Source: Gammaproteobacteria bacterium (GTDB lineage: Bacteria > Pseudomonadota > Gammaproteobacteria > SZUA-140). From it: DNA of 64,000 nucleotides. The first letter of the stretch is position 1. Each line of letters starts with the position of its first letter. The position numbers were made by a program, and so were the translations under genes. Below the pieces are notes generated by a model. That model searched no databases. It saw only the letters and a list, made by a program, of their open reading frames with translations, and was not told the origin of the DNA. Below, piece by piece: positions 1-64,000 of the stretch. Location of the stretch: positions 1-64,000 of the forward strand of contig JAKISP010000017.1 of assembly GCA_021648525.1 (NCBI GenBank), given 5' to 3'.

Positions 1-264
1 AATTCAACCCGTTTTCAAAGATAGGTATTGAAAATACGAAATACATGCAGGTATTAGTAATATCGCGAATGTGTTTATGGGTGGTTTTTTGAAAAGGGTC
101 TATTTCTGGATGGGCACTAACTAATAAACATTTTTTATGTTTTTTTTCGTACTTAAAATTCTTGTCAGGCAAGGCATGGAGTGAGTAATAGGGGCAACTA
201 TAAATGTTATATACAATAAGCTTGACCCCCTATTTTTTTTTGGTTATGCCTTATTGCCCGATGA

Positions 265-1146
265 CTATTCAAAACTTGCAATCTTCTCTTGGCAGAGCAT
301 TTCTATTAATTGTTGTAAATGCTTCACCCGATCTGCTAACCATTCGAGTTCGTCCTGGGATATCTTGTAGTGCTCTGAATAGCGAGCATCAACATAGGCT
401 TGTTTTAGCAACTGAAAACGACGGCGATTAATTTTCGTATCTTGGGGGAATACTTCAGAAATACGTTCATTCTGCAAGATTGCTAGAGAGTTAAGCTGCT
501 TCAGATTATGCGTGTTTGGCTTGTAGTTGGTTAATACTAATAGTAAACAAGCAAAGTAACGCTCTGTAGCCTGATGAAGCTCGAAAGCTGATTTCTTTAA
601 TCTTTCTTTCTCCATGTCGTCATAGAATGTGTCAAAAAATTCATTTGCACTCTCGAACCATTGATTATAATTTTTCTCCGCAATGACTTTATATTCTTCA
701 GGAGTCAGATTGCCAGCTTCTGCCAGATCACGTTTATCGGTTTCATACAGTACGATCCCTTCCCGCTTGATATCAGTGAAAAAGTATTGTCCTTTGATTA
801 AGGCATCATTCACTTCTTCCAGTGTGTGGACCAATATGTTTAAGGGCTGACGCACTCGTAAAGCAATGCGATCTTCGGCGGCATGCCAGGTCTTATACTC
901 TTCAACGAGCTCTCTTTTGTTGACAATAACTAGAATGTCATAATCGCTAACGTAACCATAAGCTGGGTCATTTACCCACTTTCCTGTGGCATGACTACCG
1001 AATAGGATGATTTTTAATATCCTCCCGTGTTTTTTCTTACCAGTAGAAAATCCTGTGACTTGTTCAAACTCATCACGAAGGACAGTGACAATATGGGCCA
1101 GGTTGTCCTGCCTGGATGCGGGTAAATGATCGAGATTTTTATTCAT
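265..1146 (-). CDS. MNT-HEPN fusion nucleotidyltransferase
   Basis: Likely cytoplasmic nucleotidyltransferase fused to a HEPN domain. Residues 45-75 carry the minimal nucleotidyltransferase signature: GSHATG (50-55) followed by the acidic pair D68-x-D70 (SDYDILVIV). The C-terminal half (about 150-290) is helical and resembles PF05168-type HEPN domains (HQATERYFACLLL, then a conserved-looking H), but I see no canonical Rx4-6H RNase motif. Separate MNT and HEPN proteins form toxin-antitoxin pairs; the fused form (293 aa) is common in Proteobacteria and its role is not settled. No clear Shine-Dalgarno precedes the ATG. It stands alone beside a broken integrase, consistent with an acquired gene. 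Family is clear; function is inference. Confidence 0.8.
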   Translation of the reverse strand: MNKNLDHLPASRQDNLAHIVTVLRDEFEQVTGFSTGKKKHGRILKIILFGSHATGKWVNDPAYGYVSDYDILVIVNKRELVEEYKTWHAAEDRIALRVRQPLNILVHTLEEVNDALIKGQYFFTDIKREGIVLYETDKRDLAEAGNLTPEEYKVIAEKNYNQWFESANEFFDTFYDDMEKERLKKSAFELHQATERYFACLLLVLTNYKPNTHNLKQLNSLAILQNERISEVFPQDTKINRRRFQLLKQAYVDARYSEHYKISQDELEWLADRVKHLQQLIEMLCQEKIASFE

Positions 1147-1569
1147 TCGGCCATACTACTATTATCAATACTTTAGTTCAAAACCGATATAGGGATTGAG
1201 AGGCATAACTTATAAGCATTTATCCGCCGTGCGGAGCATGGCACATCAATGTCTGTTGGACTAAGGCGATTACCGCACTCAGTCTCAGTGTCTATCTATA
1301 TGGGGATTGCTTTTGCCTGCCTTGTCCAAATTCGGCACGTTAACCCGGTGCCATTCTCTTTTGACCTCGCCATACGTTGTTTTCAGTCTACCTTTTTGCG
1401 CGATAATATACAAAACAACGCATTTATTCGCCATTAAACCAAACGCAGCCCCAGGCCGCTCTGTGCCTCTCTTTTCAACGTGGTTTTTATTGGCGATAGT
1501 TTACATATTGTCGTCGTTCACCTCTCAGCCGCCTTATCGCGGGTATCTCGGCGATTACCTGAAGCAGGC

Positions 1570-1757
1570 CCGACAGGCCGCGTTCTTTGGCCAGGTATAG
1601 AAAGTAGGCCTGTAGATCATCGATCTGTCAGTTTGTCGGGTGAGCGGTGATAATACTGGGACAGCTGGCTAACAGCCGCCAGGTAACTCTGGTGTGTGCG
1701 GGGTGAGAAACCACGTAACACCATCTCATCAATCATACGTTGGCGTAATTGTGTCAT
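1570..1757 (-). pseudogene. tyrosine site-specific integrase, N-terminal remnant
   Basis: An ATG at 1757, with a good AAGGAG ribosome site just upstream, opens a 46-codon frame beginning MTQLRQRMIDEMVLRGFS and continuing PRTHQSYLAAVSQL. This matches the SAM-like N-terminal domain of phage-type tyrosine integrases. The frame stops at a TGA around 1620, but a frame shift continues the family pattern (DDLQAYFLYLAKERGLS) to about 1570. The rest, including the catalytic domain, is missing. It is a broken integrase that probably marks an old mobile-element insertion. Sequence from 1147 to 1569 shows no convincing gene on either strand. Confidence 0.7.
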
Positions 1758-1978
1758 GACTTATCTCCTTTTTGAGCAGCCCTTATGGGCCATGAGATAA
1801 GTATGAAACGAGATTGCGGGAAGGGGTACACTTTTAAAAAGATCCGCGTAAGCGGTTTAGTTCAACAGTTGGTTACACCTCAATGGGAGCGGTCCACTGC
1901 GGAAGCCAGGTTAATGCTACTGAGCATAATGATATGCGTTTTTTGCTATCATTGAAAGTTAAGAAAGTGCCAGTAAAT

Positions 1979-3679
1979 TTAGAAACTCACCTCAAGGCTG
2001 AAATGAAAACCGTCATCCTGCAGGCTCTTTTCTTTACCGGCTGCAACATTTTTTAATGCATGGCCCCAGTACAACTGGCTGTGTAGCAAGCGGTTCGGAT
2101 GCCAGCGCAATCCAAGGCCAACACTGGAGATGTTTTTTAACGCCTGCCTCTGTTTTGAGACATTATCACCCCCGCCAATATCGTAAAAAGCAGCGATCTG
2201 AAATTTTTGGCTCACCACTGGCATGCGTATTTCCAGAGAACCCATCCAGCCTTTATCCCTGACCATCAAGTTTTCCCGATAACCGCGCACACTGGATGCG
2301 CCGCCCACTCCAAACTGTTCCAGTGGCAGCAGTGAATCGTTAGTGAATTGAAAATCACTGCGTGCCACCAGTTGAATATCATACATTGAGATGCGTTGCA
2401 CCCACTGTAACTGCCCCAGCCATGCGGTGAATTTTCCATCTGGAATGCTCGCTTCATTCCTCGTTGCATCGAGTGCATCCAGCCCAAAACTGATCCTGGA
2501 GCGTATCGCCAGTACTCGATTATCTTTACGGCTGAGCCACTCTTGTCCCAGGCGTAGTACCGCCACGGTGGTTTCACCTTCTTTGGAGCCGATGGAGGGG
2601 TAAGGCTCATTGCCTAAAAAAACAGTTTTACTATTGCGCCGATCCAGTGCCAGCGAGTGGCTAAAGTGGCCAGTTAAGGTGCGCCACAAGGGATGTGTCA
2701 GGCGGATGCCCCAATTTTTGGTTTTGCTTTTAATATCGATGGCATCAAAAGGTTCTTCGATAATCAATGAATCACTGCGGCTTATGTAGAGACCCAGGCG
2801 TGTATCCTGTCGATTCAGCGGCAGGGTATAATTCAAGCTCATATCATCCAGACCTTCTGTGATGCCGTATTGAAAATCAATGGCATCACCGTAGCCGGAG
2901 ATATTCAGATACGAACCCCACAGTTCACCGCGCAGTTCACCGACACTGGGCGAGCGCCGGTTGTTAAATCTAAACCCAAACTCATAAGGGCGACGCTCAT
3001 CAATTATCACCTCCAGAATACTCTCTCCACGCTGTATGCCAGGGTTCAAATGTGCATTGATGCGATTGATCAGGCGATCTTGATGGAGTAGTTGTATTTT
3101 TTCCTGAAGCGTAGGCAGATGCAGAACTCGGTTCTGTGGAAAGGTCAGGCGGCTGCGAATGTAGCGCGGTTCCAAACGTCGATTGCCGCTTATTTTGATC
3201 TCATTCAGATGACCTTCAATAATATTGATTTTGATCACGCCACTTTCGATATCCTGATCAGGAATCATGGCCCCAGAATTGATATAGCCATGCTCAATAT
3301 AGTGCAGTGTCAGTTGACGGCGCAGTGCCTGTAATTCATCAGAAGTGATGTTACGATGTTCATAAGGGCCAGTAATATGGCGTAGCTGTTGATCTGAAAA
3401 CAGCTTGTTGCCACTCAGCTGAACTTGTTTAACATACAGGCTCTCTTGTGCGGAAAGATGTCGATCAGGTGTCTGGATAACGGGAGGAAGCACCATATTT
3501 TTTTGTGGTGCAGCCGGGGCGTCTGTGTATTCAGGCAGAGGCGGCAGATCACCCCCGATTTTTTGTGGAACAAAGTGAGCGGCGGGTTGTGCCATGACAA
3601 CTGAACAGGCCATCAAACAGCCTGAGAATAGCCCGGTATTCAAGTAGAGTTGAATAAAATGCTTGGAAAAAAATCTCAT
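1979..3679 (-). CDS. TpsB/ShlB-FhaC-family two-partner secretion transporter
   Basis: Outer-membrane beta-barrel that exports a large TpsA exoprotein in two-partner (type Vb) secretion. The 566-residue protein has a signal peptide (about 1-30), a proline-rich linker (35-75), two POTRA domains (about 85-235; the first starts VKQVQLSGNKLFSD, the second carries NEIKISGNRRLEP) and a C-terminal barrel ending in a terminal aromatic strand (HFSLEVSF). The VRGYRE motif late in the barrel is the conserved lid-loop signature of the Omp85/TpsB superfamily. Length is normal for the family. No TpsA gene lies in the window, so the partner must be elsewhere or lost. Divergent from the Crp/Fnr gene. Confidence 0.88.
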   Translation of the reverse strand: MRFFSKHFIQLYLNTGLFSGCLMACSVVMAQPAAHFVPQKIGGDLPPLPEYTDAPAAPQKNMVLPPVIQTPDRHLSAQESLYVKQVQLSGNKLFSDQQLRHITGPYEHRNITSDELQALRRQLTLHYIEHGYINSGAMIPDQDIESGVIKINIIEGHLNEIKISGNRRLEPRYIRSRLTFPQNRVLHLPTLQEKIQLLHQDRLINRINAHLNPGIQRGESILEVIIDERRPYEFGFRFNNRRSPSVGELRGELWGSYLNISGYGDAIDFQYGITEGLDDMSLNYTLPLNRQDTRLGLYISRSDSLIIEEPFDAIDIKSKTKNWGIRLTHPLWRTLTGHFSHSLALDRRNSKTVFLGNEPYPSIGSKEGETTVAVLRLGQEWLSRKDNRVLAIRSRISFGLDALDATRNEASIPDGKFTAWLGQLQWVQRISMYDIQLVARSDFQFTNDSLLPLEQFGVGGASSVRGYRENLMVRDKGWMGSLEIRMPVVSQKFQIAAFYDIGGGDNVSKQRQALKNISSVGLGLRWHPNRLLHSQLYWGHALKNVAAGKEKSLQDDGFHFSLEVSF

Positions 3680-3795
3680 TTATTATAGTGTTATACAGGC
3701 GTTTTTTTTCGATTTTTATGCCTTGAAATTAAGGTTCTAAAAACCTTTGCACTCGCATTATAGGCCAATTCAAAGTACTCATGTGGCATTTTGAG

Positions 3796-3801
3796 TATAA
3801 T
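3796..3801 (+). promoter_or_regulatory. -10 element for the Crp/Fnr gene
   Basis: A perfect TATAAT lies 22 bases before the preferred ATG (3823) in the 100-base divergent interval. No good -35 box is visible; a TG dinucleotide three bases upstream could partly compensate. The hexamer would sit inside the coding region if the more upstream ATG at 3781 were used, which supports the later start. Confidence 0.4.
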
Positions 3802-3822
3802 CGCACTACCATCGAGGAAAGT

Positions 3823-4470
3823 ATGATCGAACGTGACCCACTTTTTTCTGAGTTATCATCGGATGATATCTCTCTGATAGCAAGTTACGGAAAAACGCTC
3901 AGCTACCGCAAACATAGCATCATCATCAATAAAGGTGATGAAAGTAACTGCTTGTATATCGTGCAGCAGGGACGGGTGAAGGTTTATGTCAGCGATGAGT
4001 ATGGCGCTGAAATCATTTTGCGCTATGAAGGGCCAGGGGAATACTTCGGTGAACTGGCGCTGGTTGACGAAGCGCCACGTTCAGCGTCTGTAGAAACACT
4101 TGAAGACACCCGATTAACCTATATTTCCAGAGCCAGTTTTGAGGCGTGTCTGCATGACAAACCCGAAATTGCCGTCAAACTCATTCGTACCATGATCACA
4201 CGCATTCGCAGTTTGACCGAAGAGTTATCAGATTGTGCATTGAAAACTGTTTATCAGCGGGTACGTGAAAAACTCACTAAAATGTCAGTCGAGCAAGATG
4301 GAAAGTGGGTGATTCCACAGAGTATGACGCACCAGGAGATCGCGGGACTGGTCGGCTCAAGCCGAGAGATGGTCAGCCGGTTAATGAAAAAACTGCAAAA
4401 TGGCGGTTATATCTCAGTAGAGAAAAAACATATTTCTATTCTTAGAAAGTTACCGCGAAATATACCGTAG
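3823..4470 (+). CDS. Crp/Fnr-family transcriptional regulator
   Basis: Cytoplasmic DNA-binding regulator. The start at 3823 (MIERDPLF) is chosen over 3781 because GAGGAAAG lies just upstream of it and a TATAAT box lies between the two candidates. The N-terminal half is a cyclic-nucleotide-binding fold (IINKGDESNCLYIVQQGRVKVYV, then GPGEYFGELALVDEAPRSASV, the phosphate-binding-cassette region), followed by a dimer helix and a Crp-type helix-turn-helix (TMTHQEIAGLVGSSREMVSR). There is no Fnr-type N-terminal cysteine cluster, so an iron-sulfur sensor is unlikely. Length (215 aa) is normal. Divergent from the TpsB gene, which it may control, but no operator is obvious. Confidence 0.88.
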   Translation: MIERDPLFSELSSDDISLIASYGKTLSYRKHSIIINKGDESNCLYIVQQGRVKVYVSDEYGAEIILRYEGPGEYFGELALVDEAPRSASVETLEDTRLTYISRASFEACLHDKPEIAVKLIRTMITRIRSLTEELSDCALKTVYQRVREKLTKMSVEQDGKWVIPQSMTHQEIAGLVGSSREMVSRLMKKLQNGGYISVEKKHISILRKLPRNIP

Positions 4471-4500
4471 AATCAAGGGGCCAGACACGTGCATGGTTTT

Positions 4501-4529
4501 TTCTCACCCCGGACAGGCCGAGGTGAGAA
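4501..4529. other. stem-loop between convergent genes
   Basis: TTCTCACC (4501-4508) pairs with GGTGAGAA (4522-4529) around a GC-rich loop in the 70-base gap between the convergent Crp/Fnr and protease genes. Neither strand has a T-run after the stem, so it is not a textbook intrinsic terminator, although its position suggests a role in ending transcription. Confidence 0.4.
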
Positions 4530-4541
4530 ATACAGATGATA

Positions 4542-5870
4542 CTACCGTTTAATGGTCACATTCAAAACTGCCTCAGCTTGTTGTACCGGGGTGAAAAATG
4601 ACTGTACACCATTAGAGCCGCTATGTACCCCCCAGGCAGTGTAGTTAAATGACCAGCCGCCACCGCTGTCGCCTCCGATGCTGTCATCACCCGAGACACG
4701 CACGAGGTTTCCTACGGTGCCGATCGAATAGTTTACGATTACGTTTGTCGCCTGCACGGTATGGTTGCAAGTACGAACATTATTCGAGCGTCCATATTCA
4801 CACACAGTCGCGCCCCACATCGTCCAGGTTGAACGGATACTATTTACATCGCGAATTTCTCCCTCGCGTGCGTAAAAATCGTCAAGTTCAAGGTGGTTGG
4901 TGGTGTGATACTCCACGTCGCCCAGCAGGCTGAACTCCTGATCTCGCCAGTTCATGTTAAAAACAAGCCCGCCTTCCTCTTCGAACTGGGTAAGACCGTT
5001 GCAGTGTGCTGCGGTGATGATGCCATCCCCATTCGGGCCACTCACAGACCAACCACTGGTACACCAGCGAGTGCCGCTTGATAATCTAACCCAGTTACCT
5101 CCTCTGGCATGATCGAACTCCATGATCGGCCCTTCGCCACGAATGGTTTTAATCTTTATATTTTTTCTGCTAAGCGAACGGATCTGGTCGCTTAGCTCTG
5201 TTCCCCTAAGTTCATTTTGAATGGCGTGAAGAACCTGTTGAGGATCTGGATTTCTGGCATGCTCAGGAATCTTGATATCAAGCTGAATGACATCATTGAT
5301 GACATCGTAAAACGATGAAGAGTTGATATAGCCCAGTTTCCTTAACCCTTTAGCAGCCGCCTCTGCGCGTTTTATCTGATTTTTAAGGGAGATTGTGGCA
5401 CCGCCAGTGACCGACACATTGGCGGGAACTCTTTTTTGACGCATATCCTGCGCAACGCCAGCCGGTATTTTACCCACAAACTGAATAAATGATTGCGTCC
5501 CGGGTGCTGGCTCTTGCCATATCCGCGCAATACGATCTGCATAGCGGACAATCACTCTGTCACCATAACGCGCAAACGTATCCTGAGCCTTGATGGCACG
5601 TTCGGCCTCTGCGTAGCTCATGCCGGATTCCTTTGCGAGCAGTTCGACATCGACAGTCATGCCTTTGCCGCTCGGTTGATCTGTGCGGTTAGAGTAATCT
5701 TCCATGGGAGAAAGTTCACTATTTTCTACCGCCTGTTTAAGTTCTTCAGGATGGGAATACCAGATATCATCTGTGGACTTGTCGATACCATTCGCGCCAA
5801 CTGTAGCGGGTACTGAAAGTGCAATAAAGTATGCAAGCGGTTTTATTAGACTGCTGTATTTTCCATTCAT
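4542..5870 (-). CDS. secreted trypsin-like (S1 family) serine protease with propeptide
   Basis: Probable exported serine protease. Residues are numbered from an upstream ATG at 5885; the start at 5870 is preferred because GGAG precedes it, whereas the first ATG has no ribosome site. A signal peptide ends near PATVGANG, followed by a propeptide of about 220 residues and an S1 domain. The triad is visible as H294 in ITAAHC, an Asp in the LELDD stretch (335/336) and S407 in GGDSGGG. Cysteine pairs C275/C295 and C362/C373 suggest alpha-lytic-protease-like disulfides. It is last in a leftward run of peptidase-related genes but separated from them by a 440-base gap containing a large palindrome. 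Confidence 0.85.
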   Translation of the reverse strand: MNGKYSSLIKPLAYFIALSVPATVGANGIDKSTDDIWYSHPEELKQAVENSELSPMEDYSNRTDQPSGKGMTVDVELLAKESGMSYAEAERAIKAQDTFARYGDRVIVRYADRIARIWQEPAPGTQSFIQFVGKIPAGVAQDMRQKRVPANVSVTGGATISLKNQIKRAEAAAKGLRKLGYINSSSFYDVINDVIQLDIKIPEHARNPDPQQVLHAIQNELRGTELSDQIRSLSRKNIKIKTIRGEGPIMEFDHARGGNWVRLSSGTRWCTSGWSVSGPNGDGIITAAHCNGLTQFEEEGGLVFNMNWRDQEFSLLGDVEYHTTNHLELDDFYAREGEIRDVNSIRSTWTMWGATVCEYGRSNNVRTCNHTVQATNVIVNYSIGTVGNLVRVSGDDSIGGDSGGGWSFNYTAWGVHSGSNGVQSFFTPVQQAEAVLNVTIKR

Positions 5871-5959
5871 TTTTTTGCTCTCCATGATTTAATGATCCGC
5901 GATTAATATTAACCTGTATTTTCAGCTTTAAGGCATGTAACTATTCAGCTACCTTACAG

Positions 5960-6114
5960 GCACCTCTATTAATTCATGAACGCGCATCTTAAACCCCAAA
6001 TCCGCTATATCGGTGTTGTAAATTGCAGCAATAGTCCCGCTCTTGCCCACAATTTTCGCCTGGATGTAACGAATATTGGGTTCAATCTGTCACGTCCAGA
6101 ATTAATAGAGGTGC
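5960..6114. repeat. 155-bp imperfect palindrome (fold-back element)
   Basis: The ends are exact inverted copies: GCACCTCTATTAATTC at 5960-5975 and its complement at 6099-6114. The similarity continues inward. Read from each end, the two strands are recognisably alike for about 70 bases with a one-base offset, so the whole segment could fold back on itself. Both strands also encode similar short peptides (IRYI ... GF ... ELIEV), with several differences at third codon positions. It lies in the gene-free stretch 5871-6308 between peptidase genes. Origin unknown: a MITE-like element or an inverted duplication of a small coding segment. Confidence 0.6.
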
Positions 6115-6221
6115 TCTTAAGAGAAATTCTGCTGAATACAATGACAATGGGCTGTGCCTTTTGATACCGATAAAACGTGAAAAATCACAATGAGCGCTGG
6201 AGCGTAAAAAGATATGTTGGT

Positions 6222-6239
6222 AATGTTCTACAGAACATT
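6222..6239. other. short perfect hairpin downstream of small peptidase-cluster gene
   Basis: AATGTTCT and AGAACATT are separated by two bases, about 70 bases downstream of the stop codon of the 75-residue gene. A short T-rich stretch follows on the plus strand only. It could stabilise or end the leftward transcript, but it does not have terminator form on that strand. Confidence 0.3.
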
Positions 6240-6308
6240 TTATTGCCAAAAAGTCGGATTAAAAAAATGCCTACGTCGTATGGCCTTTCTGCTCGACAGG
6301 CCGGTGTA

Positions 6309-6536
6309 TTACTGGGCACTGATTTTTCCAATGTAGGTGATTTTGACAGGTATTTTGAATATTTCTTTTGGCAGTTTGGCCTGAACCTGCTCGACAGGGG
6401 CCGAGGTGCTGAGCATGAGACAGACCTCGCCCCTTTCATTCAAGCCGGTACTGATGGACTCAATCCCTTCTGTTGCCATGATCTCGTCATCAAATTTGGC
6501 GCGCACCTGCTCTATTTTTTCTCTCTCTTCTTTCAA
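6309..6536 (-). CDS. small protein resembling the N-terminal domain of the nearby protease
   Basis: A 75-residue protein of unknown function. I choose a TTG start at 6536 because AGGAG lies 8 bases upstream; the frame is open further upstream (ATG at 6611), but that stretch is low-complexity and lacks a ribosome site. The pattern GIESISTGLNERGEVCLML, then LPKEIFKIPVKITYIG, parallels residues 35-95 of the leaderless protease at 7582 (VVGLGIGYKE ... ISVYV ... IPKTLDDVTTDVVEVG). It may be a free-standing copy of that domain, possibly an inhibitor or chaperone. The homology is by eye. Last gene of the tight leftward peptidase group. Confidence 0.6.
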   Translation of the reverse strand: MKEEREKIEQVRAKFDDEIMATEGIESISTGLNERGEVCLMLSTSAPVEQVQAKLPKEIFKIPVKITYIGKISAQ

Positions 6537-6637
6537 TACCTTTCTCCTCGAATTTTCCAGGATAATTCTCAATTGCACATTCAAAAAGCCCCCCCCTCTC
6601 CACCAGACCAATGGCGAACGGGGAGTTAAATCAAAGA

Positions 6638-7546
6638 CTAAAACACATGAATATGCGGCACACAGAGATAATTGGCCGACCCGGTGGAAAAGTCATTTTT
6701 CACATGGGAGCCACCGCCCTGCGCACGCGCATGCAGCTTTATACGTGCCCGGATAAAGACCCAGTCACCACCGGCGAGAAGGTAGCTGTTATTGGTATGC
6801 CGGTCGATATCAAACCGTCTGGTGCGATTGATATTGCCACCCTGCTCATTGAGGACGTTGACGCTGTTCCAGCCCTTCCAATTGTACTGATAGCAGTTTG
6901 TTTCCACCGTGATCACCGATTTGGCATGTTTACAATTATACCATTTGTCGTTCGCCTTCACGACATAGTAGCCACGGAAGCGGAAAAGCGGGCGGATGCT
7001 GTAGAACTTGGTGACCGCCGGCCTGAACCAGAACCCAAACTCCGCGTGGCTCGTGATGCTCCCGACCCCGCCAGTACAGCCCCAGCCACCACCATTAGCA
7101 GAATTCCAAAGATTCCTGCAGCCCAGAAAATTCCTCGAGAGCGTGGATTGTGCACTGATCAGGCTATCCTGTTGATCGTCATCCGAGAATACGGCTGACC
7201 AACTCGGCTCTAACTTGAAGGTGTCCGGCGGCAGCAGGCCTGACGATACATCGATGCCACCATCAAGGTTAACGGGGAGTTGGGAAACTTCGTCCATGTT
7301 CGCAATAGTGGCTTCCAGTTCGCCATTACTAATCTCGTTCTGCTCTAGCTCAAGCGCATCAAGTTTAGCCATATTGACGCCCATGGCTTCCAGCACGGAT
7401 CTGTCGCATGGCATCGTCTCTGCCGTCCTGGCCGCCGCGCTTTTTTCTGCGATGGAGACGGCCATCTCCTGGTGGTTCTCTTCGGTGATATCGCGTGTGA
7501 TTTCTTCATGCATGCGGATCAATTCATTTGATATTTTCATTTTCAA
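6638..7546 (-). CDS. unknown protein in peptidase cluster
   Basis: 302 residues, not recognised. The ribosome site AGGGAG is well placed before the ATG. No signal peptide or membrane segment is apparent. The N-terminal third is helical and acidic (ITRDITEENHQEMAVSIAEK); a middle segment is Asp/Ser-rich; the C-terminal half is rich in Gly, Trp, Tyr, Asn and paired Cys, suggesting a beta-rich extracellular-type fold or lectin-like domain. It lies 35 bases downstream of the leaderless protease gene on the same strand, so the two are probably co-transcribed. It could be the substrate, effector or partner of that protease; this is inference only. Confidence 0.65.
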   Translation of the reverse strand: MKMKISNELIRMHEEITRDITEENHQEMAVSIAEKSAAARTAETMPCDRSVLEAMGVNMAKLDALELEQNEISNGELEATIANMDEVSQLPVNLDGGIDVSSGLLPPDTFKLEPSWSAVFSDDDQQDSLISAQSTLSRNFLGCRNLWNSANGGGWGCTGGVGSITSHAEFGFWFRPAVTKFYSIRPLFRFRGYYVVKANDKWYNCKHAKSVITVETNCYQYNWKGWNSVNVLNEQGGNINRTRRFDIDRHTNNSYLLAGGDWVFIRARIKLHARAQGGGSHVKNDFSTGSANYLCVPHIHVF

Positions 7547-7581
7547 CTCTCCCTGATTATTGGGTGTACTCTAAAATCGCC

Positions 7582-8514
7582 TTACGCAGTGACAATCTCT
7601 ACGCCAAGCGCCATCAACACATTGTTGATATTGTTGTGGACGGTTACTCTGCTCGATCCCGCAAACAATAGGCCCGTTGCTTCTCTTGTGCCGCGTTCTA
7701 ACAGCAAGGAACCCGAATCCCCCCCCTGAGACATAGCCGTGGTCAATACCTGATTGCGAAAATACGCGACGCCCGAGGCGCCATAACTGACCGCGATCGT
7801 CGCATCGATGCCGATGACCCTTCCGCTCGTGGTTTCCGTGGTGCGGCCGCTCTTGGTCACAGCCATTCCGAGGGTGGCTTCAGTCGTGCCTTTGGGAATC
7901 CCCAGGCCGACAATAGAGGCGGTAACATTTCTCAGGTCGCTGGGTCGTGCAATCGCGGCATCCACCAGATTGTGTGCGGCGCGATCATTGAATCGAATCC
8001 GCACAAACCGGGCCAAACGGGCGATGGTGTCGTTGGCGACACTGCCACCGTCCACCCGACCCGGTTGCAAAATACGGTCGCCGATAACGGCGGCATTGGC
8101 GTTGGCAAATACATGGTTATTGCTGAGGATATAGATGCGGCATGGCGAGCAAGCATCCCTGACCAGACAGCCAAATGTTCCCGCCGTTATCCTGAAATGT
8201 CCCATGCTGTAACCGGGTTTTACCGGGCGCATTCTGCTGGTAAATGCCTGCGCCTCGACGTCACCAACTTCAACCACATCTGTCGTTACGTCGTCGAGTG
8301 TCTTTGGAATCTGCTCGCAAGATTCCAGTGACTTCACGGCCACCTTTTTTCTCACATAGACACTGATGCAGTGCTCCTTTGTCTCTTTACCTTTTGTTTC
8401 CTTGTAGCCAATGCCCAGGCCCACGACATTGGGCAGTTCGAAAATGCTTTCCTCCTTGTCATCTTTGACTTGCTGGATTTTTGCGAATTGAATAGTTTCT
8501 TTTTCATGTGCCAT
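7582..8514 (-). CDS. leaderless trypsin-like serine protease
   Basis: Probable cytoplasmic serine protease. The start at 8514 (MAHEKETIQ) has AAGGAGAG upstream; an in-frame ATG 30 bases earlier does not. Residues here are numbered from that earlier ATG. There is no signal peptide. An N-terminal domain (about 35-95, VVGLGIGYKE ... ISVYVRKK) precedes the trypsin fold: H144 in LSNNHVF, D195 in VDAAIARP and S277 in GGDSGSL. Intracellular trypsin-like domains of this kind occur in bacterial conflict and regulatory systems. It heads a leftward group with two unknown genes and lies about 560 bases from the end of the NACHT gene, also leftward. Confidence 0.82.
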   Translation of the reverse strand: MAHEKETIQFAKIQQVKDDKEESIFELPNVVGLGIGYKETKGKETKEHCISVYVRKKVAVKSLESCEQIPKTLDDVTTDVVEVGDVEAQAFTSRMRPVKPGYSMGHFRITAGTFGCLVRDACSPCRIYILSNNHVFANANAAVIGDRILQPGRVDGGSVANDTIARLARFVRIRFNDRAAHNLVDAAIARPSDLRNVTASIVGLGIPKGTTEATLGMAVTKSGRTTETTSGRVIGIDATIAVSYGASGVAYFRNQVLTTAMSQGGDSGSLLLERGTREATGLLFAGSSRVTVHNNINNVLMALGVEIVTA

Positions 8515-8568
8515 CTGGACTCTCCTTTGTATGTGCGATATCACTCCCGTATATTTCTTGCTTATGAG

Positions 8569-8612
8569 CCGGACGCCGGATCTAGTGCAACATGACGGCT
8601 GTCCGGTTTTTT
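8569..8612 (+). terminator. rho-independent-like hairpin
   Basis: CCGGAC (8569-8574) pairs with GTCCGG (8601-8606), with an inner GCCG/CGGC pairing possible, and six T residues follow on the plus strand. No intact plus-strand gene precedes it. It may be a relic, or on the minus strand part of the leader of the protease transcript. Confidence 0.4.
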
Positions 8613-8873
8613 AAAGAAGAGATATACTCAGTGGGTGAAACTATGAGCGAATCAAACAGCGTGTACCGTGAAGGGTTGCCGGAAGTTTTGTGATTTAATC
8701 ACTGATTTTACGCAGTCGCATTCTTAAGGAAAAAACTGAGAATAATTCATGATGAGAATCGATTGACCTGAAATAAACAGCCATCCTTTTCCGCCAGACG
8801 AGCGGCTTCCTCGAAAGAATACCAATTGAAGTGGAATAATGACTCGTTTATCTAAGTTAAGAAAACAATACTC

Positions 8874-8904
8874 ACAACTGCGCACGCCCGGCATGCGCAG
8901 TTGT
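8874..8904. other. 11-bp perfect stem-loop
   Basis: ACAACTGCGCA (8874-8884) and its exact complement (8894-8904) flank a nine-base GC-rich loop. It abuts the Calx-beta remnant. It has no T-run on either side, so it is more likely a mobile-element or recombination relic than a terminator. Confidence 0.45.
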
Positions 8905-9001
8905 TGAGGGGGATGAGACGGTGGTGCTGACCATTAACGCTAGCAGTGCGTATACAGTGGGCACTCCCGATAGCGGTACCGTGACTATCACGGATCTTTG
9001 A
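8903..9001 (+). pseudogene. Calx-beta domain C-terminal remnant
   Basis: A short open stretch ending in TGA encodes VEGDETVVLTINASSAYT, then VGTPDSGTVTITDL. This matches the last strands of Calx-beta repeats found in large bacterial surface proteins. No upstream coding sequence remains, so this is the 3' scrap of a deleted surface-protein gene. Apart from this, the two hairpins and spacer sequence, 8515-9075 holds no gene. Confidence 0.6.
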
Positions 9002-9075
9002 TCTGATAAATTATAGGTACATCATGAAAACTAAAGAAAACATATATGAACGATGTGTAGAAGTGAAATAAAGCA

Positions 9076-11478
9076 TTATAAATTTTTGGCAAAATATTCA
9101 GCCAATGAACGATGTATAAATAGATAGCCACTGCCAACCCGATAAAGAAACGCACGGCGCACGGCAAACGCCAGGAAAGGGGTGTAACGAAGCGGAGCAG
9201 TTTTGTTGCGCCACAGGAAATAGCGTAAAAGATAATGCTGAATGCAGGCGTGGCCACCCAGAAACAACCCACTAATCACACCGAGTGTAACACTTGTTGA
9301 TATCACACTTTTCAGGTCGCCAGTGAACAGGCCGGCTGTAGCACCCAGCGCGCTACCTAAGGTTAACCCTGCGAGTGCATTGTACAAAGATATGTGGATA
9401 GCTTCATTAGGCACTGACGGTTGAGACGAATGATGTTTAAGCCGTTCAAAATCCAGCGAGTTGGTGACTATTAGCAACAAAAAGAAAAAAATTCCCAATG
9501 TAATACTAATCACAGGGTTCAACAATAAAGCAGCTCCGCCACCAAAAGTGGTCGCGAGCACGGCCGAACTTATTAATTTAAAGGAAAGTTTATAGCGCAA
9601 TGTATTTAGCGATAATCGTATACGGGCAACAGGCTTAATTTTATCACCGTAACCCCATCTAGCGGTTAAATAGCACCCGACAAAACCCACTGTCAGAAAT
9701 AAAGGCAGGTTGGTCGACATGCCAAAAAGCGGTTTGCTCAACAGACTCAGGGTTAAAATGACAATTATACCGCAAATATAGATAGATCCCCTGGAGATGA
9801 TCCAGCGTTGCAAAGTTGTGCCTGCCCAATCTGGCTGTATTCCGTCAAGATAGAAGAGGCTCTGTTTTTTATCAATAAGTGTGCGGGCCAAACACCCCAG
9901 CCAGTGAGTCGCCTGTGCGGGGCTGTACGGGAGGTGTTTATTGCGACGTTGAAACATCGCCTGCACGTAGGCCGAGAACAGTTGATCCTGTAGCGTATTT
10001 TTTGAGCTTTCTTTTAAAAAATCGCCACCGTGATAATTTTTATAAGCAGTGGTTGCAATGCTAAGCATCAATGGTGTCGTCAATAATGTTTTGATTTCAC
10101 TATTATGGGTAACGGCAGCATGCAGACCATAAGAAGGTACACTGATTGTTTGTAAATAGTGGTCGAGTTGTTTCGAGCTGAGTGGTTGAATAACAACAGC
10201 ATTTTTCAAAGCTAGCGGCGGTGAACAATTTGTATAATCACCTTCCCGACTGCATATTGCCATGCCTACTGGCCTGGGCTGATTTTGAAATTTGTTGAGC
10301 GCCTGGATACAACTCATCTGGCACTCTACATTGACTTCATCAAGACCATCCAGTAATAACAATAGTGCATGATCACTGATCATTTCAGCGCTAAGCTGTC
10401 GTGGCATCTGGTAGCGATTTTCTAATTCATCGATTAACCAGTCGCCCAGGTCTGTGTATTGGCTGCTCCAGGTGGAGAGATGTAGCACCACTGGAATAGG
10501 CATATGTTCATTTTCTTCGGCACGTTCTAGTGTTTTTTTTGCTAAATTTAATAGCAGTGTCGTTTTTCCTGAACCGGGTGCCCCCAGGATAAGCATGTTT
10601 TCATGAAGCTCTTCAAATATATCAATAATGGGTGTTTTAGACGGAAAAAGACGAGTACTGCGATGAGGCTGCGGTACAATAGATCCCCAGGGTTGATGGA
10701 GGCACTCAGGTGCTTCTTTTAATGCAAGCGCTATTACAGGTTTTTTGTTTAAAGAATGCGCTAATAAACCGTCAACCCAGAATGCCTTAACTTTTTTCAG
10801 GAGTGACGTTCGATATAGTGACAGGTCATTCACCCGCCTTTTTTCTACTGTTATTTCTGCACCAGTATGGTTGCCACTGTTTTCGCTTTGCTGGTGCATG
10901 AAAGCAGGTGTTGCAGAACCACAAGAATTAAGTGTAGAGGCCTCATCAGACTGTTCTTGACCAATATTGGAGGATAAATCTCTTGCCAGGGCATGTTTTA
11001 TCTCTTTCTGTAAAGAGCGTTTGTTGAGGGCTAACCAGTGTGAAAATTCAGGGTCGTTTGCGTTTAATTCACCCAAAACTTCGCCGTTAAATCGGTCGAG
11101 TAATGGTGATAGCTCAATCGCACCATCAATGCTTTTTTTGGCATCTACCCAAACTTTATTTAATTGAACATAAATATTGTTGCGGTCGGCAGATATAAAA
11201 CCAGGAATAAACTTGTCAAATATTCGTCGCAATATGCTAAGGCTTTGTCGTAACGATGCCCGTGCCTGCTGATGGGCATGGCGACTCCATAGTAATTGGC
11301 TTATTTTTTCTCTGGAAACAGCACCGCTATTTTCGACTATAAGTACCGCCAGGAGACAACGTGCTTTTGTTGCAGTCGGAGTGATATCAAGATTATCAAT
11401 GCCATATACGCGGAATTTACCAACCAGATGGATTCGAACAGGCTGGTCTATGGTCAGTAATGAATGTTGATTTTCCAC
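9076..11478 (-). CDS. SARP-type DNA-binding + NACHT NTPase + transmembrane protein
   Basis: An 800-residue membrane-linked STAND-type protein. Residues 15-115 form a SARP-like (OmpR/PhoB-type winged-helix) domain (HLVGKFRVYG ... KARCLLAVLI ... ASLRQSLSILRRIF), followed by a possible short BTAD-like helical part to about 170. The NACHT NTPase spans about 285-480, with Walker A GAPGSGKTT at 299-307 and Walker B LLLLLDGLDEV ending near 382. The C-terminal third has five or six hydrophobic segments (about 575-770) and ends with the NACHT-associated pattern GYLFIHRSLAEYFA. Both DNA binding and membrane insertion are predicted. It may be a sensor-regulator or a conflict-system NTPase. The neighbouring genes are peptidases and unknown proteins. 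Confidence 0.82.
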   Translation of the reverse strand: MENQHSLLTIDQPVRIHLVGKFRVYGIDNLDITPTATKARCLLAVLIVENSGAVSREKISQLLWSRHAHQQARASLRQSLSILRRIFDKFIPGFISADRNNIYVQLNKVWVDAKKSIDGAIELSPLLDRFNGEVLGELNANDPEFSHWLALNKRSLQKEIKHALARDLSSNIGQEQSDEASTLNSCGSATPAFMHQQSENSGNHTGAEITVEKRRVNDLSLYRTSLLKKVKAFWVDGLLAHSLNKKPVIALALKEAPECLHQPWGSIVPQPHRSTRLFPSKTPIIDIFEELHENMLILGAPGSGKTTLLLNLAKKTLERAEENEHMPIPVVLHLSTWSSQYTDLGDWLIDELENRYQMPRQLSAEMISDHALLLLLDGLDEVNVECQMSCIQALNKFQNQPRPVGMAICSREGDYTNCSPPLALKNAVVIQPLSSKQLDHYLQTISVPSYGLHAAVTHNSEIKTLLTTPLMLSIATTAYKNYHGGDFLKESSKNTLQDQLFSAYVQAMFQRRNKHLPYSPAQATHWLGCLARTLIDKKQSLFYLDGIQPDWAGTTLQRWIISRGSIYICGIIVILTLSLLSKPLFGMSTNLPLFLTVGFVGCYLTARWGYGDKIKPVARIRLSLNTLRYKLSFKLISSAVLATTFGGGAALLLNPVISITLGIFFFLLLIVTNSLDFERLKHHSSQPSVPNEAIHISLYNALAGLTLGSALGATAGLFTGDLKSVISTSVTLGVISGLFLGGHACIQHYLLRYFLWRNKTAPLRYTPFLAFAVRRAFLYRVGSGYLFIHRSLAEYFAKNL

Positions 11479-11550
11479 GGTATCTATCTGTTGGCACTTT
11501 GTATAGCTAACGTGCTTTAAGAGTCAGTATAAAATATTTTTAAATAGGGC

Positions 11551-11649
11551 GAGACCTTTGCACGAGTCTATTTTTCGCTCCAGCTGCGTTATAAATGATC
11601 TTAAAACAGGCCTTGCTGGAGCGAAAACTAGTTCTCGTGCAAAGGTCTC
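11551..11649. mobile_element. 99-bp MITE-like element with IS5-type ends
   Basis: GAGACCTTTGCACGAG (11551-11566) and its exact complement (11634-11649) bound a 99-bp segment. A second inner inverted pair (TTTTCGCTCCAGC and its complement) extends the symmetry. The ends resemble terminal repeats of IS5-group insertion sequences; no transposase is present. AGGG lies close to both outer edges but is not positioned symmetrically, so a target duplication is uncertain. It occupies the divergent interval between the NACHT gene and the 418-residue gene and may carry promoter signals for either. Confidence 0.65.
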
Positions 11650-11916
11650 AGGGTGTATCTATATTTTATGGATAACGATTTTAAAAAGCGAACATTTATA
11701 CATTATATCTTTGATGAACATCTCATTTTATTTCAAAAATGGTTGCATGCTTTATAAAGTAGCAAGGTGAATATATTGTGATCAGGTGGGGCATCGTGAA
11801 ACCAGCGTTAAAACAACGTGAATTCGATTAGTGTTGACTGTAATTAATCTGCATGAGTGATAGCGTGCAATTTGTCTCAACCATTAAAACATACATGCTT
11901 AACAAGGGATTAAATA

Positions 11917-13173
11917 ATGTCACAAATATGCTTGGCCGATATTCCGCGCACGACCTACACTGAGTGCGATAAATGTATCGACAGTTACCTAACCTATTCT
12001 GAAACCACATACCCGGTGGTCGGCGGTCAAACCGTGGTGTGTACCCTTACGCGCAAATACCGCTGGCGCACATGTCACATGGGGCTTGCAGTCGGACGTC
12101 ATGTCTATTCTATTACACTATTGCCAGGCGAAGAGGTCGAATTAGAGGTCGTGCGTCGGGAGAAATTTACCACTGCGTTGCATGAGCAAAATTCCATTGA
12201 GCAGGAACTTGAATTTGAGATCCAGGAGACGCTTCGCGAAGAGTGGAGTCAAAAATCCGATGCTCTCTATGAATCCACCAAGCAGAACAACTGGAAGGTT
12301 TTTGGACAGAAACGTCAGACAATCAATCAATACCGCGATGAAGTTGCTCTTTTTGAGAGCACTATGTCTGAGGTCGTATCCACGGCGGCCGCAAGAGTTT
12401 CAGCGAAATACGAAACCTCAATCGATATCAAAACTGAAGTGGAGAACAAGTATCGCGCAGTTCGCAAGGTCAAAAATCCCAATCGCTGTCAGCCTGTGAC
12501 TTTTCACTACTTTCAGTTGGTGAAAAAAATTCGCCGTGAACTGTTTTTAGTCGAACAAACGTATGACTGTAGCTCTCCTGCAGCTGATACGACACCAGCC
12601 CCTGGGCTAACCACTTACCGTACGTCTGCCGGTCGCCCACAAAATTTGCGGCCCAGAGTTGTGGCACCCCCACCGCAATGGACCCTAACTGAACCTGCCG
12701 TGTCTGTAACGACCGAAGCTGCCTGTGGTGATCCCGTGTCCAGCCCGATAGAAAGCGTGATCACAGTGCCTTTCGAACAACCGGTGACGAAACAACTCAG
12801 CAAGAATAGAGTGATCGCTGATATCCGTGCCACAGCCGGTGACGAAGCTGCACGTGAGATGCAGCAGCATCTTGACCAGATCGACGATATTGCCGACCCT
12901 AGCGGCGGCGGGCTAATTCTCTCCGAGGATATTTGTTTAGGCACCGACAGCTTTCATGTCGAAGGGATGGTCTCAAACTGCGCGATATGCGAGGACGTGG
13001 AGTTGAAAAAAGAGGAATTCGAGTGCAAGCGAATTGAATTGGAAATCCAGAAACTCAAGTGTGAAATCGACCTCTGTCAAGTACAACTCGGTGATAAAGA
13101 AGACCATGAAAAGTCGACTAACTGCAAAGACGAAAAAGCACGAAAAAAGGAGAAGCACTGCAATAAAGGCTAA
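11917..13173 (+). CDS. unknown cysteine-rich, coiled-coil protein
   Basis: 418 residues, not recognised. No signal peptide. The N-terminal part is cysteine-rich (CLADIP ... ECDKCIDSY) and leads into a beta-like segment ending GRHVYSITLLPGEEVELEVV. Then follow long charged helices likely to form a coiled coil (about 85-175, HEQNSIEQELEFEIQETLRE), a Pro-rich linker (215-260), and a C-terminal Lys/Glu/Cys-rich helical tail (EEFECKRIELEIQKLKCEID). The layout suggests a scaffold or oligomeric structural protein. It is transcribed away from the NACHT gene and followed at 127 bases by another unknown gene on the same strand. Confidence 0.65.
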   Translation: MSQICLADIPRTTYTECDKCIDSYLTYSETTYPVVGGQTVVCTLTRKYRWRTCHMGLAVGRHVYSITLLPGEEVELEVVRREKFTTALHEQNSIEQELEFEIQETLREEWSQKSDALYESTKQNNWKVFGQKRQTINQYRDEVALFESTMSEVVSTAAARVSAKYETSIDIKTEVENKYRAVRKVKNPNRCQPVTFHYFQLVKKIRRELFLVEQTYDCSSPAADTTPAPGLTTYRTSAGRPQNLRPRVVAPPPQWTLTEPAVSVTTEAACGDPVSSPIESVITVPFEQPVTKQLSKNRVIADIRATAGDEAAREMQQHLDQIDDIADPSGGGLILSEDICLGTDSFHVEGMVSNCAICEDVELKKEEFECKRIELEIQKLKCEIDLCQVQLGDKEDHEKSTNCKDEKARKKEKHCNKG

Positions 13174-13300
13174 TAGAGTATACCGATATTTTATAGATAA
13201 CTGTCAATAGCGAATGCTCGCATATTGTTTCATCGATACACATTTGATTTTATTTGAAGATGCACCACGAAAATTATATTAAAAATATGGAGTTTCACAC

Positions 13301-14413
13301 ATGAATAAATATATTACCAAAACATTGACTCAGGAGTTCCCTGTATCCAAATCGTTAAACACATTTCTGTTCTTAATCTGCTTGTTTTTCTTAATCAATA
13401 CAACCACTGCCAATGCCAGATATGAGGTGTTTTTTGATGGGGGTGGTATAAATGCAGGTAGTATCGTTGTATCGAATGATGCTGCCCCTGTACCCGATGG
13501 TGTTTGTGGTATGAGTATCAATGGTGTTGATTTATTGGCTTTTCACTGGACAGAATACAATGAATATAATCTTGGCTCACCGATGCCTGCCCCTCCCCTT
13601 GGGCCACCTAGCGACGCGGAGTATGATTTTCCTGGCGAAGCGTTAGAAGGTGTCATCAGGTTCACTGGTCCATTGAGTGATAATTGTGAAGACGAATGGG
13701 TTTTTCAGCTACCCTTAACGGGAGCCTGGCCTGTTTTGCCTAATGGAACGCCTTCTGGTGCGGGCGCATTAGTTTTTCAAACAATTGATGTTGTCTGGCT
13801 GGATGAAAGTTTTCAGATATGGGTGCCCGCCGATGATGGCCCTGGTAGTCAAGAGGATCCTGAATTTCCCTCTTTTTGTGAGGTGTGGCCCGATTTATGT
13901 GGAGACCCAGAGTTTACAGCTGGGCCTGGTATAGACGTATTTTGTTTTTTACACCCACAACTATGTGATGTAGCAGAAGAATTTAACATTATAGGTTCAG
14001 TCATCAAAAAGAACATACAACTTGTGATTAAAGAACTGAATATTAACACGGTAGTTTCAGCGAGAAATGCCACAGAGCGCTTAATCAGGGCAAAGAGTGC
14101 CGCAATTTACGCATTACAAAGCACTGAAAAGTTCAATTTTAATAATATCAAAGAGGTGAAGTCAGGAATATTGCATAATGCAAATGCACAGCTAGACACA
14201 ACAATAATGGCTTTGCGATCTTGTGTCAGTACTATTGAAAAAATGCAATCAACGATTAAAAATAGGACTGAAAAAGCATTATCGAGCGATTTTTTTGCTA
14301 ATTCAACACATGAGGTGATTTATCGATGTAAGGCTGCAGTTATTAGCTTAGCCCAGGTAAAGAACCAGCTACAACAAATGCCACATCATTTTATAAGTAC
14401 CAATAAGCGTTAG
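13301..14413 (+). CDS. unknown exported protein
   Basis: 370 residues, not recognised. The first 38 residues include a hydrophobic core (TFLFLICLFFLINTTTANA) typical of a Sec signal peptide with an extended N-region. The mature N-terminal half is beta-like and rich in Gly, Pro and Asp; paired CxxxxxxLC motifs occur twice (FCEVWPDLCGD, FCFLHPQLCD). The last 140 residues are helical and Lys/Asn-rich. A long hairpin follows the stop. It is AT-rich relative to the housekeeping genes, suggesting foreign origin. A secreted or periplasmic partner of the preceding gene is possible but unproven. Confidence 0.65.
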   Translation: MNKYITKTLTQEFPVSKSLNTFLFLICLFFLINTTTANARYEVFFDGGGINAGSIVVSNDAAPVPDGVCGMSINGVDLLAFHWTEYNEYNLGSPMPAPPLGPPSDAEYDFPGEALEGVIRFTGPLSDNCEDEWVFQLPLTGAWPVLPNGTPSGAGALVFQTIDVVWLDESFQIWVPADDGPGSQEDPEFPSFCEVWPDLCGDPEFTAGPGIDVFCFLHPQLCDVAEEFNIIGSVIKKNIQLVIKELNINTVVSARNATERLIRAKSAAIYALQSTEKFNFNNIKEVKSGILHNANAQLDTTIMALRSCVSTIEKMQSTIKNRTEKALSSDFFANSTHEVIYRCKAAVISLAQVKNQLQQMPHHFISTNKR

Positions 14414-14450
14414 GCTTTAATATAGAAAAGTGTAACATTGGTTGGTTTGA

Positions 14451-14488
14451 ATAAGAAGCAAGGATATTTCAATATTCTTGCTTCTTAT
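14451..14488 (+). terminator. long hairpin downstream of exported-protein gene
   Basis: ATAAGAAGCAAGGATATT (14451-14468) pairs with 14471-14488 over 18 bases with one G-U pair and a two-base loop. It lies 38 bases after the stop codon of the 370-residue gene. It lacks a strong T-run but is the obvious end-of-transcript structure. Confidence 0.5.
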
Positions 14489-14567
14489 ATGAAAAATAAT
14501 GCGACTCCTTTCCTTTACTTCGTAAAAACATGATTCAAAAAGGGTATCCACTAAGCCAGTTTTTTAG

Positions 14568-14750
14568 CTATACCGCTGACATCAACGATGCTTCCAGTTC
14601 CTGGAAGGTGTGTGCCCGATTGGACGGCTCGACATTGATGCCGAGTTTTCGGCTGATACGGGTGGTGGATAACAGGCCACGAATGGCATTGGCATCCCTT
14701 TCTACCACTAGTGCATGTTGGCGATTGAACATTCTCATGGTCTCAACGAG
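14568..14750 (-). pseudogene. CBS-domain protein C-terminal remnant
   Basis: The minus strand encodes MRMFNRQHALVVERDANAI, then RGLLSTTRISRKLG and RAHTFQELEASL before a TAG at 14568. This matches the end of stand-alone CBS-domain proteins. The frame upstream is disrupted and the first CBS repeat is absent, so this is a truncated relic. Confidence 0.6.
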
Positions 14751-14929
14751 ACCATTAACTCCCCACGCAGATAATATTGAGACAATAAGTTACCTGATAA
14801 AGAGCTGGTGCCAGCGATGAATCACTTTATCTGGTTTTGAATCAGTTCAGGTAAACGACCATCCAGGATAACGTAGTTTTAATTTTGTACTGCACCCGTT
14901 TACTTTCGGCGATTCGTCCTCAAACAAGG

Positions 14930-15083
14930 TCACTTTCCTTTTACAGTCATCCTAATTTTACTCATCAGAAAACCAATCACATCAATAAATTCTTCTGGGC
15001 TGTGCACTAAAGAAGAAGGGACAACAGGATACTGGCTATCAACGATAATCGATGGCACTCCCTGGGTTCCATCCGGTGCAGCG
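14930..15083 (-). pseudogene. DsbA-like thioredoxin-fold protein, C-terminal remnant
   Basis: The minus strand encodes GVPSIIVDSQYPVV, then SPEEFIDVIGFLMSKIR, ending in TGA at 14930. The cis-proline loop (GVPSIIVD) and following helix are characteristic of the DsbA/thioredoxin C-terminal half. The catalytic CxxC half is missing. Together with the CBS scrap, it shows that 14.5-15.1 kb is a site of repeated deletion. Confidence 0.5.
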
Positions 15084-15100
15084 CTTTATTATCTATTTTA

Positions 15101-15538
15101 TTATGCACCCAGCAAAGGCAAGTGTTTAATATTGTGATAGGTGAGTGATAAAGTAATGCAATGTTTTAACTCGTTTACTGATATTTTATCGTTTACATTA
15201 AATACTATAGCCCTGTTACCCTCAAAGTTGAACTTGTTTTTATATATCTCTTTAAATGTATCAACTAGTTTTGTTTTACAGTGAAAATATATTGCATATT
15301 GATCTGGCTTTGATTTTTCCCAGCCCATTCTTATTGTGCTACCACCTTTTACAAGGTAGCCAGGGCCGCCCCATTTTAGTGTTTCTTCAATGCTTTTAAC
15401 GCTTTCAATTCCCCTGGATACCTCTAATATTAGCTGGCGAATAAACATCATTTTTGAACGAATATTTTTTGGGTAAACATCGAATACTTGCTTGACTTCC
15501 AGATTGCTAAATTTATCCATTTTTATTTTTTCACACAT
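15101..15538 (-). CDS. DUF1801 (YdhG-like) family protein
   Basis: 145-residue cytoplasmic protein of the DUF1801/YdhG-like fold, related to frataxin-like folds; biochemical role unknown. Recognised from the central IEETLKWGGPGYL ... GSTIRMGWE pattern followed by YAIYFHCKTKLVDTFKEIY. An internal ATG at residue 7 is an alternative start; neither candidate has a strong ribosome site. The gene is very AT-rich compared with the housekeeping block, suggesting recent acquisition, and has no functional neighbours. Confidence 0.75.
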   Translation of the reverse strand: MCEKIKMDKFSNLEVKQVFDVYPKNIRSKMMFIRQLILEVSRGIESVKSIEETLKWGGPGYLVKGGSTIRMGWEKSKPDQYAIYFHCKTKLVDTFKEIYKNKFNFEGNRAIVFNVNDKISVNELKHCITLSLTYHNIKHLPLLGA

Positions 15539-15844
15539 AACGCCATGTTCAGCAGCAATTTATTAGCAATAATTTATGACTGAGATAAAATATTATACAC
15601 TTTTTCATTCACTCCGAGACCTGAAAAAATCAAACTAACAGTGGCAATTTTGTATAGTCATGCCATTCCTTTTCTTGTAATGGTTCTTCGTAGGTTTGTG
15701 TGAAATCAGGGGACAGATTAAACCTCGAAGTGCATAACTATCCACTTTAGAAAAAACACGTATGATAAATCAGAGCGTTCTTTAGAAGTTTCACCGATGG
15801 CCGCTAAAATAAGTAATCATTTCATCACACTTTAAACCATCATT
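15539..15844. other. gene-free interval
   Basis: 306 bases without a supported gene on either strand. The only notable piece is a stretch near 15705 (CAGGGGACAGATTAAA) of the kind often found beside REP-associated transposase relics. Nothing else is identified. Confidence 0.4.
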
Positions 15845-16249
15845 ATGAGCACACGAATCGGGAATGTCCCCAGGCTGCGGACAGTACCAGCATCCATTAA
15901 TGCTGAGCTCTACAATATTGCACTGCTAGCGACACTCAGGCTTGAAGCGCCACTTCGAATACCCCTGCCAGGCCTTAGAACAATCGATGCTGTAATCAAT
16001 AGAAACTCATGGATCTGCCTGGATCGTGCAATGTACGACCTACCAGCCCTTGCATGGACTCATATTAATCCAAAGGGAAGAGACGCGCTACATACACCTG
16101 TCGACTGCAAACTACACTACTATCACATCCACGCAAACATTTCGGCTCATAAAGTACTTACCAGCCTTTATGGTGCGCTGGAGAAAGCACTGGCAAATGC
16201 AGCGCCTGGTCAACGAGGAAAACTCATTGTACTGTCACTTCATAAATGA
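15845..16249 (+). CDS. hypothetical protein
   Basis: 134 residues, not assigned to a family. It looks like a real protein: hydrophobic and charged positions alternate plausibly (LYNIALLATLRLEAPLRIPL, DRAMYDLPALAWTHI), and the segment HTPVDCKLHYYHIHANIS reads as a conserved core rather than a chance frame. The ribosome site is weak, which lowers confidence. No signal peptide. Isolated between AT-rich spacers. Confidence 0.5.
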   Translation: MSTRIGNVPRLRTVPASINAELYNIALLATLRLEAPLRIPLPGLRTIDAVINRNSWICLDRAMYDLPALAWTHINPKGRDALHTPVDCKLHYYHIHANISAHKVLTSLYGALEKALANAAPGQRGKLIVLSLHK

Positions 16250-16367
16250 TAAGCATGCAATACACACCAAACTTGCAGGTAGCAAGCGTTGATAACATTC
16301 AGCAGTAAAAGTGGATTACAAAAGGATGTGAGACAGAAAATGGGGGGAGAGGGATATAAAGGTTTTT

Positions 16368-16682
16368 TTAGCCAAGCATTACCCGCTTGCGACCTCTAAT
16401 TTTATTTTTTCGTTCACGTAAGATACGCATTTTTTTCGCTTTCTCTTTTTCAAACGTTACTGCAGCTTCATTTAAATTAATCGAGCCACGCTCAACTTGC
16501 TGGCACAGGCCACTACGCAAACGGTGCAGACTTTTCCAGGTCGAAAAATATTTATATTTGGAAACCGATTTTTCCCACTGCTGGCTACCTTTGGACGCAT
16601 CACAATAATTATCGCTCGCCGCCATTGCAGAATGAGCACCAAAAGAAAGTAGCATGGCCATGATAATCACGTTGATCTTCAT
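16368..16682 (-). CDS. small exported hypothetical protein
   Basis: 104 residues from the ATG at 16682 (MKINVIIMAMLLSFGAHSAMA). That start gives a clean signal peptide with cleavage near AMAA; the frame extends 6 codons further upstream. The mature part has two cysteines and ends in a very basic tail (KKMRILRERKNKIRGRKRV) that could bind nucleic acid, acidic polymers or membranes. Not recognised. Upstream of argB on the opposite side of a small gap but transcribed in the same direction. Confidence 0.6.
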   Translation of the reverse strand: MKINVIIMAMLLSFGAHSAMAASDNYCDASKGSQQWEKSVSKYKYFSTWKSLHRLRSGLCQQVERGSINLNEAAVTFEKEKAKKMRILRERKNKIRGRKRVMLG

Positions 16683-16796
16683 ACTGGATATATCGTCCAC
16701 TTCCAGTACTTCTAAACGAGGGATAAGATAAAACCCTGTTCACAACCTCATGCACACCCAAAGGCGATGGTAGCAGCATGTTTTTTCAAACAAAAA

Positions 16797-17705
<909 letters not shown>

Positions 17706-17765
17706 TCAGTAAAACTATTCTTTGGCGTAATAATAACCAATAACCCAGGAGGCTCTCTCCTGGTG

Positions 17766-19148
17766 CTAAAATGGAATCACCAGGTCAGCAGATATTTTTA
17801 ACATCTTGGTTTTAAACATCCCCTGAATTCGCCGCAGTGCATCCTCATTATCCGCTTCAAAACGAATCACTAAACAAGGCGTTGTATTAGAGGCCCGCAC
17901 CAATCCCCAACCATCACCAAAATCAACACGCATACCATCAATCGTCGTCACCTCACCATCATCAAAACTAACTTCTGCAAGAAACCGTTTGACAAAGGCA
18001 TGATGTTCACCTTCTACCATTTTCACCTGCAACTCAGGTGTACTACAGGATTCTGGTAGCGTTGCAAAAAGATCTTTTGGTACTACATCACTGTTAGTCA
18101 ATATTTCCAGCAGGCGCGCCCCCGTATAGATACCATCATCAAATCCATACCAGCGCTCTTTAAAAAAGATATGACCACTCATTTCACCCGCCAACAATGC
18201 GCCACTCTCTTTCATCTTTGCCTTAATCAACGAATGACCTGTTTTCCACATTAATGGTTTTCCGCCATGCTGCTCAATCACCTTGCCCAGGTGATTACTG
18301 CATTTGATGTCATAAATAATTTCTGCGCCGGGGTTTCGCGAGAGCACATCCGCGGCATACAGCATCATCTGTCTATCAGGCCAGATGATATGCCCTGACG
18401 AATCCACCACACCCAGCCGATCACCATCACCATCAAATGCAAATCCCAGGTCAGCGTTATACGCCTTCACTGCAAGAATCATATCCTGCAAATTTTTTGG
18501 TTGACTCGGATCGGGATGGTGATTGGGGAAATTCCCATCCACCTCACAAAAAAGTTCAATCACATCACAGCCCAGCTTTCTCAGGAGCTGAGGCGCAATC
18601 ACGCCAGCCACGCCGTTCCCACAATCGACAACCACTTTAAGCTGATTCGGTAACTTAATGTCATCCAGCACACAGGCAAGATAGTCAGGCATGATATCGA
18701 TTTCACGGTACGTGCCTTCATCTTCCAGATGATAGTCATCCTGTTCGATACGGCATCTTAGACTTTGGATAGCCTCTTCAGCTAACGTCTCACCGTCCAG
18801 CATCATTTTAAAACCGTTATAGTTCGCTGGATTGTGACTCCCCGTCACCATCACACCAGAACCAATATCCAGGTAGTGTACTGCAAAATATAACAACGGC
18901 GTTGGCACCATGCCAACATCAATCACATCACGACCCGTATCTCTCAGCCCTCGCGTTAATGCAGCAACAAACAGGCGACCAGAAAGCCGCCCATCACGTG
19001 CCACCGCAACCGTCTTCTGCTGGCGCGCATGTGCCTCACTGCCGATCGCTCGCCCAATGTTGTAGACCACATTTTCCGTCAGCGTCTCACCAACGATACC
19101 GCGAATATCGTACGCTTTAAAAATAGAAGCCGGGACATTACTACCCAT
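17766..19148 (-). CDS. algC: phosphomannomutase/phosphoglucomutase
   Basis: Interconverts hexose 1- and 6-phosphates, supplying mannose and glucose phosphates for polysaccharide and LPS synthesis. All four alpha-D-phosphohexomutase signatures are present: phosphoserine loop VMVTGSHNPANYNG, metal site DGDGDRLG, sugar-specificity loop GEMSGH and phosphate-binding RASNTTPCLVIRFE. 460 residues, matching Pseudomonas AlgC in length. Lies between dut and argB on the same strand with short gaps, so co-transcription is likely. Confidence 0.93.
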   Translation of the reverse strand: MGSNVPASIFKAYDIRGIVGETLTENVVYNIGRAIGSEAHARQQKTVAVARDGRLSGRLFVAALTRGLRDTGRDVIDVGMVPTPLLYFAVHYLDIGSGVMVTGSHNPANYNGFKMMLDGETLAEEAIQSLRCRIEQDDYHLEDEGTYREIDIMPDYLACVLDDIKLPNQLKVVVDCGNGVAGVIAPQLLRKLGCDVIELFCEVDGNFPNHHPDPSQPKNLQDMILAVKAYNADLGFAFDGDGDRLGVVDSSGHIIWPDRQMMLYAADVLSRNPGAEIIYDIKCSNHLGKVIEQHGGKPLMWKTGHSLIKAKMKESGALLAGEMSGHIFFKERWYGFDDGIYTGARLLEILTNSDVVPKDLFATLPESCSTPELQVKMVEGEHHAFVKRFLAEVSFDDGEVTTIDGMRVDFGDGWGLVRASNTTPCLVIRFEADNEDALRRIQGMFKTKMLKISADLVIPF

Positions 19149-19195
19149 AACCAGTACTACTCCCTATCAGATTTCACTCAATTATTACCAGTACA

Positions 19196-19654
19196 CTAGT
19201 GCCGACCGGAATGACCAAAGCCACCAGCGCCACGATCACTACTATCAAATTCCTCAACCACTTCAAAGCTTGCCTGCACCACGGGCACAAATACCATTTG
19301 CGCAATACGTTCACCAACATTAATTTCAAATGGGGTATCACCGCGATTCCAGCATGAAACAAACAACTGTCCCTGATAATCAGAATCGATCAAGCCCACC
19401 AGATTCCCCAGCACAATGCCATGCTTATGGCCCAGCCCAGAACGTGGTAACAACACGGCTGCCAACGATGGATCCGCAACGTGGATTGCCAGCCCGGTCG
19501 GAATCAACTGTGTCTCACCAGGCTTAATCTCCAACGCCTCATCAATGCACGCCCGCAGATCCATTCCCGCCGATCCTGCTGTGGCATATGCAGGTAGTGG
19601 CAATTCATTGCCAATGCGTGAATCAAGAATTTTCAGTTGAATTTTTTGCATCAA
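19196..19654 (-). CDS. dut: dUTP diphosphatase
   Basis: Trimeric dUTPase that hydrolyses dUTP to dUMP, keeping uracil out of DNA and feeding dTMP synthesis. The five family motifs are visible: [29 protein letters not shown] and the C-terminal arm [12 protein letters not shown]. 152 residues. The start overlaps the end of coaBC by about 30 bases; two adjacent ATG codons (19654, 19651) are possible. The coaBC-dut pair is a classic gammaproteobacterial arrangement. Confidence 0.95.
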
Positions 19655-20837
19655 ACCTCTCCGCTACAATTTCAATCAATAAGCGCGCTAATTTTTCTTT
19701 AGGTGCCATGGGTAACTCAACGCCACCATTTTGCCACAACACCGTTAATGCGTTTTCATCACTATCAAAACCGCCGCGCTCACCACCCACCCAATTGGCG
19801 GCAATCAAATCCAGCGACTTCTTTTCTAATTTAATGCGCGCATTTTTTTCCAGATGCTCAGTCTCAGCGGCAAAGCCCACCACAAACATGTCACCTCTGT
19901 TTTCTGCAATGGTTGCCAGGATATCCGGCGTCTGCTCAAGCGAAAGCTGCGCACTACCCGCCTGTTTTTTAATCTTCTGCGTCGCCACCTGCAACGGACG
20001 ATAATCAGCCACTGCCGCGGCTGCAATCACAATATCCGGTGCCTCATACGCCTGCACCGCCGCCAGCATCTGCTCTGCTGAACGCACATCGATTCGCGAG
20101 ACTCGAGCCGGGGTATCCAGCGACACCGGGCCACTGATCAATGTCACCAACGCACCCGCCTCAGCCGCTGCTGCCGCGATCGAAAACCCCATTTTGCCAG
20201 AGCTACGATTTGAGATATAGCGCACCGGATCAATATCCTCCTGCGTTGGCCCTGCCGTCACCAATACGCGACAGCCCGCCAATACCCCAGTCTCAAACTG
20301 TTCAGTGCATTTTGCAACGATTTGATCAGGTTCGAGCATACGTCCCGCACCCACGTCACCACACGCCTGTTCACCCACCGCAGGCCCCAATAGCGTCACG
20401 CCGCGTTCAACCAGCATCGCGACATTGGCCTGTGTCGCCGCATTTGCCCACATCTGCTGGTTCATAGCCGGTGCCACCGCCAACGGCGCCGCACTGGCGA
20501 GGCAAATCGCAGAAAGCAGATCATCTGCACGCCCCTGAGCCAGCCTCGCAGTAAAATTGGCGCTCGCGGGTGCGATCACAATCAGATCCGCCCAGCGCGC
20601 CTGCTCGATATGCCCCATAGTTGCCTCAGCATCCGCATCCATCAATGCACAGTGCACCGGCCGCCCAGAGAGTGTCTGCAGGGTAAAGGGCGTTACAAAG
20701 GCCTGTGCTGCCTCGGTCATCACCACCTGCACGGTTGCACCCACATCCATCAGGCGGCGCACCAGCTCGGCACTCTTATAAGCCGCAATGCTACCGGTCA
20801 CCCCCAGCAAGATTCGTTTATTCGCTAGTTTTGCCAC
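19623..20837 (-). CDS. coaBC: bifunctional phosphopantothenoylcysteine decarboxylase/synthetase
   Basis: Two consecutive steps of coenzyme A synthesis. The N-terminal flavoprotein half has [16 protein letters not shown], the active-site histidine region ([22 protein letters not shown]) and the AMNQQMW substrate loop; the C-terminal synthetase half has [27 protein letters not shown]. The frame opens at 20963, but I choose the GTG at 20837 ([13 protein letters not shown]): the family starts just before this motif and AGGT lies upstream. The upstream 42 codons do not resemble the family. Divergent from radC. Confidence 0.93.
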
Positions 20838-20986
20838 CCAAATAACCTGTCCATTCAATCGGCAGGCGACTTCAGCCCAACGCAACCGAAAGCCCCTGAA
20901 AATAAAAGGCGTAAGATAACATTTAATCCAGGCCGTGACTTGTACTATAGTACGATCATCCATCAGGCATTCACACGGAGGTGACC

Positions 20987-21664
20987 ATGCTACCCATCAA
21001 AGACTGGCCAGTGAACGAGCGCCCACGGGAAAAACTGCAACTACGCGGCGCTGAAGCGCTCTCGGACGCTGAACTGCTCGCTATTTTCCTGCGCACTGGC
21101 ATTCGCGGCAAAACCGCAGTGGATCTCGCGCGCGACCTGCTCAATGAACACGGCACGCTGCGAAAATTACTCAGTGCCGATCACGACCGTTTCTGCCAGA
21201 GCGCAGGCCTCGGTACGGCCAAATTTGTCCAGCTACAGGCGGTGCTCGAAATGAGCCGCCGCCACCTGGGTGAAGCACTTGAACGCAGCGAACCACTCAG
21301 CTCACCGCAAGACACACGTCGATTTTTACTCGCTCAGTTGCGCGATTACGACTTCGAGGTCTTCGCCTGCCTCTTTCTCGACAACCGTAATCGCGTCATC
21401 TGCTTTGAAAAGCTCTTTACCGGCACCATCAACGGTGCCAGCGTTCACCCGCGCGAAGTGGTCAGGAAAAGCCTGCAGCACAATGCTGCCGCCGTGATCT
21501 TCGCCCACAATCACCCATCTGGCATAGCAGAACCGAGCAGCGCCGACAAATTACTGACTCGCCAGTTACAGGGTGCGCTCAAATTAATCGACATCCGTGT
21601 ACTCGACCACCTGATTGTCGGTGATGGCCATGTGCTCTCATTTGCCGAACAAGGCCTGATGTAA
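20987..21664 (+). CDS. radC: RadC/JAB-domain DNA repair-family protein
   Basis: Historically named a DNA repair protein; its molecular role remains unclear. Contains an N-terminal helix-hairpin-helix region ([28 protein letters not shown]) and a C-terminal JAB/MPN metalloprotease-like domain with the metal motif HNHPSG...S/D ([23 protein letters not shown]). Start at ATG 20987 with GGAGGT four bases upstream; an upstream GTG lies inside the ribosome site. Divergent from coaBC across about 150 bases containing the palindrome GTACTATAGTAC (20942-20953). Confidence 0.93.
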
Positions 21665-21697
21665 CCCATTGATCTATAAAGGTCACGTTTTTTATAC

Positions 21698-21726
21698 TTG
21701 CCTCATCCTGAGCATTTTGGTATAAA
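21698..21726 (+). promoter_or_regulatory. sigma70 promoter for rpmB-rpmG
   Basis: TTGCCT (21698-21703), a 17-base spacer and TATAAA (21721-21726) form a strong promoter between radC and rpmB, so the ribosomal genes need not depend on radC transcription. Confidence 0.65.
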
Positions 21727-21771
21727 GTCCGGCTTCGCTTATGCAGTTCTCGTTTTGGAGGCTTTAGAACA

Positions 21772-22008
21772 ATGTCCAGGGTATGTCAGGTCACAGGAAA
21801 ACGACCAATGGTGGGAAATAATGTTTCTCACGCAAACAATAAAACAAGGCGCCGTTTCCTGCCTAACCTCTCGACCCATCGTTTCTGGGTTGAAGGCGAG
21901 AACCGCTGGGTTCGTCTGCGCATCAGTTCAAAAGGCATGCGCATTATCGACAAATGCGGCATCGACAAAGTCCTGGGCGACATGCGCGCTCGCGGCGAAA
22001 AAGTTTAA
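21772..22008 (+). CDS. rpmB: 50S ribosomal protein L28
   Basis: Large-subunit ribosomal protein. 78 residues beginning [23 protein letters not shown], then [10 protein letters not shown] and [17 protein letters not shown], all diagnostic of L28. The ribosome site GGAGG is 10 bases before the ATG. Followed 11 bases later by rpmG, the normal two-gene operon. Confidence 0.97.
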
Positions 22009-22019
22009 GGAGCAAAGAG

Positions 22020-22175
22020 ATGCGTGAAAAAATCAGACTCGTTTCCAGTGCCAAAACCGGCCACTTCTACACCACTGACAAAAACAAACGCACCATGCCA
22101 GAAAAGATGGAGATCAAAAAGTTTGATCCTGTCGTACGTAAGCATGTGATGTACAAAGAAGCTAAAATCAAATAA
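22020..22175 (+). CDS. rpmG: 50S ribosomal protein L33
   Basis: Large-subunit ribosomal protein, 51 residues ([19 protein letters not shown]). It lacks the paired CxxC zinc ligands, so it is the zinc-independent (C-minus) form, as in many Gammaproteobacteria. AAGGAG precedes the ATG. A strong terminator follows. Confidence 0.97.
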
Positions 22176-22202
22176 TTAAACTAGATTTAGCTGAAGAAAA
22201 AA

Positions 22203-22229
22203 CCCTCGCCACGAGGGCTTTTTTTTGCC
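22203..22229 (+). terminator. rho-independent terminator of rpmBG
   Basis: CCCTCG and CGAGGG form a short GC-rich stem with a three-base loop, followed by a run of eight T residues, 28 bases after the rpmG stop. Preceded by an A-run, so it may also act on the other strand. Confidence 0.9.
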
Positions 22230-22509
22230 CGGATTCAAGCGACACCAGCTGCCTTTTTTATCCAGATTGCGATCAACCAGCGGCTAAAGCCGATGGCTTC
22301 GAATTACAACTGAAAGCCAGGGCATTACCCCCCCCCGGTGCGATGAACTGAAATTCTACAGGACAACTTATAGCTGAATTGCTACATTGTAAATTTTTAT
22401 GATGGGTATCTGTTTAGCTGTCTGTGTAGCTGACAATCGCTCTTCTGTTTAACATTTCCATATGTTGATGCATGACACAGAGTATGGCGTTTTTCCTCAA
22501 GGAAGAAAT
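22230..22509. other. gene-free interval before acetyltransferase
   Basis: 280 bases with no supported gene. A run of ten C residues (around 22330) is the only unusual feature. Promoter signals for the following gene are not clear. Confidence 0.4.
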
Positions 22510-23157
22510 ATGGTGCAAATAAAAATTCGACCCGCGCGAAACAAAGATATCTCTTTTCTTGGTTGGGTGATGTTTACAGCTGCGCGTTCTCACCTCGACG
22601 AATCGCCCTGGAGCGTGATCTTCCATGAACCAGAAACACGAACCCGAATATTATTGGAGCGCATGTCTCAAATCCCGGCTCTGTCCTGGTCCCACGTTTC
22701 GAAGTTCTGGATTGCTGAGGTGGACGGGGTTCCTGCTGCTGCTATGTGTGGATTCGAACCAATGACTGAGAGTTCTCCCATTGCCGAGTTTGAACTTGAC
22801 GTTGCAAAACAAGCATTCAACTATTCCGAAGAACGTCTGACCGGCGTCCGCGATCGCCTCACAATTGCGACGTCAGGATTTCCCAAGGACCTACCCGATA
22901 TATGGGGAATTGAAAATGTTGCCGTCCTGCCGGAATTTCGTGGCAAAGGGTTGCTTGATCGCCTGTTCGGGCACATCCTCGAAGAAGGGATGAAGAAAGG
23001 CTTTAAACGAGCGCAAATCCTGTGCTTGATTGGTAATGAGCCGGGCCAGCAAGCATTTGAACGCAATGGATTCAAGGTGTTGTCCCAGAAAACAAACCCA
23101 GCGTTCAATGAGCTATTTGGAACGCCTGGTGCCAGACTGCTTGCTCAGGATTTATGA
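22510..23157 (+). CDS. GNAT-family N-acetyltransferase
   Basis: Cytoplasmic acyl-CoA-dependent acetyltransferase of unknown substrate. The start at 22510 (MVQIKIRPARNKD) has AAGGAAG upstream; an in-frame ATG 48 bases earlier has none. The acetyl-CoA-binding motif A is visible as IENVAVLPEFRGKGLLDRLFGHIL (Q/RxxGxG/A type, RGKG), followed by the C-terminal strand QQAFERNGFKVL. 215 residues. Convergent with the CusF-like gene; no clear functional link to either neighbour. Confidence 0.85.
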   Translation: MVQIKIRPARNKDISFLGWVMFTAARSHLDESPWSVIFHEPETRTRILLERMSQIPALSWSHVSKFWIAEVDGVPAAAMCGFEPMTESSPIAEFELDVAKQAFNYSEERLTGVRDRLTIATSGFPKDLPDIWGIENVAVLPEFRGKGLLDRLFGHILEEGMKKGFKRAQILCLIGNEPGQQAFERNGFKVLSQKTNPAFNELFGTPGARLLAQDL

Positions 23158-23264
23158 TCGATTCGGCTGCGCCAGTTTACATCTACGGATGCAACCAGGA
23201 AACAGACAGATCAGACCCGCGCCAGGTAAAGGCGGCGTTCTACTGAACGCCACCGCCACATCCA

Positions 23265-23615
23265 TCACTCTGCTTCGATGTCGGTAATCACGTAACGTTT
23301 GTCCCGTGTTTCGATAAACTCAAAATCCACTTTGTCGCCTACTTCAACTTCATCCAGCAGATCAGCATCGTCCACAGCGAAAAACATTTTCATACCCATC
23401 CAGCCGATGCTTTTGATGGGGCCATGTTTGAGTTCTATTTTTTTGGCTTTGCTGTCGATGGCGGTGACTGTGCCAACACCATGATGAGTCTGGTTTGAAG
23501 CCAACATCAAAGCTTGTTTTGAAAACGCATTTTCAGCGTTGACCTGCACGGGTGCTATGAAGGCTCCTAATGCTAGAACCATCGCTGTTGCCGTAATAAT
23601 CGATTTCAGTTTCAT
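23265..23615 (-). CDS. cusF: CusF-like periplasmic copper-binding protein
   Basis: Periplasmic metallochaperone expected to hand Cu(I)/Ag(I) to the adjacent Cus-type pump. Signal peptide (KSIITATAMVLALGAFIAPVQVNA). The mature domain is a CusF-type OB fold: GVGTVTAIDSKAKKIELKHG, then IKSIGWMGMKMFFAV, supplying the His, Trp and Met metal ligands, and VGDKVDFEFIE. 116 residues. It is the last gene of the leftward cus cluster, 139 bases after the permease, with palindromic repeats between. Confidence 0.85.
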   Translation of the reverse strand: MKLKSIITATAMVLALGAFIAPVQVNAENAFSKQALMLASNQTHHGVGTVTAIDSKAKKIELKHGPIKSIGWMGMKMFFAVDDADLLDEVEVGDKVDFEFIETRDKRYVITDIEAE

Positions 23616-23650
23616 TGTTTAATTCCTCTTGGTTAAATTTCTGGTTTCTG

Positions 23651-23735
23651 GTTCCCACGCTCCAGCGTGGTAACCCATGTCATCGGTATGCATTCCCACG
23701 GAAGACCGTGGGAACGAGCGTATCTCCATCACGTC
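23651..23735. repeat. palindromic intergenic repeat
   Basis: Two hairpin units, GTTCCCACGCTCCAGCGTGG and a second around TTCCCACG...CGTGGGAACG, fill the gap between the Cus permease and the CusF-like gene. This sequence type is a widespread intergenic palindromic repeat in Proteobacteria. It may affect stability of the cus mRNA. Confidence 0.6.
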
Positions 23736-23754
23736 ATGACCCGCCCTCCCCAGG

Positions 23755-26700
23755 TTATTCATCGCTTGTGCGCAATGACCACCCTTTCCAGATAGCGAAA
23801 ACAGCGGGAAAAAGGATCAACACCGTGACCAGCGCCGAGGCGATTCCACCGACCATCGGTGCGGCAATGCGTTTCATCACATCTGCACCGGTGCCGTCAC
23901 TCCAGAGGATGGGGATCAACCCCAGCAGCAGCGCCAACCCGGTCATCAGCATAGGGCGAATGCGTCGTCCTGCGCCTTCTATAATCACCTCCAGCAGGTC
24001 TTGATCTGTTTGTAAACCACCATCGGCCTGACGCTGGCGGTAGGCCATGCCGAGATAGAGCATCATCAATACGCCCATCGCGGTGTCTACTCCCGCCAGG
24101 GCGATCATGCCGACCCACACCGCAACACTAAGATTGTAGTCCAACCAGGCGAGCAGCCACACTGCGCCGATCAGTGAAAAGGGCACTGCTAACAGAATGA
24201 TGAGCGATTCCACCACCGATTTGCGATTGATAAACAACATGAAGAAGATGATGAACAGGGTCAGTGGTACAACAACCATAAGTTTGGCCCTGGCGCGTTC
24301 GAAGTATTTAAACTGCCCGGCCCAGTCAAGACGATAACCAGGCGGTACGGCGGCCTGTTCTGAGACGACTTTTTTGGCCGCCGCCACGTAGTCGGCGATG
24401 CCAATCTTGTCGTTCACATCAACAAATACGTACCCCACCAACTGGCCGTTTTCGTTACGCAACATCGGTGGGCCGGTGCGGAAGTTCAGCTCGGCCAGTT
24501 GCGCCAGCGGAATTTGCGCGCCCGTCGGGGTCGGTACCAACACCCTTTTCAGTGCCTCCGGATCATCACGAAAATCGCGTGCATAACGCAGGTTGATGGC
24601 GTAACGTTCTCGTCCCTCCACCGTCTCCGAAACAGTCATGCCACCCACTGCCACCATGATCACCTCTTCGACATCGGCGATAGTGAGACCGTAGCGGGCG
24701 ATTTTTTTGCGGTCGATATCGAAGTCGAGAAAATAGCCGCCACTGATACGCTCAGCAAAGGCACTGCGGGTATAGGGTGCGGTACGCTCATCATCCTGTA
24801 GCGCCTGCTCGATACGAATGCCAGTGGCTTCCACGGTATCCAGATCATCACCAAACACCTTGATGCCCAGCGTTGAGCGAATGCCGGTCGCCAACATTTC
24901 GGTACGGGTCTGGATCGGCATCCACCAGACATTGGGCATACCGGGGTAACGCAGTTGCGCATCCATCTCGGCCAGCAGGCTCTCCCAGGTGACACCCTCA
25001 CGCCACTGATCTTTTGGTTTGAAGGTCACGACGATCTCGGCCATGGAGAGTGGTGCCGGATCGGTGGGGCTGGTGGAGCGCCCCATCTTGCCGAAGACCC
25101 GCTCGACTTCGGGGAAGGCTTTTAGCTCCTTGTCCATGGCATGTAACACCTTGCCTGCTTCAGTGATGGACATGCCCGGCACCGCCGTCGGCATGTAGAG
25201 GATGCTGCCCTCGTTCAGCGGCGGCATGAACTCGTTACCTAATTCCATGAATACCGGCACCGTGGCCACCAGGGCGGTGATGGCACCACCGACAACCCAC
25301 CAACGTAGCTTCACCGCCAGTCGAACAATGGGCGTATACACCGCAACCAGAGCGCGATTGATCCAACTCTTGTCACCGCGAATTTTGCCGCGAATCAGCA
25401 ACACCGCCAGGGCTGGGGTGAAGGTGATCGCAAGCAGCGCGGCAAATCCCATGGAGTAGGTTTTGGTGTAGGCAAGCGGTTTGAAGAGCCGACCTTCAGT
25501 GCCTTCCAGCGCGAAGACCGGCAGGAAAGAGACGGTGATGATCAGCAGCGAGAAGAAGATGCTCGGCCCTACCTCTTGCATGGCGCGGATGATCACATCG
25601 TTGCGATTACCCTGTTTATTCCATCTCTCCAACCGTTTATGAATGTTTTCAATCATCACGATAGAGGCATCCACCATCGCACCAATGGCTACGGCGATAC
25701 CACCCAAAGACATAATATTCATCGTTAGATTTTGTTCAGACATGGGGATAAACGACAACAGAATCGCCACCGGCAACGTGAGGATGGCGATCAACGCTGA
25801 ACGAAAGTGGAGCAGGAAGACCATGATGATAAGTGACACCACAATCATCTCTTCCATGAGGGTCTGCTTCAAGGTATCGATGGCCTGATTGATCAGCTCA
25901 GAACGGTCGTAGACGGTGATAATTTCTACGCCTTCTGGCAACGCCGCCTGCGCTTCAACCAGGCGCTCTTTGACCCGCTCGATCACCCCCAATGCATCTT
26001 CGCCATAACGCATCACCACCGTGCCACCGACCACTTCGCCTTCGCCATCCAGCTCGGCCAGACCCCGGCGCATGGCTGGGCCAAGGCTTATCACCGCCAC
26101 ATCTTTCAACAGGATGGGGATGCCCTTCTTACCTAAACCAATGGCGATCTCTTCAATGTCACCTTTGTTCTCTATGTACCCCCGACCGCGAATGAACTGC
26201 TCATGGCCTGCGATCTCCAATACCCGACCACCGATATCGTTATTGGAACGACGCACCGCTTCCGCGATTTTTTTCAGCGGGATGCCGTAAGCCGCCAGTT
26301 TGTTGGGATCGAGCTGAATCTGGTACTCCTTGACGAAGCCACCTACCGAAGCCACTTCGGCCACACCCTTCACTGACTCCAGCCAGTAACGCAGTTTGAA
26401 ATCCTGCAAGCTACGTAGCTCAGCCAGGTTGTGGTTGCCACTCTTATCCACCAGTGCATATTGGAACACCCAACCCACACCCGTGGCATCGGGGCCGAGG
26501 GTCGGTTGCACATCGTCCGGCAATTTGCCTTGCGCCGAATTAAGATACTCCAGCACCCGCGAACGTGCCCAGTAGATGTCGGTGCCTTCATCAAAAATGA
26601 CGTAGACAAACGAGAGACCCATGTAACTCTGGCCTCGCACGGACTGTACTTTGGGTGCCGCTAACAACGAGGCACTGAGCGGGTAGGTGATCTGATCCTC

Positions 26701-26931
26701 CACCAGATCGGGACTGCGCCCCGGCCACTCGGTGTAGATGATCACCTGCACATCGGAAAGGTCAGGAATGGCATCCAGCGGCGTATCAAGCAGTGACTTA
26801 TAACCCCAGAAGGTTGCCGCGATCACGACCAGCAGTGTCAATAACTGGTTTCGCGCGCAGTAGTTGATAAGCCATTCGACTGGACCATATGTTGAAATAC
26901 CATGGCCGGAGGTGTTAGGTTCCTTTACCAT
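23755..26931 (-). CDS. cusA: CusA-type heavy-metal RND permease
   Basis: Inner-membrane proton-driven pump of a tripartite Cu(I)/Ag(I) exporter, 1058 residues with the usual twelve-helix RND layout. The TM4 signature GAMVDASIVMIENIHKRLE is the monovalent-metal (CusA/SilA) form. The three metal-binding methionines of CusA have counterparts: ILYMPTAVPG, PAPLSMAEIVVTFKP and TEMLATGIRS. Its ATG overlaps the end of the adaptor gene by seven bases, so the two are translationally coupled. No outer-membrane channel gene is in this cluster; the TolC-family protein at 48.6 kb could serve. Confidence 0.93.
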   Translation of the reverse strand: MVKEPNTSGHGISTYGPVEWLINYCARNQLLTLLVVIAATFWGYKSLLDTPLDAIPDLSDVQVIIYTEWPGRSPDLVEDQITYPLSASLLAAPKVQSVRGQSYMGLSFVYVIFDEGTDIYWARSRVLEYLNSAQGKLPDDVQPTLGPDATGVGWVFQYALVDKSGNHNLAELRSLQDFKLRYWLESVKGVAEVASVGGFVKEYQIQLDPNKLAAYGIPLKKIAEAVRRSNNDIGGRVLEIAGHEQFIRGRGYIENKGDIEEIAIGLGKKGIPILLKDVAVISLGPAMRRGLAELDGEGEVVGGTVVMRYGEDALGVIERVKERLVEAQAALPEGVEIITVYDRSELINQAIDTLKQTLMEEMIVVSLIIMVFLLHFRSALIAILTLPVAILLSFIPMSEQNLTMNIMSLGGIAVAIGAMVDASIVMIENIHKRLERWNKQGNRNDVIIRAMQEVGPSIFFSLLIITVSFLPVFALEGTEGRLFKPLAYTKTYSMGFAALLAITFTPALAVLLIRGKIRGDKSWINRALVAVYTPIVRLAVKLRWWVVGGAITALVATVPVFMELGNEFMPPLNEGSILYMPTAVPGMSITEAGKVLHAMDKELKAFPEVERVFGKMGRSTSPTDPAPLSMAEIVVTFKPKDQWREGVTWESLLAEMDAQLRYPGMPNVWWMPIQTRTEMLATGIRSTLGIKVFGDDLDTVEATGIRIEQALQDDERTAPYTRSAFAERISGGYFLDFDIDRKKIARYGLTIADVEEVIMVAVGGMTVSETVEGRERYAINLRYARDFRDDPEALKRVLVPTPTGAQIPLAQLAELNFRTGPPMLRNENGQLVGYVFVDVNDKIGIADYVAAAKKVVSEQAAVPPGYRLDWAGQFKYFERARAKLMVVVPLTLFIIFFMLFINRKSVVESLIILLAVPFSLIGAVWLLAWLDYNLSVAVWVGMIALAGVDTAMGVLMMLYLGMAYRQRQADGGLQTDQDLLEVIIEGAGRRIRPMLMTGLALLLGLIPILWSDGTGADVMKRIAAPMVGGIASALVTVLILFPAVFAIWKGWSLRTSDE

Positions 26932-28343
26932 GACTCAACCCCCGCTTTCAGTTTGCTCTCGGCGGCGATGAGAAAATTGCCGGAGGTGATCACCGTGTCA
27001 CCCGCTTCCAGGCCTTCCAGCACCTCTATCCACTTGCGGTTGCGCTGGCCGGTCTTGATCTTGCGCGGCACCAGGCGACCATCACCCAGATCGAGAAAGA
27101 CGATACGGTTCCGTCCCGAGTAGATCACCGCCGATTCCGGCACCACCAAACGCTTGCCTAACTTCGCCTTGAGATGAATGTGGGCGTACATCTCCGGACG
27201 CAAAAAACCATCGCTATTATCTAGCACCACGCGCACACGGGCGGTGTGAGTATCGCCTTCCATGAAAGGGTAGATGAAATCGACCTCGGCCGGGTATTCA
27301 CGATCCTGTAGCTCAGGCAAAACCACCCTGGCTTTCATACCAACTTTGATTAGCGGCAATTCGTAGTCATAGACCTGCGCCTCGACCCAGACCCGTGACA
27401 AGTCAGCGATACGCAACAGTTGCTGGCCTGCGCGAAAGGCGGAACCGGCAACGATCTGTTTTTTGATCACCACCCCGCTAGCGGGGGCCAAAATGGGCAT
27501 GTACTCTTGCGCCTCGCCCCGTTGTTCCAGGGCTTCGATCTGCGCCACCGTGAAACCCCACAGCTGGAGCCGACGGCGCGTCGCCTTGCGCATCCCACCC
27601 CCCGCGCTTCGCTTGAGAGCCTCCAGATACTCCTCCTGGGCAGTTAGCAGTTCGGGACTGTAGACGGTGAACAGGGGCTGGCCCTTTTTTACCGACTTAC
27701 CGATGGCGTTGGCGTAGAGCTCGCCGATCCAGCCGTCGAACTTCAGTGCCACGTCGCTCAGACCGGTCTCATCATAAGTGACGCTGCCAGCCGCACGAAT
27801 CGTCACACGCAGTTTCTTCTGTTTGACTCGGCCAGTGGTAATACCAATCAATTGCCGACGAGCGGGGTCTACCCACACAGTACCGGGGACATCGGCACCG
27901 CCACCACAAGTGGCACAGCGTAAGCCCTTGCGTCCGATAGCTAAATCAAAAGTGATACTGCCTTTTCCCAGCTCGGCCTCGATCTCAATGGTCAACGGCC
28001 ACTCGCCACCCATGGAGGGTTCAAAAAACCCCTGGTACTGCCCAGCTTCGGTTTCGCGCATCGACGTCGGGGCATACATGGCTGGCATACTACCCATCGA
28101 CGGCATTACCGCCACCGCTTTAAGCATGGCATCGCCCAGTGGTTCCCCGGCCTCGTCCTGCAACCAGATCGTTACTTTGTTTTTACCTACCTTCGGTGTC
28201 TCTGGATCAAGCGCAACTCGAACCTTAAATGGTCCAGCATCAAAAAAATCGGTAGGGTTCGTAGCGGCAACTGTTGTATAGCTGGCAGCGATGAACAAAA
28301 AACAGAACAGCAGTCGCTCAAGCGAATAAGATTTATACTTCAT
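26925..28343 (-). CDS. cusB: CusB-type periplasmic adaptor (membrane fusion protein)
   Basis: Periplasmic adaptor linking the RND permease to an outer-membrane channel. 472 residues. A signal peptide (LLFCFLFIAASYTTVAA) is followed by a YtkA/FixH-like beta domain (about 30-145) with a Met-rich loop (AVMPSMGSMPAMYAP), a CATCGG motif, then the standard adaptor core: barrel-sandwich start (DGWIGELYANAIGKSVKKGQ), hairpin (YSPELLTAQEEYLEAL) and beta-barrel. The extra N-terminal domain with Met and Cys residues is likely an additional Cu/Ag-binding module. Upstream partner of cusA. Confidence 0.9.
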   Translation of the reverse strand: MKYKSYSLERLLFCFLFIAASYTTVAATNPTDFFDAGPFKVRVALDPETPKVGKNKVTIWLQDEAGEPLGDAMLKAVAVMPSMGSMPAMYAPTSMRETEAGQYQGFFEPSMGGEWPLTIEIEAELGKGSITFDLAIGRKGLRCATCGGGADVPGTVWVDPARRQLIGITTGRVKQKKLRVTIRAAGSVTYDETGLSDVALKFDGWIGELYANAIGKSVKKGQPLFTVYSPELLTAQEEYLEALKRSAGGGMRKATRRRLQLWGFTVAQIEALEQRGEAQEYMPILAPASGVVIKKQIVAGSAFRAGQQLLRIADLSRVWVEAQVYDYELPLIKVGMKARVVLPELQDREYPAEVDFIYPFMEGDTHTARVRVVLDNSDGFLRPEMYAHIHLKAKLGKRLVVPESAVIYSGRNRIVFLDLGDGRLVPRKIKTGQRNRKWIEVLEGLEAGDTVITSGNFLIAAESKLKAGVESW

Positions 28344-28425
28344 AAATACACCTTCATGATTTGTAACGTCATCTCCTCCCTTTGAAAAAAAACAGGAGGC
28401 TACAAGAACAAAAACGAAGGTGTGA

Positions 28426-28878
28426 TCAAATACGGAAGCGACGGGTCAGCAGGTAGAGCGGCTTATCGGGGAGTGAAACAGAGGAATCGGGAACAAAATA
28501 AATAACATGGTTTGTTAGAATAATTTCAGAGAAATCAAACGAAACCAGTAGCGGTGGCGGCTGTGCCGCGTCGAGCATTAATACTTGCTGGGATTGCGCG
28601 CTAGCACCTGATGCCTGAGTCACCTGAGAGGCTTCGTAAGAGAGATCACAACAACCACTGTCCATCATGGCTGCTTGATCCTGACAGGTGCCATCCATCT
28701 CACAGCTCATCATGCCCATGTCGCCCTGCTCATCGCAGCAACAGACCATGCTGGGCCGTTCGTGTTCATGGTCATGCACCATCAATTCGCAGGCATACAG
28801 CGTCTGGAACTGCGTCAGCGGTCCCATCAGCAGAAGCAGCGCGACAATAAGCTGGTGAATGGAGCGGTTTCTTATCAT
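28426..28878 (-). CDS. small exported Cys/Met/His-rich protein of cus cluster
   Basis: 150 residues. Signal peptide (LIVALLLLMGPLTQFQTLYA). The mature N-terminal part is dense in metal-ligand residues (HDHEHERPSMVCCCDEQGDM, GMMSCEMDGTCQDQ, DSGCCD) with at least nine Cys. The C-terminal 50 residues are hydrophobic with no clear domain. Not a known family. First gene of the leftward cus group, 82 bases before cusB, so likely a periplasmic Cu/Ag-binding or sensing protein analogous in position to CzcI-type proteins. Confidence 0.7.
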   Translation of the reverse strand: MIRNRSIHQLIVALLLLMGPLTQFQTLYACELMVHDHEHERPSMVCCCDEQGDMGMMSCEMDGTCQDQAAMMDSGCCDLSYEASQVTQASGASAQSQQVLMLDAAQPPPLLVSFDFSEIILTNHVIYFVPDSSVSLPDKPLYLLTRRFRI

Positions 28879-28916
28879 GCCCCTATGCTAACCAGCTTAA
28901 GTCGATCAAACAACGA

Positions 28917-29059
28917 GGCTGTAGAAAAACCTCTGCCAATTAATTAGTCAAAAAATCGACTCCATGAGAAGCCTCCTAAGCCTTTATCTCCATGCAAGCA
29001 ATGCATTTGACACCCCGAAATTCACATGTTTTTTAACTTCAGGGGTTTTCCTACAGCTT
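28917..29059. mobile_element. MITE-like element with inverted terminal repeats
   Basis: GGCTGTAGAAAAACCTCTG (28917-28935) and an imperfect inverted copy (29040-29059, reading AAGCTGTAGGAAAACCCCTG on the minus strand) bound a 143-bp segment with no coding capacity. The ends resemble terminal repeats of transposase-bearing elements beginning GGCTGT. It sits between two metal-resistance operons and may mark how they were assembled. Confidence 0.5.
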
Positions 29060-29103
29060 GAACGTCTGGTCTGAGTGGTTACAGGCGAATTAGTTCCTGG
29101 TAT

Positions 29104-29502
29104 TCACTCATCCTTTTCGATTCTATCGATAATCGGGCACCCTTCTTCACTGGCAGTGCAAAGGTTAACCAGCAAGGCTAACTCCCGACGCAAAGTATCC
29201 AGTTCGGTTAAGCGCAGTTCCACTTCTTTTAATTTGTTCGTGGTCAACTGACGTACTTCGGTGCGAGCATGCTGCGGATCTTCACGCATCTTCAACAGAT
29301 CACCGATCTCGGCCAACGTGAAGTTCATCTGCTGAGCACGTTTAATGAATTTCAGGCGCGAGATATCTTTGTCTTGATAGCGCCGGATACCCGCTTCGGT
29401 GCGGCGTACTTTTGGCAGCAAGCCAATTTTTTCATAATAGCGTAGTGTATCCATGCTCATCGCTAACTGGCGGGCAACTTTGCCGATAGTGTCATCACGC
29501 AT
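29104..29502 (-). CDS. MerR-family regulator (second copy)
   Basis: 132-residue one-component regulator with an N-terminal MerR helix-turn-helix (TIGKVARQLAMSMDTLRYYEKIGLL) and coiled-coil dimer helix. The C-terminal loop has CTASEEGC, a C-x6-C pair like the metal-binding loops of CueR/ZntR-type sensors, but the upstream ligand position (HARTEV) lacks the usual Ser or Cys. Metal or thiol-reactive ligand likely; identity unknown. The ATG at 29502 overlaps the thioredoxin-like gene by eight bases. It is the last gene of the leftward operon that starts at 31927. Confidence 0.85.
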   Translation of the reverse strand: MRDDTIGKVARQLAMSMDTLRYYEKIGLLPKVRRTEAGIRRYQDKDISRLKFIKRAQQMNFTLAEIGDLLKMREDPQHARTEVRQLTTNKLKEVELRLTELDTLRRELALLVNLCTASEEGCPIIDRIEKDE

Positions 29503-29785
29503 CGTTAGGCCTCTCGTGTAACAGGTAATGTTGTATCGCATTGCGAAGCTGCTGCCTGGATGGCAAAGCGGTAAACACCAGCGCTCCGCCGATAGCAATA
29601 GAAGGGGTAGCCAACACGCAAAAGGTGACGGCGAGATCAATCTCTGCCACCACATCGATTTCACGCCAGGTGATACTTTCAAAACCAGGTTCTTTAAGCA
29701 GTTGCTCAACCATCCTACTGGCACGTTGACAGTGGTTACAAACCGTTGAGGTAAACACCTCGATGTCGATCGGTTTTTTATTCAC
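29495..29785 (-). CDS. small thioredoxin-fold protein
   Basis: About 96 residues from a GTG at 29785 whose sequence GTGAATAA overlaps the stop codon of the NHL gene, indicating translational coupling; the frame stays open upstream. The CNHC motif (VFTSTVCNHCQRASRMVEQL) and a cis-Pro loop (VLATPSIAIGG) mark a thioredoxin/glutaredoxin-like fold. No signal peptide, so cytoplasmic. Could act as a thiol reductant or metal-binding relay for the preceding exported proteins. Confidence 0.75.
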   Translation of the reverse strand: MNKKPIDIEVFTSTVCNHCQRASRMVEQLLKEPGFESITWREIDVVAEIDLAVTFCVLATPSIAIGGALVFTALPSRQQLRNAIQHYLLHERPNDA

Positions 29786-30725
29786 TGGGTTGCCACTTCT
29801 GTATTTGATGATTAGCGTAGTCAGCCACGAATACCGTGCCATCTTCTGTTACTGCCACGGCAATAGCGGTATGGGTAGGCCCTTGTGCTGGAATGCCAAA
29901 GGCATTAAGGAATTTACCTTCTGGCGTGAACTTCTGTACCCGGTCGTTATAAAAGTCGGCGACAAAAATATTGCCCTGCGGGCCAACACTGAGGCCGGTG
30001 ACGGTGGCAAACCAGCCATTAAACGAACCAAAGATATTCATTGCCAGAGGGCCTCCCCATTTATGGGAAAAATCACCATTGGGACTAAAGACCTGAACCC
30101 GGTCGTTATAGCCATCGGCGACATAGCGTGTACCGTCCGGAGCGATAGCGACATCGGTGGGATAGTTAAACTCACCGGCCCAAACGCCTGTTTCACCAGA
30201 GGTTCCCCATTGGCGAATAAAGCCACCCTTCGCATCTAACTGCTGGATGCGTTGGTTATAAAAATCGGCAATAAAAAGGTCACCATTTGATGCAACAGCA
30301 ACACCACCGGGCGCATTGAATTCACCCGGCCCCGCACCGGGCTTACCGATGGCGCGCACAAACTGACCTTGTCGCGTGTAGACCTGAATCACATCGTTGA
30401 AATAATCCGCCACATAGAGTTCGCCATTGGCCACGACCAGATTCATCGGGCGCTCCAGTTTGCCTGTGCCCGCGTCACCCAGTAGCCGTTGGAAGTTTCC
30501 GTCAAGATCGAAGACCTGGATACGACCATTGCGCGAGTCGCTGACAAAAACCTCTGATTTCGATACGGCAACACCCGTAGGTTCATTGAACAAGCCTGGA
30601 GTTCCACCTTTACCTCCCCAGGTTTTTACCAACTGATAGGGCGGCTCTTTGACTGAGGGAAACCAGGCGCAGGATGACAACAACAGTGCGCCCACCATCA
30701 CGACCAACCACTTGAGTCGAAACAT
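29778..30725 (-). CDS. NHL-repeat lipoprotein
   Basis: 315 residues. Lipobox signal peptide (VVMVGALLLSSC) predicts a lipid-anchored periplasmic or surface protein. The body is a six-bladed NHL beta-propeller: repeated units such as VFVSDSRNGRIQVFDLDGNF, LFIADFYNQRIQQLDAKGGF and IFVADFYNDRVQKFTPEGKF. Propellers of this kind mediate protein or ligand binding. Its place between an outer-membrane protein and a thioredoxin-like protein, behind a MerR-controlled promoter, suggests a role in metal handling not described for mer operons. Confidence 0.85.
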   Translation of the reverse strand: MFRLKWLVVMVGALLLSSCAWFPSVKEPPYQLVKTWGGKGGTPGLFNEPTGVAVSKSEVFVSDSRNGRIQVFDLDGNFQRLLGDAGTGKLERPMNLVVANGELYVADYFNDVIQVYTRQGQFVRAIGKPGAGPGEFNAPGGVAVASNGDLFIADFYNQRIQQLDAKGGFIRQWGTSGETGVWAGEFNYPTDVAIAPDGTRYVADGYNDRVQVFSPNGDFSHKWGGPLAMNIFGSFNGWFATVTGLSVGPQGNIFVADFYNDRVQKFTPEGKFLNAFGIPAQGPTHTAIAVAVTEDGTVFVADYANHQIQKWQPSE

Positions 30726-30740
30726 CTATTTTTTCTCCCG

Positions 30741-31631
30741 TCAGTAGTTAACACGCAGGCTAAGGGTCAAAATAAAATCCTGCTTCAATGCATTGCCGTT
30801 GAGGTTCTGTACCACCGGCCGTTGCAACGCAATCTCTGCCACCGTACGGCGAGTAATGTATTGCAGAGTGGGTGCAAGATAGAGTGTGGCTCCTCCTGAG
30901 TCTGAATCTTTTAGTCCATTGTTCTGATTTTTTCCCCGCCAAACCCAATTGCTTTCAACCCCGGCATACAAAAAATGAGGCAGTCCATCTGCCGGGCCAC
31001 CGACCCGGATACGCCGGTGATAGGAAAGATCCAGTCGCGCTTCATCACCGCGCTCAAAATTATTGGCTTCGTTATTGAGTTTATAGCTGGTAGAGAGACC
31101 CCACTCCTGCTGCAACGACTGAGCGGTGGTAACAACGCCAATAAGTGGGTTCCATGCGCCTGAGCCAGGTTGTAACGAGCCGGGCAGTCGCCCCAGCGTG
31201 TCCTGTTCATCATCTTTGCCCGTAGGCATTTCAATGCCTGTAAACGGGGCGATGCGGACAGTACGCCCTGGCTGATCCTGGCTGTAAGCGGTGTATCGCA
31301 CCATCGCCGTCACGTCACCCAGACCATTGACACGACGTTTCGTTCGGCCAGAGGGCATATCCAGCGCCATGGTTTTATCAAGCAGCGGCGCGATACCGAA
31401 GAGTGTCCAGCGAGATGTGATGCCCCACACGCCAACAACCGGCAACGCCTTGACAGTCAGTTCACGATTCATCGAACCAGGGTCATCACTCGCACTGAGG
31501 TATTTGGCCTGCACCCGCACTACGCCTTCACCTTTGCTGACGGGTAACGCGGTATTGAAGGTGACGGGGGCCGCGGAGAGTTGAAAAGCGCCACTAAAAA
31601 GTAGCAAACCGCACAACCAACGTACCGTCAT
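30741..31631 (-). CDS. outer-membrane beta-barrel protein (phenol-degradation MetA-like family)
   Basis: 296 residues. Signal peptide (LLLFSGAFQLSAA), then alternating beta-strand pattern throughout and a terminal strand LTLSLRVNY. The region NGLGDVTAMVRYTAYSQDQPGRTVRIAPFTGIEMPTG (seen in parts) matches the transporter-like outer-membrane family often annotated with phenol MetA degradation proteins. Probably a channel or structural outer-membrane component. ATGA overlap with the MerP-like gene; 15 bases before the NHL gene. Confidence 0.72.
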   Translation of the reverse strand: MTVRWLCGLLLFSGAFQLSAAPVTFNTALPVSKGEGVVRVQAKYLSASDDPGSMNRELTVKALPVVGVWGITSRWTLFGIAPLLDKTMALDMPSGRTKRRVNGLGDVTAMVRYTAYSQDQPGRTVRIAPFTGIEMPTGKDDEQDTLGRLPGSLQPGSGAWNPLIGVVTTAQSLQQEWGLSTSYKLNNEANNFERGDEARLDLSYHRRIRVGGPADGLPHFLYAGVESNWVWRGKNQNNGLKDSDSGGATLYLAPTLQYITRRTVAEIALQRPVVQNLNGNALKQDFILTLSLRVNY

Positions 31632-31927
31632 AGAGGCTGCTCACTCACCGAACGTAGCGTGAAGCCCGCATCATCCACGAGCTGTTTCAACTGCCCTTCG
31701 GTCAATGCCACACCCTCTTCGACTTTAACTATAACCAGGCCTTTCTCAAGATCAAATGCCACCGATTCCACTCCTTCGGTTCGTATCAATTTCTTTTCGA
31801 TACCATAAGCACAGAAGGGGCAAGAGAGGCCATCCACCCGCAAGTTGTATTGAGTGCCAGCAGCTAAGAGCGAAGCATTCCAGAGCAACGTGATCGTCGT
31901 TAATAAAATCAATTTATTCACACCCAT
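31628..31927 (-). CDS. MerP-like heavy-metal-associated protein
   Basis: 99 residues with a signal peptide (LILLTTITLLWNASLLAAG) and one HMA ferredoxin-like domain carrying the metal-binding motif GLSCPFCAYGIEKKL. Periplasmic binding of a soft metal such as Hg(II) or Cu(I) is expected. A GTG two codons inside (31921) has better spacing from GGGGGAG and may be the true start. First gene after the MerR-type promoter at 31970-32000. Confidence 0.8.
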   Translation of the reverse strand: MGVNKLILLTTITLLWNASLLAAGTQYNLRVDGLSCPFCAYGIEKKLIRTEGVESVAFDLEKGLVIVKVEEGVALTEGQLKQLVDDAGFTLRSVSEQPL

Positions 31928-31969
31928 CTCCCCCTATTTTTTCAGAAATTTTACTGGCCCGTATCACAA

Positions 31970-32000
31970 AGCTTACACTCTGGAGTCGGCTCCAGGTCAA
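31970..32000 (-). promoter_or_regulatory. MerR-family promoter/operator with 19-bp spacer
   Basis: On the minus strand TTGACC (32000-31995), a 19-base spacer and TAAGCT (31975-31970). The over-long 19-base spacer is the hallmark of promoters activated by MerR-family proteins through DNA distortion. The spacer holds the dyad CTGGAG-N4-CTCCAG (31980-31995), close to ZntR/PbrR/CadR-type operators. It drives the leftward MerP-like/OM/NHL/Trx/MerR operon and lies upstream of the divergent merR gene. Confidence 0.85.
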
Positions 32001-32066
32001 GTTTTTATTTACCGTATCTACATACAGCGTTAATCTACAGCCACTGTTTGAACAGGAGGGTCTGAA

Positions 32067-32480
32067 ATGCCACAACCAGCACTCACCATTGGCCGCCTGG
32101 CTAAGGCGGCTGAAGTCAACGTGGAGACCATTCGCTATTACCAGCGGGTAGGACTGGTTAGTGAACCGGTCAAGCCATTAGCAGGTTTTCGAATATACCC
32201 AGATGAAACGATCAACCGGATACAGTTTATTAAACGCGCTCAGAAACTTGGGTTTAGCTTGCAGGATATCGCCCACCTACTAGAATTGGGTGATGGCCAT
32301 TGCAGCGATGTACGTCAGCAAGCCGAGGCTAAGCTGAGCCAGATCGAGGGGCAGATCAAAGGTCTACAATCGATGCGTAAGACGCTGAAAAAACTCATTA
32401 CCGAGTGCAACACCGGCGGCGAAAGAAGGTGCTGCCCCATCGTGCGATCGCTTGCTGAAAAACCTGCAGGATTGAAGTAG
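32067..32480 (+). CDS. merR: MerR-type mercury-responsive regulator
   Basis: 137 residues. N-terminal MerR helix-turn-helix (TIGRLAKAAEVNVETIRYYQ). All three mercury-ligand cysteines of Tn501 MerR have counterparts: GDGHCSD (C82), LITECN (C117) and RRCCPIV (C126). It activates from promoters with 19-base spacers; candidate targets are the divergent promoter at 31970 and the merTPA promoter at 36935. It is separated from merTPA by two envelope-transferase genes, which is unusual. Confidence 0.85.
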   Translation: MPQPALTIGRLAKAAEVNVETIRYYQRVGLVSEPVKPLAGFRIYPDETINRIQFIKRAQKLGFSLQDIAHLLELGDGHCSDVRQQAEAKLSQIEGQIKGLQSMRKTLKKLITECNTGGERRCCPIVRSLAEKPAGLK

Positions 32481-32482
32481 GA

Positions 32483-32520
32483 CATCTCTGCATCTCTGCA
32501 TCTCTGCATCTCTGCATCTT
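32483..32520. repeat. 8-bp tandem repeat (CATCTCTG, about 4.75 units)
   Basis: Four exact CATCTCTG units (32483-32514) plus a partial fifth start just after the merR stop codon. Prone to replication slippage. It lies about 160 bases before the LtaS-like gene and could alter spacing in its upstream region. Confidence 0.9.
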
Positions 32521-32679
32521 TACAAAACCTTTACATTTTCTTAACTTTTCGTTTGCAAACCAAAAGCTAAACTGATTCCAGATAGCCAACCAGCACACCC
32601 AGGCAGGGATCATCAATGACAGACACTTCTGTGTTAACCATAAAAATAGCAGACACATTTATCGAACAGAGGTCTCTGC

Positions 32680-34614
32680 ATGTATTTTCGCAATAATTTT
32701 CTCCATCCTTTGCGGGTGATCCTCGCACCACTGGGGCTGATTGTTCTCTTTCTCTCTTTAAGTCGGGTCGGTTTCTCTGCCTGGCAGTTCGAGCGGGTAC
32801 AGGAGGTGGGACAGTACGGTTTTATTTTTATCCAGGGGCTACGCTTTGACCTGGTATTACTGGCAATGGTCATGATTTTTCCCGCCACCCTAACACCTTT
32901 GTTCGCCACCCATCTCGGGGCGTTCAAGTACTGGCGAAAATTCCTGCTGATTTATATGACGGCATGGTTTGTTTTTATCGCCTTCATGGAGCTATCGACA
33001 CCCTCATTTATCAACCAATACGATTCGCGCCCCAACTACATCTTTATCGAGTACCTCACACACTACAAAGAAGTGGCTGAGACACTGCTGGCAGAATATC
33101 CACTGCAACTACTGTTGGCTGTGGTTGTGGTGCCACTGGCCAGCCGATTTTTTTACAAATGCAGTCAGCGTTTACTGGTGCTGGAGCAACCGATCAAATG
33201 GGTCCCTGCACTGCTGTTGGTACCTCTGCTGTTTATCAGCTTCGTGATGGCTGGCCGTTCGACGCTGGATCACCGAGCGGTCAATCCTGGCACGGTAGCC
33301 TTGACCACAGATCATCTGGTAAATGACCTGGCACTGAACTCGGCCTACACTCTGCTCTACGCCGTCTATCTTTCCGGCCGAGACGAAGAAGGAGGTGTTC
33401 CTTATGGCAAGATGCCGTTTGAACAGGTAGTCAATACACTCCGCGACGAGATGGGCGTAGAGAGATCGGCCTTTACTAACCCCCAACTGCCCAGCCGTCA
33501 TTTTCAGCAGAGCAGCATGCCACGCAATCGCCCCTTGAATCTGGTAATTGTGCTGGAGGAGAGCCTGGGAGCGGAGTTCGTTGGCAAGCTCGGCGGTCTA
33601 CCGCTGACCCCCAATCTGGATGCGCTGGCCGATGAAGGCATCTGGTTCAACAATCTATATGCCACGGGAACCCGATCGGTGCGCGGCATTGAAGCGGTGA
33701 TAAGCGGCTTTCTGCCCACCCCTGGACGTAGCGTGGTCAAGCTCAATAAATCTCAACGCGACTTTTTCACCCTCGCCAGTTTTATGAAAGAACAAGGTTA
33801 CGACACCGGTTTTATCTATGGTGGCGAGGGCCATTTCGACAACATGCGCAGTTTTTTCATGGGCAACGGTTTCAATTACACGATCGACCAGAACGACTAC
33901 CCAAACACCGCCTTCAAGGCCACCTGGGGCGTATCGGACGAGGATCTATTTGACATGGCTGACCAGAAGCTCAGCAGCTACGGTGATAAACCCTTTTTTA
34001 CAGTTGTGTTTTCCTCCTCCAATCACTCTCCATTCGAATTCCCTGACGACCGTATTGAGCAATACGATGAAAAAAAACAGACAGTCAACAACGCAGTGAA
34101 ATACGCCGACTACGCCCTGGGGCGCTTTATCGCCAAAGCCAAACAGTCAAACTATTGGGATAACACGCTGTTTCTGGTGATTGCCGACCACAACTCACGT
34201 GTTTACGGTTCATCGCTGGTGCCTGTTGACCGCTTCCACATTCCCGCCCTGATTCTGGGTGGCCCGGTCAAGCAAGCCGAAGTCGTCAACACACTGGCCA
34301 GCCAGATCGACATCGGGCCAACGTTACTCTCTATGATCGGTCTTTCCGGCGAACATCCGATGGTGGGGCGCGACCTGACGTTGCCACGGAACCGCAATCG
34401 TCCTGGACGCGCCATCATGCAGTTCAACAAAACGCTAGCGTTCATGGAGGGTGAGGACGTAGTCGTATTGCAACAAAACCTACCGAGCAAATGGTTCAAA
34501 TACAGTGGACGTAAACTGATTGAGCAGGCTGGCAGCAATGATACACTTCACCGCAAAGCGCTAGCCTACTCCCTGTTTGCGCAGAAGGCCTACGCCGAGA
34601 AGCTGTATCATTAA
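32680..34614 (+). CDS. LtaS-like membrane sulfatase-superfamily transferase
   Basis: 644 residues. Five N-terminal membrane helices (about 10-190) followed by a periplasmic alkaline-phosphatase/sulfatase-type domain. Visible active-site parts: metal-binding E in VIVLEESLGAEF, the nucleophile region NNLYATGTRSVRGIEA (Thr), and ADHNSRVYG near the C-terminus. Family members move phosphoglycerol or phosphoethanolamine onto envelope glycans or lipids. Here a periplasmic-glucan or lipid modification is likely, but the substrate is unknown. The ATG at 32680 has AGAGG about 12 bases upstream. Confidence 0.85.
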   Translation: MYFRNNFLHPLRVILAPLGLIVLFLSLSRVGFSAWQFERVQEVGQYGFIFIQGLRFDLVLLAMVMIFPATLTPLFATHLGAFKYWRKFLLIYMTAWFVFIAFMELSTPSFINQYDSRPNYIFIEYLTHYKEVAETLLAEYPLQLLLAVVVVPLASRFFYKCSQRLLVLEQPIKWVPALLLVPLLFISFVMAGRSTLDHRAVNPGTVALTTDHLVNDLALNSAYTLLYAVYLSGRDEEGGVPYGKMPFEQVVNTLRDEMGVERSAFTNPQLPSRHFQQSSMPRNRPLNLVIVLEESLGAEFVGKLGGLPLTPNLDALADEGIWFNNLYATGTRSVRGIEAVISGFLPTPGRSVVKLNKSQRDFFTLASFMKEQGYDTGFIYGGEGHFDNMRSFFMGNGFNYTIDQNDYPNTAFKATWGVSDEDLFDMADQKLSSYGDKPFFTVVFSSSNHSPFEFPDDRIEQYDEKKQTVNNAVKYADYALGRFIAKAKQSNYWDNTLFLVIADHNSRVYGSSLVPVDRFHIPALILGGPVKQAEVVNTLASQIDIGPTLLSMIGLSGEHPMVGRDLTLPRNRNRPGRAIMQFNKTLAFMEGEDVVVLQQNLPSKWFKYSGRKLIEQAGSNDTLHRKALAYSLFAQKAYAEKLYH

Positions 34615-34997
34615 TCCAGGTGTTTCATTAATCTGCACAAAGCTCATCTCTGGCATTGATTTCAGCGAGAAATCTAGAAAAATTTCCGTACCCAAAATAT
34701 TTGCTCCGCTCACCAGGCAGTTTCTATTCGGTGACTACCTGTGATTGCGGGCGTAAGTTTACCTCATTGGTTTAGCACTATTTTTTCTATTTTGGTGTTG
34801 ATCTCACTATGGGGCCTGATCAGAGAAAAAGATCGCACACCGCTAGACACAGCGAGCCGGATGATATTTTCACCGCAGCCCAATTCATGGAGAATGGGGG
34901 AGTTTTCTCGCCAATCAATTCATCCACTGGGTTATTTTTTGATCAGCAATTTATTTTCTGATTGTTTAACGATGACAAAGAACCATAACAATTCGAT
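34615..34997. other. interval upstream of eptA-type gene
   Basis: A GTG-started frame at 34741-35001 encodes 86 residues with one hydrophobic segment (FSTIFSILVLISLWGLI), but it has no ribosome site or recognisable family and overlaps the next start. I treat it as doubtful: possibly the relic of a membrane protein. Nothing else is supported here. Confidence 0.3.
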
Positions 34998-36596
34998 ATG
35001 AAAAACGTCACGAATTCAACACTAATTATTTCTGTATCCATATTTTTAATCGCATTTGGAAATTTTGCATTTTTTTCCAATGTGCTGAACTCTTATCCTC
35101 TCAACCTTAAAAATAGTCTGTTCCTGCTCTCCCTGGTGATTGTCTTTGGCTGCTTTATCATTATATTACTTTCACTACTTTGTTATAAACAGACAACCAA
35201 ACCGGTGTTGATAACAATCCTGCTTATCTCTTCATTTAGCGCCTACTTTATGGATAGCTATAACGTTATTATTGATGATGTGATGATCGATAATATCATC
35301 AAAACAGATCTCGCAGAGTCTATGGATCTAGTCAGTTTTAAACAGTTTATCTACTTTTTTCTGCTAGGCATTATACCTTCGCTAGTGGTTTACAAAATAC
35401 CAGTAACTGCCTCTTCGCACAAAAAATCGGTCATAAATAGCATAAAACTTATTGGCACTTCATCTGTTATCGTGGTCGCAATCATTCTTCTCTTTGGCGG
35501 CTTTTACGCCTCATTTATTCGTGAGCACACGCCGCTCAGGTTTTATGCCAACCCCTCATATTACATCTACTCTGCCAGCAAATATGTTGATGCGTTCTTT
35601 GATAACCCGTCATCACCGCTGCAGGAGATTGGACTGGATGCCAAAGTTAAACCCTCAGGTGAACATCGTGAATTGATGGTTTTTGTGGTGGGCGAAACAG
35701 CAAGAGCCGATCACTTCTCCTTGAATGGTTACGCTAGAAAGACCAACCCCTATCTAAAAAATGAAACTGTTATCAGTTTTAACAATACCTGGTCCTGCGG
35801 CACTTCTACAGCCGTTTCGGTACCTTGCATGTTCTCCATATACAACCGCAGCAATTACGAAAAAAACAAGGCAGGGAATACAGAAAACGTACTGGATATC
35901 CTTCATCGGGCAGGGGTTAACGTACTCTGGTTAGACAACAATTCTGATTCAAAAGGTGTCGCAACACGCATCCCTTTTGAAGACTACAGGACGGCCGCCA
36001 CCAATCCGCTCTGCGATATCGAATGTCGTGATATGGGCATGTTAAGCGATCTGAACCGTTATATCATGCAACATCCCGAAGGGGATATTTTTATCGTTCT
36101 ACATCAGATGGGAAATCATGGCCCCGCTTATTACAAACGCTATCCCGCACAGTTTGAACGATTCACCCCAACATGCAAAACCAGTCAACTGGAGCAGTGC
36201 AGTCAGCAGGAAATTATTAACACCTATGACAATGCCATACTCTATAGCGACTATTTTCTATCACAGGTAATCGCACTGCTCAAACAACATGATGACCAAT
36301 TTGAATCAATGATGTTTTATGTCAGTGATCACGGTGAATCACTGGGAAAGAATGGTCTCTATCTTCACGGTCTGCCTTACATCATTGCACCGGATGAACA
36401 AAAGCACGTACCGATGATTATGTGGTTTTGCGACAATGTTGACCGCAATCAGGTAGACACAGATTCACTACAGACAAAAGCCAGCAATCCATACAGCCAC
36501 GATAATCTTTTTCACACCATCCTGGGTTTAATGGAAATCACTACAACGGTGTATGACCAAAACATGGATATCATTGATCACTCTGATAGCGGCTGA
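34998..36596 (+). CDS. eptA: phosphoethanolamine transferase (EptA/MCR family)
   Basis: Adds phosphoethanolamine to lipid A or other envelope acceptors in the periplasm, lowering surface negative charge and raising resistance to cationic agents. 532 residues: five N-terminal membrane helices, then a catalytic domain with FVVGETARADHFS, the Thr nucleophile in WSCGTSTAVSVPCMFS, paired cysteines (PLCDIECRD, CKTSQLEQC) and the C-terminal YVSDHGESLG metal site. Length and motifs are those of EptA. Which acceptor is used cannot be told. Confidence 0.93.
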   Translation: MKNVTNSTLIISVSIFLIAFGNFAFFSNVLNSYPLNLKNSLFLLSLVIVFGCFIIILLSLLCYKQTTKPVLITILLISSFSAYFMDSYNVIIDDVMIDNIIKTDLAESMDLVSFKQFIYFFLLGIIPSLVVYKIPVTASSHKKSVINSIKLIGTSSVIVVAIILLFGGFYASFIREHTPLRFYANPSYYIYSASKYVDAFFDNPSSPLQEIGLDAKVKPSGEHRELMVFVVGETARADHFSLNGYARKTNPYLKNETVISFNNTWSCGTSTAVSVPCMFSIYNRSNYEKNKAGNTENVLDILHRAGVNVLWLDNNSDSKGVATRIPFEDYRTAATNPLCDIECRDMGMLSDLNRYIMQHPEGDIFIVLHQMGNHGPAYYKRYPAQFERFTPTCKTSQLEQCSQQEIINTYDNAILYSDYFLSQVIALLKQHDDQFESMMFYVSDHGESLGKNGLYLHGLPYIIAPDEQKHVPMIMWFCDNVDRNQVDTDSLQTKASNPYSHDNLFHTILGLMEITTTVYDQNMDIIDHSDSG

Positions 36597-36934
36597 ACAG
36601 CCCACTGGAAATGATGCATAGCGAATCACTACTGTCCTGTTAATTTGAAAGAGATCTCACTGCTTCTGAAGACTATCAGCCAGTGACAGGTAACATGATT
36701 GTTTGAGACATCCGGTTCAAAATGAAGCACTACCGCTTTTCCCTTTGAAAAAAGGGGGTTGAGGAGGATGTATCAAGCTTGCAACGTACTGAAATCATAT
36801 TGGTTTTTCTCCGGCTTTCAAACCTCCCCAGCCCCTCTTTGCTAAAGAGGAGAGAATCCGGTTCAGCCGATGGTACACCACCGGTGCAACACTCTGTCTT
36901 CTTGAGGCGACCATTATCGTGTGAGGTAGCAGGT
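36597..36934. repeat. gene-free interval with palindromic repeats
   Basis: No gene. Two related units occur in opposite orientation: one near 36738 (CCCTTTGAAAAAAGGGGG) and one near 36825 (CCTCCCCAGCCCCTCTTTGC, then AAAGAGGAG). Both are of the dispersed intergenic palindrome type common in environmental Gammaproteobacteria. A short direct repeat (ATCCGGTTCA) flanks them at about 36710 and 36857. Confidence 0.5.
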
Positions 36935-36966
36935 TTGACTCTGTACTGCAGTACGGAGTTTAAACT
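36935..36966 (+). promoter_or_regulatory. mer promoter/operator (MerR site)
   Basis: TTGACT (36935-36940), a 19-base spacer CTGTACTGCAGTACGGAGT and TTAAAC (or TAAACT after 20 bases). The central GTAC...GTACGGA dyad is nearly that of the Tn501 mer operator. It lies about 35 bases before merT. The operator differs clearly from the CTGGAG/CTCCAG dyad beside merR. Confidence 0.85.
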
Positions 36967-36999
36967 CTGTAATACTGCCCATACTGCAAGGAACACTGC

Positions 37000-37371
37000 A
37001 TGCCCAAGCCAGAACAACACAGTGAAAACACGCTATCCAGAGGCACCTTGTTTGCCGGGGTGATTGCCGGCATCACCGCCTCGGCCTGTTGCCTCGGCCC
37101 ATTGGTATTATTAATGCTCGGCATCAGTGGCAGCTGGATCGGCAACCTCACCGCAATGGAACCCTACCGGCCGATTTTCATCGGGCTCACACTGCTGTTT
37201 CTGGGCCTTGCCTTGCGCAAACTCTATTTCATACCACAAAGCTGCGCCGTCGATAAGTCTTGCGCCAGGCCTGCTAACCTGCGCAAACAACGCATTCTAT
37301 TTTGGTTCATCACCAGCTTAATCATCGCAATGGTCGCCTTCCCCTGGTATGCGCCGCTGTTTTTAGAATAA
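37000..37371 (+). CDS. merT: mercuric ion transporter MerT
   Basis: Inner-membrane protein that brings Hg(II) from MerP to cytoplasmic MerA. 123 residues, three membrane helices. The vicinal cysteine pair in helix 1 (ITASACCLGPLVLL) and the second pair in the loop (SCAVDKSCA) are the mercury-relay ligands of MerT. First gene of merTPA; AAGGAAC precedes the ATG. Confidence 0.93.
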   Translation: MPKPEQHSENTLSRGTLFAGVIAGITASACCLGPLVLLMLGISGSWIGNLTAMEPYRPIFIGLTLLFLGLALRKLYFIPQSCAVDKSCARPANLRKQRILFWFITSLIIAMVAFPWYAPLFLE

Positions 37372-37398
37372 CGTGTTTCTTGAATAATGAGGGAAATT

Positions 37399-39095
<1,697 letters not shown>

Positions 39096-39117
39096 AAAAA
39101 GGCCGCCTGTATTCTGA

Positions 39118-39723
39118 TTATCTTGTAAAGGCGGCCAGCAACACAGCGGCGTCCCGCACTGCGGCGGCAAACTCCCGTGTTGCTTTGTCCGATGAGGCCA
39201 GCTCGTCGGCTTTGGCAATCAACGCCTCAAGAGAGATCCCGGCATAACCATCGATCAACCCGGTGCCAACATTACCGTCATAGTCCACCACATATTTTTC
39301 CTTGATACCCAGAATCACGGCCTGAGTGAGATGTTTATGCGCGTCGATACCCACCGCAATTTTCAAATCACCATGGCGATAACCCATCTGGGTGACATAA
39401 GCGGCGCCCAGCACCTTGCCACTCTTTTTATCAGTGGCCAGATAATAGCTGTAGCGCTGGTCATCCAGTTTCACGCCGTAGGTTTTTTCCGCCCACTCAC
39501 GGGCACCATCTTTCAACGGCTGTTTGCGTGTAACGATTTTCGCGTCGGCAGGCAGCATCGCTTTTAATGCCTCTTTCTTCTTCATAAAGGTGACCGTCGG
39601 CCCGGCATGGCCTTTATGTGCCTCAGCATTTTGCGGCCAGAATGAGGTGCCCAGGGTGAGACAAATTGCCAATACAGGCATTAATAGATAAACGAACGGG
39701 TTGTAACTTTTATTCAAGTTCAT
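39118..39723 (-). CDS. exported FMN-binding domain protein
   Basis: 201 residues. Signal peptide (MPVLAICLTLGTSFWPQNAEA) then HKGHAG and an FMN-bind (RnfG/NosR-like) domain: GKVLGAAYVTQMGYRHGDLKIAVGID (in part), then VVDYDGNVGTGLIDGYAG, where a Thr could carry covalent FMN. Probably a periplasmic flavoprotein in electron transfer. Third large gene of a leftward operon with the DUF4198 protein and an outer-membrane protein; separated from them by 155 bases holding a tiny ORF. AAGGAATT precedes the ATG. Confidence 0.8.
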   Translation of the reverse strand: MNLNKSYNPFVYLLMPVLAICLTLGTSFWPQNAEAHKGHAGPTVTFMKKKEALKAMLPADAKIVTRKQPLKDGAREWAEKTYGVKLDDQRYSYYLATDKKSGKVLGAAYVTQMGYRHGDLKIAVGIDAHKHLTQAVILGIKEKYVVDYDGNVGTGLIDGYAGISLEALIAKADELASSDKATREFAAAVRDAAVLLAAFTR

Positions 39724-39816
39724 TGTAATTCCTTAAATTACGATTAGTGTCGACCGACCGCTTTCATCCACCACCGTTCACACTGCATTCGAAAATGAGA
39801 TAAAGGCAAAACAGAG

Positions 39817-39873
39817 TCAGATAGTCATTGCCATGGCAACCGTCATGCAAGCAAAACTAAAAGGGTTAATCAT
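39817..39873 (-). CDS. candidate 18-residue hydrophobic small protein
   Basis: Encodes MINPFSFACMTVAMAMTI. A strong ribosome site (GAGGTGA) includes the stop codon of the DUF4198 gene and lies six bases before the ATG, as expected for coupled translation. One short hydrophobic helix with Cys and Met. It may be a real micro-protein or a leader peptide controlling the downstream FMN-binding gene. Too short to be certain. Confidence 0.35.
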   Translation of the reverse strand: MINPFSFACMTVAMAMTI

Positions 39874-39878
39874 AAAAA

Positions 39879-40685
39879 TCACCTCTCGATGTCATGTGTT
39901 TTGATCCACAACACAGCACCCAATTCAACCGGGTAGTCTTTGCCAGCATGACTCATCGCCTCTTCACTCTCGACTAAAGCAGCCATTCCCCACCAACCTG
40001 ATTTTGGCATCGAAAAAGCGAATACACCATTCACATCCGCTTTAACAACCTGGGTAATAAAAGGATCTGCTGGTGTTGTTACCTCACCTTTTTCATTGTA
40101 ATACTCCACCCCAACACGGGCAAAAGGCACTGGTTTTCCTTTGTGTTTAACGATGCCGCGAAACAGGTTATTAGTCCATAAGCCATAAGGACGAGTCAGT
40201 GGCATGATTTCGACCGGCAGCCCCAGTTCATGATCCCAGCCCTCTTCCATACCAAAGGCATTCACGATGTTCTTGGTGTAGTGAATAATAAAGCGCTCTT
40301 CGGCGGCCTCCCAATAGGGCTGAGGTACCACAAAAAAGAGATGATCACCTGGTTTTCTGATTTTGTAACGGGCTTGATAGGCTGACAAGGTGTCACCTGC
40401 ACGATCCTGGTATTTGATCTCCTGTAGCGTACCCAGCAAATCAATTTCCTTACCCGCCACCCAGACACCGAAGCGTTCTGGTTTTTTCATATTGAGCCCC
40501 ATCCCTTCAAAGGGATGGGTGAAAATAAGATCAAGCTTAAGCTGCCGACTTTCACCGGCAGAGACAATCTCATCTGAAGGGATAATCATCTGAAAATGAG
40601 CGTAGCCTGGCGCAACTACGCCAGCCATACAGGTCATCATGATCATTCTTGTTACGAACCGATTAAACCACGGTTTATTTTTCAT
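39879..40685 (-). CDS. DUF4198 (NikK-like) periplasmic protein
   Basis: 268 residues. Signal peptide (MMTCMAGVVAPGYA) leaving an N-terminal HFQMIIPSDE, a conserved start of mature DUF4198 proteins that may use the N-terminal His as a metal ligand. The family includes NikK, a periplasmic component of nickel/cobalt ECF transporters. The rest is beta-rich (FTHPFEGMGLNMKKP, GVFAFSMPKSGWWGMAAL). No ECF transporter genes are nearby; partners are an outer-membrane protein upstream and an FMN-binding protein downstream. Confidence 0.8.
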   Translation of the reverse strand: MKNKPWFNRFVTRMIMMTCMAGVVAPGYAHFQMIIPSDEIVSAGESRQLKLDLIFTHPFEGMGLNMKKPERFGVWVAGKEIDLLGTLQEIKYQDRAGDTLSAYQARYKIRKPGDHLFFVVPQPYWEAAEERFIIHYTKNIVNAFGMEEGWDHELGLPVEIMPLTRPYGLWTNNLFRGIVKHKGKPVPFARVGVEYYNEKGEVTTPADPFITQVVKADVNGVFAFSMPKSGWWGMAALVESEEAMSHAGKDYPVELGAVLWIKTHDIER

Positions 40686-40703
40686 AATGGTCCCAGGTAT
40701 TGA

Positions 40704-41738
40704 TTAAAGAGCCGTACTCCAACCCACACTCCAACGGTACTTTTCATCGTTAGAGATGCCTGTTAGCTCCTGGTAGATTGGATATGAAACATTGGTATAG
40801 ATGGTCTGTTTATCATTAAGACTAAAACTAATACCAGGTGACAGGTAGATCACATCACCACCACTATTCTTTTTGATCTCATCGTTCTCAATGTCCTGAT
40901 CAAAGAATATACCGTTAAGCTCGATTACAGGCACAATTGAACCATGGTGTGCAAAACTCGTCGCCACATCAAGCTGCCAGGAATTACCCGAACGAAATTG
41001 CTTAGCACCCTGTGTACCAAAACGATAGATCACGTTTGCATCAATCGCGACCTGTTCCGTGAGATGCCCACTGTAAGCCACACCACCCTGAAAGGTAATC
41101 GCACCACTTCCTGGTTGATTGTGTGTGCCGATGATTTCACGCTCTCCTGTTCCCCTGTTTACATCTGTTTGATTAGTAATTTTCCCCGTCGGCAGGATAA
41201 CACCAAAAACAGAAGCCCACTGATTATCACCATCGTTAAAAAAGCGGTAACGACTCGTAATCAGCATATCGCCGATTCCAGGCGACTCAGCAGTGGAAGA
41301 GATACAGTTAGCGCTACCCGGGTTGCCTTTAACGGCTGGCGTAGCGGTAAAACAGTTACTGGCATTTTGATCGCCGTTATCTTTAAACCCTTTGAAATTG
41401 TTATATTGCAGCATGAAACTGATATCCATATCTTCATTGACCGGAAAGCCAAATGAAAGAAAGTAGGCATCTTCGCTGGAATGCATATGCACATCTTCAC
41501 CATCGGCCCTGAAATCGATCAACTGCTGATCGCTGAAGGTTTCATAACGGCGTGCATCCCAGCGGACACCAACCACCGATTTTTCAAGAATAGCAGCGCC
41601 AACGGTATTGATGCTGCCACCGCCACCGCCACGAATTGATTCACCATGCGCATGGACAGATGTCATCCCCCCTATCCATAAAGGTAAGCTGGCGGTGGCC
41701 AGGAGTATTGCCTTCTGTAATGATCTATATTTTAGCAT
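40704..41738 (-). CDS. outer-membrane beta-barrel protein
   Basis: 344 residues. Signal peptide (AILLATASLPLWIGGMTSVHA), mature N-terminus HGESIRGGGGGSINTVG, then beta-strand alternation with a C-terminal strand KYRWSVGWSTAL. Similar in style to the MetA-pathway-type outer-membrane family (DMLITSRYRFFNDGDNQ, GVILPTGKITNQTD). The histidine near the mature N-terminus and linkage to DUF4198 suggest an outer-membrane metal-uptake or export component. Its 300-base leader contains a terminator-like hairpin. Confidence 0.7.
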   Translation of the reverse strand: MLKYRSLQKAILLATASLPLWIGGMTSVHAHGESIRGGGGGSINTVGAAILEKSVVGVRWDARRYETFSDQQLIDFRADGEDVHMHSSEDAYFLSFGFPVNEDMDISFMLQYNNFKGFKDNGDQNASNCFTATPAVKGNPGSANCISSTAESPGIGDMLITSRYRFFNDGDNQWASVFGVILPTGKITNQTDVNRGTGEREIIGTHNQPGSGAITFQGGVAYSGHLTEQVAIDANVIYRFGTQGAKQFRSGNSWQLDVATSFAHHGSIVPVIELNGIFFDQDIENDEIKKNSGGDVIYLSPGISFSLNDKQTIYTNVSYPIYQELTGISNDEKYRWSVGWSTAL

Positions 41739-41904
41739 TTTGTGAGTAAACTCCCTGATAGTCTTAGTCTGTTCAATTATTCGTGGTGGTCACGGGGTGA
41801 TGACCATCGTTACGGCTATGAGTCACCTTACGGTGAAAATACCGCTGGCAAGTTGAGTCGCATACCATCTATTGATTTCCCTTAAATGTCAGTTGCTGAG
41901 TAAA

Positions 41905-41940
41905 AGCCGAGTGGCAAGGGGGTTACCAGACCACTCGGCT
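41905..41940 (-). terminator. terminator-like hairpin in operon leader
   Basis: Minus strand: AGCCGAGTGG pairs with CCACTCGGCT (10 bp) followed by TTTTA. It lies between the predicted promoter (about 42040) and the outer-membrane gene start (41738), so it could act as an attenuator. It could also be the terminator of the upstream CDF transcript. Confidence 0.5.
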
Positions 41941-42021
41941 CAACGACGGAAAAACATGATTCCCACCCAGCGTTTATCGTCTTGTCACTCAAAAATATGA
42001 GCGTCCTGCTCACCAGTCAAA

Positions 42022-42068
42022 GTAACACGATAAAATTCATCGTAACACCAATAATGGCATGATGTCAA
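42022..42068 (-). promoter_or_regulatory. promoter with overlapping repeat operator
   Basis: Minus strand: TTGACA (42068-42063), 17-base spacer, TTACGA (42045-42040). Two direct copies of GTAACAC (42022-42028 and 42042-42048), 20 bases apart, and an ACGAT/ATCGT pair cover the -10 region, a good position for a repressor. Regulator unknown. Confidence 0.5.
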
Positions 42069-42155
42069 TATTCGTGTCACAAACAAGGCCTGTTCCTACT
42101 GATATTTCACCCAGATCTCACGCTCACCACTGCAGTCACTCAATTTGCCGGACGT

Positions 42156-42189
42156 GCTGAATAGTCAGATTTATCACTATCTATTCAGC
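42156..42189. other. stem-loop after CDF gene
   Basis: GCTGAATAG (42156-42164) pairs with CTATTCAGC (42181-42189), just after the cation diffusion facilitator stop codon on the minus strand. No T-run, so mRNA stabilisation or partial termination are both possible. Confidence 0.4.
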
Positions 42190-42201
42190 TCACCAGAAAA
42201 T

Positions 42202-43086
42202 TTAGCCGCAGCCCTGATTACAATGATCGACTTCAAACTCTAACGTTGAATGAGTGATTTTGAACTTCCGCCCCAGCTCAGCTTTTATCAGAACCTTAAC
42301 GCTCTCCGTCTCACCAAAGTCACCAATCACCACGTGAGCTTCGAGCGCATTGTTGTGTTCATCCAGCTGCCAGAGATGCAGGTGGTGAATATTGAGGACA
42401 CCTTCGATACTTTCTATCACTTCAACCACCTCGTCGACATTAATCCCCTGCGGCGCCCCCTGCATAAGAATATGGATGGTTTTAGGTAACATCGTCGCCG
42501 CCTGATAAAGCACGTAAGCAGCAATCAGTAATGTAAGCACCGTGTCCGTCCAGTACCACTCATAAAGAATAATGAGACTACCCGCGACAATCACACCAAG
42601 CGAAGCCAGTGCATCCGAGACATTATGCAGAAAAGCGGCGCGCATATTCATGCTCTGTTTAGACATGCTGTAGGTCAACAGCGCCGTGAGCACATCAATC
42701 ACCAGTGCAATGCCAGCCACAATCACCACCAGCCACCCCTCAATGATCTGCGGCTCATAAATGCGCCACAACGCCTCGTAGATCAGATAGAGCCCAACAA
42801 TCACCAGTGTGACGAGATTAATCAACGCCGCAATCACCTCTGCCCGCTTGTAGCCAAAGGTTTTGAAATGATCGGCAGGTCGCCTGCCGATCTTACGTGC
42901 GACCAAAGCAATCAGCAGAGAAGCCGCATCACTGAAGTTGTGCAGCGCGTCAGCTATTAGCGCCAGACTGCCAGAGACAATACCACCGATCACCTGCGCC
43001 AGCGTCAACAACATATTGATGATGATGGCGACAATCAGCCGTCGGTCGTTCATGTTTTCTGTATGGTGGTGGTGCTCGTGTGCCAT
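42202..43086 (-). CDS. czcD: cation diffusion facilitator (CzcD/ZitB-like)
   Basis: Inner-membrane proton antiporter exporting Zn(II), Co(II) or Cd(II). 294 residues: His-rich N-terminus (HEHHHHTENM), six membrane helices with metal-site motifs in TM2 (ADALHNFSDAASLL: HxxxD) and TM5 (FLHNVSDALASLG: HxxxD), and a cytoplasmic C-terminal domain ending DHCNQGCG with extra Cys. The TM2 His/Asp set points to zinc preference. Separate from the czcCBA genes by the DUF3943 gene but on the same strand. Confidence 0.9.
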   Translation of the reverse strand: MAHEHHHHTENMNDRRLIVAIIINMLLTLAQVIGGIVSGSLALIADALHNFSDAASLLIALVARKIGRRPADHFKTFGYKRAEVIAALINLVTLVIVGLYLIYEALWRIYEPQIIEGWLVVIVAGIALVIDVLTALLTYSMSKQSMNMRAAFLHNVSDALASLGVIVAGSLIILYEWYWTDTVLTLLIAAYVLYQAATMLPKTIHILMQGAPQGINVDEVVEVIESIEGVLNIHHLHLWQLDEHNNALEAHVVIGDFGETESVKVLIKAELGRKFKITHSTLEFEVDHCNQGCG

Positions 43087-43122
43087 ATGTATGAGGATAT
43101 GATAATGATGCTAAAAAACGGA

Positions 43123-44028
43123 TTACCAGCGCATGGACATTTTCAAACCAAAATCTGACGACCCTATATATCTCCGTTGATTGTTCTCTCCAAAGCGGGT
43201 TTCGTTAACAATAGCCGTTTGAAATTGCGGCCCTAACATAGGGCGCAGTGATACCGAAGCATTACCACCAAACCAGCTTTCAACTTTTTTGTTCATTGAG
43301 CCAATCGGGTCGGTCATCACCATTATAAACTTATCGGTGCCCGTTAACTGACCAGTCGATCTTTTCTGGATATCGGCCCGTACCTCCATAAAATATTTGC
43401 CCACAAAATAGCCCGCTACTGGCGTAACGATAAGATCCTGTATTGAGGGTTCTTCAAAAAATGCCTCCGCACCAAACTCATAGAGAGATGACAACGTTGC
43501 GGCATACCAGAACGAACCCACTGGACCAAAGCCTCGTTCCTGCGCTCGCACATAATAGGTGCCGCCCCAGTAAGGATGCAAAACGTAGTTAAGCCACCAG
43601 TCATCTTTATCCCAGACAATTCGGCTGACATTATCCTTGTACTGCTGGATACTGAAGTCATCCTTTGTCTCATCTGTCCAGCCCGAGATACTGGCAGGCA
43701 TCACATAAAGCACACCGATAATAGAGAGCTGGTAGCCCAGAAAATAGGCCGTATCCTTTTTTAACCCATCCCAGTCGGGGCTGCTCAACACATTAAGAGA
43801 TGCCGATGGCTTCGCTAGCGGTAGCGATAAATCCAGTGAATCACCAGACGCTGATACCCCTTCAGCACTCGCCAGCAGATCGAAATTATCGATCCGCTCA
43901 GCATTCAGCCATTGAAATGGGGGGGGGCTGAAATCACCCTCAACTTCCCCCCAGGCAGCCACTGGCAACAGTAAAAAATTAACCAGAGCGATTGCTCTGA
44001 TCATTCGGGCAGCAGAACACTTACACAT
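43123..44028 (-). CDS. DUF3943 domain protein
   Basis: 301 residues. Signal peptide (ALVNFLLLPVAAWG). The central segment matches DUF3943: WLNYVLHPYWGGTYYVRAQERGF in part, then FGAEAFFEEPSIQDLIVTPVAGYFVG. Later strands look like an outer-membrane or periplasmic barrel. Function unknown; members often sit beside envelope or efflux genes. An internal ATG at residue 9 is an alternative start. Lies between czcA and the CDF gene on the same strand. Confidence 0.8.
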   Translation of the reverse strand: MCKCSAARMIRAIALVNFLLLPVAAWGEVEGDFSPPPFQWLNAERIDNFDLLASAEGVSASGDSLDLSLPLAKPSASLNVLSSPDWDGLKKDTAYFLGYQLSIIGVLYVMPASISGWTDETKDDFSIQQYKDNVSRIVWDKDDWWLNYVLHPYWGGTYYVRAQERGFGPVGSFWYAATLSSLYEFGAEAFFEEPSIQDLIVTPVAGYFVGKYFMEVRADIQKRSTGQLTGTDKFIMVMTDPIGSMNKKVESWFGGNASVSLRPMLGPQFQTAIVNETRFGENNQRRYIGSSDFGLKMSMRW

Positions 44029-44122
44029 TACTTATCCTCATTACCTGATTTTGAAGTGAGACCATACAGCAGCAAAGTGCTAGCAGCAATTGGTGGCCAA
44101 TTTTCCATTTTATCTACGTTGC

Positions 44123-47100
44123 TCACACTGATACCGCTCTTGCATCGCTTAGCTTCCCTCTGGAAAACCACGAAAACAACGTTGGCAGCACAAACAGCGT
44201 TAAAAACGTTGCCGTCAACAATCCTCCCACGATGACCGTAGCCAGGGGTTTCTGGATTTCAGCCCCCACGCCGGTTGATATCAGCATCGGGATTAACCCT
44301 AACGCGGAAGTGATGGCGGTCATTAACACCGGCCGTAGCCGTGAGGTTGCGCCGTCAAAAATCGCATCGTCCAGAGACAGGCCATCGGCAATACGCTGGT
44401 TGATGCTCTCCACCATCACCACCCCGTTCAATACCGCAACACCAAACAGGGTAATAAAACCGATGGCGCTGGGCACCGAGAGGTATTGCCCGGAAATATA
44501 GAGTGCAAAGATCCCACCGATCACCGCAAGCGGTACATTCACCAGAATAAGCAGGGCTTGTCCTGCCGAATTGAAGGCGAAATAGAGCAACAGGGCGATG
44601 AGTGACAGGGATAAAGGCACCACCATGCTGAGTCGTTTTTGCGCCCGTTTCTGGTTTTCAAACTGGCCACCAATATCGACCGAATAGCCTGGCGGTAGTT
44701 CTACTTGCTGTTCAATCGCAAGATTGATATCGGCAACCACGCTACCCATGTCACGCCCCTGCACATTGGCCTGAATGACCACACGCCGCTGCACATCGTC
44801 ACGTCGCACCTGCGGTGGGCCTGATTCAATACTGATTTTAGCCACATCACCCAGGCGCACCCAGGCGCCGGTCGGTGCTTGCAAGCGCAGATCCGCAATG
44901 GTGTTGGGATCTTTGCGAAAGGATTCAGCAAGGCGCACATAAATATCGTAGCGTTCATTGCCACTGATGATCTGTCCGGCTTCGCGTCCGCCCAAACCAT
45001 CACGTACCACCGCCATGACATCTTCCACTGCTAAGCCAAAACGTGACAGTTGATCTCGGTTGGGACGCACCACGAGCTGTGCTTCGCCCGCGATTTGTTC
45101 CATCGCCACATCCCGCGCACCTTCAATGCCCTGAATCACTTTTTCAATCGCCTGACCTTTTTCAGCCAACACCGCTAAATCTGGGCCAAACAGTTTGATC
45201 GCCAGTTGCGCTTTCACACCCGACAGCAGCTCATCCACACGAGTCGCAATCGGTTGTGAAAAGTTAAGCAGCAGTCCGGGATGTTGCTCCAGCTTCTGCT
45301 CCATCAACCCTTGCAGTGCCTGACGGTTACTGGCACTCACCCATTCGTTAACCGGCTTCAAACCAATGTAAATCTCAATGTTATTGACCGGTTCCGGGTC
45401 ACCGCCAATTTCAGCGCGACCAATACGGCTTAAGGCGTAATTGACCTCTGGAAATTCGAGCAACAACGCTTCCAGTTTAGGAGCAACCGTCAGCGCGGTT
45501 TCCAGACTGGCCGAAGGCGCGAGGGTGACACGTAAATTAATCGTCCCTTCCTCAAGTTCAGGCACAAACTCAGTACCTAACTGAGGCACCAAAGCCAACG
45601 CAGCAACAAGTAAAAGTGCTGAACAGCCCACCACCACTTTTGTTTTCTTCAACGCCCAGCGCAAACTACGACGATAGAGAATATCCAGCGGTTTCAGAAT
45701 AAAACTCTCTCTCTCTCGCACTCCCTGTTGAAATAAATAAGTCGCCAGTGCAGGCACAATAATCAGCGCAACAAATACCGCTGAGATGATCGCCAGCATA
45801 ATGCTCACTGCCATCGGTTGAAACAATTTTGCCTCAACGCCCTCAAAACTGAATAGCGGTAAAAACACCACCAGAATAATGATGGTGGCAAAAAATGTAG
45901 GACGTGCCACCTCTTTACCTGCTAGCTGCAAACGCAAAGCAATCGCTTTTTTGTTTTCGCTGGCATCGGGATGTTTTTCGTGGCGAGCAAGGTGTTTGAA
46001 CATGTTGTCCACCATCACCACCGAACCATCCACCAACATGCCAATAGCGACCGCAATACCACCGAGCGACATCAGGTTGGCCGACAGACCAAACCAGGAC
46101 ATCACCATCAATGCGAGACCAATTGAAATAGGAATGGAAATCAGCACCAGAAAGGTGGCGCGTAAATTCATCAGGAACAGCGCCAACACAATCACGATGA
46201 AAACAAACGCGAGCAGCAATGCATTAACAACGGTGGTGACCGCTTGAGTAATCAGATCCGATTGATCATAAAAAGCCTCAAAGCGCACCCCTTCCGGTAG
46301 CGCTTGCTGGATCAAGGCAACACGGCTATTGATGCCATCAATTGTGCTTTTGGTATTGGATCCCATGCGTTTTAATACAATCCCAGCGACCACTTCACCT
46401 AAAGCTTCCGCCTGGCCTTCACCGTCTCGGCGCGTCATGGTGACCGCCCCCTGGCGTATTTCACTGCCGAGTTCCACCCGCGCAACTTGCGCCACGGTCA
46501 CCACTGTGCCGTCAATTGTTTTTAATGGAATCTGGCGTAACTCGTCCAGCCCTTTTTCATCATGGCTTAACCAGCCTACGCCACGAATCACTAGCTGCTC
46601 CTGGCCGCGATTCATGTACCAGCCACCGGCATTGGCGTTATTATTTTCCAATGCATCGATCACATCTTGCTGACTTAAACCATAAGCCAACAAGCGTGTG
46701 GGGTCTAAATTAACCTGGTATTGTCGAACATCACCGCCAAACGACAGAACATCGGTCACGCCATCCACCGGCATCAGTAACAATTTGACTACCCAGTCAT
46801 TGAGACTGCGTAGTGCCATCGCATCAAGACCGGTCTCTTTATCCGCGACTAACAGGTATTGATAAACCTGCCCTAAGCCCGACGTATTGGGACCAATTTC
46901 CGGTGTACCAACACCCTCAGGGATCAGCTCTTTTGCCGATTGCAGGCGTTCAAAAACCAACTGCCGTGCAAAGTAAATATCCTTGCCTTCTTTAAAGACA
47001 ACGGTAATACCCGACAAACCGGTTTTGGAAATAGAGCGTACCTGCTCCACATCAGGCAACGCATACATCACCGCTTCAATGGGGAAGGTAATGAGTTGTT

Positions 47101-47284
47101 CCACCTCTTCCGAGGCTAAACCCGGTGCTTCGGTATTGATCGAAACCTGCACATTCGTGACATCAGGAAATGCATCTAAATTTAATTTTGGGATGATTAA
47201 AGTGGCCGACGCCAGTAGCGCCAGCAGGCCAATCACAACTAACAAACGGTTGCTCACTGACCAGTCGATTAAACGATTCAACAT
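44123..47284 (-). CDS. czcA: CzcA-type heavy-metal RND permease
   Basis: Inner-membrane pump of a tripartite divalent-cation exporter, 1053 residues, twelve-helix RND layout (FPIEAVMYALPDVEQVRSIS near the N-terminus). The TM4 signature is AIGMLVDGSVVMVDN: it keeps the charged Asp but not the DFG of classical CzcA. The methionine ligands of CusA are absent (RVTLAP, VNNIEIYIGLKP, RVDELLSGVKAQ), arguing for a divalent metal such as Zn, Co, Cd or Ni rather than Cu/Ag. Follows czcB after 25 bases. Confidence 0.9.
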   Translation of the reverse strand: MLNRLIDWSVSNRLLVVIGLLALLASATLIIPKLNLDAFPDVTNVQVSINTEAPGLASEEVEQLITFPIEAVMYALPDVEQVRSISKTGLSGITVVFKEGKDIYFARQLVFERLQSAKELIPEGVGTPEIGPNTSGLGQVYQYLLVADKETGLDAMALRSLNDWVVKLLLMPVDGVTDVLSFGGDVRQYQVNLDPTRLLAYGLSQQDVIDALENNNANAGGWYMNRGQEQLVIRGVGWLSHDEKGLDELRQIPLKTIDGTVVTVAQVARVELGSEIRQGAVTMTRRDGEGQAEALGEVVAGIVLKRMGSNTKSTIDGINSRVALIQQALPEGVRFEAFYDQSDLITQAVTTVVNALLLAFVFIVIVLALFLMNLRATFLVLISIPISIGLALMVMSWFGLSANLMSLGGIAVAIGMLVDGSVVMVDNMFKHLARHEKHPDASENKKAIALRLQLAGKEVARPTFFATIIILVVFLPLFSFEGVEAKLFQPMAVSIMLAIISAVFVALIIVPALATYLFQQGVRERESFILKPLDILYRRSLRWALKKTKVVVGCSALLLVAALALVPQLGTEFVPELEEGTINLRVTLAPSASLETALTVAPKLEALLLEFPEVNYALSRIGRAEIGGDPEPVNNIEIYIGLKPVNEWVSASNRQALQGLMEQKLEQHPGLLLNFSQPIATRVDELLSGVKAQLAIKLFGPDLAVLAEKGQAIEKVIQGIEGARDVAMEQIAGEAQLVVRPNRDQLSRFGLAVEDVMAVVRDGLGGREAGQIISGNERYDIYVRLAESFRKDPNTIADLRLQAPTGAWVRLGDVAKISIESGPPQVRRDDVQRRVVIQANVQGRDMGSVVADINLAIEQQVELPPGYSVDIGGQFENQKRAQKRLSMVVPLSLSLIALLLYFAFNSAGQALLILVNVPLAVIGGIFALYISGQYLSVPSAIGFITLFGVAVLNGVVMVESINQRIADGLSLDDAIFDGATSRLRPVLMTAITSALGLIPMLISTGVGAEIQKPLATVIVGGLLTATFLTLFVLPTLFSWFSRGKLSDARAVSV

Positions 47285-47309
47285 GGTTTATTCTCCTTAA
47301 AGTCAGTGA

Positions 47310-48599
47310 TTAATGGTTATGTGGGTCAAACCCGCCTTTGGCCATTTCAGATTGCACAAAGAAAGCGCCCTTACCCACTACAGTCACCCCTTCAGCAATG
47401 CCTTCAATCAACATTTGATCGCCAACGGTGGCGATGATGGTCACCTCCTGGGGTTCAAAACGGCCGGGAGAGGTTTCAACAAACAGCTGCCAATCGCCAT
47501 CGGGACTACGTAACACAGCGGCAACCGGAACAGCAATGCCGTGCTGTTTCTCTGTACCTTCAATCACTGCCGTCACAAACTGACCCGGATGCAGTTCATC
47601 ACGTTTGTTTGCCACTTCGATATGCACCGCCAGGGTACGTGTGGTTTCATCCATCGTATGGCGAGCCTGAGCCACTTTGCCGCTGAGCCAGCGCTGGCCA
47701 ACCTGCACACGAGCGGGTGCACCCAGGACAACGCGGGCGGCATCATCAGGAGTCAGGCGCGCTTCAACCCAAAGCACCGTTTCATCACTGATCTCCATCA
47801 AGACATAGCCAGGTTCGATCAACTCACCCACCACAAAATTGTCACTGATCACCGTGCCCTGCTGAAACGAAAGCAGTTGAAATTCACCAATGGCACGTGT
47901 TGCATCGCCCGTTTTCAGTAACGACTTAATCTGCTTTTTCGTCATGCCATAGGCACTCACTTTGGCATAGGCTTGTTGGTAGGCGATCTGGGCAGCCACA
48001 AAACGTTTCTCGGAAACCACTTTACGACCGAGCTTTTCAACCCGGCGTAACTCGATGCTGGCTTCCATCAAAGCCCCTTGTGCTTCTGACATCTCAACAC
48101 TGGACAACGTAACCAGCACCTGCCCTTTTTTGACATGGTCACCCAGGCGCGCATGACGCTTCATCACCTGAGAAGAAGTACGCGGCGTAATTTTTGTGGT
48201 GCGATAAGCGTTGAGCATCGCTTCGCCGGGCGCGGTAATGGCTCGACCTAAAGACTGTCGTTTAGCCGTCAATGTTTCAATGCCCGCCATACGGCGCTGG
48301 GCATCACTTAATTCAGCAGCCGATGCCTCTTCACCGTGACCATGACCATCATCGTCCTCCTCATCATGACCGCCATGGTCGTCGTGTCCTTTTTCTTCAT
48401 GGCCATCGTCATCATGCGCATGGCCTTCTTTTTCATGTTGATGCCCTTCGTCGTCATGATCATGCTTTTCCTCCGTCATCACTATGCCAGAGAAATCTTC
48501 CATGCCATCCCCTGCATCATGGTTATGCCCTTCTTCAGCAAACAGAACACCTGGGGTCGCCAGGCTCAATAACATCAATAAAATCAGTCTATTCTTCAT
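47310..48599 (-). CDS. czcB: CzcB-type periplasmic adaptor with His/Asp-rich arm
   Basis: Membrane fusion protein of the czc pump. The ATG at 48599 (MKNRLILLMLL) is chosen because GGAGAG lies just upstream within the czcC stop region; the frame is open 35 codons further. About 429 residues: signal peptide, then a 70-residue arm extremely rich in His, Asp and Glu (HDHDDEGHQHEKEGHAHDDD and onward), then the adaptor core (GEAMLNAYRTTKITPR, HVKKGQVLVTLSSVEM). The arm is a probable periplasmic zinc buffer or sensor, much longer than in typical CzcB proteins. Confidence 0.9.
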   Translation of the reverse strand: MKNRLILLMLLSLATPGVLFAEEGHNHDAGDGMEDFSGIVMTEEKHDHDDEGHQHEKEGHAHDDDGHEEKGHDDHGGHDEEDDDGHGHGEEASAAELSDAQRRMAGIETLTAKRQSLGRAITAPGEAMLNAYRTTKITPRTSSQVMKRHARLGDHVKKGQVLVTLSSVEMSEAQGALMEASIELRRVEKLGRKVVSEKRFVAAQIAYQQAYAKVSAYGMTKKQIKSLLKTGDATRAIGEFQLLSFQQGTVISDNFVVGELIEPGYVLMEISDETVLWVEARLTPDDAARVVLGAPARVQVGQRWLSGKVAQARHTMDETTRTLAVHIEVANKRDELHPGQFVTAVIEGTEKQHGIAVPVAAVLRSPDGDWQLFVETSPGRFEPQEVTIIATVGDQMLIEGIAEGVTVVGKGAFFVQSEMAKGGFDPHNH

Positions 48600-48601
48600 T
48601 T

Positions 48602-49915
48602 TTACTCTCCAGAATGCTTTGTTTGTGCCGCTTTGGCAGGCGCAAAGCCTAACCAGCGTCCGACCTGACCAGAGGCATCCAGCCAGACAATCGCTGCCTG
48701 CCATACTTCGCCTTTCAATGCGGTTGCCGCCGCCTGGGTGTCTATGTTTTGCTTCGCCTGAATCAGAAAATCGGTGGCCGTCAACTCACTCGCCTGCCAC
48801 AACTGCTCCAGTAAACTCATCTGTTCACGCTGCGCCTGCTGCCCAGTGGCAAGCCAGACACGCCACGCGCGGGTGGTGTTTTGAAAACGCCCCAAACTGC
48901 CACCAAGACGCGCTTTTGCGCGACGATGGGCATCGCGATAAACCAGCTCTTCGCCAACCGCTTCATGAGATGCAGTAAGCACTTCGGCTTTGAAGTTATT
49001 GCGCACAAACAGGGGAATTTCCAGATTCAGTCCCAACAAATTTTCAGAGCCATCGCGACCCGCACGAATACCGATGGTGGGGTCTGCGCTACCCACACGT
49101 TCAGCGAGGCGAATACGCGCCCTCGCTGCTTCCATGCGGCTGCGCAATATGGCGAGCGCGGGCAGGGACTGAAGCAAGGTGAAATCAACCTGCTCCGGTG
49201 GTGGTGCCAATTCACTGGGCAACTGAGGCCAGTGAGCCAGCGCTACATCAGATGAAAACCCGCTAACGGCCTGCAATGCGGCTTCGGCTTCAGCCAGTTC
49301 ACTTTCACTCGCTGCCTGCTGCATCAACGCTTCGCTGTAAGTGACCTGAGCCAGGGTACCATCCAGTGCATTCATATCCCCAGCCGCCTGGCGCTGCGTT
49401 ACCGTATCGATAAAACCTTTCATTAACTGACTACGACGTAGCGCCAGTGCCTGCATCTCCTGTGCAGTGAAATACCGGTTCAAAGCCGCCAGTGCTTCTA
49501 CTGCGATACGTTGACGGGTTTGCCATAACGCCGCGGTTGCTGCCAGCACTTCCTGATCCGCAATGCGAGTCTGGGCTTCCCGTTTGTCACTCCAGTCCAG
49601 GGTTTGACTGAAACCGATTGAAGTCGTGTTGATATCCGTACGTTCTGCATCCAGTGCTAAGCTGGGATTGTAGATAGGACGACCAGCCCCCTCGACTCGT
49701 GCGCGTGCGGCATCAATTGCCGCTTGAGCACCCTGCACCGCTGGGCTTTCCGACCAGACCTGCTGAATAAAAGTTTGCAACGGTTGAGGGACTTTTTGCG
49801 ACCCATGGGCACCGATCGACAATGGTGTCGCCTTATCACCAGAGACCGTGGCCGCCCACACCGGTACTACCAGACAGGCAAGCATACTCGCCATTAAATA
49901 TTTTGTTAGAAACAT
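48602..49915 (-). CDS. czcC: CzcC/TolC-family outer-membrane efflux protein
   Basis: Outer-membrane channel of the czc exporter, 437 residues. Signal peptide (LMASMLACLVVPVWA). Two long repeated helical hairpins typical of the TolC family: AIDAARARVEGAGRPIYNPS early, and RSRMEAARARIRLAERVGSADPTIGIRAG later. It is the only TolC-type gene in the window and might also serve the Cus-type pump, which lacks its own. Stop codon two bases before the czcB start. Confidence 0.9.
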   Translation of the reverse strand: MFLTKYLMASMLACLVVPVWAATVSGDKATPLSIGAHGSQKVPQPLQTFIQQVWSESPAVQGAQAAIDAARARVEGAGRPIYNPSLALDAERTDINTTSIGFSQTLDWSDKREAQTRIADQEVLAATAALWQTRQRIAVEALAALNRYFTAQEMQALALRRSQLMKGFIDTVTQRQAAGDMNALDGTLAQVTYSEALMQQAASESELAEAEAALQAVSGFSSDVALAHWPQLPSELAPPPEQVDFTLLQSLPALAILRSRMEAARARIRLAERVGSADPTIGIRAGRDGSENLLGLNLEIPLFVRNNFKAEVLTASHEAVGEELVYRDAHRRAKARLGGSLGRFQNTTRAWRVWLATGQQAQREQMSLLEQLWQASELTATDFLIQAKQNIDTQAAATALKGEVWQAAIVWLDASGQVGRWLGFAPAKAAQTKHSGE

Positions 49916-49984
49916 AAACTAAACCCTTCACGTGTTGAAAAAACACTACGCGTGACGTAACGCGCACGATTAAAACGGAAGAAT

Positions 49985-50302
49985 TTAGACGATGGGAGGT
50001 CTTAAAAGGGGGGCAATATAGAGTAGAGCGGGTGCCTGGGATAGCACAATAAAAGCGTCATGACCACGAGCCACAAATGGCGTGGATTGATCAAAAATGA
50101 GCGCCACCAAATGGGCTGCGCCGTGACAACAGTGGTCACTTTGATGCAGATCACCATCGGGAAGCTCATTATCAGCCGCTATTAGCAGATCAATGGTTGT
50201 TGAGCCATGCCCCACCATTGCCTCTGGATGGGTATCCATGGCAAAAGCCAATCCTGTACTTAGATTGGCCAACAGCAGTAGGCAGATCAATATTTTCTTC
50301 AT
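49985..50302 (-). CDS. CzcI-like small exported protein
   Basis: 105 residues. Signal peptide (ILICLLLLANLSTGLAFA); mature part short with HQSDHCCHGAAH, a metal-ligand cluster, and a hydrophobic C-terminus. Small Cys/His proteins in this position (CzcI and relatives) are thought to modulate czc expression by binding metal. The predicted promoter leaves only about four bases before the ATG and there is no ribosome site, so the message may be leaderless. First gene of the leftward czc operon. Confidence 0.7.
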   Translation of the reverse strand: MKKILICLLLLANLSTGLAFAMDTHPEAMVGHGSTTIDLLIAADNELPDGDLHQSDHCCHGAAHLVALIFDQSTPFVARGHDAFIVLSQAPALLYIAPLLRPPIV

Positions 50303-50312
50303 TGTGGGCAGT

Positions 50313-50342
50313 AATCTAGGTGATTCATTGTCATGTTGTCAA
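50313..50342 (-). promoter_or_regulatory. czc operon promoter
   Basis: Minus strand: TTGACA (50342-50337), 18-base spacer, TAGATT (50318-50313). The expected transcription start is about four bases before the CzcI-like ATG at 50302. Confidence 0.6.
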
Positions 50343-50515
50343 TATTTTAAATAACAAAATCAATAAGTGGTTGATTTTTAGCATTGAAATTAGAAACTGT
50401 TCTCTGGAATATGAACACTATCGGCACGTTAAGTTCCATCTTTACAACTGACATGCGCTAATTATCATATTTATTCCCAGAAACTCAGCCCTATTATGCA
50501 TATAGGCCAAACGCT

Positions 50516-50551
50516 TTGACGGACTGCTCCTTTTTAGTGTATATACACACT
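50516..50551 (+). promoter_or_regulatory. marR promoter with overlapping palindromic operator
   Basis: TTGACG (50516-50521), 18-base spacer, TATATA (50540-50545). The -10 lies inside the perfect 12-base palindrome GTGTATATACAC (50537-50548). The predicted transcript would begin at or next to the ATG (50552), so repressor binding would block RNA polymerase directly. The same palindrome type recurs at 51024 and 56364. Confidence 0.75.
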
Positions 50552-51004
50552 ATGAGCAGAAAAGTAACGCCAAAAGAGATTGCGCCCTGTGCAGAGTGCG
50601 TCTGCTTCAACATCCGTAAAACATCACGTGTGGTGACTCAAATTTATGACGAAATTATGCAGGAAACCGGATTACGCGGCACGCAATTCACCATTTTGTC
50701 CAATATTGCAGGCTATCAGTTGATCACTATTTCCGTGCTCGCCGAAAAATTGGTGATGGATAGAACAACGCTCACACGAAACTTGAAGCCTCTCGAAAAA
50801 CAGGGCTTTATAATCATCACCCCCGGCGAAGATCGCCGTACCCGCTCGGTTCAGCTTTCAGCCGGCGGACACCAGATTTTGGCAAGCGCGCTACCCCTGT
50901 GGCGCCAGGCACAGCAAAAAATAACAAAACAGATGGGTAAAAACCGCTTAAGCCATTTAATCGAAGAGCTTCGCGCGCTCGAAAAAATGACATCAAATTA
51001 TTAG
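50552..51004 (+). CDS. MarR-family transcriptional regulator
   Basis: 150-residue dimeric repressor. Start at ATG 50552 (MSRKVTPKE); no ribosome site, probably leaderless. Winged helix-turn-helix: TILSNIAGYQLITISVLAEKLVM (in part), TLTRNLKPLEKQGFI and the wing GEDRRTRSVQLSAGG. The N-terminal APCAECVCFNIRK contributes three Cys that could sense thiol-reactive or electrophilic ligands. Matching palindromes at its own promoter and at those of the exporter operon and the GST/hydrolase pair suggest it controls all three. Confidence 0.88.
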   Translation: MSRKVTPKEIAPCAECVCFNIRKTSRVVTQIYDEIMQETGLRGTQFTILSNIAGYQLITISVLAEKLVMDRTTLTRNLKPLEKQGFIIITPGEDRRTRSVQLSAGGHQILASALPLWRQAQQKITKQMGKNRLSHLIEELRALEKMTSNY

Positions 51005-51023
51005 CTATTTTTTAAATTAATTT

Positions 51024-51039
51024 AAGTGCATATACACCT
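51024..51039 (+). promoter_or_regulatory. MarR-type operator upstream of exporter operon
   Basis: AAGTGCATATACACCT, with core GTGCATATACAC at 51026-51037, matches the palindrome in the marR promoter at 10 or 11 of 12 positions. It lies 17 bases before the exporter ATG, in a 52-base intergenic gap, with GGAG following at 51046. Confidence 0.75.
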
Positions 51040-51056
51040 ACATATGGAGCTGGCTT

Positions 51057-53426
51057 ATGACAACAGACACACCCGCTGAGATGTTTTTTGAACGTCTGAC
51101 GCGATGGCCAAAAACCATCATCCTGCTGGGTCTGCTGCTGATTGTCGCAACAGGTTCATTCATCCCAACATTACAGAAAGACACCCGTTCGGATGCTTTT
51201 ATGCCGCCCGATCACCCAGCGCTGGTTTACCGCGATAAAGTACAGGAGATCTTCGGTTTAAAAGACCCGATGGTGATTGCTGTGGTAAACGATGGCGAAC
51301 ACGGCATCTTCAATCCACAGTCGCTCACGCTGGTGGCGTGGTTAAGTCTTGAACTTGAAGAGATCGCCAATATCGACCCCAACCGCATCACCAGTCTCGC
51401 GACAGAGAATGATGTGATCGGCACCGAAGACGGCATGTTGGTCGAGCCATTTTTTGAAGAGACTCCCACGACTCAACAAGAGGCTGACGCCATCCGCATC
51501 GCCGTGATGGACTTCCCACTCTTCGTCGGCAGCATCGCCGCCCGTGATGGCAGTGCCACATTAATCGTGGCCGAACTCGAAGACCAGGCCGCGGCACAGA
51601 CGACCTATCAAGCATTGCTTGAACTGGTGGAGCGCGCACCAAAAGGGGCTGGCGATACCATTCACGTCGCGGGTGAAGGCGCGGTAAGCGGATACATGGG
51701 AGCGTATATCGATGCCGATGCCAAACGCCTCAATCCCTTCGCCGCACTCGTCATCACCTTTGTGCTCTTCATCGCCTTTCGCACCCTGCGCGGCGCCTTA
51801 CTGCCCAATCTTGTCGTGCTCGGCACCGTCGCCAGCGCGCTCGGTTTGATGGCTGCTTTTGGTGTTCCTTTTTTTGTGATTACCAATGCGCTACCGGTAG
51901 TATTGATCGGCATCGCAGTGGCGGATTCCATCCACATCATGAGCCAGTATTACGAGGAAGTGGCTCAGCACCCCAAAGCGAACAGCCAACAACTTGCGGT
52001 GCAGGCGATGGTGAAGATGTGGCGCCCGATCACCTTGACAACACTGACGACGATGGCCGGTTTCCTCGGCCTGAGTATCGCCTCCATCATGCCACCGATG
52101 GAATATTTCGGCATCTTTGCGATGGTCGGCGTTGCGGTTGCCTGGCTCTATTCGATGACCGTTGTGCCCGCCTTTCTGACGTTGCTCAAACCTGGACAAA
52201 GCAGGGCGTTTCAATCAAACACCGCTTCCAGCAATCACAAAGGCAGCGATAAATTTGGCCAGATGATGTCATACCTTGGCCGTTTTGTGATCAAGCGTCC
52301 TGGGGTAGTATTGACTATCGGGGCCGTGGTGATTATCAGCGGCATCGTGGGTGCGACAAAACTTGAACTCAATGAAGCGCGCATCACTATTTTTCAAAAA
52401 GACGAGGCGATTGTCAAAGCTGATCACGCCATTAATAGCAACCTTGATGGTGCACACTATCTCGACATTGTGATTGAAACACCGAATATTGAAGATCTCT
52501 TCAAACCACAACACCTGCAACAAATCGAAGCACTGCAGGACTATGTAACCACCCTGCCGCACGTCAACGGTTCGACATCCATTGTCGATTATCTGAAACA
52601 GATGAACCGCGCATTGAACAGCGATGACAAGGCAGCCTACCAACTGCCAGACAATGCAGAAATGGTGGCACAGCAGTTTCTACTCTATTCCGCCAGCGGT
52701 GATCCGAGCGACTTTGAGAAAGAGGTCGATTATGACTACCGCCTGGCCAACGTGCGAGTCCGTCTGGACAGCGGGTTATACAGTGTAGAAAAAGCGGTGG
52801 TCGAAGCTGTTGAGTATTATCTTGAGACAAATTTTAACGCCATCGATATTAAGACCAGCGGTATCAGGGCCAGCCTGAGTGGTCGTGTCAATATCGACTA
52901 CCACTGGATCAAAAGCCTTGGGGACAGTCATTTCTATAGCGTTGCCATCTCACTGTTACTGGTTATGGCGATGGCCGCCCTGAGTATGCGTTCGGCCGTT
53001 GCCGGGTTCATCACCGTCATACCCGTCGCCGTCTCGGTATTGCTGATCTATGCGGTAATGGGGTTTACCAATATCTGGCTCGCCATCGGCACGTCGATGT
53101 TTGCCGCCATTGCCATCGGTCTGGGCGTGGATTTTTCTGTACACACCATCGAACGGCTACAGGTACTAATTAAAAAAGGTGGGCGCTCGATTGATGAAGC
53201 GATCACCGAGCTCTATCCCTCGACCGGCCGCGCACTGCTGTTCAACTTTGCCGCACTGACACTCGGTTTTGGTGTCTTAACCACCAGCGAAGTCGTGCCA
53301 CTGATGCGCTTCGGTGCACTGGTCGCGGTCGCAGTGACCAGTAGTTTTATTGCTAGCATGACGATTCTGCCTGCACTGATCAAAGTGCTCAAACCCCGCT
53401 TTATCGGCCTTGAAAAAACGGAGTAA
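51057..53426 (+). CDS. MMPL-type RND transporter
   Basis: Inner-membrane RND-superfamily exporter of the MMPL/HpnN class, 789 residues with two repeats of one plus five membrane helices. First-half core: VVLIGIAVADSIHIMSQYYEE; second-half core: IAIGLGVDFSVHTIERLQ, the Asp pair expected for proton coupling. This class moves lipids and other hydrophobic molecules (hopanoids, sterols, mycolates). Followed after six bases by a LolA-like gene and then a DUF1302 gene, a gene set often linked to export or degradation of hydrophobic compounds. Confidence 0.88.
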   Translation: MTTDTPAEMFFERLTRWPKTIILLGLLLIVATGSFIPTLQKDTRSDAFMPPDHPALVYRDKVQEIFGLKDPMVIAVVNDGEHGIFNPQSLTLVAWLSLELEEIANIDPNRITSLATENDVIGTEDGMLVEPFFEETPTTQQEADAIRIAVMDFPLFVGSIAARDGSATLIVAELEDQAAAQTTYQALLELVERAPKGAGDTIHVAGEGAVSGYMGAYIDADAKRLNPFAALVITFVLFIAFRTLRGALLPNLVVLGTVASALGLMAAFGVPFFVITNALPVVLIGIAVADSIHIMSQYYEEVAQHPKANSQQLAVQAMVKMWRPITLTTLTTMAGFLGLSIASIMPPMEYFGIFAMVGVAVAWLYSMTVVPAFLTLLKPGQSRAFQSNTASSNHKGSDKFGQMMSYLGRFVIKRPGVVLTIGAVVIISGIVGATKLELNEARITIFQKDEAIVKADHAINSNLDGAHYLDIVIETPNIEDLFKPQHLQQIEALQDYVTTLPHVNGSTSIVDYLKQMNRALNSDDKAAYQLPDNAEMVAQQFLLYSASGDPSDFEKEVDYDYRLANVRVRLDSGLYSVEKAVVEAVEYYLETNFNAIDIKTSGIRASLSGRVNIDYHWIKSLGDSHFYSVAISLLLVMAMAALSMRSAVAGFITVIPVAVSVLLIYAVMGFTNIWLAIGTSMFAAIAIGLGVDFSVHTIERLQVLIKKGGRSIDEAITELYPSTGRALLFNFAALTLGFGVLTTSEVVPLMRFGALVAVAVTSSFIASMTILPALIKVLKPRFIGLEKTE

Positions 53427-53432
53427 ATAATC

Positions 53433-54233
53433 ATGAAAAAAATCGACATAACCGCAACATTGACCCTGATATTGATCATGCCTATGACATTCGCTGCCAC
53501 TCTGCCCAGCGGTGATGAAATCGCCAATAACATCAATGCACGCGATGAAGGAGTATCGGTATCACGCATGGTCGTCATGGAAATGACAGACAAACGAGGC
53601 AAGCAACGCATTCGCAAGACACGCGGCTTTCGTAAATACTTTGGTGATGAAAAACGCACGGTTATCTATTACTTAACACCAAAAAATGTCAAAGACACCG
53701 CATTCATGACATATGACTATGCAGACGCATCGATTGATGATGACCAGTGGCTCTATCTCCCCGCGATGCGTAAGGTGCGACGTATCTCTGCATCGGATCG
53801 TGGTGATTATTTTCTTGGCACCGATTTCACTTATGAGGAAATAAAAAATGAAACCAGAGTCAGCATTGAAGACTACACCCGCAAGACCATTGGCGAAGCG
53901 ATCATCGACGGCCACCGTACTTTTATTATTGAATCAACTCCTGTTGATAAAGCGACAGCAAAAGAACTCGGGTATAGCAAAGTTAAACAGTGGATAGATG
54001 CAAAAATATGGATGGCACGCAAAACGGAGTTTACCAGCCTGAGAAACAAACGCCTTAAGACGACCTATACCAGAGAGATAAAACAGGTGCAGGGCATCTG
54101 GACAGCACATCTGTTAACAGTGGAAAACCACAAAACAGGTCACAGCACAAAATTTAGTTTCAGTGAGGTCGATTATCAGACCCCAATCAGTGATGACCTG
54201 TTCACCGCGCGAGCGATGCGTCGTGGCCTCTAA
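53433..54233 (+). CDS. LolA-like outer-membrane lipoprotein-sorting family protein
   Basis: 266 residues. Signal peptide (TLTLILIMPMTFAA). Mature fold resembles the LolA/LolB-like half-barrel: TDKRGKQRIRKTRGFRKYF, DDDQWLYLPAMRKVRRISASD, GTDFTYEEI, VKQWIDAKIWMARKTEF. Members paired with MMPL RND pumps are thought to carry a hydrophobic cargo across the periplasm rather than lipoproteins. Six bases after the exporter stop, so co-translated with it. Confidence 0.82.
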   Translation: MKKIDITATLTLILIMPMTFAATLPSGDEIANNINARDEGVSVSRMVVMEMTDKRGKQRIRKTRGFRKYFGDEKRTVIYYLTPKNVKDTAFMTYDYADASIDDDQWLYLPAMRKVRRISASDRGDYFLGTDFTYEEIKNETRVSIEDYTRKTIGEAIIDGHRTFIIESTPVDKATAKELGYSKVKQWIDAKIWMARKTEFTSLRNKRLKTTYTREIKQVQGIWTAHLLTVENHKTGHSTKFSFSEVDYQTPISDDLFTARAMRRGL

Positions 54234-55488
54234 AGCATTAGTGGCTTCATTTACGCTATTAATAAACACAACCGTGGCAGCAGCCACCAGCAGCAACTCC
54301 ATCACCGTCGGCAATGAATGGGCTTACAGTACGCAAGCTAAACAGACGCAGAAATTTGAGACCACTCTTAAACCTGAAATCGAAATTAACTCTGGGCGTG
54401 ACATGCGACTCACTGCCATCGGCCGGATTCGTTACGATGCAAAAAATCAGATCGATGTCGATAATGACACAGATGCCGAACTGCGCGAGTTCTATCTCGA
54501 AACCACTATCGGACGCAGCTTTTTGACACTGGGCAAGCAGCAAATTGTCTGGGGCAAGGCCGATGGTTTAAAAGTACTTGATGTGGTTAATCCACAGGAG
54601 TGGCGTGAATTCATCCTTGATGACTTTGATCAATCCCGCATTCCACTGTGGACAGTCAATGCAGAGATACCCGTCAATGATGTCACGCTGCAACTACTGT
54701 GGATTCCCGATCAGACCTATCACAAGTTTGCAGCAGGGGATGACCTCTACACCTTTACCTCACCTCAACAGATACCGCAACTACCCGATGGTGTAACGCG
54801 GAAGATGGCAGCAGAAGAGCGACCTGACAACACCCTGCAGGATGCCGACTGGGGAGCACGCTTGTCGACCTTCTGGAACGGCTGGGACTTAACATTTAAC
54901 TACCTCTACCACTACGATGACCGACCCGTACTCTATCGCCAACTGAGCATGACGACGAATGGGCTAGTCGCCAGTATCACCCCACGTTATGAGCGCAGCC
55001 ACCTGATTGGCACTACTTTTAGCAACGCCTTTGGTGATTTCACGTTACGTGGTGAAGCGGGTTATTCACTGGATCGCTACATCAGTACCAATGATGCAAC
55101 CGATCTTGATGGCATTGTTAAAACCAGTGAACTTGCTTATGTCATTGGTATGGACTGGTCTGGGTTCAGCGACACCCTGCTAAGCACGCAAGTGTTTCAA
55201 TCTCTCTTGAGCGACTACCTCCCGAGCATGATTCGTCAGGAGACAGAGACAACGCTGACATTTTTAGCCAGGCGTGACCTCATGAATCAGACCGTTTCAG
55301 CAACGTTGCTGTGGATACATAATCTTGATTTTGATGATGGATTAGCACGACCTGAAATCACCTATCAATTGAATGACGTGGTCTCGCTCAAATTTGGCGC
55401 AGATATTTTTTACGGCGATCAAATCGGCCTGTTCGGGCAGTTTAAAAAAAATAACCGAGTGATCACATCAATAGAAGCCTCATATTAG
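54223..55488 (+). CDS. DUF1302-like outer-membrane protein
   Basis: About 421 residues from a GTG at 54223 that overlaps the LolA-like stop by 11 bases; this start gives a signal peptide (ALVASFTLLINTTVAAA), whereas the longer frame begins with unrelated residues. Beta-rich throughout, with the DUF1302-type segment LTLGKQQIVWGKADGLKVLDVVNP (in part) and DDFDQSRIPLWTV, ending in a strand RVITSIEASY. Probably the outer-membrane component of the exporter system. Confidence 0.78.
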   Translation: MASKALVASFTLLINTTVAAATSSNSITVGNEWAYSTQAKQTQKFETTLKPEIEINSGRDMRLTAIGRIRYDAKNQIDVDNDTDAELREFYLETTIGRSFLTLGKQQIVWGKADGLKVLDVVNPQEWREFILDDFDQSRIPLWTVNAEIPVNDVTLQLLWIPDQTYHKFAAGDDLYTFTSPQQIPQLPDGVTRKMAAEERPDNTLQDADWGARLSTFWNGWDLTFNYLYHYDDRPVLYRQLSMTTNGLVASITPRYERSHLIGTTFSNAFGDFTLRGEAGYSLDRYISTNDATDLDGIVKTSELAYVIGMDWSGFSDTLLSTQVFQSLLSDYLPSMIRQETETTLTFLARRDLMNQTVSATLLWIHNLDFDDGLARPEITYQLNDVVSLKFGADIFYGDQIGLFGQFKKNNRVITSIEASY

Positions 55489-55593
55489 GCCTTTTCCAAT
55501 TGATGTCTAATAGCGCTGAATTTGGTGGAAGCAACTACGCGCTGGTTTTTCGTGGCTGGAAAAACTAAAGAATGACCAGCTATGGAGTAAAAA

Positions 55594-56265
55594 TTAATTT
55601 TTTGTGGCACGAAGATAGGCAGGACGAGATTTTAATCTGCGCAGCCACTCCAGGGTGTGTTGATGAGATTCGATAAAATGCATGTTATTTGCCCAGTTAA
55701 TAAGTGAACCGACCATAACATCAACGGCGGTAAACCTGTCACCAAGAATAAACTGACTACTCTCCAGGGCCGTTTCCAGCACACCTACGGCAACATCGAA
55801 CTCGGTCATCGCCTGCGATAGAGTGACATATTTACCACCCTCACTTTCTGTCTTCTGTCGGCGTATTTTTTCTAAAATCGCAGGCTCAAGTGTGCCGACA
55901 GAATAAGCCATCCACTTATAATAACAGGCACGATCTATCGTCCCCGCAGCAGGTGCCAGATTTTTTTCCTGAAATCGATCAGCGAGATGCATACAAATGG
56001 CCAGCGACTCTGTTAGCGTAATTTCACCATCCGTCAATGCAGGTACTTTTGCAGCAGGGTTAATCGCCAGATAGGGCCTTCGTTTATGCTCTCCCTCTCC
56101 CAGGTTGACCAGAACCAGATCATAAGAAACCCCCAGTTCCTCTAGTAGCCAACGTGGCCGTACTGCACGTGTTCCAGGGTGAAAATACAACACTATACCA
56201 CTGCTATTCGATTGTTCTGTGACCCCGATCTGTGTTGTATTTTGAAAGCCTGGTGGATTCGTCAT
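55594..56265 (-). CDS. glutathione S-transferase family protein
   Basis: 223 residues from the ATG at 56265, which has AGAGGAAA upstream; the longer frame has none. N-terminal thioredoxin-like half (LYFHPGTRAVRPRWLLEELGVSYDLV, NPAAKVPALTDGEITLTESLAI with the cis-Pro and ES glutathione contacts) and a C-terminal helical half (ILGDRFTAVDVMVGSLI). Cytoplasmic detoxification of electrophiles by glutathione conjugation is likely. Divergent from the hydrolase gene across a double MarR-type operator. Confidence 0.85.
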   Translation of the reverse strand: MTNPPGFQNTTQIGVTEQSNSSGIVLYFHPGTRAVRPRWLLEELGVSYDLVLVNLGEGEHKRRPYLAINPAAKVPALTDGEITLTESLAICMHLADRFQEKNLAPAAGTIDRACYYKWMAYSVGTLEPAILEKIRRQKTESEGGKYVTLSQAMTEFDVAVGVLETALESSQFILGDRFTAVDVMVGSLINWANNMHFIESHQHTLEWLRRLKSRPAYLRATKN

Positions 56266-56354
56266 TTTCAGTTTCCTCTGGTTATGGTTCAGCCCTGTCA
56301 ATAAAAAATACACTGATAGGCCCGGCAAACATTCAAGAATATTTCATCTCCCTT

Positions 56355-56409
56355 CTTGACGTAAAGTGTATATGCACTTATTATTGGTGCATACACACTT
56401 TACGTCAAG
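56355..56409. promoter_or_regulatory. double MarR-type operator in a near-perfect palindrome
   Basis: Two 23-base arms (56355-56377 and 56387-56409) are inverted copies with one mismatch around a nine-base loop. Each arm contains one operator: AAGTGTATATGCACTT (56364-56379) and GTGCATACACAC (56387-56398). It lies between the divergent GST (start 56265) and hydrolase (start 56528) genes. A further half-site (TACACACTT) occurs at about 56509, just before the hydrolase ribosome site. Confidence 0.8.
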
Positions 56410-56527
56410 TACAGAATTTCTTAACAACAATCTGACCATTAGCATCTGTGTCGTTTTTCGGGTGATCATACAAAAAACAGGGGAATATTTTAATGAGTAA
56501 TATGCATGTACACACTTAAGGAGAATT

Positions 56528-58570
56528 ATGAAACGTACACTAAACCCCATCGCGTCCTGCATTTTTATCACCTCCGTCCTTATATTTCCCATCGCAGGTT
56601 ATACCAGTGAAATTATTAGTTCAAATCCATTAAATACCGTTACGATAACTGAGCAAACAGCCCAATACAGTCTGGCTTCGTCACTCAATCATGCGCCCAA
56701 ATTTAAAGGATTTGGCGCTGAAGACAAAGAGAGGAGTTTCCACTCTGATCTGGATTTTTTTGAAACAGTCATGTCCTACGGTATAAACACCGACCCACGT
56801 ATTACATTTTTAATGGTTAATGCCTATCAGGCACATAACCAGCACGCACACGGCATTGCATTCTTTGAAAAACTACTGCACCAGTATGAAAATAATATGG
56901 ATAACGAGGTTCATGCAACCTACCTTGCCGCCTATGCCATCCTGCGTGCAACCTATGCCAATGAGGTCTCACTTCTTAAGCGTATCGGCTGGGTTAATGA
57001 CACTTTTGACATCCTTGAAAAATCCGCCGAACTCACCAACAACGAAAGCCCATTGGTACATTGGGCTGCCGGGCTTATTTATGCTCAAGTGCCTTTCTTT
57101 TTCTTTAAAAAAGATGACGCTTATGCACAACTTAACTGGCTTGCAGAACGCCCGGAATCAGAGCCTGCTCCAGGGTTTTATCGAGAAGTTTACTTCCATC
57201 TCGCTAAACTCCATGCCAGTGATGGTGAAACCGGTCTTGCCGTTGAATACTTAAAAAAAAGTGGTTACGACAGTTATGAGCCTAAAGCGTTATTTATGGG
57301 ATGGTTCACTACAACGCAAGCAGCGGGGGCGACCATGTTTTCTGAGCCAGCACTGGAAGAAATCGTGCCTGATCGCATCTTCTCACTTCACGGCTTTGGC
57401 TTTTCAGATGTTTTTTTTGTCATATCTGATGGTGGTAAACATCTCATTGCGATTGATGCCGGCACACAGCCTGGTTCTCTGAAAAATGCACATCAATACC
57501 TGAAATCACATTATCCAGCCTTACCACCGATCACTACGCTCATCGTCACCCATGCCCATTGGGATCATATTGGCGGCTATACCTATCTTAAAAGCTTAAA
57601 TCCTGAAATTAAAATTTATGGCCGAGGAAATTTTAAAAGTACAGTTAAACGTGTTCTCCAGAATCACAGCTATCAACAATTCCGCGGCGCAGGCTTCAAG
57701 CATCAATGGGTTGAGAATTATCAACCTGATATCTCGATTGATCAACAAACAGACATCACAATTGATGGCACTTCGATTGAATTAATACCCGTGGTTGGAG
57801 GAGAAACTGAAGATGCCATGCTCGTCTTTATACCCAAATTAAGCACCCTCTTCGTCGGTGATATCTTGATGCCGTACTACGGGGAACCCTGGATTGAAGA
57901 GGGGTTTATTGATTCAACCGTTGCAACGATGGATGAAGTCATTAAACGTAATGCAAAACATATCCTTCATGGTCACTATCCGTTAACAGAATTGTATGGG
58001 CCTGAACAAATCAAAGCGTTCCGAGACGTCTATACATGGTTAGTCAACACCACCAGAGACCTGATTCGCAACGGACATTCAATTAAGGATATTATACGTC
58101 TTAATTTAATCCCCCCCGGCCTTCAGAATCATCCCAATATCTACCTTTCCTACCTGACACCGCGTGATCACCTGATCGCACGGGTTGCAGACAATATGGT
58201 CGGCATCTGGCAAGAGGATGTATCAGGTAAAGAACCAGAGGGACTAGATAATTTAACATCCGTTGAATATGGACGATTGTTACAACTCTACCTGGGCCTC
58301 TCTGCTAAAGAGGTTATCAACGCACTGGAAAAAATGATCGCCGCTGGAGACAATGAACTTGCATTTCGATTAGCGATTGCCGCAGAAAAACGTTATGCCG
58401 CTAACAACACCATTACCGATTTAAAAGAAGAGGCTGCCGACCGGATTAGAAGTGCAGCCCAGTTTCTGGATCCATTTAAGTTTATCGCTTACACAGAAAT
58501 GATTGGCAAAGAACACAAGCCTGTTCGCAAAGCACCAGATAGACAGAAGCCAGAACATGAAAACCACTGA
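56528..58570 (+). CDS. secreted alkylsulfatase-like metallo-beta-lactamase-fold hydrolase
   Basis: 680 residues. Signal peptide (SCIFITSVLIFPIAGYTS). Residues 70-270 are helical and TPR-like. The metallo-beta-lactamase domain (about 280-500) has LIVTHAHWDHIGGY (H342, H344, D346, H347), GGETEDAML (E427, D429), D445 in VGDIL and H482 in LHGHYP, the ligand set of SdsA1-type alkylsulfatases. A dimerisation-like helical part follows (about 575-650, YLGLSAKEVINALEKMIAAGDNELAF in part). The usual C-terminal SCP2 domain appears absent and the N-terminal TPR part is unusual. Substrate unknown; sulfate or other esters of amphiphiles are plausible. AAGGAG precedes the ATG. Confidence 0.8.
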   Translation: MKRTLNPIASCIFITSVLIFPIAGYTSEIISSNPLNTVTITEQTAQYSLASSLNHAPKFKGFGAEDKERSFHSDLDFFETVMSYGINTDPRITFLMVNAYQAHNQHAHGIAFFEKLLHQYENNMDNEVHATYLAAYAILRATYANEVSLLKRIGWVNDTFDILEKSAELTNNESPLVHWAAGLIYAQVPFFFFKKDDAYAQLNWLAERPESEPAPGFYREVYFHLAKLHASDGETGLAVEYLKKSGYDSYEPKALFMGWFTTTQAAGATMFSEPALEEIVPDRIFSLHGFGFSDVFFVISDGGKHLIAIDAGTQPGSLKNAHQYLKSHYPALPPITTLIVTHAHWDHIGGYTYLKSLNPEIKIYGRGNFKSTVKRVLQNHSYQQFRGAGFKHQWVENYQPDISIDQQTDITIDGTSIELIPVVGGETEDAMLVFIPKLSTLFVGDILMPYYGEPWIEEGFIDSTVATMDEVIKRNAKHILHGHYPLTELYGPEQIKAFRDVYTWLVNTTRDLIRNGHSIKDIIRLNLIPPGLQNHPNIYLSYLTPRDHLIARVADNMVGIWQEDVSGKEPEGLDNLTSVEYGRLLQLYLGLSAKEVINALEKMIAAGDNELAFRLAIAAEKRYAANNTITDLKEEAADRIRSAAQFLDPFKFIAYTEMIGKEHKPVRKAPDRQKPEHENH

Positions 58571-58696
58571 TTCAAATAGCGCATTGTTTTTTTCTAAAAA
58601 AATCTTATTTTCGATCTTTTAAAAAATTGTTAAACCATGTCAGGCGTGTTCTAATTAGCGCTCAATTTCACACTGTTTTTTACACAAGGGAAAAAA

Positions 58697-58900
58697 ATGA
58701 AACACATTTTATTGATTGCCATACTAGGGATGTTTACTGTTGGTTGTGCCACAGTTAAAGAGCAAGTGAGCGAAAAATCAAGTGACAATCAAAAAGTACT
58801 GATAGAGTGTACTGATAAGGGAACAGATTCTCTGAAAGATGCTGGATGTGTAGATGCTGCCAAAATAGAAGGTAAGAACATCAAAAAAATGATGGAGTAA
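58697..58900 (+). CDS. small lipoprotein
   Basis: 67 residues with a lipobox signal (LIAILGMFTVGC). The mature part is about 50 charged residues with two more Cys (VLIECTDKGTD, DAGCVDAAK). Family not recognised. AAGGG precedes the ATG and a clear terminator follows, so it is a stand-alone unit after the hydrolase gene. Confidence 0.75.
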   Translation: MKHILLIAILGMFTVGCATVKEQVSEKSSDNQKVLIECTDKGTDSLKDAGCVDAAKIEGKNIKKMME

Positions 58901-58910
58901 TGTTTTAATT

Positions 58911-58942
58911 GTTGAGTCTGCGATATAGCAGACTCAACATTT
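58911..58942 (+). terminator. rho-independent terminator
   Basis: GTTGAGTCTGC (58911-58921) pairs perfectly with GCAGACTCAAC (58928-58938), loop GATATA, followed by ATTTTA. It lies ten bases after the lipoprotein stop. Confidence 0.8.
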
Positions 58943-59088
58943 TAATGGAATAACAAGGCTCGCCCACCAGAAACCCGTGCCGAACAATTTTATAAAGATC
59001 GACAAACACCTCATTGCGTAGAGCAGTTCATCAACTTCATCGTCACCATAAGTCCCATCAAATGATCGCAAGTGGCTATCTCATATAG

Positions 59089-59229
59089 ATATGTCTGAAT
59101 GACAACGCACAAATCACTATCCGCCCGATTATCACCCATCTGGCCAATCCAGAAACCTTGCAACTCCTGCTGCATCACTTCAAACAGTTAGCCCAGTCAA
59201 ACAAGGAGCATAAGCTCGAAGATGAGTAG
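59089..59229 (+). pseudogene. jetB: jetB (DUF4194) C-terminal remnant
   Basis: The frame after an in-frame TAG (59086) encodes ITIRPIITHLANPETLQLLL, then HHFKQLAQSNKE, ending TAG at 59227-59229. This resembles the end of Wadjet JetB (DUF4194), and its stop overlaps the jetC start as in intact Jet operons. The rest of jetB and all of jetA are missing; the interval 58943-59088 holds no intact frame. Confidence 0.6.
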
Positions 59230-62200
59230 TGCCGAACTAGATACGCAAGCAGCAAGCCCATTCATCCTGAACCAGCTGGAGATCTTTAACTGGGGGCCGT
59301 TTAGTGGCCGCCACTGCGCTGAAATTGATCCTGAGGGCAGTGCCATTATCGGTTCCACTGGCAGCGGTAAAACCACCCTGGTTGATGCCTTGATGACCCT
59401 GGTCGTAGCTCGTCCCAGGTACAACCTGGCATCAACCGGAGGCCACGAAAGCGACCGGGATCTGGTCTCCTATATTCGCGGTGTCACCGGCGCAGGCAAC
59501 AACACCGGCGATAATCGTCATGTTGCAAGGCAGGGCAAAACAATCACCGGCTTAAGCGCCCGTTTTAGCAATGGCAAAGAAATTATACAAATCGGCGCAC
59601 TGCTGTAGGTCGATGGCATCAGCTTTTCCGCAAAAGACCAGAAGGACTTATGGATATACACTGAGCGGGATGATCAAACATTAGAGCTGTAGCTCAATCT
59701 GCACCATGATGGCGGAGCCAGAGCGCTCAAGCAGTATGGGCGAGAGACGGAAAGATTACGCATCTTCGACACGAAAAAATCCTACCTCGCGCAACTACGC
59801 CAATCTTTTGAGGTAGGTGAAAATGCCTTTGCACTGCTCAACCGTGCAGCAGGCCTCAAACAACTCAACAGCATTGATGAAATATTCCGCGAGCTGGTGC
59901 TTGACAATCGATCCGCGTTTAATCGTGCCGCCGAAGTTGTCAACGAGTTTGATGACCTAACCACCATTCACAGCGAGCTGGAGACCGCCCGTAAACAGCA
60001 ACAGTCGCTCATTCCAGTCGCCCAGACCTACCAGAAATTTCAAGCCAGCGAGACAAGCCTTGATAAACACCAAACGCTATTACAGCTCCAGCCCATTTGG
60101 TTTGCCATCGCAGGCCACAGGGGCTGGCGTCACATTGCTGATGAGATAAAACAAAAGATCAATGCCATTCAATCAGAAATCACAAATCAAAAACAACAGG
60201 CCGATGCGTTGCAAAAAAAGGCGGATGCGTTAATAGATCTCTATCTCGAAGCCGGTGGCGCAAGCATTGAACAACTAAGAGAGCAAATTGGAACACAACA
60301 ACTGCTGGCCGAGGAACGACACAGCAATGCGAAAGATTACCAACGCATCACCGCCAGCCTCGGGCTCAATGACACACTGCGCCGCGACGCCCTGCATCAA
60401 AACCAACAACAGGTCTAGGCGATAGAACTTGCGCTTCAAACCCAGCTCAAGCAAGAGGAAGATCAGCAACTCTCCATTGCGGGTGAGTTAGCAACAAAAC
60501 AGAAGACTGAAAAAAAATACAGCGAAGAGATCGACAGCATCAAAAAACGTCCTGGCTCTAACCTTCCGGGTCACTATCAAGATTTTCGCGCAGAACTGGC
60601 TACCACCCTGGCAGTAGCAGAAGAGATGCTGCCCTTTGTTGCGCAACTGATCGAAGTCAAAACAGAAGAGAGCAGCTGGCGTGGCGCCATTGAGCGGGCC
60701 ATGGGTGGTCACCGTCTACGCATCCTGGTTCCATCTGCCCATATGCAAGCCTCACTGGACTGGGTTAATTCACGAAATAATCGTCTTCATGTGAGGCTAC
60801 TGGAAGTCAAAACACCACCACGTCCACCCCATTTTATGGACGATGGATTCACCCATAAACTCAACTTTAAAGATCATCCCCACCGGGAGGCGTTGAAATT
60901 TCTGCTCGCGAACATCGACCGCCACTGCGTCGCCACCCCCGAAAAATTACGCAGTACACCCCATGGAATGACCGCCCAGGGCTTAATGTCAGGTAAAACC
61001 GGGCACTTCGAAAAGCAGGATAAACAGCCGCTCCAGCAGGGTTGGATGACAGGCTTTGACAACAAGCACCGCCTCACAACGCTGGCCAAAGAATTGCAAA
61101 AGCTAGCGTCCGAGAAAGCGCAACATCAACGCGACCACCAGACAATCAAACAACAAGTCAAAACGACGGAAAATAAACTGGGCCTGATTGAACGACTCAC
61201 CACCCTGAAATTTGAGACGATAGACAGCCCTGGTGCAGAAGCCGTTCTGGACGAATTGCAACAACGCCTCACCTTACTCACAGACCCAAATTCCACGGTT
61301 GGCAAAGCCCGCCAGAAATTTGAGCAGGTAGAACAGCAACTGACCCACACAAACCAGCAGATTCAAACCCAGAATGAGCAACGCGTCAGAATGGAGACTC
61401 AACACAGTTCAGTGCTTGGCAACAAGGAAAAAGCCTTTGCTCGCATTGGAGATGGACTCAGCGATGAGCAACTTGAACTGGCACACACGCACCTGTCTGA
61501 CTTGAGTGGTGATATTAATCTGGAACAGCTCGACCAGGATGAACGAAATGAAAGGCAACAGCTGGAGTCAAAGCGCGAAAAAATAACTCAACAATTTGCA
61601 AAATTCGGAAAAGAGTTAGTACGATTGATGGCCAGTGCCCAAAAAGCAGACACAGGTGCATTAAGCGAAGCAGGCACAGACATTAGCGATATCCCGGCCT
61701 ACCTGGCGCGTTTGAAAGTACTCAGCGAAGAGGCGTTACCCGCCAAACTCGACCGTTTCATTAGCTACTTAACCCAGTCCTCCGACCAGGGCATCACCCA
61801 GCTACTGACGGACATCGACAACGAAGTTTCCGTTATCGAAGAGCGTATTCACGACCTGAACCTTGCCCTGCAACGCGTCGATTTTAATCCCGGTCACTAT
61901 CTCCAACTGGTGCCACAACGGGTTGTGCATGAAAGCATCTCAACACGGCGACGCGCTCAACGCCATCTACGCTCAGCGGCGCTGAAGGATGATCAGGGTG
62001 AGAGTCACGACGGTGCACTTAAACATCTCATTGCTCTGCTCAGAGATGCCAGCGAAAGGAAAAACACCGTGGGTGCCAGGGCGCTGCTCGACCCTCGGTA
62101 TCGCCTGAAATTTGCCATCAACGTACTTGATCGCCATACACAGGCGTTAATTGAAACACGCACCGGATCACAAGGCGGCAGCGGGGGTGAAAAAGAGATT

Positions 62201-62530
62201 ATAGCCAGCTATATCCTGACTGCCTCGCTTAGCTATGCCCTATGCCCGAACGGCATGACAAGGCCACTATTCGGCACCATCATCCTGGATGAAGCCTTCT
62301 CCAAGAGTTCCCAGGCCGTCGCTGGCCGAATCATCTCTGCACTCCAGGAGTTTGGCCTGCACCCACTCTTTGTCACCCCCAATAAAGAGATGCGACTGTT
62401 ACGCAACCATACCCGTTCCGCCATTCTGGTTCATCGTAAAGGCATGAAGGCAACACTGACATCAATGAGCAGGGAAGAACTGGAAAACCACGCCCAGAAA
62501 AAGATCGGCCAAACCCATGAAATCGCCTGA
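59222..62530 (+). pseudogene. jetC: Wadjet JetC (MukB/SMC-like ATPase) with three in-frame amber codons
   Basis: 1103 codons in one frame, interrupted only by TAG at 59606, 59690 and 60416. JetC is the SMC-like DNA-loop-extruding ATPase of Wadjet anti-plasmid systems. N-terminal Walker A (GSTGSGKTTLVDALM), long coiled coils, and the C-terminal signature GSGGEKEIIASYI and Walker B GTIILDEAFSKSSQ are all present. There are no frameshifts. At 59606 the surroundings (GALL-stop-VDG) suggest a former Trp codon (TGG to TAG). Other genes here end in TAG, so TAG is a normal stop. Likely inactive unless the ambers are suppressed or the assembly is wrong at these sites. Confidence 0.88.
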
Positions 62531-63662
62531 ACAACTCGCCGAAAAACTCTCGCGCCAGTGGTATAACGCCAATATTCGAGAACAACGACTGCTCACACCT
62601 GACAGCTGGCCGCTGGAACTGAATATCGGCAAACCCAGTGCCACGGCACTTAAACAGAACCTTGAAAAGTTGCGCAAACATCTCGAACGATGGAGAACCA
62701 TATCAATCGGTGACGTCATATGGGAGAAGATAAAATACCGAGATAGCCAGGAGGCGATTGACCTGCCCATACGTTGGCAATTGAACAAACCCTCTGACTG
62801 GATAGACGCCACAACTAATCGGGCAATCAAAGTTGAATTCCAGAAACTCGCCAACATTGTGAGCACTGTAGCACCCCAGTTTCACACCCTGCTAATTCGC
62901 CAGCGCCATTTAATAGCGGACAAAGATGAGGCCGAGATTATTCAAGCCTGTGAACTGGCGATGCAGTTGAAGCAGGACAGCGCAAAAGAGCTGCCACTTA
63001 GAGCATTTTCACTCGCAGGTATCGATAGTAAATTTTTCGAACGCAACCGCCATCTGCTGATCAAGTTGCTGGATATACGATTCAGCGGTTTAGTCAGCGA
63101 GATTGGCCTGGAAGCTTTTTTAGGTGCATTAAACGAGCGTGATCACTGGTTGCTGGTCGTCGACCTGGACGGTACCATCCTTCCTTTTAAACAGATCAGA
63201 CTACGAGACAGCGAACTCAAAACGACACCTCTCAGCACAAACAACATACTCATCATCGAAAACGAACGCTGCCTGCATCAACTGCCCAAAATGAAAAACA
63301 CCATTGCCATTCTTGGCGCAGGACTCAATCTCTCCTGGATGGACGCACCCTGGCTCAATGAAAAAAAGATCGCTTACTGGGGCGATATCGATACCTGGGG
63401 GCTCACCATGCTCGCCCATGCACGACGCCACCAACCCGCACTGACAGCACTGCTGATGAGTGAAGAAATTTATCTGGCACATTGCGCCAACAACGTGGTT
63501 GCAGAGCCAAAAACAGCAGGTGACACCCCTGCAGAAGGGCTCACCACAGATGAATCAAAACTGTACCAACACCTTTTAAGCGATGAAAAAGGGCGCCTGG
63601 AACAAGAATTTTTACCGCCCGTTCTGGTACGTAAAGCGGTACTTGAGTGGAAAAAATCATAG
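62517..63662 (+). CDS. jetD: Wadjet JetD (Toprim-type DNase)
   Basis: Nuclease subunit that cuts plasmid DNA in Wadjet systems. 381 residues, apparently intact. N-terminal DUF3322-type arm (PEQLAEKLSRQWYNANIREQ in part), C-terminal Toprim-like DUF2220 domain with the acidic sites ILIIENERCLHQLP (Glu) and YWGDIDTWGLTMLAHARRH (DxD), ending FLPPVLVRKAVLEW. Start overlaps jetC by 14 bases as usual. With jetA absent and jetC interrupted it is probably an orphan. Confidence 0.92.
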   Translation: MKSPEQLAEKLSRQWYNANIREQRLLTPDSWPLELNIGKPSATALKQNLEKLRKHLERWRTISIGDVIWEKIKYRDSQEAIDLPIRWQLNKPSDWIDATTNRAIKVEFQKLANIVSTVAPQFHTLLIRQRHLIADKDEAEIIQACELAMQLKQDSAKELPLRAFSLAGIDSKFFERNRHLLIKLLDIRFSGLVSEIGLEAFLGALNERDHWLLVVDLDGTILPFKQIRLRDSELKTTPLSTNNILIIENERCLHQLPKMKNTIAILGAGLNLSWMDAPWLNEKKIAYWGDIDTWGLTMLAHARRHQPALTALLMSEEIYLAHCANNVVAEPKTAGDTPAEGLTTDESKLYQHLLSDEKGRLEQEFLPPVLVRKAVLEWKKS

Positions 63663-63724
63663 GCATACGAATCCGCAGACCCAACACTGTGCCATTCGTC
63701 AACTGCCATCAAAATTTTGGAAAG

Positions 63725-63753
63725 AAAAAAGCCGCACTCCTGCGAGTGCAGCC
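63725..63753 (-). terminator. rho-independent terminator for a leftward transcript
   Basis: On the minus strand GCACTC-CTGC-type stem (63731-63753, core GCACTC/GAGTGC extended by GC pairs) is followed by six T residues (63730-63725). It would end transcription coming from beyond the right edge, converging on jetD. Confidence 0.7.
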
Positions 63754-63849
63754 CTGTCTAATCTGGCGTCTTCAAACTGAATGCCAGTAAACTTCGGTTG
63801 GCAGCCCGTGATTACGGCAAGGTCGCCACCCGCAAGTGGTTCAAATCAA

Positions 63850-63937
63850 CACACCACGGGCTTGTCCAATCGGATAGCCGGGGGTTTCTCTCCCCCAGCT
63901 TCCCCAACACCCTGCATGCGGCTCCGCACAGGGCGTT
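63850..63937 (-). ncRNA. structured RNA hairpins downstream of reverse-transcriptase end
   Basis: Minus strand: CCCTGTGCGGAGCCGCATGC with AGGG closing the stem, followed by AGCTGGGGG...CCCCCGGCT. Two strong hairpins in tandem directly after the partial coding end. This arrangement recalls the 3' structured part of group II introns after the maturase frame, but I cannot identify domain V. Confidence 0.35.
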
Positions 63938-64000
63938 TCACTTAGCATGGTGAAGTTTAATCCATCCATCACGTAACGCATAAAGTCCCTGGGATTTTAG
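63938..64000 (-). CDS. C-terminal end of probable group II intron reverse transcriptase/maturase (partial)
   Basis: Twenty residues before a TGA at 63938: LKSQGLYALRDGWIKLHHAK, entering from the right edge. The pattern QGLxxLRDxWIKLHH resembles the last residues of group II intron-encoded maturases. Only this fragment is in the window, so the assignment is tentative; the following hairpins support it. Confidence 0.4.
   Translation of the reverse strand, partial: LKSQGLYALRDGWIKLHHAK

Follow-up and report, generated by a model that had tools for sequence, protein, structure and literature searches.

NLR-type receptors are viewed as switches in the cytosol, with the sensor as a separate part at the C-terminus, KAP P-loop NTPases (Kidins220, PifA) carry transmembrane (TM) segments inserted in the NTPase module, within the P-loop domain, and CadC/ToxR-type regulators, which lack an NTPase and have their sensor in the periplasm, tether an OmpR-type wHTH to the membrane by a single TM helix. 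In AfsR, a large SARP of Streptomyces, the NTPase domain (NOD) restrains the head until ATP binds (PMC10936776), and SARPs bind direct repeats at 11 or 22 bp spacing (PMC10936776, PMC4393881). In bNACHT anti-phage proteins, a central NACHT is combined with an N-terminal effector position (PMC12169576), and in NLRC4 the residue H443 is ADP-proximal and its mutation causes oligomerisation (PMC8283967). The window analysed here, that is, the whole stretch of 64,000 nucleotides, encodes a protein (P0001) that was confirmed to combine a probable OmpR/SARP-type winged-helix head with a NACHT NTPase and with six helices of hydrophobic character (Table 1). We regard it as an evenly balanced proposition that P0001 is a membrane-embedded, NLR-like transcription switch which would activate the divergent 418-aa gene (P0002) via 11-bp repeats.

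Table 1. Positions of the features in the window, with the basis of each assignment
Feature	Position	Strand	Basis or remark
SARP-head NACHT membrane protein, 800 aa (P0001)	9076..11478	-	GTG start as given
Probable OmpR/SARP-type winged helix, residues 14-112	11143..11439	-	Homology, predicted secondary structure, Pfam below cut-off
Truncated BTAD-like stretch, residues 125-170	10969..11106	-	Alignment with L102/L045/L051
Conserved pre-NACHT segment (LLKKVKAFWVDGLLAHSL...), residues 215-262	10693..10836	-	Alignments
NACHT NBD and HD1, residues 290-510	9949..10611	-	Pfam, structural comparison, alignment
Walker A GAPGSGKT, residues 299-306	10561-10584	-	Within NACHT NBD
Walker B LLLDGLDE, residues 374-381	10336-10359	-	Within NACHT NBD
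Six-helix membrane block, residues 555-757	9208..9816	-	Inserted within NACHT winged-helix domain
Second half of NACHT winged-helix domain, residues 765-800	9079..9186	-	Structural comparison, profile, alignment
Switch histidine H789, invariant	9112-9114	-	Within residues 765-800
Short MITE copy between SARP-NACHT and 418-aa gene	11550..11650	.	Not part of mechanism
Conserved promoter region common to G009 (C127, C3, C73)	11650..11883	+	DNA alignment
Candidate SARP operator CATCGTGAA-CAGCGTTAA-CAACGTGAA	11792..11822	+	9-nt direct repeats, 11-bp period
-10-like TGTAAT	11839..11844	+	Conserved in four sites
418-aa gene (P0002), inferred target	11917..13173	+	Distant homologue P0012 in G009
370-aa apparently secreted protein	13301..14413	+	Downstream of 418-aa gene; signal peptide by eye

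The open reading frame of P0001 was found where the original prediction had placed it, and the frame stays open for 15 codons upstream of the given GTG, which makes the start uncertain. The sole Pfam domain above the cut-off was NACHT (PF05729, E = 4.3e-10, residues 295-442), and the STAND/NACHT features, namely Walker A, Walker B with its acidic cluster, HD1 and the winged-helix domain (WHD), were all present, with G299, G302, G304, K305, D377, D380, E381 and R411 invariant across the 58 relatives in the family alignment. This domain order supports the original prediction that DNA-binding head, STAND NTPase and membrane domain belong to one polypeptide. The AlphaFold2 model of P0001 had a mean pLDDT of 77, with most of the NACHT above 90 and the helices at about 65-95. 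Another species of the same genus (G009) also encodes the protein in full, 83% identical across all 800 residues and with no stops, indicating that the fusion is real and kept intact. A decaying or chimeric, non-functional gene might be suspected from the accessory island and from the Calx-beta-like remnant and MITE adjoining the P0001 gene, but it is very improbable given that the full-length frame is open in the second species at this identity and that Walker A, Walker B, the sensor R and the WHD His are all intact. The remnant itself is non-coding (window 8896-9005; translation VVEGDETVVLTINASSAYTVGTPDSGTVTITDL) and a sign of past recombination at the island edge. The MITE, about 100-139 bp long, is bounded by terminal repeats of 17 bp (TGAGACCTTTGCACGAG), with 3-bp sequences at its flanks that appear to be target duplications; besides the window copy, there are copies at L007 9695-9833 and 12366-12508 and 19 perfect arm matches in its own genome, and contig C127 of G009 represents the empty site of the window copy.

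The membrane block is where P0001 departs most clearly from the original prediction, which had described a five- or six-helix C-terminal membrane region. The multi-helix part of that description was borne out, since hydropathy averaged over 59 relatives gave exactly six hydrophobic segments (residues 563-739) and AlphaFold2 placed helices at residues 555-581, 587-609, 624-652, 655-674, 692-719 and 722-757, whereas the C-terminal position was not, because the block sits inside the NACHT winged-helix domain, before H789. The turns on one side of the block are of 1-5 residues, and the loops on the other side are longer and basic, the second loop carrying eight K/R, suggesting three hairpins with both ends probably cytosolic. 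No Pfam model matched over the membrane block of P0001. In the AlphaFold2 model, residues 214-800 aligned to the NBD-HD1-WHD of NLRC4 (residues 93-454, Z 16.9), NOD2 (195-594, Z 16.7) and NLRP3 (135-533, Z 16.4). Residue 800 pairs with NLRC4 454, which lies 11 residues beyond NLRC4 H443, so that H789 would take the H443 position if the final stretch is ungapped; H789 was unchanged in 58 of 58 relatives. Moreover, once the membrane columns were removed, the family profile aligned through the WHD end (FTHQLLQEFFTA) of a soluble NACHT-FGE protein (E = 1.3e-21), and its alignment with a second soluble NACHT (L009) halted before the WHD end. Based on the NLR structural alignment and on the membrane-less profile reaching the soluble WHD end, the most plausible reading is that the six helices are inserted into the NACHT winged-helix domain and do not form a C-terminal sensor.

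For the DNA-binding head, the fold searches took the whole P0001 model and the assignment was made from sequence and predicted secondary structure (helix-helix-long helix-hairpin), the head-only AlphaFold2 model being poor (pLDDT 39) and kept out of the fold search. The single sequence is weak in this respect, as Trans_reg_C on the head alone reached E = 0.0015, below the Pfam curated cut-off, and AfsR and EmbR matched only weakly, near threshold; comparison across the family provides better evidence. The head of L051, from a gammaproteobacterial MAG, was 45% identical to that of P0001, the cyanobacterial L102, which has the same architecture, bears a full BTAD (E = 2e-20), and a Sulfitobacter wHTH-TPR protein from outside the NACHT family matched the head at 35% over 138 aa. 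The head profile against the PDB gave EmbR at E = 0.067 and AfsR at E = 0.99, values that are suggestive only. No BTAD Pfam match was obtained in P0001, and about 40 residues align with the BTAD of relatives; with the BTAD cut to this length, "SARP-type head" seems a fair label for P0001 and "SARP" in the strict sense does not. The BTAD of AfsR makes many sigma contacts, and its near absence from P0001 counts against the transcription-switch reading.

The membrane-NACHT core was not restricted to SARP-headed proteins. A scan of one genome per species recovered at least 307 relatives, among the matches listed mainly from cyanobacteria and Chloroflexi and also from Chlorobi, Actinomycetota, Pseudomonadota, Verrucomicrobia and an ANME-2c archaeon, and plasmids of Nostoc, Tolypothrix, Calothrix and Acaryochloris also bear the core. 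Pfam analysis of the N-termini identified TIR heads (L055, L064, L069, L071, L072, L082, L096), CHAT heads (L063, L070, L087, L088, L094), Ser/Thr kinase heads (L052, L056, L059, L060, L065, L084, L086, L091, L092, L106, L127), XRE-type HTH heads (L053, L090, L098, L128) and others (DUF4062 in L105, AAA_35 in L061, and SARP/BTAD); the Thiotrichaceae-like G051 and G195, whose N-termini gave no Pfam match, were left out of the SARP-headed count. The occurrence of TIR, CHAT, kinase, HTH and SARP heads on one core indicates that the membrane bundle is the common scaffold and the head an exchangeable output, the SARP head being a rare variant and the WHD-inserted bundle common. The gammaproteobacterial SARP forms grouped as one clade (support 99) in a quickly built tree, with L102 elsewhere, pointing to at least two acquisitions of the SARP head. 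Two further relatives are worth recording. The membrane NACHT of a Sphaerospermopsis plasmid (L039 2935-5658) has an extra C-terminal region with a CxxCH motif and a TM helix, which resembles a haem-binding sensor attached behind the WHD, and in G195 (L028 4844-7950) a relative of the G051 membrane NACHT lies in two frames, probably through a frameshift. No relevant paper on SARP with NACHT was found in the literature searched, and an earlier mention of membrane NACHTs is possible.

These sister heads also bear on function. TIR and CHAT are known death effectors, and their presence on the same core raises the alternative that P0001 is a STAND conflict (anti-phage) receptor whose wHTH head serves as an effector or adaptor, blocking DNA or transcription on infection. 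The patchy distribution of SARP-NACHT, which two of ten same-genus genomes carry, at different places in the genome, would fit such a role, as would a CHAT-headed membrane NACHT on a plasmid of Nostoc sp. C057 (L040 1125-4755) that adjoins a Trypco2 gene and an alpha/beta hydrolase and is the best direct link of the scaffold to conflict systems. However, PADLOC yielded only P-loop and partial matches for P0001, SARP-NACHT was not found in annotated phages and viral contigs gave two weak NACHT matches only, and the DNA-binding head together with the nearby operator-like site points to regulation. An anti-phage function is thus rather unlikely, its remaining weight coming from the TIR and CHAT sister heads.

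The neighbourhood did not sustain the proposed partnership of the NACHT gene with the adjacent proteases. The block at window 1979-8734, comprising a Crp-family regulator with NAL1-type and other trypsin-like proteases, was 93% DNA-identical and in the same order in the same-genus G003, which lacks SARP-NACHT, whereas the SARP-NACHT relatives in G009 and L051 occur without the block. It forms an independent conserved unit that has no relation to the NACHT gene. Window 8734-15744 constitutes an accessory segment between two blocks common to relatives. In G009, SARP-NACHT adjoins an NHL-repeat gene within a cytochrome cluster; the same cluster is present in G000 (the genome of the window), G003 and G004, in all three of which homology to G009 stops at the NHL stop codon, beyond which G009 has the NACHT gene. 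In L051, SARP-NACHT lies near cobJ-like and mltF-like genes. The three SARP-NACHT loci compared share no neighbours, and no conserved linkage with trypsin or Trypco genes emerged from them. A trypsin-NACHT conflict unit, for which adjacency in this window is the only argument, was thus rejected on synteny in both directions, and membership of P0001 in such a system is extremely doubtful. The description of the protease cluster as leaderless holds for P0003, with its NAL1-type trypsin match and no signal peptide by eye, but not for P0005, whose N-terminal hydrophobic stretch is signal-peptide-like. Elsewhere in the window (29911-30414), a 54-nt direct repeat occurs in four imperfect copies at intervals of about 150 bp, which likely belong to a beta-propeller repeat gene.

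The other neighbour fared differently: homologues free of the noted neighbours were found as regards the proteases (G009, L051) but not as regards the 418-aa gene. As a single query, P0002 had no relative in 20 genomes, and it had none in viral contigs. Through the promoter region that it shares with the P0002 gene, a 565-aa protein of G009 (P0012) was found, and the two are distant homologues according to blastp (E = 8e-4 in a two-sequence database) and alignment (23%). With a profile built from both, the family was found in just two of 55 relatives, G000 and G009, which are also the two with SARP-NACHT, a coincidence with a chance of 1 in 1485 if the two were independent. The genes are adjacent in G000; in G009 they are on different contigs, one of only 5.4 kb, and might still be linked there. 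This co-occurrence, together with a SARP-like candidate operator in the promoter of the 418-aa gene, upholds the original suggestion that this gene might accompany the NACHT gene. The gene of the 370-aa protein is a possible operon partner.

The candidate operator comprises CATCGTGAA, CAGCGTTAA and CAACGTGAA at exact 11-bp steps between the SARP-NACHT and 418-aa genes, and the 3' repeat would occupy the -35 position, its end lying 16 bp, not 8, from the -10-like box; a scan of the intergenic region for a classical sigma-70 promoter gave none. Since the 11-bp period was picked after looking, the shuffle p of 0.002 for period 11 has to be read beside that of 0.05 across periods 8-24, and the 64-kb window has four equally good period-11 triples on both strands, this site included. 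With up to one mismatch, the repeat pattern occurred once in G000 (this site) and once in G009, and not in the SARP-less G003, G004 and G005 or in viral contigs. The surrounding region (window 11650-11883) was 81% identical to the DNA upstream of P0012; among 20 relatives, it was present in the two SARP-NACHT carriers and absent from the 18 non-carriers. G009 has four copies of it, three full, each facing a downstream same-strand gene, and a partial one (C127). The genes behind the full copies encode P0012, a signal-peptide protein with BTRD1 (polyglycine hydrolase-like) repeats (L160 2710-4449, contig C3) and a large PKD protein divergent from SARP-NACHT. Two of the G009 candidate operator sites have 10+11 spacing.

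These observations have to be weighed against the possibility that P0001 is a membrane-bound STAND regulator whose true targets are elsewhere, the repeats being a promoter or repeat that was duplicated long ago. The four operator sites share homology, did not evolve independently and count as one origin, L051 has no such repeats upstream of its SARP-NACHT, and one C127 site is only partial, all of which favour such a relic. By contrast, extra copies on other contigs were found only in the carrier genome (0 of 18 non-carriers), each full site, in G009 as in the window, faces a same-strand gene, and the copies lack terminal inverted repeats or shared ends. Repeats unconnected with P0001 are accordingly considered unlikely, and the best reading of these sequences is that P0001 would control a very small regulon, with the 418-aa gene among its members.

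For the membrane-embedded switch, the following mechanism is proposed. The NACHT module (NBD, HD1 and WHD) would keep P0001 inactive with ADP, and the six TM helices, built into the WHD beside the ADP-sensing histidine, would allow a change in the membrane or a membrane ligand to shift the WHD, leading to ATP exchange and oligomerisation. Clustering would then gather several SARP-type heads on the cytosolic side, where they may bind the row of 11-bp direct repeats, which overlaps a weak -35 region, and draw in RNA polymerase. This would switch on the divergent 418-aa gene, along with a few other accessory genes in the sister species. More tentatively, and with the balance somewhat against it, P0001 may represent a widespread class of NLR-like receptors that sense the membrane via the WHD six-helix bundle and have interchangeable outputs (NADase, protease, kinase, transcription factor), its own form acting by transcription from its 11-bp-repeat regulon. 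The SARP-headed form offers a reporter behind the predicted operator, by which the trigger of the family could be screened without cell death.

Compared with known systems, P0001 resembles AfsR in that a probable SARP/OmpR-type wHTH at the N-terminus precedes a STAND NTPase; however, the published domain map of AfsR shows a complete BTAD and a TPR sensor at the C-terminus but no membrane helices, whereas in P0001 the BTAD is truncated and the six-helix block lies within the WHD. With bNACHT anti-phage proteins, it shares the central NACHT and N-terminal effector position, but it has no C-terminal sensor domain and low similarity in PADLOC and NCBIfam. Like KAP NTPases, it has predicted TM segments inside the NTPase module, but its Walker A (299) is separated from Walker B (377) by 78 residues free of such segments and the helices start from residue 555, on which grounds KAP membership, with TM helices between the two motifs, was rejected. 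The predicted tethering of an OmpR-type wHTH to the membrane is reminiscent of CadC/ToxR-type regulators, which differ in their single TM helix, periplasmic sensor and lack of an NTPase. The cyanobacterial membrane NACHTs, annotated only as "NACHT domain-containing protein", share the whole core (223-798), the six helices and the C-terminal motif, and differ in having no head, or a TIR, CHAT, kinase or HTH head in place of SARP. Finally, animal NLRs (NLRC4, NOD2, NLRP3) have the NBD-HD1-WHD fold and the WHD histidine position in common with P0001, in which the intra-WHD membrane block replaces the LRR sensor and a DNA-binding head takes the place of CARD or PYD; the candidate sensor in this family is a membrane bundle inside the switch itself, with an output head swapped across bacterial phyla.
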